IMG/VR virus record: IMGVR_UViG_3300042876_001141
Span: 1-21,533 of that record
Reading direction: 5' to 3' (one strand)
Source: a virus
Length of the DNA stretch: 21,533 bases
The notes below the pieces were generated by a model. It worked only from the letters and a program-made list of their open reading frames with translations, was not told the origin of the DNA and ran no database searches. Made by a program: the position numbers and the translations under genes. Below are positions 1 through 21,533 of this stretch, piece by piece; position 1 is the stretch's first letter; each line of letters begins with the position of its first letter.

Positions 1-143
1 CGGCGGTATGCGGAGATCGTGAGCGGTGCCCGCCCTTCGGCGACGAGCCGGGTCGTGAAGGCCTCGACCGCGTCGCCGAAGGGGTCGGCCGCCGGCTCAG
101 GAACGAGCCGCAGCGCGGGGCTTCTTTGCGCGGGGAGCGGCAT
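1..143 (-). CDS. Tyrosine recombinase/integrase, N-terminal fragment (runs off the left edge)
   Basis: The minus strand is open from an ATG at 143 to the window edge (about 47 codons). After a short leader the product reads DPFGDAVEAF, then RLVAEGRAPLTISAYR. A helix, then a glycine and a T-x-x-x-Y motif, is the classic opening of the SAM-like core-binding domain of tyrosine recombinases, where integrases usually read 'L...G.s..Ti..Y..dl'. The catalytic domain (R-H-R-Y) would lie outside the window, so catalysis cannot be judged. The start overlaps the end of the upstream gene (97-549) by 47 nt in another frame, and a GAGG sits about 6 nt upstream of the ATG. The position, divergent from the head genes, suits a prophage integrase. 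Family assignment rests on about 30 residues and is moderately sure. Confidence 0.55.
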   Translation of the reverse strand, partial: MPLPAQRSPALRLVPEPAADPFGDAVEAFTTRLVAEGRAPLTISAYR

Positions 144-549
144 GGCTGGCCTCGGGGGAGGGAACGGCGCCGGCGGATTCGGAACCTTCTTCGGACTCCT
201 CGCCTCCCGCCCTGCTGTACCCCATGGGGAAATCCTTCGGGAGCGGAAGCGCCTCGACCTGGCCGGCATCCTTGGCCCAGACCAGGAACATCCGAAGCAC
301 CCGGACCGTCTTCTGGACCGTCCGCTCGGCGCGGGGCTTCCCCTCGGGGTTCTTGAGGAGGGCGTCGGACTTCACGAACTTCCCGATGCGTGCGGGCTGG
401 ATCGCCGAGAGCTTCGTGGTTTCGCCAAGGTAGCCGCAGACGACTTCGAGGTCCTTGCCGTAGGTGTAAACGGTCGCCGGCTTCTTGCCGAGGGTGCCCA
501 GGTGGGCGAGGTAGGCCTCCGAGGCCTGCTTCAGGGTGGGGTCGGGCAT
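97..549 (-). CDS. Stand-alone integrase SAM-like (core-binding) domain protein
   Basis: 150 residues. Residues about 5-105 resemble the N-terminal SAM-like/core-binding domain of phage integrases: TLKQASEAYLAHLGTLGKKP, then a T-x-x-x-Y turn, and later RTVQKTVRVLRMFLVWAKDA, which matches the helix that ends this domain. No catalytic Arg, His or Tyr domain follows. The protein instead ends in an Ala/Pro/Glu-rich, then basic, low-complexity tail (KKPRAAARS). The start at 549 is chosen over an upstream in-frame ATG (621) because AAAGGAG (555-561) lies 5 nt upstream of it and the earlier ATG would fall inside the predicted promoter. It may bind recombination-site DNA as a regulator or accessory factor, or be a decayed recombinase. 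That role is inference. Confidence 0.6.
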   Translation of the reverse strand: MPDPTLKQASEAYLAHLGTLGKKPATVYTYGKDLEVVCGYLGETTKLSAIQPARIGKFVKSDALLKNPEGKPRAERTVQKTVRVLRMFLVWAKDAGQVEALPLPKDFPMGYSRAGGEESEEGSESAGAVPSPEASHAAPRAKKPRAAARS

Positions 550-568
550 GGTGGCTCCTTTCGAATGG

Positions 569-585
569 CCTCGGAACATCCGAGG
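569..585. promoter_or_regulatory. Perfect inverted repeat in the leader of the 97-549 gene
   Basis: CCTCGGA-ACA-TCCGAGG: two perfect 7-bp arms around 3 nt. It lies between the predicted -10 box and the ribosome-binding site of the leftward gene. It could be a repressor operator or a hairpin in the 5' leader. Confidence 0.45.
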
Positions 586-591
586 CTCAGG

Positions 592-621
592 GATACACCC
601 TCCGATGCGGAGGGAAGTCAA
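592..621 (-). promoter_or_regulatory. Predicted sigma70-type promoter with palindromic spacer
   Basis: On the minus strand TTGACT (616-621) and TGTATC (592-597) are separated by 18 bp. The spacer holds a perfect 7-bp inverted repeat, CCCTCCG-N3-CGGAGGG (598-614). The start codon of the 97-549 gene is about 43 nt downstream. A palindrome centred between the -35 and -10 boxes is the usual place for a repressor operator, so this promoter may be repressed in the lysogenic state. The repressor is not in the window. Confidence 0.5.
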
Positions 622-655
622 CGGGATTCGAGGGAAGAGGGCATTGGGGCGCCGG

Positions 656-673
656 GCGTTGTCACTGGGAGCG
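656..673 (-). repeat. Copy of the TCCCAGTG repeat, inverted relative to the 1881-2013 group
   Basis: Read on the minus strand this gives CGCTCCCAGTGACAACGC. It differs at only two positions from the copy at about 1996-2013 (CGTTCCCAGTGGCAACGC). It lies in the gap between two leftward genes. Confidence 0.5.
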
Positions 674-735
674 AGACGGGGTTGTTCGGGGCGTTGTCCA
701 TAGGGCGGCTCACCTGGCGCGTCTTCGATCTCGGC

Positions 736-975
736 TCAGGCCTCGGGCCGTCCGAACTGCCTCTCGAGTCCCGCGCGAACGGCCAGTCGCATCCGGGCCT
801 CGGTCTCCGCTTTGGCCCGGTCGGTGAAAAGCGTCGGCCGGCGCTCGGTCGTCCAGCCGCCGCGGAACTGAAGGAGCAGGCCGGCGAGCGAGGTCTCCCA
901 GCAGATGTCGGCGAGCACGCTGTCGGGCCCGGGGTCTTCGACGATCCAGAAGGGGGAGGTGGTTTCGATTCGCAT
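736..975 (-). CDS. Small hypothetical protein in the recombinase-like cluster
   Basis: 79 residues, in the 186-555 bp zone between the two SAM-like genes. It starts 15 nt after the stop of the 991-1434 gene. The sequence has an ordinary globular composition (ETTSPFWIVEDPGPDS, then CWETSLAGLLLQFRGGW, then a charged C-terminal helix with ARMRLAVRAGLERQF), which argues for a real gene rather than a frame shadow. No clear ribosome-binding site precedes the ATG, so it may be translated by coupling to the upstream gene. I do not recognise the family. The upstream gene, on the same strand and just ahead, suggests a shared transcript. Confidence 0.5.
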   Translation of the reverse strand: MRIETTSPFWIVEDPGPDSVLADICWETSLAGLLLQFRGGWTTERRPTLFTDRAKAETEARMRLAVRAGLERQFGRPEA

Positions 976-990
976 GGGGAGGGGCCGCGC

Positions 991-1434
991 TCAGGCCGCG
1001 ACCTGCCGGGCCTTGCGCGGGGCGGGGGCGGGAATCCGCACACACTTGAGCATCTGGGTCGGCCAGGAAACCTCTTCGATGAGGCCGGTCTGCCGGGCGA
1101 AGACCAGGAGCGCGCGGAGAACCAGCATGATTCTCTTGGCCTGGTCGAGGGGGCGGAACCGCCCGCTCTTTCCCGGCTGAATCAGCTCGCTCGAGAACGA
1201 GAATTCCTGGACGTCGCGCCAGTAGAACTCCGCGATGTTCGAAGCGAACTCGAAGTACTCGAGGATGACGCGGGCGTCGTACCGGAAGGTCCGAAGCGTC
1301 CAGCTGCTCTCGCCGAACGGGGCTTTGCCCGTGGCCCGGAACCTCGCCTCGTACTCGCGGGCCAGCTCGGCCAGGCTCGCGGTTCGGGGGGCGGCCTTGC
1401 GGGTGCGGCTGGTGTTCTTCTGGGTGGTGGTCAT
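991..1434 (-). CDS. Second stand-alone integrase SAM-like domain protein
   Basis: 147 residues. After a basic Thr/Arg-rich start it shows the same plan as the 97-549 product: SLAELAREYEARFRATGKAP, then WTLRTFRYDARVILEYF, and the closing helix LDQAKRIMLVLRALLVFARQ. The positions LxxLRxxLxFARxxGxIE align with LRMFLVWAKDAGQVE in the other protein, so the two look like divergent paralogs. No catalytic domain is present. The start at 1434 is favoured by AAGGAGA (1441-1447) 6 nt upstream. A longer in-frame extension exists but has no such signal. Likely role is DNA binding at recombination or regulatory sites (inference). Alternatives are an excisionase-like regulator or a remnant. Confidence 0.6.
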   Translation of the reverse strand: MTTTQKNTSRTRKAAPRTASLAELAREYEARFRATGKAPFGESSWTLRTFRYDARVILEYFEFASNIAEFYWRDVQEFSFSSELIQPGKSGRFRPLDQAKRIMLVLRALLVFARQTGLIEEVSWPTQMLKCVRIPAPAPRKARQVAA

Positions 1435-1488
1435 CGCGTTTCTCCTTGTCTGGCTTGCGTTTTCGGCGCTCTGGGTGAGCCGTTCGAC

Positions 1489-1537
1489 ATCCACATGAAC
1501 GCTCTCCGCGCGCGGGGAGTCAACTCGAATCCACATG
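1489..1537. promoter_or_regulatory. Direct repeats and palindrome in the divergent intergenic region
   Basis: Two exact copies of ATCCACATG (1489-1497 and 1529-1537) lie 40 bp apart, about four helical turns, on either side of a near-perfect palindrome, CTCTCCGCGCGCGGGGAG (1502-1519). The minus strand also carries TTGACT at 1518-1523, as in the 592-621 promoter, but no convincing -10 box. The region lies between the leftward cluster and the rightward late genes, where a switch operator would be expected. The function is inferred from layout only. Confidence 0.35.
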
Positions 1538-1589
1538 TTTCGAGCAGGGGGTTTTACCGCCTGAGCACCGCCCGAAGTGGGGTGGCGGC

Positions 1590-2048
1590 ATGAGGCGAAA
1601 CGCAGCCTTCTGGCGGGCCGGCCGCCGCTTCCTCCGGTTGGCTTCCGCTGGCGTTCTCGCCGCGACGTTCGCCTGTGCGCCGACCCGCCCGCCGGCCGAC
1701 GTCCAGGCCGCAATACGGGTCATTGGCCGCCAGCTGCCGCCCTACGTGGCCGAGGCGAACCGGGCGTTGGGCGAGGTCAGCCACCCGGAAGCCGAGCGGC
1801 TCCAGGGCATCGGGGACCGGCTCGTGCGGGCCGTGGCGGCGCTGGAACTGTGGGCCGGCGGAACGAACGCCTCGGGCGCACCCAGTGGGAACGCTCCGGC
1901 GGGCTCGGCCTTTCCCGTTCCCAGTGGGAGCGCCCCCGATCAGCCGGCGCTCGAACCCGCTCCCAGTGGCTGCGCCCCCGGGTCCCGTCCCCGATCGTTC
2001 CCAGTGGCAACGCCCCGCCCGAATCCCCGGGAGGTACCCTGTGACTGA
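1590..2048 (+). CDS. Exported Pro-rich protein, possible lipoprotein
   Basis: 152 residues and the first gene of the rightward block. The N-terminus has arginines, then a hydrophobic stretch (FLRLASAGVLAATFACAP) ending in Cys29. This looks like a signal peptide. The TFAC box is only a weak lipobox, so lipidation is uncertain. Residues about 35-90 are helical, and the C-terminal 60 residues are Pro/Ala/Ser-rich and built around three APSGxAP-type repeats encoded by the TCCCAGTGG repeat. A small exported Pro-rich protein before the terminase could be an outer-membrane spanin for lysis, but no partner inner-membrane spanin or endolysin is visible. That role is a guess. The stop overlaps the next start. 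Confidence 0.55.
   Translation: MRRNAAFWRAGRRFLRLASAGVLAATFACAPTRPPADVQAAIRVIGRQLPPYVAEANRALGEVSHPEAERLQGIGDRLVRAVAALELWAGGTNASGAPSGNAPAGSAFPVPSGSAPDQPALEPAPSGCAPGSRPRSFPVATPRPNPREVPCD
1881..2013 (+). repeat. Four copies of a short CCCAGTGG repeat
   Basis: Cores lie at 1881-1890, 1920-1930, 1961-1969 and about 2000-2008, each of the form (T/A)CCCAGTGG-N3-CGC. Two copies contain TCCCA-G-TGGGA or nearly so, an odd-centred inverted repeat. Three copies are in the same reading phase of the 1590-2048 gene and encode APSGxAP. The fourth is shifted by one base (FPVATP), so the repeat is conserved as DNA rather than as peptide. A fifth, inverted copy lies at 656-673. Confidence 0.5.
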
Positions 2049-2334
2049 CGACCTTCGTCGCATCGCCGCCGAGGACCCCGAGATTGTCCGGGCCGCTGGC
2101 CGCGAGCTCATCGCCCTGGGTGAGCTCCTCGTCGCCGGCCGGATCGAGGAGGCGGTCCTCCGGATCGACGCCGCGCGCGCCACCTACCCCGAATGGGCCG
2201 CCCTCGACCAGGCGATCGCCAAGCTCGACGCCGCTGCGCGAGACGCCGACCGGACGGAAGCGAACCGCGAGGCGGCGCTCGGCGTTCTCGTGGCTGTTCT
2301 CCGGACCGCCCTCCGGGGAGCGGTGGGGCTCTGA
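2041..2334 (+). CDS. Small helical protein upstream of the terminase (small terminase candidate)
   Basis: 97 residues from a GTG at 2041, with GGGAGG (2029-2034) 6 nt upstream. It overlaps the previous stop by 8 nt, and its own stop overlaps the terminase ATG by one base (TGATG), so it is tightly coupled on both sides. The product is almost wholly alpha-helical and acidic (LRRIAAEDPEIVRAAGREL, then LDQAIAKLDAAARDADRTEA) with a hydrophobic C-terminal helix (ALGVLVAVLRTAL). The slot directly before the large terminase is normally that of the small terminase subunit, but I see no helix-turn-helix that would support this. It could equally be a lysis accessory or an unknown protein. Confidence 0.55.
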   Translation: MTDDLRRIAAEDPEIVRAAGRELIALGELLVAGRIEEAVLRIDAARATYPEWAALDQAIAKLDAAARDADRTEANREAALGVLVAVLRTALRGAVGL

Positions 2335-3857
2335 TGGCCGACCGCAGTCGCAACGCCCGGCTCGCCGAGACCCTGGCGAGCCCGGTCCTCTGGGGCCAGG
2401 CCTACCTCCGGAACCGAAATGGCGAGCCTCGGAGCTACTGGCCGCACCAGGTTGAGGACCTGCTGGCCGAGGAGCCCAACATCATCCATCTCGACGGAAG
2501 GGCTTCAGGAAAGTCGACCGACATTTCCACGCAGATCCTCCACTTCGCCTTCACGACCCGGGGAGGCCTCGGCCTGGTCGCGGCCCCCCACCAGGGGCAC
2601 CTCGACACGCTGATCGAGGAGATCGAGTTCCAACTCGACGCGAACCCTGACCTCTACGCCTCGATCGCGCTCACGAAGTACGGGAAGCCCAAGATCCACC
2701 GGAAGCCCTACTTCAGGCTCGAGTTCACCAACGGCTCGACCATCTACTTCCGGCCGGCCGGAGCCTACGGGGACGCCTTTCGATCGCTCCACGTCGAGCG
2801 GATCTGGGTCGACGAGGGAGCCTGGTTGACGGAACGATCCTGGAAGGCGCTCCGGCAATGCCTCAAGGCCGATGGCCGGCTCCGGATCTACTCGACGCCG
2901 AACGGACTCCGGGACACGACCTATTACCGGCTCACCCTCTCGCCGCAGTTCCGGGTCTTTCGCTGGCCGAGCTGGCTGAACCCCACCTGGTCAGACGAAC
3001 GGGAGGCCCAGCTCGTCGAGTTCTACGGCGGGAAGGAGACCGCCGGCTGGCAGCACGAGGTCGCCGGTGAGCACGGGAAGCCGAGCTACGGGGCCTTCAA
3101 CATCGAGCACCTGAACCTCTGCCGGCAGGAGGTCCTCGAGTATCAGAAGGTCGAGATCACCGGCGAGGAGCTGAAGGACTGCGACTCCGAAGACGCCTCG
3201 ACCGAGCGGCTCGAGATGCTCATGAACCTGATGCCGCAGACCGGCGTCTATTGGGTTGGTGGGGATCTCGGCTATACGAATGACCCGACCGAGCTGGTGG
3301 TCTTCCGCGAGGTCGAGGTCGCCGAGCGGCCGGTCCTCCGGATGGTCCTGCGGGTCCACATGGAGCACGTCGCCTACCCGCACGTCGCTCAGGCGATCGC
3401 GCTCCTCGAGCGGATGTACACGCCGGTGGGGATCGGCGTCGACAACGGCGGGAACGGGATGGCGGTCGTTCAGGACCTCCTGACCCTCGATCGGTTCAAG
3501 CCGCTGGGGCTCGACGGCCGGCTCAAGGGGTTCGACTTCGGAGGGATGACGACCCTGGCGGTCCGCGACGGCAAAGAGGTCAAGAAGCGGACGAAGGAGC
3601 TGATGACCAGCCTGATCAACGGGGCGCTCCAGCGACGCGCGATCGTCCTGCCGATCGATGACTCGGAGATCGAGGACCAATTCACGACCCAGACCTACAC
3701 GCTGAACGGCGGGAACGTCGTCTACTCGAAGGGGAACGACCACATCATCGACGCGGTGCGGTGCGCGATGCTGGCCAGGGAGCAGGGAGCGCTGGACCAG
3801 GCGAGGGAGGAGAGCGTGAGCCTGGTGCCGCTGGTCACGGAGCCGGTGTTCGTGTGA
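2334..3857 (+). CDS. terL: Phage terminase large subunit (packaging ATPase-nuclease)
   Basis: 507 residues, a normal length. This motor pumps DNA into the prohead and cuts it. The ATPase part shows the Walker A DGRASGKST (about 54-62), the Walker B RIWVDEG with D160-E161, and a coupling-type motif YSTPNG. The C-terminal RNase H-like nuclease shows D311 in GGDLGYTNDP, D370 in GIGVDNGGNG and D473 in HIIDAVR, which fit the three metal-binding acidic residues. The ATG at 2334 is set by the one-base overlap with the previous stop. The usual next gene, portal, is displaced by about 3.1 kb of cargo and repeats. Confidence 0.95.
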   Translation: MADRSRNARLAETLASPVLWGQAYLRNRNGEPRSYWPHQVEDLLAEEPNIIHLDGRASGKSTDISTQILHFAFTTRGGLGLVAAPHQGHLDTLIEEIEFQLDANPDLYASIALTKYGKPKIHRKPYFRLEFTNGSTIYFRPAGAYGDAFRSLHVERIWVDEGAWLTERSWKALRQCLKADGRLRIYSTPNGLRDTTYYRLTLSPQFRVFRWPSWLNPTWSDEREAQLVEFYGGKETAGWQHEVAGEHGKPSYGAFNIEHLNLCRQEVLEYQKVEITGEELKDCDSEDASTERLEMLMNLMPQTGVYWVGGDLGYTNDPTELVVFREVEVAERPVLRMVLRVHMEHVAYPHVAQAIALLERMYTPVGIGVDNGGNGMAVVQDLLTLDRFKPLGLDGRLKGFDFGGMTTLAVRDGKEVKKRTKELMTSLINGALQRRAIVLPIDDSEIEDQFTTQTYTLNGGNVVYSKGNDHIIDAVRCAMLAREQGALDQAREESVSLVPLVTEPVFV

Positions 3858-4082
3858 AGGGGCGAAATTGCCGGAGACACTCCGCTCGGTAGTGAAAGGC
3901 TGCATGGGGGAGCGGCGGTAGAATCCGCTCGTGCATCTGGTAGCTCCGATCACTTCGCCCTGGGTGGCGATGAATCTATCGAGCCGAGTTCGGATCTCGC
4001 GATCGGCTTCCAACGGGAAGCCGGTCCGGCATGTCTTCGCGGTCATGGGTCGCGGAACGGCTGCCTTGTGGAGGGATTCGCC
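3858..4082. other. Intergenic stretch between terminase and first cargo gene
   Basis: About 225 bp with no convincing gene, repeat or promoter. It appears less GC-rich than the terminase gene and is the left boundary of the first cargo block. A GGAGGG at 4070-4075 belongs to the next gene. Confidence 0.4.
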
Positions 4083-4847
4083 GTGCCGGTAGTCTCGGTG
4101 CTGCCCGTCCTGGTTCTGGTCCTTCCCGCCTTGGCCGCAGGGCCCATCCCTCGAGACATCGCGACGGCGCGGCCTTGTTCCGTGCGTCTGGTCGAGGCGG
4201 AGGCTGCTGAGGTTCCGGGCTGCGAGCAGAGCTTCTGCGTCTCGACGCCGAGTGGTTTCAAGATCTGCGGCTGTCCGATGGAGGACAGCGGCGATCCTTT
4301 CCGCGAGATGACCGTCTACCGGGGCAGCGAATCTCTTGTGTGCTGGAGCCAGGAACTTTTCACGATGGTCGACGCTACCGAGTTCTCGGTGGCGGAGATC
4401 GACATCGACGGTGATGGAAGGGTAGAGCTACTTGTTCAATCCCTTTTGGGTGCCTCGATGGGCATGGCACGACAATTCTCGGAGGTCTGCGTCATTCGAC
4501 CTCTCGAATCCGGAGCGCAGAAGGACTGCGTCGATGTCGAGGACTTCCCTGTCATGTCGTGGCTTGTCGATTTCGAAGATGGCTCGCCGTGCGAGCTTCT
4601 CGCTTCTACATGGCGCTCGGGTGAGGAGCCCAAGAGGGGCGACGGTCTCTACCTCGTTGGAGAGTGGTTCGGCTCGGTGGACGGACAGTTCGTTCGAGAC
4701 ACGGCACATCCCGCGTTCGCTCGTCGGTACTTGTACAGCTTCGAGAGGGCCCGAGGAAACTCGAACGGCAAGCCGATGATGTGGTTCAAAGACGAACGGG
4801 CACGCATCCTTCGGTGCCCCGACCCGCTCTGCGTCGTGGATCCATGA
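4083..4847 (+). CDS. Secreted Cys-rich protein with a calcium-loop-like motif
   Basis: 254 residues from the GTG at 4083, chosen because GGAGGG lies 8 nt upstream. A GTG at 4068 would add five residues. The N-terminus is an uninterrupted hydrophobic run ending in ALAAG, a likely signal peptide with a very short basic region. The mature part has several Cys (CEQSFC, then CGCP) that could form disulfides, and D107-x-D109-x-D111-G (DIDGDGRVELLV), as in FG-GAP/VCBS or dockerin-type calcium loops. No enzyme motif is seen. Third codon positions are less GC-biased than in the head genes, which suggests a different origin. The stop overlaps the next ATG, so it forms a coupled unit with the two genes after it. 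Function unknown. Confidence 0.6.
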   Translation: MPVVSVLPVLVLVLPALAAGPIPRDIATARPCSVRLVEAEAAEVPGCEQSFCVSTPSGFKICGCPMEDSGDPFREMTVYRGSESLVCWSQELFTMVDATEFSVAEIDIDGDGRVELLVQSLLGASMGMARQFSEVCVIRPLESGAQKDCVDVEDFPVMSWLVDFEDGSPCELLASTWRSGEEPKRGDGLYLVGEWFGSVDGQFVRDTAHPAFARRYLYSFERARGNSNGKPMMWFKDERARILRCPDPLCVVDP

Positions 4848-5269
4848 CGAAGTCCCATCGACACTCCCTACCCGAGGAGCAGCCGCTGCGCACCATCCGC
4901 GTCTGCCTGGTCGACGACCGCGCCGACCTCCGGGCGCTCGTGCGCGAGACGCTCGCCTCCGAGCCGGACATCGCCGTGGTTGGCGAGGCCGCGGACGGGG
5001 AAGAGGCGCTCGAAGTCATCGGCAAGTGCCGCCCCGATGTCGTCCTCCTCGACGTCCAGATGCCGAGACGGAGCGGCCTCGAAGTCCTCGAGGAACTCGG
5101 GCAGCGGGGAGCGATCCCGACGACCCTTCTCTTTACCTCCGACATGTCGCTCTCGACGGCCGACGCGATCCGATCGGGCGCCCGGGGGGTTCTCCACAAG
5201 CAGAAGGGGGTCAAGCGGGTTCCGGGAGCGATCCGGGCGCTCGCGGGAGGTCGGGCAGGTCGTGAATAG
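4844..5269 (+). CDS. Single-domain response regulator (receiver domain only)
   Basis: 141 residues. It is a complete CheY-like receiver: acidic pair D24-D25 in VCLVDD, phosphoacceptor D70 in VVLLDVQMP, T98 in LLFTSD, and K119 in GVLHKQ. All the residues needed for phosphorylation are present. Fifteen or so residues precede the domain and only a short tail follows, so there is no DNA-binding or enzymatic output domain. ATG (4844) and the previous TGA share ATGA, a coupling overlap, and the stop overlaps the next GTG. No histidine kinase is in the window, so a host kinase would have to donate phosphate. A receiver domain between phage head genes is unusual. The target is unknown. Confidence 0.85.
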   Translation: MTKSHRHSLPEEQPLRTIRVCLVDDRADLRALVRETLASEPDIAVVGEAADGEEALEVIGKCRPDVVLLDVQMPRRSGLEVLEELGQRGAIPTTLLFTSDMSLSTADAIRSGARGVLHKQKGVKRVPGAIRALAGGRAGRE

Positions 5270-6275
5270 GCATTCGAGCACGCTACGACTCGGCACGGTC
5301 GGGATTCTCTCGACCCTGGCGCTCGCCCTGGTGGGTTGTTTCAGCTGGAGTCGCGGGCTTCAGGCTCGCTACACGGATCCGGCGGAACCGGTATTCGACG
5401 TGAACCGGTACCTCGAGGAATCGGCTGCGGCGACTCACGCAGGCATTCTGAAGAATGGGAAGCCCTTCCGGATCGTCTGCTCGCCCGGCCTGCGAGTCGA
5501 CCAGGACGCGATCAAGCGGCGGTACGAGACCATCATCGAGTTCATCGAGCAGCTTTCGGGCGAGAGGTTCCCTCGCGGCGTGGAGCTTGTCGTTGTTCCG
5601 CTGGCGAAGACACCGGCGAACTTCCGGTTCTCCTACTCGCCTTCGGATACCTACCGGGATCTGATCTTCATGGAGGATTCGCGGCCGGAAGCGACCGCCG
5701 ACCTTCTCTGCCGGATCGAGCCCACCGCCCCCCACGAGATGTGGCACGTCGTCGGACACGTCATGCTCGACCAGGCTGGCTCGACGGGGGCAGGCTGGTT
5801 CGAGGAGGGGCTCGCCGAGTATGTCCACTGGCGCCTTTCCTCTGCAGGATGCGACGCCGGACCCCGGCGGGAGGTGGCGCTCGAGGCGTTGATGGATTCG
5901 GAGCGGCGGGCGGGGCTCTGGCGATTCTCGCCCTTCCTGGCAAGCGCGGAGCTTCGAAAGCCGGTCACGACCTCCGAGGATCAAGGCGCCGTTCAGAAGG
6001 GCTGGAAGGACGTCGACGCCGGTTACGCAGCCTCTCTCGGAGTGTTTCTGGTCATGGAGTCCCGAGTTGGTCGTTCGAGGCTCGAGGCGATCGCCCAGCG
6101 ACTCAACCGCGACTTCCGAGCTCAGACCGACGAGTTCTACGCGGCTCTCGAGCTCGAGCTGGGCTTCGATGTTCGACGAATCGACGCAGCGATGATCGAA
6201 CAGGCGGGCGTCGGGATTCCGAAGACACTGGACCGCCCATTCGTTTCTCCCCTCTCGTCTGTAAATAGAGAGTAG
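5262..6275 (+). CDS. Zinc metallopeptidase lipoprotein (gluzincin-type HExxH)
   Basis: 337 residues from a GTG at 5262 that overlaps the receiver stop by 8 nt. The signal sequence LSTLALALVGC has a clear lipobox (LVGC, Cys26), so the protein should be anchored to a membrane facing outwards. The zinc site is H158-E-M-W-H162, followed by GWFEEGLAEY, in which E182 is the likely third ligand. Spacing and the EEGLAEY motif match gluzincin 'peptidase MA'-like enzymes. The substrate is unknown. The last residues (FVSPLSSVNRE) and the stop codon come from copy 1 of the TTCGTT-N16-TAAATA element, so the gene end appears to have been formed or replaced by that element. Confidence 0.75.
   Translation: MNRHSSTLRLGTVGILSTLALALVGCFSWSRGLQARYTDPAEPVFDVNRYLEESAAATHAGILKNGKPFRIVCSPGLRVDQDAIKRRYETIIEFIEQLSGERFPRGVELVVVPLAKTPANFRFSYSPSDTYRDLIFMEDSRPEATADLLCRIEPTAPHEMWHVVGHVMLDQAGSTGAGWFEEGLAEYVHWRLSSAGCDAGPRREVALEALMDSERRAGLWRFSPFLASAELRKPVTTSEDQGAVQKGWKDVDAGYAASLGVFLVMESRVGRSRLEAIAQRLNRDFRAQTDEFYAALELELGFDVRRIDAAMIEQAGVGIPKTLDRPFVSPLSSVNRE
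6240..6275 (+). promoter_or_regulatory. Copy 1 of the TTCGTT-N16-TAAATA element
   Basis: TTCGTT at 6240-6245 and TAAATA at 6262-6267, 16 bp apart, then GAGAGTAG. It is the most divergent of four copies (CTCGTCTG instead of CTCGCCGG before TAAATA). It overlaps the end of the peptidase gene and precedes the tandem array, so if it is a promoter it would transcribe the array. Confidence 0.55.
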
Positions 6276-6387
6276 AGAGCCTCGTTCTCAGTTCTCCGAG
6301 GCGGTCCGTGCGTGTCTCCAGGAGCCCCCGACGACCCCGATCGTGCGGCTGGCGCCCGTTTCCCGGTCGGGTCATGCGATCCAGATC

Positions 6388-6865
6388 TGACCTCTCGGGT
6401 CATGTTCTCGGCCCGGGCTTGACCTCCCTGGTCATGCTCTTGGCATCCGGCATGACCTCCCAGGTCGTGCTGGTCGAGTCGGAGTCGTGCCGCCTTCTCC
6501 CCCCTGCGGTCCGGACTTGACCTCCCTGGTCATGCCCTCGGCATTCGGCATGACCTCCCAGGTCATGTTGGTCGAGTCGGAGTCGGGCCAACCTCTCTCG
6601 CGTGCGGTCCGGGATTTGACCTCCTTGGTCATGGCCTCGGCATTCGGCATGACCTCCCAGGTCACGTTGGTCGAGTCGGAGTCGTGCCACCTTCTCTCGC
6701 CTGCGGCCGGGACTTGACCTCCTTGGTCATGGCCTCGGCATTCGGCATGACCTCCCAGGTCATGTTGGTCGAGCCGGAGTCATGCCGCCTTCTCCCCCCT
6801 GCGATCCGGACTTGACCTCTCTGGTCATGCCCTCGGCATCCGGCATGACCTCCCAGGTCATGTCG
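6388..6865. repeat. Tandem array of about 98-bp units with eleven phased palindromes
   Basis: Five units start at 6418, 6516, 6615, 6713 and 6811 (98, 99, 98, 98 bp). Each has two inverted repeats TGACC-N5-GGTCA, the second usually TGACCTCCCAGGTCA, then a conserved TTGGTCGAGTCGGAGTC-type segment. Palindromes start at 6388, 6420, 6453, 6518, 6551, 6617, 6650, 6715, 6748, 6813 and 6846, so gaps alternate between about 33 and 65 bp. Only the 6453 copy has a mismatch in an arm. The last unit diverges after 6865. The frames that stay open across it on the minus strand are repeat artefacts. The phasing suggests an array of dimeric protein-binding sites, such as a partition, replication or packaging site. 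A structured RNA is the alternative. Confidence 0.85.
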
Positions 6866-6890
6866 AACGAGGCGCGCCGCCTTTCTGATC

Positions 6891-6934
6891 GCCCCCCCTT
6901 CGTTTCGCCCGTCTCGCCGGTAAATAGAGAGTAG
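6891..6934 (+). promoter_or_regulatory. Copy 2 of the TTCGTT-N16-TAAATA element, upstream of portal
   Basis: A C-rich tract, TTCGTT (6899-6904), 16 bp ending in CTCGCCGG, TAAATA (6921-6926), then GAGAGTAG. It lies 44 nt before the portal ATG. A GTG at 6934 falls where a transcript from such a promoter would begin, so a leaderless start is also possible. Confidence 0.6.
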
Positions 6935-6969
6935 TGGGCCCCGCCTTCGGGCTGGCTACCCGCTCCTCG

Positions 6970-8601
6970 ATGAGCCGACGACGAGCACGATTCAGCCGAA
7001 CCGCCCTTTCTCCTGCAGCCGACCCGGGCCCCGGCCAGGGAGGTCCGCTCCAGGCGTCTGCAGTGGTCATCCCCCCGCTGGCCTCGGCGGCCGCCCTCGA
7101 CCCGTCGGCTTTCTCGAAGGTCGCCGCGACCGAGGCGATCCCGAAGACCTGGGAGGAGCGGGCCCGGAAGGCCTGGGACTACTACGTCGAGGAACCACTC
7201 GTGAAGAACTGCGTGAACTCCTGGCGGACCTTCGCGGTGGGGGACGAGATCGGGTTCGCCAGCGACGACGAGGCGTTCCAGGCCGAAGTCGAGGCGCTCG
7301 CCGGCCGGCTCGGCATCTCGATTTTCGTGAAGGACATGGTCCTCCAGCTCCTCGTCAAGGGAGACGCGGTCGGCTTCAAGCGGTACACGACGGACGCCCG
7401 GGACCTCGAGGAGGTCGTCTGCGTCAACCCGGTCTCGGTGAAGGTGAAGTACGCCGAGGGGGAGCTGGTCGAGGTGACGCAGACGAAGGACGAGACTCCG
7501 GGAGCCGATCCGCTGGATCTTCCGGTCGAGCAGGTCCTCCACCTGAAATGGGACGCGCCGGCCTTCTCGCCCCGGGGGAACTCGCTGGTTCTTCCGGCGT
7601 TCCAGTCGATCGAGCTGCTCCGGGACTACCGACGCGCCGAGCAGGCGATCGCGAGACGCTGGGCGACGCCGTTCCGGCTGCTCAAGGTCGGCGGGGCCTA
7701 CGGCCCCAAGATCGTGATGCCCGACCAGCGGATGCTCGAGCAGGTCCGCGACATGGTCAACAAGATGGACCTGAAGAGCGGCCTGGTCGTGCCCTTCTAC
7801 GTGACGGTCGAGACCCACGGGACCGACGGGCAGGTGCTCAACGTCGAGGACAAGGTGAAGGAGGTCAAGGAGGACATCGTCGTCGCGCTTGGCCTCTCGC
7901 GGTCGCTGGTGACGGGGGACGGCCCCAACTTCGCGACGGCTTCGGTCTCGCTCCAGAAGATGCTGGTGATGGTCCGCGAGATCAAGCACGCTGCGCGTCG
8001 AATCCTCGACTGGGTATTCGACGACTGGCGAAAGCTCCGGGGCCATGGCGACAAGGCGGTCCAATACCTGTTCAACGACCTCGACCCATCGGACGCGGTC
8101 GAGGTCCGCCGGCTCCTCATCGATCTGTACGACCGGAAGCTGATCAGCCGGTCGAGCCTCCAGCTCAAGATGGACCTCGATCCGGACGTCGAGGCTGCGA
8201 ACCGGGAGAACGAGCGGCGCTCGGTCGACATATTCGACGAGAAGCAGGTGAAGCCGATCGTCGACCTGGTGACGGCGACGGTCCTGCCGGTCGAGGCGGC
8301 TCAGGAGCTTCTCGGGATCGAAGCGAAGCCGGCGATCGAGCAGGGGCTCCCGCCGGAGACGGCCCTCGCCGGCCGGGCGGATCTGGCCGGGGAGATCTGC
8401 GATGGCTGCGCGCATTTCGACGAGGCGGAAAACGCCTGCCGGGTCCTTCGGGAAGAGCGGGCATTCGATGCGGCGGCCTGTCGGTTCTTCGAGGGGAGGC
8501 TACCGGTCGGAGCGTCGCTCCGGGGGTCCGAGCTTCCCGCGACATCGCCCGGTGTGCCGGCGCCGGAGCGACAGCCGGGCTGCCCCGGCTGCTCGAAGTG
8601 A
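6970..8601 (+). CDS. Phage portal protein
   Basis: 543 residues from the ATG at 6970. A GTG at 6934 would add 12. The portal forms the ring at the unique capsid vertex through which DNA passes and where the tail attaches. The sequence has the typical order of such proteins: an N-terminal region with TWEERARKAWDYYVEEPLV, a beta-rich part with NPVSVKVKYAEGELVE, then HLKWDAPAFSPRGNSLVLPA, and the long helical stem with VALGLSRSLVTGDGPNFATA and LSPxxAxEVRRLLxDL-like segments. The C-terminus adds C477, C480, C490 and C504 (C-x2-C-x9-C-x13-C), plus a final CPGC at 538-541, which is not usual in portals and may bind a metal. The stop overlaps the next GTG (GTGA). The ribosome-binding site is weak. 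Confidence 0.9.
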   Translation: MSRRRARFSRTALSPAADPGPGQGGPLQASAVVIPPLASAAALDPSAFSKVAATEAIPKTWEERARKAWDYYVEEPLVKNCVNSWRTFAVGDEIGFASDDEAFQAEVEALAGRLGISIFVKDMVLQLLVKGDAVGFKRYTTDARDLEEVVCVNPVSVKVKYAEGELVEVTQTKDETPGADPLDLPVEQVLHLKWDAPAFSPRGNSLVLPAFQSIELLRDYRRAEQAIARRWATPFRLLKVGGAYGPKIVMPDQRMLEQVRDMVNKMDLKSGLVVPFYVTVETHGTDGQVLNVEDKVKEVKEDIVVALGLSRSLVTGDGPNFATASVSLQKMLVMVREIKHAARRILDWVFDDWRKLRGHGDKAVQYLFNDLDPSDAVEVRRLLIDLYDRKLISRSSLQLKMDLDPDVEAANRENERRSVDIFDEKQVKPIVDLVTATVLPVEAAQELLGIEAKPAIEQGLPPETALAGRADLAGEICDGCAHFDEAENACRVLREERAFDAAACRFFEGRLPVGASLRGSELPATSPGVPAPERQPGCPGCSK

Positions 8602-11600
8602 TCGAGGCAGCCGCCGCCAAGAAGCCGCTCACCCAGGCGGAGCGGATCCGGCTCGCGGCGGAGAAGTCGGTTCGGGCGCGGAACCTCTACTCGGCCCAGG
8701 TCGCCGCCGATCTGACCGTCTCGCTCGGGAAGGCCTCGAAGCTCGTCAGGTCGTCGATCCTCGACTTCAAGAGCCCGGGGGGAGTCCCCGCGGGGAAGCT
8801 CCCGGCGCTTCGGGGGCTCGAGAAGCTCCAGGCCGAGATCCGGGAGATCCTGGCGGCCCTCAAGGCCGAGCAGACCCTCCGGTTCCGGAAGGCGGGGAAG
8901 GAGGCGTTCCGGAAGGGGATCTACGCGGGCATCGGGGACTTCGCCGAGGCGCAGCTCCCGTTCTACCGGGACCTCACCTCCGACGGGATCGAGAAGCTCG
9001 CGACCCGGGCCTTCACGGTCGTCGACACGTCGGCGCTCGATTTCCTGACGAACTACAACCTGGTCCTGCTGGGCGACGTCCACCGGGAGCTGGCCGATGG
9101 GATCAAGCGGACGATCCTGACCGGGATTGCGACGGGGAAGGGGGCGGACGACCTGGTTCGGGATCTCGGCCAGGTCATCAAGGACCCGGAGTCGTTCCGG
9201 CACGCGGGATCGAAGGTCTTCTCGAAAGCCCAGTACCGGATGGAGACGATCGCCCGGACGGAAACGCTTCGGGCCCACAACCAGGGGCAGCGGAAGTTCT
9301 ACCGGCTCGTCGGCGTCGAATCGCTCGAGTGGCTGACGGCGGAGGACGAGCGGGTCTGCCCGGTGTGCGGTCCGCTCGACGGAAAGGTATTCCCCGAGGC
9401 GAAGTTTCCGGCGCAGCCGTCCCATCCGAATTGCCGATGCGGGTCGGTCGTAGCTGAACCTCTCGTGGTCTGCGGCGCGAATCTGAAAGCCGTTGCAGAC
9501 GAGGAGGGGATCTCCGGAGCGGGCTGCCTCCTTCCTCCGCAGGCCATCGAGAAACAGGCAGCCGCGGCCGCGGCGGAAGCGAAAGCCCTCAAGGCCGCTT
9601 TCGAGAGCGGGCAGCCCAGCCAGCTCTCCGGGCTGACCGTCAAGCAGCTCCAGACCCTCGCGAAGCAGAACGGCGTCTCGGTCGCTCGCACGAAGGCCGA
9701 CCACCTGAAGCTCCTGGATCTCGCCGAGCCGGGGGTGGACCACACGGGCCTCGGTGGCGACGCCCTCTCCGCGAAGCTGAAGTTCCACGGCATCGGTGCC
9801 CTCCGGACGAAGGAGGAGCTGGTCGCCTTGCTCGCGCAGAAGCAGGCGGCGCTCGTTCAGGCGCAGCAGATCGCGGCCCAGGTCGCGAAGGTCCCCGCCT
9901 CGGGAGGTCTCCACGACCTCACCGTCTCCGAGCTGCAGGAGATGGCGAAGGCGAAGGGGATTCCGATCAGCCTGACGAAGCAGGACGTGGTCGAGATGCT
10001 CGACGAGCTCGAGCCGGGGGTGGACCACTCGGGACTGACGGGAACGGCCCTCGCCGAAGCGAAGGCGAAGCTGGGACTGACGCCACTCAAGAACAAGAAA
10101 CAGCTGGCAGCCGCGCTCGAGAAGGTGGCCGGACACGACCTCGCCGAGGCGGCGAAGCAGGAGGCGGTGGAGGCCGCCGAGACGGCCGCGGTCAACGCCG
10201 CGAAGACCGCCCTCGAGGAGGCCAGCAGCGCCGTCGTCGTCCCCGCCTCGCCGCTCGGTTGGTCCGACTTCCTCGATTCGGTGAAGAAGGTCGAGTCGGC
10301 CATCGCCGGTGGCGGAAAGCTCCCCCAAGCCCTCCTCGAGAAACACGCGAAGGTCCTGACCCTGAAGACGAATCTGTTCTTCGATCAGATCGTCGGGAAG
10401 AACCTCTCCGAGCTGAAGGACATCGCGAAGCTCACCAAGGTCAAGCACTGGCAGTGGGCCTCGAAGGACGAGCTGATCACGCTGCTGACCAACACCAACC
10501 CCGCGAAGATCGACGCGGCGAAGGCCGCGATCGAAGCGAAACACACGGTCTGGTATGCGAAGTACGGGGGCGGGAAGAAGAAGGGGGCGGCCCCCGCGGC
10601 GGCGCCCAGTGTCGCGAAGCCGCCCGCTCCGCCCGCGCCAGCTCCGAGCCCGATGCCGGCGCCGCCGCCGGTCGTGGCCCCTCCAGCTCCGACTCCGGCG
10701 ATCGTTTCGCCGAAGGCCACCCCGGTCCCCTCGGTCCCGAAGGCCGCCCCCGCGGCCAATGCTCCGGCCCCGGTCTTCGCCCGCAAGGGCTCCGAGTTCG
10801 AGGCCGTCGACGATGCCTGGAAGGAGATCGGGAAACCCTCCCGGTTCAAGTTTCTCGAGGTCGCCAAGATCGAAGGGGCCCACCGGAAGGAGTTCTGGGT
10901 CGACGACGCCGGCGAGAAGTGGCTCTTCAAGCCCGTGTCGTCGACGTCCGAGGCATTCCGGGCGGCGGGAGACGAGGCCGCGTACCGAATCGGGCGCCTG
11001 ATCCACGGCGACGCCATCGAGGTGCGGGTCGTGTCGCTCGGTGGGAAGACCGGATCGATCCAGAAGTGGAAGACCAACCTCGCCGGCAAGTTCGACTTCC
11101 GGGACCTCGCCCCCGAGGAACTCTCCTTCGACGAGATCGCCCAGGTCCAGCGGGAGCACGTCATCGACTGGCTGATCTCGAACCACGACGCCCACCCGAA
11201 GCAATTCCTGCGGGGAACGAAGGGCGAGGTCTGGGGCATCGACAAGGGGCAGCTCTTCAAGTATTTCGGCTCGGACCGCCTCGATGTCGAGTATCACCCA
11301 AATGGGGTACACGGCGAGAAAGAGCCTTTCTATAACACGCTGTTTCGGGCGGCGAAGCAGGGGAAGGTCCAGTTCGACCCGGGCGCCACCCTGGCCGCGA
11401 TCCGCGAGGCCGAGAAGATCCCCGAGGCGGACTACCTCGCCATCCTGAAGCCCTACGCCGACGGCCGATTCGGGAAGAACGAAGCCGCGAAGCAGGCCTT
11501 CCTCGACCAGGCACTCGCACGAAAGAAGAACCTTCGGCGGGACTTCGAGGATTTCTACTCGGGGATCCTCGGGAAGAAGGACTTTCGCTTCGAGGACGCG

Positions 11601-13313
11601 GCGAAGGCGGTGACGAAGAGTCGCCTCGGGCCCTCCGAGGAGGCGCTGCTCCACGACGTCGAGTCGCTCGGCTGGCAGGGGAAGGTCCTCCCGTTCGACG
11701 AGGGGGACGTCGAGGACCAGAACGCGCTCATCTGGGTGGAGACGGCCGGAGGGAAGCCCCGGACCGTCGTGAAGATGAAGCTCCGCCCCGAGGCGGAAGC
11801 GAAGCTCCTCAAGAAACTCGGGAAGGTGGCGCCGGAGACGAGCCTCCCAAAGGTCGGCGAGCCTCTGGCCGAGGACGAGTTCGCCAACACGATCCTGCTG
11901 GCGGTCAAGACCTGCCACACCCACAAGGAGGACGGCGCCTACAACGCAGTGAAACTGGCGGCGGCCCAGGGGCTTCGGCCGAAGCTCCTGGAGCTGGCGA
12001 AGGCCGTCGACCCGGACGTGAAGGCGATGGCCGAGGGGTACCTCGGCTGGCTCGACCGGATCGATGCGGCGGTTGCCGCGGAGGGCGTTCCCGAGGGGGG
12101 GAAGTTCGCGGCCTACCTCCGGAAGCACGCGCCCCCGAAGGCGAAAGAGAAGCCGGCCGACGTTCCGTTCGTCGTCAAGAAGACGAAGATCCGACATCCG
12201 AAGCGGACCATCGCGAAGGGACAGCTAACGGCCACCGACGAGCTGGCCGACAATTCGGCTCTCTTCAAGAGCTCGGCGGTCGAGGCAGGGGAGCAATTCG
12301 AAGTCGACCTGCCCGACGGGGGACGGATCGTCTACCGCCCCTGGTCCGAAAAGAACGCCTACGCCCAACGGGGAGAGCTCGAGCTCTACCTTCCTGGGAA
12401 GGTCGATCCGGATCGGCTCGATGCCGCAATGGGAGCCCTGGGCGACCTCGGCATCAGCTCGCGCGTCGCCGATCCGATCGATGCCGAGCTGCTCTACCTC
12501 CAGAAGCAGGCCTATCTCACCAAGGCGCATCTCGACTCGGACTACCAGGACCTCGTGGCCAAGCTCGACAAAGACGGGGCAAGCCGCGACGAGCGGATCG
12601 CGGCGCTCCGGGCCTTCTGGGAGCAGCGGTTGGGTGTCCCGGACTTGACCAAGCTGCCGGGATACGCCCCACTCGGCGAGTACCAGCTCGCGTTCCAGGG
12701 CGGGAAGGGGGCCGCCGGCTACCGCCACCAGTACCGGTTCGACCTTTCGGACGACGATCTCGAAAAGAAGATGGCCGGCTACGCGCTGTTCCATCACGTG
12801 ACGAACGAAAGGGACCTGCCGTCCCTCGTCGACATCCTCCTCGAGCACAACGGGGCGTTCGTCTCGACGATCGAGAAGCTCCGGATCGGAGTGCCGGTCG
12901 GTGGGATGTCCCCCGAGGCCGATATGAACTCCGGCGGGGCGAGCTACTTCTTCACCCGGATCCAGAAGATCCCGGCCGGAAAGAAGGCGCCGAACATCGG
13001 CTTCTACTTCAAGAAACGGTTGCTTCGGCGGATGGACGCGATCTCCTACGCGCACGACCACTACGGCCGGGTGACGGACAACTTTGTGACCTCTCATCGC
13101 GGGAGCACGCCAGCCGACTGGAAGAAGTTCGCCGGCCTCGGGGGGAACGAGACGATCCTGAAGTACTCGGTCACCCTCCTGGACAACATCGAGACGATCG
13201 GCGTGAAGAATCTGGCCGATCGAAAGAAAGTGATTGAGATGTTCCACAAGAGAGGGATGGTGTCCCTACCCGATGGCCGGAAGGTCGAGGACATCGTGGT
13301 GGTGGCGGACTAG
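8598..13313 (+). CDS. Giant MuF-type minor head protein with kinase-like and conserved C-terminal domains
   Basis: 1571 residues, from a GTG at 8598 that overlaps the portal stop. Residues about 110-285 are the MuF head-morphogenesis domain: ARTET (219-223), EW at 244-245, C254-x2-C257, LDGKVFP and H276-PNCRC. Residues about 343-640 hold three SAP/HeH-like short helical repeats (LTVKQLQTLAKQNGV, LTVSELQEMAKAKGI, LSELKDIAKL). A Pro/Ala linker spans about 665-732. Residues about 735-990 resemble HipA/PI-kinase-like enzymes: K778 in WLFKP, SNHDAHPKQFL (N862, D864, H866) and GIDKGQLF (D882). The last 180 residues carry HHVTNERDLPSLV, GGASYFFTR and NETILKYSV, reminiscent of ADP-ribosyltransferase folds. 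That last reading is tentative. MuF proteins sit inside the head near the portal, so the enzyme parts may be injected with DNA. Confidence 0.85.
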   Translation: MIEAAAAKKPLTQAERIRLAAEKSVRARNLYSAQVAADLTVSLGKASKLVRSSILDFKSPGGVPAGKLPALRGLEKLQAEIREILAALKAEQTLRFRKAGKEAFRKGIYAGIGDFAEAQLPFYRDLTSDGIEKLATRAFTVVDTSALDFLTNYNLVLLGDVHRELADGIKRTILTGIATGKGADDLVRDLGQVIKDPESFRHAGSKVFSKAQYRMETIARTETLRAHNQGQRKFYRLVGVESLEWLTAEDERVCPVCGPLDGKVFPEAKFPAQPSHPNCRCGSVVAEPLVVCGANLKAVADEEGISGAGCLLPPQAIEKQAAAAAAEAKALKAAFESGQPSQLSGLTVKQLQTLAKQNGVSVARTKADHLKLLDLAEPGVDHTGLGGDALSAKLKFHGIGALRTKEELVALLAQKQAALVQAQQIAAQVAKVPASGGLHDLTVSELQEMAKAKGIPISLTKQDVVEMLDELEPGVDHSGLTGTALAEAKAKLGLTPLKNKKQLAAALEKVAGHDLAEAAKQEAVEAAETAAVNAAKTALEEASSAVVVPASPLGWSDFLDSVKKVESAIAGGGKLPQALLEKHAKVLTLKTNLFFDQIVGKNLSELKDIAKLTKVKHWQWASKDELITLLTNTNPAKIDAAKAAIEAKHTVWYAKYGGGKKKGAAPAAAPSVAKPPAPPAPAPSPMPAPPPVVAPPAPTPAIVSPKATPVPSVPKAAPAANAPAPVFARKGSEFEAVDDAWKEIGKPSRFKFLEVAKIEGAHRKEFWVDDAGEKWLFKPVSSTSEAFRAAGDEAAYRIGRLIHGDAIEVRVVSLGGKTGSIQKWKTNLAGKFDFRDLAPEELSFDEIAQVQREHVIDWLISNHDAHPKQFLRGTKGEVWGIDKGQLFKYFGSDRLDVEYHPNGVHGEKEPFYNTLFRAAKQGKVQFDPGATLAAIREAEKIPEADYLAILKPYADGRFGKNEAAKQAFLDQALARKKNLRRDFEDFYSGILGKKDFRFEDAAKAVTKSRLGPSEEALLHDVESLGWQGKVLPFDEGDVEDQNALIWVETAGGKPRTVVKMKLRPEAEAKLLKKLGKVAPETSLPKVGEPLAEDEFANTILLAVKTCHTHKEDGAYNAVKLAAAQGLRPKLLELAKAVDPDVKAMAEGYLGWLDRIDAAVAAEGVPEGGKFAAYLRKHAPPKAKEKPADVPFVVKKTKIRHPKRTIAKGQLTATDELADNSALFKSSAVEAGEQFEVDLPDGGRIVYRPWSEKNAYAQRGELELYLPGKVDPDRLDAAMGALGDLGISSRVADPIDAELLYLQKQAYLTKAHLDSDYQDLVAKLDKDGASRDERIAALRAFWEQRLGVPDLTKLPGYAPLGEYQLAFQGGKGAAGYRHQYRFDLSDDDLEKKMAGYALFHHVTNERDLPSLVDILLEHNGAFVSTIEKLRIGVPVGGMSPEADMNSGGASYFFTRIQKIPAGKKAPNIGFYFKKRLLRRMDAISYAHDHYGRVTDNFVTSHRGSTPADWKKFAGLGGNETILKYSVTLLDNIETIGVKNLADRKKVIEMFHKRGMVSLPDGRKVEDIVVVAD

Positions 13314-13339
13314 CCGCCCGAAAGGAGAGGCCAGGAAGG

Positions 13340-13819
13340 ATGAAGGAGCTCTTCGAAACCGAGAAGGCAAAGGCCCAGGCGCTGTTCGACTGGCCGAACC
13401 GCGAGGGCTCCTGGATGCGGGTGGCGAACCCCGGGGGCGAGCCGCTACGGCTGGGGCTCGTCGACAGCTTCACCGTCACCCGGGTCGCGCCGGAAATCTC
13501 GGCCGCCGGTGAGGTCCGCAAGGTGGCCTTCTGGCTCATGTGGAAGAGCGCCGGCTACGACGAGGGGTCGCAGTTCGCCCACACCGTGAAGGTCGTCGAA
13601 TGGCGCCGGGAGGACCCCAACGAGATCGACTTCCTCGACGACCGCGGCTGGTGGCACCACGTCGAGGGGCTCGTCCCGCCCCAGGAGCCGGAGTTCGTCG
13701 CCGACTGGCGACGCTGGCAGCGCTACAAGGCGGAGAACCGGGAGCGGTTCGAGATGCTGGATGCCGACCTCCTCGAGGAGCACACCCGGATCGCCGAGGA
13801 GTGGGAGGCCGGGGAATGA
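13340..13819 (+). CDS. Hypothetical protein after the MuF gene
   Basis: 159 residues with two Shine-Dalgarno-like stretches (AAAGGAGA and AGGAAGG) just upstream. It is acidic and Trp-rich. The middle alternates beta strands (LGLVDSFTVTRVAPEI, then KVAFWLMWKSAGYD) and the C-terminus is a charged helix (LLEEHTRIAEEWEAGE). I do not recognise the family. The stop overlaps the next ATG (ATGA), so it is coupled to the following gene and to the head operon. A virion or assembly accessory is possible from context. Confidence 0.75.
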   Translation: MKELFETEKAKAQALFDWPNREGSWMRVANPGGEPLRLGLVDSFTVTRVAPEISAAGEVRKVAFWLMWKSAGYDEGSQFAHTVKVVEWRREDPNEIDFLDDRGWWHHVEGLVPPQEPEFVADWRRWQRYKAENRERFEMLDADLLEEHTRIAEEWEAGE

Positions 13820-14166
13820 AGTTCCGGACGATGATCGAGTACGCGAGGCGGGGTCCGCTCGAGGAGCCGCGGTACGAGCCGATCGGCGTCTGGGTCCAGG
13901 GGCCAGGGCCGGGGCTCGATCTTGAAATCGTCTTCCTCCCCGGGAACGAGGAGGCCGAGGACGCGGCCATGTGGGTCATCAACCGGCTCGTCGAAGCTGG
14001 CGTGAAGACCCTGCAGCCCGACTTTCTCGAGTACCACCAGGAGACGATGAGCCCCTATGAGGGAGTGCGGGGCGAGATTCGGGAGACGGACGAGTGCGGG
14101 GGGGCGGAGGCGTGCGCGAGGGCGATACTGGCCGAGCTCGGGGAGCGGAACCTCCATCGCGGTTGA
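13816..14166 (+). CDS. Hypothetical protein, coupled to the previous gene
   Basis: 116 residues. It starts within the ATGA overlap with the previous stop, with GGGGA close upstream. The sequence (EPIGVWVQGPGPGLDLEIVF, then MWVINRLVEAGVKTLQPDF) suggests a small alpha/beta protein. No known motif is visible and there is no signal peptide. It is the last gene of this operon before a convergent cargo gene. Function unknown. Confidence 0.7.
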   Translation: MKFRTMIEYARRGPLEEPRYEPIGVWVQGPGPGLDLEIVFLPGNEEAEDAAMWVINRLVEAGVKTLQPDFLEYHQETMSPYEGVRGEIRETDECGGAEACARAILAELGERNLHRG

Positions 14167-14202
14167 GATGCAGGAGGAAGATGTCGATCGCGCATACTCG
14201 AG

Positions 14203-14916
14203 CTAGGAAAGTGCGTGCATGCCTTGACAGGTCTTCTTGAGGAACCGAACGGTCGCGGCGTACTTTCTTCGGCTCCTGCATGAATCCGCCGTCGCGCTAA
14301 GTGACTTTAGCGCCGAGACTGCGCCAGTGGTGGTGGGTCCCCATTGAACAGCGTGACTCATCGGAGTGACGCATCTCTTGGCGGGAACGGGGTATTCCAC
14401 GACGTCTTCGACGCCTTTGATCCGTGAACCCAGGAGAGGATGCTGGATCACGGTCGCGTGGAGCCCAACTCCGATCCATTCCTGGCTTTCAGCCGCCAAG
14501 AATGCGTCTACGATCGGCTGCCCGACGAAGACTCCTCCCGCGAGGTCCAAGACGCATTCGCCGTAAGCGATCGCGCCCCGGAATGGCCAGCCCGACTCCA
14601 AGGCTCGAGCTTCAAGATCGGCGACGCACGAGATTAGAGTCCGAAGCTCTTCCCACCCGTCGTCACAGCAGAGGAGAACGGAGTCGCTGAAGATGGCTCG
14701 GCCGACCGTCCATTTTTCTAAACCCCTGGCTGAACCGACAGGAAGCGAAGAGCAATAAGCTGCGAGCCTCAGGAGCTGCCGATAGTCGCTGACGAGTTGC
14801 GTCAGAGGAGTTCTTTTCAGTCGATTCTTGAATCCGAGAACGTCCAGGACAGCGACGAACGCCTGGCTCGGGCGATCAGTCGGAGTGAACGCCGGGCGGG
14901 TTTTCTCGATGGTCAT
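14203..14916 (-). CDS. Orphan nucleotide-cyclase-like protein (class III cyclase fold candidate)
   Basis: 237 residues on the strand opposite to the head genes. The core shows FVAVLDVLGFKN (D25), FSDSVLLCCDD (D78), FRGAIAYGEC (R113-G114) and VFVGQPIVDAFLAAESQEW. This order (Asp on a first strand, a second Asp in 'sDs', then 'RGaI.yGe' and 'G.aiv.A...E') is that of class III adenylate/guanylate cyclase-like domains, including the pyrimidine cyclases of Pycsar defence. The two Asp would bind the metals. No partner effector (TIR or membrane protein) is adjacent. The start at 14916 has GGGGAG 9 nt upstream. Opposite strand, milder codon bias and its own possible -10 (TAGAAT at 14976-14981) suggest a cargo gene expressed apart from the phage lytic genes. 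Confidence 0.6.
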   Translation of the reverse strand: MTIEKTRPAFTPTDRPSQAFVAVLDVLGFKNRLKRTPLTQLVSDYRQLLRLAAYCSSLPVGSARGLEKWTVGRAIFSDSVLLCCDDGWEELRTLISCVADLEARALESGWPFRGAIAYGECVLDLAGGVFVGQPIVDAFLAAESQEWIGVGLHATVIQHPLLGSRIKGVEDVVEYPVPAKRCVTPMSHAVQWGPTTTGAVSALKSLSATADSCRSRRKYAATVRFLKKTCQGMHALS

Positions 14917-14982
14917 CCCATGGTTCTCCCCAAACGGTCGTCTGCGTTCATCCGTCGGCGTGACGACCACTCTGAATTCTAG

Positions 14983-15024
14983 CCCCCCCCCTTCGTTTTG
15001 GCTCTCTCGCCGGTAAATAGAGAG
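14983..15024 (+). promoter_or_regulatory. Copy 3 of the TTCGTT-N16-TAAATA element, upstream of the methyltransferase fusion
   Basis: A C9 tract, TTCGTT (14992-14997), 16 bp ending in CTCGCCGG, TAAATA (15014-15019), then GAGAGTAG. It lies 80 nt before the ATG at 15100 and exactly at the border between the opposite-strand cargo gene and the rightward head genes. Confidence 0.6.
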
Positions 15025-15099
15025 TAGCGGGTCTCTTTCCCCGGCCGTCCACCGGTCGGCCCGAGAGCCCCGCCTACCTGCTCTACCGACGGGAGGGAA

Positions 15100-17901
15100 A
15101 TGGAGACCTTCGCGACCGATCGAGACCGACTGGCGTTCCTCCTCGAGACCGAGGCGGAGCTGGCATTCGAGGCCTCGCTCCAGACGACCGGCGAGCTGGA
15201 GGCCGGACGGGAGACTCCCCGAGCTCCGTCCGCCGCTGCCGAGGCGCCTCCTGCCGACCGGCCGAAGTACGTCACGAACTACATCGGCTCGAAGCAGAAG
15301 CTGGTCGACTGGATCTGGAAGAACACCCCCGATGGGACCGCCTCGGCCCTGGACGCCTTCTCGGGGTCGGCGGTTGTCGCCTACATGTACAAAACGAAGG
15401 GGCTCCGGGTCGTGGCCAACGACCGTCTCCGGCTCTGCCACCACACCGCCCGGGCGATCGTCGAGAACAGCTCGGAGACCCTCTCACCCGAGGAGATCGA
15501 CGCTCTCCTGGCGGAGAACCCGAAGGCCGGGACCTTCGTGAGGGAGAACTTCGACGGGCTCTTCTTCGAGCCGGGGGTCCACGCGGTCATCGACCAGGTC
15601 CGGGCCAACATCGAGGCGCTCTCTTCCTTTAAGAAGGACATCGGCCTCTTCGTCCTGGCCAAGACCTGCATGTCGGGGGGCTTCGGACATTTCACCTCGA
15701 CCGGACCGAGCGGAAACCGGAAGGGGGGCCCGGACGAGTTCCGGGCCAAGCTCCGGTCGAACGCCGAGAAGATCAACGCGCTGATCTTCGACAACGGCGA
15801 GAAGTGCCTCGCCTTCCGCGAGGAAATTGCCGAGCTGCTCCCCAAGGTCAAGGTCGACCTGGCCTACTTCGACCCACCCTACGCGACCGAGTTCTCGACG
15901 ACGAACTACGAGAAGGCATACCACTTCGTCGAGGGGCTGATGACGAACTGGGAGGGGCTCTCGCTCATCCCGGGCTCCAAGACCCGCTCCTACGAGACCG
16001 ACCACCAGACGGTCACGAAGGGGAACGCCCGGACGTTCTTCGAGGGGTTCCTCTCCCAGGCGAAGCACATTCGGAGCTGGCTGATCTCCTACCGAGACAA
16101 GGCGTACCCGACCGACGAGGAGATGAAGGGGCTGATCACGTCCCAGGGGATGGAGCCCCGGCTCGAAACCCACGACCACCACTACATGGTCGGTGGGAGC
16201 CGGAGCGATTCCTCGGACGCGACGGAGTACCTGTTCGTGTGCCAGCGGGGAAAGGCCAAGCCGGAGGCCGCGGCCAAAGCCGAGGAAGCCAGAGCGAAAC
16301 GCCGGCCGATCCGGAGCCGCGGCGGAATCGGGCGCTGGGAGGAGACCCCCGACGCCATCGTCTACGTCCTGGAGGAAACGGACCAGTTCGCTCCCGAGTC
16401 CCTCGTCACCGAGGTGTTCGACGCCGCGACCGGGGTCCAGGTCGTCGTCGGCCGGCCACTCGATGAGCCGCCGGGAGAAACCGAGGATCCAGTTCTCCAG
16501 TCGATCGTCTTCCCGCTCTCGGAGGACTGGACGCTCGACCGAGCCAAGGAGTGGCTGGCCGAGAACGACCCGTTGGCGGTCGCGACCCGAAAGCCGAAGC
16601 GGGCCCATGCCACCGTCGAGCCGAAGGCCGCGAATCTCCACACCTCGTTTGCCGTCGACCTCGTCCTGCCCGGCGATCCGCTAGCAGCCCAGGCCTCGGC
16701 GGCGATGCTCCCCGGAGAGGACCCGAAGTTCACCTTCATCCTCTGCCGCGTCGGAACGAACCGGAATGGTGACCAGTTTCTCCCGGAGGAGCTGACGGCC
16801 CGCCACCCGACCGCGGTGAACAAGAAGATCGACCTGAAACATTCCCAGGATTTCACCGACATCGTCGGTGGGATCGCGGCCGCGGACTACATCGAGGACG
16901 AGGCGGGGGCCCGGGTCGAGTGCGTGGGGGAGCTCTACGTGCGGGACAGCGCGCACGCGCTGCTCGCTCACAAGCTGATCCGCAAGGGGATCATCAGCCA
17001 GGTCTCGATGGAGTGCGACTACGAGGAAGGGGAGTGCTCGGCCTGTGGCAAACGGGTGACCTCGAAGGCCGAGTATTGCCTGCACCTCAAGAAGTACAAG
17101 GGGACCGAGTTCCAGGGACAGATCGTCTCCGAGATTCTGCACGGCGTGACCTTTACGGGGGTGGGGCTCCTCGACCGGAAGGGCGCCGATGAGAACGCCC
17201 GGATCACGCAGGTCGCCGACGTCACGTCGGGGACCGCCGAGCCCATTTCCATTCGAAGCGAAGGAGAAGAACCGATGACCCAGCCGAACACCACTCCTCC
17301 CGAGACGCCCCCCTGTGCGGGCGCCGCAGCGCCGCCCTCCGACGCGGCGAAGAAGACCGTGCCCCCGGGAGGCGTACCCCCGGCGCAGACCCCTCCCGAC
17401 GGCGGTGGAGGGGATTCCGATCCCGCGGCGCGCGTGAAGCAGCTCGAGTCGGAGAACAAGCAGCTCCGTCAGAAGCTCCTCGATCTCCAGAAGCAGGTCG
17501 ACGAGCTGCTCGCCGCCCAGAAGACGGCGGCGAACCGCTCGCGCGCCGGGAAGCTCCTCAAGAGTCTCGAGCGAAGGGGACTCTTCGCGTTCGAGAACGA
17601 CGAGGAGCGGGAGCAGGAGCTGGGGCGCCTGGCCGGTCTCTCGGACGAGGCCTTCGCGGCGACGGAGGCGGCATTCCAGAAGATTCCGTCGAAGGACGCC
17701 GAGCCGAAGAAGCCCGAAGGGGACTCGGCTCCGGCCACGGCTGCCGCTTCGAAGACCCCGCCGCTTCGCGCCGCCGCGGCCGTCCGGCCGCACGACGTCG
17801 ACGACGCTGGCGAACCGACGCTCGAGGAGCAGCTCAAGAGCGGCCTGCTTGCGGCCTACCGCCAGCGCGTCGGCATGGAGGCGCCGGCGAACCCGAGCTG
17901 A
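15100..17901 (+). CDS. Fusion: Dam-type adenine methyltransferase - prohead protease - scaffold
   Basis: 933 residues, with GGGAGGGAA right before the ATG. Residues about 55-390 form a D12/Dam-class N6-adenine methyltransferase: NYIGSKQK (60-67), DAFSGS (85-90) and DPPY (258-261), in the X-I-IV order of the alpha class. Residues about 400-540 are a linker with a possible small domain. Residues about 541-707 look like a prohead protease: DLKHS (H581), GELYVRDS and QVSMECDY (S636), followed by C646-x2-C649-x10-C660-x-H662, a zinc-finger-like insert also known from T4 gp21-type proteases. The rest is Pro-rich, then a coiled coil (VKQLESENKQLRQKLLDLQK), as in scaffolds. One gene thus joins DNA modification to capsid maturation. 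An internal start (17275) can release the scaffold alone. Confidence 0.85.
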   Translation: METFATDRDRLAFLLETEAELAFEASLQTTGELEAGRETPRAPSAAAEAPPADRPKYVTNYIGSKQKLVDWIWKNTPDGTASALDAFSGSAVVAYMYKTKGLRVVANDRLRLCHHTARAIVENSSETLSPEEIDALLAENPKAGTFVRENFDGLFFEPGVHAVIDQVRANIEALSSFKKDIGLFVLAKTCMSGGFGHFTSTGPSGNRKGGPDEFRAKLRSNAEKINALIFDNGEKCLAFREEIAELLPKVKVDLAYFDPPYATEFSTTNYEKAYHFVEGLMTNWEGLSLIPGSKTRSYETDHQTVTKGNARTFFEGFLSQAKHIRSWLISYRDKAYPTDEEMKGLITSQGMEPRLETHDHHYMVGGSRSDSSDATEYLFVCQRGKAKPEAAAKAEEARAKRRPIRSRGGIGRWEETPDAIVYVLEETDQFAPESLVTEVFDAATGVQVVVGRPLDEPPGETEDPVLQSIVFPLSEDWTLDRAKEWLAENDPLAVATRKPKRAHATVEPKAANLHTSFAVDLVLPGDPLAAQASAAMLPGEDPKFTFILCRVGTNRNGDQFLPEELTARHPTAVNKKIDLKHSQDFTDIVGGIAAADYIEDEAGARVECVGELYVRDSAHALLAHKLIRKGIISQVSMECDYEEGECSACGKRVTSKAEYCLHLKKYKGTEFQGQIVSEILHGVTFTGVGLLDRKGADENARITQVADVTSGTAEPISIRSEGEEPMTQPNTTPPETPPCAGAAAPPSDAAKKTVPPGGVPPAQTPPDGGGGDSDPAARVKQLESENKQLRQKLLDLQKQVDELLAAQKTAANRSRAGKLLKSLERRGLFAFENDEEREQELGRLAGLSDEAFAATEAAFQKIPSKDAEPKKPEGDSAPATAAASKTPPLRAAAAVRPHDVDDAGEPTLEEQLKSGLLAAYRQRVGMEAPANPS
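17275..17901 (+). CDS. Nested in-frame scaffold protein (internal start)
   Basis: 208 residues from an ATG at 17275 in the same frame as the fusion gene, preceded by AAGGAG (17261-17266) with ideal 8-nt spacing. This is among the best ribosome-binding sites in the window. The product begins in a Pro/Ala-rich stretch just after the protease domain, then has a coiled coil (about residues 45-75) and ends with a helical tail (LEEQLKSGLLAAYRQRV) typical of scaffolding C-termini that contact the capsid protein. This mirrors lambda C/Nu3 and related phages, in which the scaffold is the C-terminal part of the protease gene made from its own start. Expression is inferred, not seen. Confidence 0.7.
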   Translation: MTQPNTTPPETPPCAGAAAPPSDAAKKTVPPGGVPPAQTPPDGGGGDSDPAARVKQLESENKQLRQKLLDLQKQVDELLAAQKTAANRSRAGKLLKSLERRGLFAFENDEEREQELGRLAGLSDEAFAATEAAFQKIPSKDAEPKKPEGDSAPATAAASKTPPLRAAAAVRPHDVDDAGEPTLEEQLKSGLLAAYRQRVGMEAPANPS

Positions 17902-17907
17902 CGCGGG

Positions 17908-17929
17908 GCGCTCCCCCAAAGGGGCGCGC
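17908..17929 (+). terminator. Hairpin between scaffold and decoration genes
   Basis: GCGC-T-CCCC, a CAAA loop, GGGG-C-GCGC: a strong stem with one internal mismatch. No U-run follows, so it may be a weak attenuator or an RNA-stability/processing element rather than a true terminator. It could help make the following decoration and capsid genes more abundant than the upstream fusion. Confidence 0.35.
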
Positions 17930-17977
17930 GCCGAGAGATCCCATCATCCCGGTCGAGAACAACAGGAGAAGCAACCC

Positions 17978-18343
17978 ATGTCTTTCATTCGCACGAATCA
18001 CCGCGGCCTGGCCTACGGCGACGGCACGATGCAGGGAGAGGGGACGACGGCCCAGGTCGTCCGCATCGTCGGCGCCGACCTCTTCGCCGTGAACACCGAT
18101 CCCGCGCAGAAGTCCTTCGGCCTCCTGATCAAGAGCTACAAGGCTGGCGAGATGCCGGGGGTCTTCTGCCAGGGAGGAATCTACGAGACGGACGTCTTCG
18201 AGGGGACGCCGGCGCCGGGGGCGTTCCTCAAGACCGGCCCCACGGGGAAGCTGACCGCGGGCGCCATCGGGGCCGGCGAGGAGGCGATCGCCCAGGCGAT
18301 TTCGCTCGTCGACGGCGTGCTCAAGCTCCGGCTGCTCGTCTGA
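17978..18343 (+). CDS. Capsid decoration (head stabilisation) protein
   Basis: 121 residues with an AGGAG about 9 nt upstream of ATG 17978. It is small, beta-rich and Gly-rich (VRIVGADLFAVNTDP, GVFCQGGIYETDVFEGTPAP, GPTGKLTAGAIGAGEEAIAQ), with the layout of cement proteins that trimerise on the shell. Its place between scaffold and major capsid is the standard one. It lacks any enzymatic motif. The assignment rests mainly on position, size and composition. Confidence 0.65.
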   Translation: MSFIRTNHRGLAYGDGTMQGEGTTAQVVRIVGADLFAVNTDPAQKSFGLLIKSYKAGEMPGVFCQGGIYETDVFEGTPAPGAFLKTGPTGKLTAGAIGAGEEAIAQAISLVDGVLKLRLLV

Positions 18344-18379
18344 GCCGAGCCGGACCGACGGAAAGGAACGACACACCTC

Positions 18380-19243
18380 ATGGAGAAAATCACGGTCAAC
18401 ACGAACAGCCCCGAGTACATGGAGGCGATGGCCGCCCTCATGCGCAAGGCGCTCGAAACGACGGACGGCATGCGGGCGCTCGCCGCCGCCATCGCCGCCC
18501 CGATCGAGCAGGAGATCGCCCGGAAGGAGATCTCGAGCCTGCTCCTCTCGGACGAGACGCTTCCGAAGGGGGAGCGGGCGATCTACCAGAAGAAGCCGAA
18601 GGTGAAGGCGTACTGGATCTCGACCGAAGGCGAGGCCCGGGAGCAGGAGGTCGGGAAGGAGGAGATGGAGATTCCGACCTTCCGGATCCACTCGACCCCG
18701 ATGGTGGACATCAACGTCCTCAAGAACGGCAACATCGGCCGCCTGACCGACATCCAGACCGGGGCGGCGAATGCGATCCGAACGGAGATCGACCTCCGAA
18801 CGATCAAGGTCATCTCGGCGGCGGTTCCGGCGGAGAACACGATCACGGTGACCGGCGGCGTGCTCACGGAGGAAGCGCTCAACGAGGCGATCGCGATCCT
18901 CGAGGACCGGGAGCTGTCGGTGAAGACGATCGTCCTGCGCGGCGCGAGGGTGAAGGACCTCAAGGGCTGGAACGTCGACCCGCAGACGAAGAACGAGCTG
19001 CGGGTGAAGGGAATCATCAAGAACTACGGGACCGGGGGAATCCTGACGACCTCGGCCGCGGCGATGGACGAGGTGCTCGTCCTCCCCGACGAGGAGGTCG
19101 GGAAGATGCCGAAGCCGACTCCTCTCCAGTCGGACGCCCTGGAGGAGAAGACCCGCTTCAAGGTCGGCTGGCTGGTCTGGCAGGAGATCGGGCACGGCGT
19201 GCTGCGTCCCGACATCACGGCCAAGATCCGGATCCTTCCGTAG
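18380..19243 (+). CDS. Major capsid protein
   Basis: 287 residues. It builds the icosahedral shell and probably has the HK97 fold. The N-terminal 45 residues are helical (MEAMAALMRKALETTDGMR), then comes an extended region with PTFRIHSTPMVDINVLKN, a helix IGRLTDIQTGAANAIRTEID, a domain AALNEAIAILEDRELSVKT-like and a C-terminal part rich in beta strands that ends KVGWLVWQEIGHGVLRPD. Tryptophan and glycine near the C-terminus (GWLVWQEIGHG) followed by short strands are common in this protein class. The position right after scaffold and decoration genes supports the call. AAAGGAA lies a little far upstream (about 11 nt). The N-terminal segment might be removed by the protease. Confidence 0.85.
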   Translation: MEKITVNTNSPEYMEAMAALMRKALETTDGMRALAAAIAAPIEQEIARKEISSLLLSDETLPKGERAIYQKKPKVKAYWISTEGEAREQEVGKEEMEIPTFRIHSTPMVDINVLKNGNIGRLTDIQTGAANAIRTEIDLRTIKVISAAVPAENTITVTGGVLTEEALNEAIAILEDRELSVKTIVLRGARVKDLKGWNVDPQTKNELRVKGIIKNYGTGGILTTSAAAMDEVLVLPDEEVGKMPKPTPLQSDALEEKTRFKVGWLVWQEIGHGVLRPDITAKIRILP

Positions 19244-19252
19244 GAGGGATGG

Positions 19253-19669
19253 ATGATTCGCCTGAAGAACATCCAGCCCGGAATCGTTCTCGTGCCGCGG
19301 CATCGGCTCCGCCTCCTCCCGGGCGGGGTCGCGACGGTCGAGGCCTCGACGCCGGAGATCGAGCGGGCGATCGCCTCGGGGCTCCTCGTTCGGCTCGCCG
19401 AGGAGCCGGGAGCCGTCCCGAGATCTCCGGAGCAGGAGCCGGAGCCGCCAACCGAGCCGGCCGCCAGTTCGCTGGCAGACCGGCCGCTTTCGCCGGACAG
19501 CCCCCCGGAGGAGCTCCTGAAGCTCCCGCAGGCCGAAGTGATCCAGCGGATCTCCCTGGAGGAGGATCCGAAGCGGCTCCGGGCCATTCTCGCCATCGAC
19601 AAGCGCCCGCGGGTTCAGGATGCGGTCCGCCGGCGCCTTTCCGAGATCGAGTCGGTTGCTCCTCGCTGA
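19253..19669 (+). CDS. Hypothetical structural accessory protein after capsid gene
   Basis: 138 residues, starting 9 nt after the capsid stop with GGAGGG just upstream. The N-terminus (MIRLKNIQPGIVLVPRHRL, then LLPGGVATVEASTPEIERAI) looks like a short beta-barrel segment such as those in small phage proteins that follow the capsid gene. The middle is Pro/Glu-rich and probably disordered, and the C-terminal 50 residues form a helix-rich tail (PQAEVIQRISLEEDPKRLRA). The family is not recognised. It is in the operon of head-tail joining genes, so a connector accessory is likely. Confidence 0.65.
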   Translation: MIRLKNIQPGIVLVPRHRLRLLPGGVATVEASTPEIERAIASGLLVRLAEEPGAVPRSPEQEPEPPTEPAASSLADRPLSPDSPPEELLKLPQAEVIQRISLEEDPKRLRAILAIDKRPRVQDAVRRRLSEIESVAPR

Positions 19670-20120
19670 TCTCGTTTCTGCCCTCCGGGTCGATCTCGGC
19701 GATCCGGAAGGGCAGCTCCTCGAGGCGGCGGCGCTTGACCGAGCGGTCCGTCGGGGCGCCTTCCAGGTCGGGAAGGACCTCGGCCTCACCCTGACCGTTG
19801 TCGCTGGCGAGCTGGTTCCCGAGCCGTCAGCCGAAGCTGCCGATCTCCTCTCGCTCTTCGCTCTGGTCTGCGCCTGCCAGATGATCCGGGCGCGGACCGC
19901 CAACGCGTTCTCGTTCTCCTCGGGCGACAAGCGGGTCGACAAGACCTCGCAGCCGGAGCACTGGGCGAAGCTCGAAGCGGACCTGCTCGCGCTCTACCGG
20001 CGCCGGCTCGGGGAGATTCAGGGTGGGAGCGATGCCGGCGACGACACCATCCTCCGGCCGCGGGGGCTCGCGGCGTTGATCTTCGAGCGGGGGGTGGACG
20101 CTGAGCCTTCTATCGAATGA
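19656..20120 (+). CDS. Head-tail connector (head completion) protein
   Basis: 154 residues from a TTG at 19656, overlapping the previous stop by 14 nt. Translation reads LLLADLVSALRVDLGDPEGQ, a start typical of phage adaptor proteins bound beneath the portal. The helices DRAVRRGAFQVGKDLGLTLT and FALVCACQMIRARTANAFSF follow. The ribosome-binding site is weak and a further upstream ATG (19620) is less likely, since it would extend the overlap. It probably forms the ring between portal and tail. Confidence 0.65.
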   Translation: MLLADLVSALRVDLGDPEGQLLEAAALDRAVRRGAFQVGKDLGLTLTVVAGELVPEPSAEAADLLSLFALVCACQMIRARTANAFSFSSGDKRVDKTSQPEHWAKLEADLLALYRRRLGEIQGGSDAGDDTILRPRGLAALIFERGVDAEPSIE

Positions 20121-20463
20121 GGAGCGTGGCTCGGCGGCTCGAGACGTTCGCGAGCTGATCCTCGCTTCTGGTCAGGAGGGGGTTCTTCTTCGGGTGACCT
20201 CGGGCGAGAAGCTCTACGGCTCCGACGACGAGGCGTTCGTCGAGATCGGGCCCGTCCCCTGCGAGATCGTCCTCGCACCCGCGGAGGATCTGAGACAGGA
20301 GGTCGACGGGGTGGCCTCGTTCCTTCCGAACCAGGACGTTCGACCGGGGGACCGGCTCCGATTCCTGGGGGTCGACTACCGGGTCCAGACGGTCAAGGAG
20401 GAGTCCCTTTTCGGAGTCGTGACCCACAGGGTCGCCGAGTTGGTGAGACTCCATGGGCGCTAG
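20101..20463 (+). CDS. Head-tail joining protein, start uncertain
   Basis: 120 residues if it starts at CTG 20101, within the end of the previous gene. A GTG at 20194 would give 89 residues but would drop a segment (RDVRELILASGQEGVLLR) that looks coding. The frame is closed by a stop at 20077. The fold is predicted beta-rich: KLYGSDDEAFVEIGPVPCEI, then VRPGDRLRFLGVDYRVQTVK, typical of small head-closure or stopper proteins. A GGGGGGTGG lies just before the CTG. It overlaps the next gene by 11 nt. Confidence 0.6.
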   Translation: MSLLSNEERGSAARDVRELILASGQEGVLLRVTSGEKLYGSDDEAFVEIGPVPCEIVLAPAEDLRQEVDGVASFLPNQDVRPGDRLRFLGVDYRVQTVKEESLFGVVTHRVAELVRLHGR

Positions 20464-20941
20464 CCTCTACGGCGATTGGGCCAAGGTCCGGGGGAAGCTC
20501 GAGAAGAACCCGGGGGCCCGGCTTCGGGCCGCGATCCGGACGGCGACGATCCGCAATGCGACGCTCCTGGTCCGAGAAATCAAGAAAGGGATCCGGGATC
20601 AGGCGCCGGGGGGCCAGGCGTTCCCGCCGCTCGCGGAGGTCACGATCAAGCGGAAGGGATCTTCGAAGGCGCTGATCGACACCGGGTTTCTTCTCGCCAA
20701 GATCACCGAGCGGATTCTCGGGGATGGGTCGGCGTTCGTCGGGCTTCTTCGTGGAACGACGAACAAGGCCGGCGGCGACCTGGTCAACATCGGCGCGGTC
20801 ATGGAGTACGGCGCGACGATCGAGCAAGCGAACGGCGTCGTGATCGTCATCCCGCCTCGGCCGTTCCTCCACCCCACGATGGAGAGGTACCGGGGAAAGG
20901 TCATCGAGAACTACCGGGTGGCGATCGCCAGCGTTCTCTGA
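20453..20941 (+). CDS. Tail completion protein, HK97 gp10-like
   Basis: 162 residues from the ATG at 20453. It has the order seen in the HK97 gp10 / virion morphogenesis family: an N-terminal helix (LRAAIRTATIRNATLLVREI), QAFPPLAEVTIKRKGSSKAL, LIDTGFLLAKITERI, GLLRGTTNKAGG, then VMEYGATIEQ and the closing PPRPFLHPTMER. Such proteins connect tail tube and head at the end of assembly. The 11-nt overlap with the previous gene suggests a shared message. It is followed by copy 4 of the TTCGTT element. Confidence 0.8.
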   Translation: MGASLYGDWAKVRGKLEKNPGARLRAAIRTATIRNATLLVREIKKGIRDQAPGGQAFPPLAEVTIKRKGSSKALIDTGFLLAKITERILGDGSAFVGLLRGTTNKAGGDLVNIGAVMEYGATIEQANGVVIVIPPRPFLHPTMERYRGKVIENYRVAIASVL

Positions 20942-20954
20942 TCACGAATTCTTG

Positions 20955-20999
20955 CCCCACCCCCCTTCGTTTTGTCCTCCTCGCCGGTAAATAGAAGAG
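20955..20999 (+). promoter_or_regulatory. Copy 4 of the TTCGTT-N16-TAAATA element, upstream of the last tail gene
   Basis: A C-rich tract, TTCGTT (20966-20971), 16 bp ending in CTCGCCGG, TAAATA (20988-20993), then GAAGAGTG, with one base more than in the other copies. It lies in the only sizeable gap (112 bp) of the connector-tail operon, 66 nt before the next start. Confidence 0.6.
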
Positions 21000-21053
21000 T
21001 GAGGGCCTGTCACTCGCTCGAACCAACCGACAGCCCCAGGGAGCGCTGCCACC

Positions 21054-21533
21054 TTGGAAACCGTCCGCCTCGCCATCGAGAGTTTCCTCCGGCTCGCCAA
21101 GAGCGAGATTCACGGAGGGACCGTCCTCGTGGCGGCCGACGACGCCTTCGAGGTGAAGGACGTTCCGAGCGTGATCCTCCAGGGGCCGTCCCTGACCGAG
21201 AACCGCGACCGCCGGACGATGGTCCGGATCTTCGAGAAGCAGGTCGCCGATCTCACCTATACCGAGACCCGCTCCCCCCGGCTCTACCACCTCGACTTCG
21301 ACGTGATCGTGACCACTGGCAAGGAGGCCGAGCTGCTCGACCTGACGGAGAAGGTGGCGCGGTTCTACCAGCTGTTCCCTGATCTGACGATCCCGGACCG
21401 AGGAGCCCTGAACGTCACCGAGCTGGTCCCGCTTGGTGGCCTCGGCCGCGTGAACCTCTCGAACCTTCGCCAGAGCTCCGGCCGCCTCCGGATCGAGGAC
21501 TGCCCGGTCTGGGATGGCCGGATCGAGGTCGGA
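21054..21533 (+). CDS. Tail terminator-like protein, incomplete at right edge
   Basis: The frame is open from a TTG at 21054 to the window end (160 codons) with AGGGAG about 10 nt upstream. It starts as ETVRLAIESFLRLAKSEIHG and continues VADLTYTETRSPRLYHLDFD, then VIVTTGKEAELLDLTEKVAR. A short protein with an N-terminal helix, a beta strand ending in FDV and another helix (ELLDLTEKVARFYQ) after the tail completion gene fits a tail terminator (lambda U-like) slot. No enzyme motif. The C-terminus is outside the window, so length is unknown. Confidence 0.6.
   Translation, partial: METVRLAIESFLRLAKSEIHGGTVLVAADDAFEVKDVPSVILQGPSLTENRDRRTMVRIFEKQVADLTYTETRSPRLYHLDFDVIVTTGKEAELLDLTEKVARFYQLFPDLTIPDRGALNVTELVPLGGLGRVNLSNLRQSSGRLRIEDCPVWDGRIEVG

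Follow-up and report, generated by a model that had tools for sequence, protein, structure and literature searches.

Free-standing core-binding domain genes beside an Xer-like recombinase in a phage family and their possible accessory role in site-specific recombination

Core-binding-only genes at the left edge of the window

Why would a phage encode the core-binding (CB) domain of a tyrosine recombinase as a protein of its own, twice, and next to what appears to be a recombinase gene? The question arises from the left end of the window, which is the whole stretch of DNA analysed here (21,533 bases; it is a complete virus record, and its left edge is the end of that record). An initial annotation had proposed that two genes, termed P1 and P2 here, hold only a SAM-like CB domain and that a third ORF at the left edge starts in the same way. 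Family matches and predicted folds of P1 and P2 bear out the first proposal. The second holds as well: the third ORF opens with an ATG at 145-143 and matches an integrase HMM (Table 1). This ATG falls inside P1, at its 3' end, and opens a frame shifted by +1 from that of P1, a layout that the relatives share.

Table 1. Features of the left part of the window, in window coordinates
Feature	Position	Strand	Description
Integrase (Xer-like tyrosine recombinase), predicted start	1..145	-	truncated by contig end; 23-bit match to integrase HMM
P1	97..549	-	150 aa; predicted free-standing CB (SAM-like) domain; gene 1 of the conserved P1-integrase pair
ORF between P2 and P1	736..975	-	79 aa; gene-typical codon-position GC
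P2	991..1434	-	147 aa; predicted second free-standing CB domain; ~20% identity to P1
TerL (terminase large subunit)	2334..3857	+	PHROG_2 E=5.8e-26; divergent neighbour; query for relatives

All four minus-strand ORFs show gene-like codon-position GC, with position 3 reaching 0.86 in P1 and 0.91 in P2 and position 2 being the lowest, as in the other genes of the window. Purine-rich ribosome-binding-like sequences precede both P1 and P2. PHROG and Pfam gave no family at a usable E-value for the 79-aa ORF. Elsewhere in the window, a 933-aa ORF (15100-17901, plus strand) begins with a D12-class adenine DNA methyltransferase domain (Pfam E 1.4e-19, residues 61-274), while its later part looks prohead-protease-like by eye, without a family match, so that it may be a fusion. 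A very long ORF (8544-13310, plus strand) encodes a Mu gpF-like head protein (Phage_Mu_F E 2.2e-13) with SAP/Rho_N-like stretches; further along, it has a segment that by eye resembles a HipA kinase. At ~6400-6750, a short intergenic sequence is present in several near-identical copies, visible as repeated peptides in spurious ORFs.

P1 matched the PHROG_1 integrase family with an E-value of 1.1e-7, the match being confined to the CB part, and Pfam Phage_int_SAM_1 with an E-value of 0.0016 and 19.1 bits, which is under the curated cut-off of 22.3. Its predicted structure (pLDDT ~95 over residues 1-105) aligned to the CB domain of 3nrw with a Z of 15.0 (1.9 Å over 101 residues) and to the CB domain of lambda integrase (1z1g), the comparison that the initial annotation had suggested, with a Z of 13.4. 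Foldseek alone returned a best E-value of 0.0041 for P1 and none below 0.001. P2 had no match in Pfam, PHROG or NCBIfam. When scored with an HMM of P1 relatives that was built without any window sequence, it reached 40 bits, compared with 8.3 for the best of 1000 shuffles. The P2 model (mean pLDDT 78.5) aligned to 3nrw and lambda integrase with Z of 12.3 and 12.1, respectively; because the underlying alignment included P1 relatives, this predicted fold is only partly independent. Both models show the four-helix SAM-like CB fold. Neither protein has a PF00589 match in Pfam, and both chains end after the CB domain. By its family matches and its model, P1 is a lone CB domain of the tyrosine recombinase type, and P2 appears to be a diverged second CB-only copy. 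With P2 alone as the query, viral contigs yielded no relatives, and a family-profile search of 46 records found P2 in the window only.

The P1 family and its recombinase

Relatives were collected in two sets, by a TerL scan (49 loci) and by a scan with the P1 alignment (51 loci). Of the 49 TerL loci, 36 carry a P1 homologue. Nine of the 13 loci without a full P1 have less than 0.5 kb upstream, L016 retains a truncated piece, and L040, L042 and L049 have room for the gene. Members of the family are mostly 115-150 aa long; that of L033 has at least 248 aa. No close relative of P1 turned up among phage and plasmid records, where the single plasmid match is an annotated integrase (24.8%). A small conserved ORF lies upstream of P1, between P1 and TerL, in L017, L027, L029 and L010.

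In the loci of the second set, a recombinase gene lies directly downstream of P1 and on the same strand in 51/51 cases, although L093 has a broken copy and several contigs end within the gene. As the initial annotation had remarked, these are CB domains that stand free beside a recombinase, and such an arrangement is unusual. P1 and the recombinase are on one strand in all 59 contig copies that hold both (two contigs count twice, each with two pairs). The recombinase frame opens ahead of the P1 stop in 58 of these copies and is offset by +1 from the P1 frame in 56; of the remaining three, L052 is broken and has P1 and integrase in one frame, while the contig end truncates L006 and L101. The recombinase start, together with an SD-like sequence, often lies inside the P1 tail. 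In L005 and similarly compact loci, there is no further gene between integrase and TerL apart from P1, which makes P1 the sole integrase-linked candidate for an accessory factor there.

The recombinases of the relatives matched both PF02899 (above its cut-off) and PF00589 (125-145 bits) in all four cases tested. They combine a CB with a catalytic domain in ~300 aa, as is characteristic of Xer-like simple tyrosine recombinases; the window itself holds the start only. The NCBIfam XerC model gave 204-219 bits for L078, L004 and L112 and 193 bits for L042, without reaching the cut-off of 335. Judged from these domain matches, the neighbouring recombinase is Xer-like and nearest to XerC/XerD, and it is not a XerC/D equivalog.

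We found that both genes of the pair bear the marks of constraint. The median dN/dS was 0.09 for P1 (137 pairs) and 0.098 for the integrase (134 pairs), and no value was 1 or higher. An earlier pass with a looser dS limit, in which the overlapping tail was kept, had given medians of 0.30 and 0.15, respectively, and we prefer the stricter one. Protein distances of P1 and of the recombinase are correlated with r=0.956 across 46 gene pairs. In a tree of CB domains, the P1 proteins are split from the integrase CB domains by a branch with 95/98 support; the long branches of P2 and of the L033 CB domain make the placement of P2 unsure. The integrases of L042 and L049, which lack P1, are placed among P1-bearing integrases, which suggests, in this unrooted tree, that P1 was lost there rather than gained late elsewhere. 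As far as sequence comparison goes, P1 is under purifying selection and is co-inherited with the recombinase. Since it is kept intact by selection, P1 is probably a working partner of the recombinase.

A dif-like core and a lone half-site between terS and terL

In most relatives, the recombinase is followed by a dif-like core, an inverted repeat whose 11-bp arms flank a 6-bp centre, and by one lone half-site beyond it. The core of L089, for example, reads ACTTCGCATAA-CACGTC-TTATCTGAACT. With the cores of the relatives, the dif sites listed in PMC2731167 share both the 11-6-11 form and the inner ATAA/TTAT, and 11-bp arms with a 6-bp centre are likewise described for dif in PMC5357621. The latter source also describes cer and psi, in which added accessory sequence accompanies the core, as here. 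In contrast to our locus, the accessory factors described there are unrelated host proteins (PepA, ArgR/ArcA), while P1 is a candidate derived from a recombinase.

From the right arm of the core to the lone half-site, the largest clade has 75 or 76 bp; L108, L109, L111, L112, L042 and L049 have 65 or 66 bp, and L097 and L100 have 96 bp. These spacings differ by about whole helical turns. In a test with dinucleotide shuffles (28 loci), the arrangement was matched by at most 2 of 100 shuffles in 16 loci and by 4 of 100 in two more, the other ten not being significant alone. The half-site sequence depends on the clade (TTATCnGAA, AAATGCGAC or GTATGCGATGA), and the layout is constant. Between core and lone half-site lies a conserved element, CACGCGTG in one group and GTAAGTC in others. 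In clades with a changed half-site, the putative recognition helices of both proteins are changed too, from KT to QI or QN in P1 and from HRxKA to DKVKTS or NKVKTS in the integrase. On the sequences, this joint change is one clade-level event and confounded with descent. The helix residues of P1 and of the integrase differ from each other in the loci tabled.

L042 and L049 retain core and lone half-site, so the site does not require P1, and a strict tie between the lone half-site and P1 was ruled out on this ground. The half-site lies within or at the 3' end of a gene that is TerS-like according to PHROG terminase small subunit matches (E 1.2e-5 in L003 and 0.0014 in L078), which places the module between terS and terL, in antisense orientation. 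Where at least 0.9 kb follows the integrase, the TerS-like gene is kept in every phage locus but L111, which has core and half-site and lacks the gene. In the L071-L088 group, additional TTATGYGC-type repeats occur ~90-200 bp past the integrase stop, and a 45-bp stretch between two of these repeats has been lost in L087.

Sequence exchanges suggest that the core recombines. In L064 and L104, an exchange of the integrase-side DNA reaches as far as the core itself, and L080 has an exchange junction near the core. One contig (IMGVR_UViG_3300028837_004134) consists of related phages joined in tandem, with cores ~50.4 kb apart that have an identical 6-bp centre; homology resumes at the core. The gap between recombinase and core holds a restriction-endonuclease-like gene in L080 and L086 and a toxin-antitoxin-like pair in L104 and L160, and it is also variable in L064 and L069, which marks it as a hotspot for cargo. 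A homology break 200 bp past the integrase in L080/L086 was considered as a prophage junction and rejected, as phage genes resume after the inserted nuclease-like gene. L160, in which the phage TerS-like gene and the core are followed by the toxin-antitoxin-like cargo up to the contig end, was checked for a junction as well and is a candidate at most. A core split by host DNA, or any host junction, was not found among the contigs examined; a terminal direct repeat indicating circularity was absent from 10/10 long contigs tested, and the plasmid partition protein ParA (AAA_31) from all 46 records. These results support neither a plasmid nor an integrated lifestyle.

What P1 may do, and its precedents

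Taken together, the linkage to the recombinase, the overlap of the two genes, their co-divergence, the selection on P1, its predicted CB fold and the spare half-site speak for an accessory role in recombination. On balance, we think it somewhat probable that P1 is a non-catalytic accessory subunit of phage site-specific recombination, with an architectural or directional function. P1 would bind DNA through its CB fold at the site of the recombinase, either at a half-site or at the conserved element between core and lone half-site; alternatively, it would bind the recombinase itself. In either case, it may help to build or steer the synaptic complex, and the P2 of the window would represent a second, diverged copy of this subunit. 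Recombination directionality factors are small proteins with a DNA-binding fold encoded beside int, and P1 resembles them in position, size and predicted fold. Phage recombinases usually rely for such functions on small helix-turn-helix proteins that are unrelated to them, or on proteins of the host.

CB-only genes that have no integrase next to them count against this reading. We found matches to the family in two of 386 genomes of the Vampirovibrionales phylum. In L054, from a metagenome-assembled genome, a P1-like gene lies beside a different TerL and has no adjacent integrase; its product scores 24.5 bits against Pfam Phage_int_SAM, above the cut-off of 22.3. L127, on a 2.2-Mb contig, has two CB-only genes that overlap by ATGA and are 40% identical; their neighbours (G389:C1:42000-58000) are methylase, ParB-like, TerS-like and TerL genes, and no integrase was found within the 16 kb examined around the pair. 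Tandem CB-only genes hence exist beyond the window, some of them without a neighbouring recombinase, which implies that some members act without a partner or are remnants. Both clusters lie near type I secretion-like genes and could represent a prophage remnant or a domesticated element.

A bolder form of the accessory reading is possible rather than probable, and we offer it tentatively. The phage enzyme would be a two-component tyrosine recombinase in which the detached CB domain fills the lone, catalysis-free half-site in trans, at a distance of whole helical turns from the core, and thereby determines synapsis or direction. P2 would contribute a further DNA specificity, and detached CB domains would form a general class of recombinase-derived DNA-architecture proteins. 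The last point draws on L127, where a tandem pair in a bacterial chromosome has no integrase next to it.

That P1 is instead a recombinase-derived transcription regulator, which binds operators and controls the int operon or lysogeny without any part in recombination, seems rather unlikely, yet this option of the initial annotation stays a rival. MrpR (YopR) of SPbeta is described in PMC10516654 as a phage repressor that has the tyrosine-recombinase fold and no recombinase activity, SroF of phi3T is a recombinase-fold phage regulator according to its structure title, and the P1 model aligns to both (Z 7.3 for MrpR, 8a0a, and 8.6 for SroF). The CB-only genes of L054 and L127, which lack a neighbouring integrase, point in the same direction. 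However, MrpR retains both domains of the recombinase fold, and MrpR and SroF align as whole-length chains of ~310-320 aa, whereas P1 consists of the CB domain only; it does not have the whole two-domain fold with lost catalytic residues that defines the MrpR type. In addition, a scan of 13 loci over the 420 bp ahead of P1 found no copy of the half-site with 10/11 or more matches, three of the loci having one with 9/11; this speaks against a P1 promoter that is autoregulated through half-sites. The strict linkage to the integrase and the co-divergence of the two suit a partner role better.

The suggestion that P1 serves as a decoy or inhibitor, which would occupy the half-sites of the recombinase and block the integrase, fared worse. 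P1 shares its fold with the CB domain of the integrase, and its gene immediately precedes and overlaps that of the integrase, as would suit such a function. Nevertheless, P1 and the integrase CB domains are split by a well-supported branch and differ in their helix residues in the loci tabled, so identical binding is not expected; we regard this option as unlikely.

It is very unlikely that inverted repeat and half-site are a pac or cos packaging site and hence uninformative on P1. The lone half-site is indeed in or at the 3' end of the TerS-like gene, but layout and sequence resemble the Xer dif sites listed in PMC2731167, the recombinase is XerC/XerD-like, and the exchanges up to or near the core in L064, L104 and L080 as well as the resumption of homology at the core in the tandem-phage contig argue for a recombination site.

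Fusion of P1 and integrase by a +1 ribosomal frameshift, which would yield a recombinase with two CB domains, appears hardly plausible. The frame relation in 56/59 copies and in the window is in line with it, as are the single frame of both genes in the broken L052 and the precedent of RitA, described in PMC8138268 with two CB domains in one chain. On the other hand, in many loci the +1 frame is closed by a stop codon a short way ahead of the integrase start, the ATG with its upstream SD-like sequence in the P1 tail suffices for independent initiation, and an overlapping start inherited from one ancestor would likewise have fixed the frame. A frameshift joining P1 to the catalytic domain, of the kind that the initial annotation had named as an objection, is not supported, although the constant frame relation would allow one.

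Least probable is that P1 and P2 are both decayed integrase copies: for P1, decay is ruled out by its conservation in 36/49 TerL loci, its purifying selection and the recombinase that follows it in 51/51 loci, while P2, confined to the window and highly diverged, may be such a copy, against which stand its intact frame, gene-like codon-position GC and predicted CB fold.

The closest precedents to P1 as an accessory subunit are MpsB of SGI1, which is the nearest in function, and RitA. MpsB is described as a small free-standing CB-like protein that is encoded directly beside its partner, the tyrosine-recombinase-like MpsA, both being needed (PMC6414798, PMC9299015); the role of MpsB is in conjugative mobilisation at oriT. 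According to these sources, MpsA is an atypical relaxase acting at oriT and is reported to lack a CB domain of its own. In contrast, the partner of P1 has its own CB domain (PF02899) and belongs to the ordinary Xer-like phage recombinases, accompanied by a dif-like site; P1, mostly 115-150 aa long, precedes its partner in the operon. In RitA, two CB domains likewise serve one catalytic domain, but both are part of one chain (PMC8138268), whereas P1 is a separate gene with the integrase in another frame in 56/59 copies. P1 differs from MpsB, RitA and MrpR each in a defining feature. With the search terms used, we found no description in the open-access literature of a gene for a free-standing CB domain that forms a pair with a complete phage integrase.

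If the accessory reading is true, making an accessory protein from the DNA-binding domain of the recombinase itself would be a simple natural route to a control subunit, here beside a recombinase that still has its own CB domain. With one small protein, one 300-aa recombinase and a ~115-bp site, the system is small and testable, and it would extend the functional precedent of the MpsB type to tailed phages.

Follow-up and report, generated by a model that had tools for sequence, protein, structure and literature searches.

A palindrome array in the late region of a phage fragment, with likeness to operators of XRE-family repressors

In restriction-modification systems, the operators of C proteins consist of two or three sites in the intergenic space ahead of the regulator gene. 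In Cluster A mycobacteriophages (PMC9283540, PMC6550527), many repressor sites, known as stoperators, are found beyond the classical early operator and may act as transcription roadblocks. Stoperators lack symmetry and are scattered across the genome of a phage that encodes its own repressor. Here we describe an array of TGACC-N5-GGTCA palindromes in a linear IMG/VR record of 21,533 bp (the whole stretch analyzed; "the window" below). A literature search returned no paper containing this motif, and a combined search for TGACC, GGTCA, and XRE returned nothing relevant.

Architecture and genomic setting of the array

Eleven TGACC-N5-GGTCA palindromes are located between positions 6388 and 6860 (starts at 6388, 6420, 6453, 6518, 6551, 6617, 6650, 6715, 6748, 6813, and 6846). 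Ten are perfect, and the copy at 6453 has the right arm GGTCG. The ten perfect sites compare with a mean of 0.03 in 100 shuffles of the 21,533-nt window, which bears out the eleven-site array recognized in an earlier note on this DNA. The alternating gaps of 33 and 65 bp given in that note were likewise recovered, with measured values of 32/33 and 65/66 bp (in order, 32, 33, 65, 33, 66, 33, 65, 33, 65, and 33 bp). TRF reported a period of 98 with 4.6 copies and 88% matches, and the 197-nt double-unit copies are 80 to 86% alike. The five two-site units of 98 bp described earlier are retained as five doublets, with the correction that one additional site stands at the left end. The arms, previously called nearly unchanged, do vary less than their surroundings (1 of 20 arm columns versus 23 of 79 other columns; Fisher p of 0.04, calculated on non-independent copies of a tandem array). 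The placement of the whole array on one DNA face had to be given up: 98 bp corresponds to 9.33 turns (10.5 bp per turn), i.e., a phase drift of approximately 120 degrees per unit, and only the paired sites of a doublet, 33 bp or 3.1 turns apart, share a face.

The window encodes TerL, the portal protein, a large ORF that we take to be MuF-like, a methyltransferase ORF (presumably a methyltransferase/protease), the major capsid protein, and neck genes. The TerL gene (2331..3857, plus strand; identified by protein match and synteny) forms the left border of a cargo hotspot, and the portal gene (6934..8601, plus strand; protein match) is the first gene past the array. The gap between the two contains three cargo genes and the array. 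Synteny with relatives delimits these cargo (moron) genes (4068..6275, plus strand), which are present here but not in compact relatives. They comprise a receiver-only response regulator (4838-5269) flanked by two ORFs of unknown function, at 4068-4847 and at 5283-6275 (all on the plus strand), the latter with weak similarity to a metallopeptidase model. Elsewhere in the window, two short ORFs are encoded on the minus strand. The one at 97-621 partially matches the phage integrase family, with no catalytic part seen, and its homolog precedes TerL in most relatives (47 to 55% identity); the one at 991-1500 had no match. Within the ORF at 1590-2048, four CGTTCCCAGTGGGAACGC-like palindromes are spaced 38 to 42 bp apart (1877-2016); a palindrome of this kind was found as a single copy in one Myxococcota genome (24 records). 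The late operon is interrupted by an opposite-strand gene (14203-14959, minus strand), whose product had no Pfam match and by eye presumably resembles a nucleotide-cyclase-like domain.

A 52-bp repeat, termed D2, occurs four times in the window, all on the plus strand. Copy 1 (6233..6284) is located upstream of the array and runs across the end of the ORF at 5283-6275, copy 2 (6892..6943) lies immediately before the portal gene, copy 3 (14985..15036) precedes the methyltransferase/protease ORF, and copy 4 (20959..21010) follows a neck gene. The array is thus situated between copies 1 and 2, with no overlap with the late promoter core. Relatives of the window phage carry a related element, TCCGACR-N-TCCGGTAAGTAA, before the portal gene, before the methyltransferase gene, and after the neck gene, i.e., at positions that match those of three D2 copies (including copy 2), and this element was found 80 times in the forward and 0 times in the reverse orientation in 425 kb of relatives. 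We take D2 to be the late promoter in this family of phages. A scan of viral contigs with a late-promoter pattern gave no match.

Gene order is common to the window and 39 viral relatives, most of which have a TerL-portal distance of <200 bp. Several relatives carry other cargo between these two genes (e.g., what we take to be a cytosine methylase in L041). The TGACC-N5-GGTCA motif was absent from the loci of all 39 relatives, and their longer records contained at most a single site and never an array. The closest relative found by searching Acidobacteriota genomes is a prophage on a 44-kb contig (genome G440; 81% identity in TerL, 74% in portal, and 73% in capsid), which has neither the array nor single TGACC-N5-GGTCA sites, nor an XRE of the operator family described below. 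This makes an Acidobacteriota bacterium a plausible host of the window phage, subject to the caution that binned contigs generally call for; a tetranucleotide comparison was not discriminating.

Palindromes upstream of XRE genes and in other phages

Among 84,980 genomes, the exact 19-bp core was found in 38 stretches, once in each and mostly uninformative, and a looser 15-base pattern occurred one to six times per genome in those 38 core-bearing genomes. These low counts leave the alternative of a neutral host repeat, raised in the earlier note, unsupported in the genomes checked, and it was set aside. In the Myxococcota loci L065 and L080, the core belongs to a doublet between a divergent serine recombinase gene and an XRE gene. 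A strict doublet pattern matched only two of 396 Acidobacteriota genomes, both at orthologs of the Myxococcota XRE, and a profile search with the XRE added two loci missed by the motif search (L148 in G339 and L149 in G287) and again recovered L161. Six loci from Acidobacteriota and Myxococcota therefore carry tandem palindromes immediately ahead of orthologous genes for XRE (HTH_3) repressors; being orthologous, they are not fully independent, and their sites have diverged around conserved arms. All six have three sites, at approximately -107, -75, and -44 from the XRE start (30 to 32 bp apart), with conserved arms, varied centers, and one or two changes in some sites. A serine recombinase is the divergent neighbor in five of the six loci. 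L161 has no recombinase and only a broken XRE (a pseudogene), yet it retains the palindromes, which indicates that the sites go with the XRE.

Where the arms of these native sites are altered, pairing is broken or a G-U pair is left, and none of the changes is compensated, a pattern that favors recognition of the DNA by a protein over an RNA structure. The native XRE is an HTH_3 protein, and its nearest relatives of solved structure are C.BclI, C.AhdI, and one protein called DBP48; 11 distant XREs had no site with at least 9 of the 10 arm bases. The elements with native sites also encode two RepB/ParB_N proteins beside the recombinase. With the same palindromes and spacing preceding orthologous XRE genes in two phyla, the earlier proposal of an array of dimer-binding sites is well supported. 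In L104 and L105, a second palindrome (CAAGTTG..CAACTTG), conserved between both Myxococcota loci at approximately -31 from the XRE start, is possibly another operator.

No XRE of the native-operator family was found in the window by a six-frame search, nor in the viral relatives (in a run that contained no positive control). The earlier remark that no cognate protein is recognizable nearby thus stands for the window, and a likely cognate family can now be named from elsewhere. A BLAST search of the array against phages and plasmids, a search for the XRE protein in plasmids and phages, and a first genome scan with a two-site pattern each returned nothing, and an XRE search in viral contigs gave only distant matches. 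A few candidates were discarded: the single site of L088 apparently lies in coding sequence, the doublets of L091, L092, and L098 had no XRE seen close by, and the single site of L067, one match before another XRE with a different helix, was given no weight.

To score polarity, we used a matrix built from the native XRE-operator sites. Most window sites score best on the minus strand, on which the odd sites read GCATGACCAGGGAGGTCAAGTCC, compared with GCATGACCAGTTAGGTCAAGTCC for native O2. With the flanks scored alone, approximately 1.4e-4 of background positions equal the match at 6813 and 6518. This match is one among about 60 site/strand/model comparisons with non-independent array copies; as a sequence match, it lends moderate support to XRE-operator polarity. 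Repeats, shuffles, and this flank match together define the array as an operator-like feature on the minus strand (6388..6860). At its left end, read on the minus strand, the sites at 6453, 6420, and 6388 form a trio (6388..6467) 33 and 32 bp apart, spaced like O1-O2-O3 (native spacings of 32 and 30 to 31 bp), and this spacing suggests an O1-O2-O3 layout, though only faintly for 6388 as O3. The XRE start would then be expected near 6358 on the minus strand, where no XRE was found. In summary, the array shares with the XRE operators its palindromes with varied centers and its doublet spacing (32 to 33 bp versus 30 to 32 bp), and it lacks the orthologous XRE gene directly downstream.

Among viral contigs, a two-site pattern led to an unrelated phage (L048/L049). 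Two copies of CATGACCTCCCAGGTCATG lie there at a distance of 32 bp within an 80-bp gap between genes, and this phage, too, lacks an XRE of the native family. A broader two-site pattern recovered 22 loci in viral contigs, 10 of which (counting the near-duplicates L169/L185 and probably L175/L179) encode a protein matching the XRE profile (E value of <1e-3). The prophages L169, L173, L175, L179, L182, L184, and L187 carry an XRE gene and a TGACC-N5-GGTCA doublet of 31 to 32 bp astride a TTGAC (-35) box. From the character of their proteins, we presume that they belong to Alphaproteobacteria. Their XREs appear, from sequence, to form a different XRE group that uses the same operator as the native loci. 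The L186 array is a coding repeat, and others of the loci are coding repeats or a different motif. Arrays of many ACCCA-N-TGGGT palindromes were seen near apparent terminase genes in L172 (5814), L177 (1855), and L180 (1267); with their different motif, they seem to represent a further type of phage palindrome array.

Candidate functions of the array

These observations suggest that the array most likely consists of operators recognized by an XRE-type repressor (Cro/CI-type, HTH_3). The repressor would be of the kind that adjoins a serine recombinase in mobile elements of Acidobacteriota and Myxococcota, with one dimer binding each palindrome and the distance of approximately 33 bp (three turns) within doublets allowing cooperative binding. 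The sites were probably captured from an XRE operator region and amplified, without the repressor gene, within the cargo hotspot that separates TerL from portal, where a late promoter lies on either side. The repressor would be supplied in trans; its source could be a resident element or the window phage itself, which is a fragment and may have its own repressor gene beyond the sequenced part. Covering 470 bp, the repressor could silence the late promoter and block read-through into the portal operon. Given XRE-operator identity, such silencing in cis seems as probable as not or slightly more so, and control of the late region is favored by the position of the array between late-promoter elements and by the L048 doublet in an ordinary promoter position. 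Against this explanation as a whole stand the absence of a native-family XRE from the window and its relatives, the lack of overlap with the late promoter core, the three sites of native operators as opposed to eleven, and the fact that the recombinase or the RepB-like proteins could in principle bind. The reading as a whole (amplified XRE operators without an XRE gene, silencing the late region through a repressor in trans) is put forward tentatively, at somewhat under even confidence.

The same sites might instead serve as a decoy (sponge) that titrates the XRE repressor of a resident mobile element or prophage during infection or replication, derepressing or disarming that element, in which case the place of the array in the phage genome would be arbitrary. 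Such a role would account for a site count that exceeds what control requires (eleven versus three native sites), the missing repressor gene, a location in an accessory cargo hotspot with no counterpart in relatives, and the similarly XRE-less doublet of the unrelated phage L048/L049. That doublet, however, occupies an ordinary 80-bp gene gap, and the array lies exactly between two late-promoter elements, as if for control in cis; we consider a decoy less probable than silencing, yet a serious rival to it. The array could also be a relic, i.e., a captured operator region of a mobile element that was expanded by replication slippage and is now functionless. Its tandem 98-bp units with similar 197-nt double units would agree with slippage, the XRE and recombinase genes are gone, and G287 holds an element in decay whose sites persist beside a broken XRE. 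The perfection of 10 of the 11 sites and the lower variability of the arms (p of 0.04) speak against a relic, which seems improbable.

Readings that dispense with an XRE fare worse. The palindromes might form a partition or centromere-like site bound by the RepB/ParB-like proteins of mobile elements, two of which are encoded beside the recombinase. We regard this as very unlikely, since the native sites keep fixed distances from the XRE start, L161 retains them next to a broken XRE without a recombinase, the doublets of the alphaproteobacterial prophages adjoin XRE genes, and no RepB or ParB gene was recognized among the window proteins searched. RNA transcribed from D2 copy 1, a late-promoter-like element upstream, might form a row of hairpins acting on RNA processing or stability, and the predicted fold of the 669-nt array region is indeed stabler than that of shuffles (z of -4.6). 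However, palindromes would fold stably anyway, the arms hold to a single sequence without covariation, changes in native sites are uncompensated, and an Rfam search of the array region gave no match; an RNA element is very unlikely. The position between TerL and portal would suit a core function of the phage family, such as a packaging signal, a replication origin, or a late enhancer. The earlier suggestion of a packaging signal, iteron, or partition site as a core function is not supported: the 39 viral relatives, most with TerL-portal gaps of <200 bp, and the closest prophage all lack the array. We judge a core role of this kind the most improbable of all.

Comparison with known systems

A sponge, or a sensor for a foreign repressor on the late operon, through which the repressor of a competing mobile element controls the phage or is disarmed by it, is conceivable though rather unlikely. 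In that case, operator capture without the repressor would be a tool in mobile-element conflict, used by at least two unrelated phages (the window phage and L048/L049). An anonymous palindrome array has in this way become a testable prediction, namely, that the XRE of the recombinase/RepB elements binds TGACC-N5-GGTCA doublets approximately 32 bp apart. Such operators, unaccompanied by the repressor gene in the available sequence, occur in the window phage and probably in another, unrelated phage. This hints that, in hosts that have received little study, phages and other mobile elements may be in conflict or linked by regulatory cross-talk. The analysis also yielded a late-promoter consensus for the phage family and a probable host phylum.

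Several known classes of tandem sites resemble the array in part. Replication iterons and plasmid partition sites are likewise tandem sites for a sequence-specific protein, but no Rep or ParB gene was recognized among the window proteins searched, and the native copies precede XRE genes. A replication origin is further disfavored by the absence of the array from relatives and by its neighbors, which are cargo genes and the portal gene. As for parS, no ParB-type gene was recognized among the window proteins searched, and RepB-like genes are present in the elements with native sites. REP/BIME repeats are also paired palindromes in gene gaps, but the motif of the array is not abundant in any genome checked. 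In a CRISPR array, the DNA between sites would consist of unique spacers, whereas here it is itself repeated.

The XRE/C1-type operator regions, including those of the C.AhdI and C.BclI controllers, share with the array tandem palindromes for HTH_3 dimers, there located upstream of the regulator gene. The array differs from them and from C-protein operators in having eleven sites rather than two or three, a larger spacing (31 to 33 bp), and no regulator gene. Assignment to the stoperators was rejected, as the array is palindromic and clustered and the window has no native-family repressor. Nonetheless, the two are alike in that a phage genome carries many repressor sites, which in the window are putative and take the form of palindromes in one tandem cluster.
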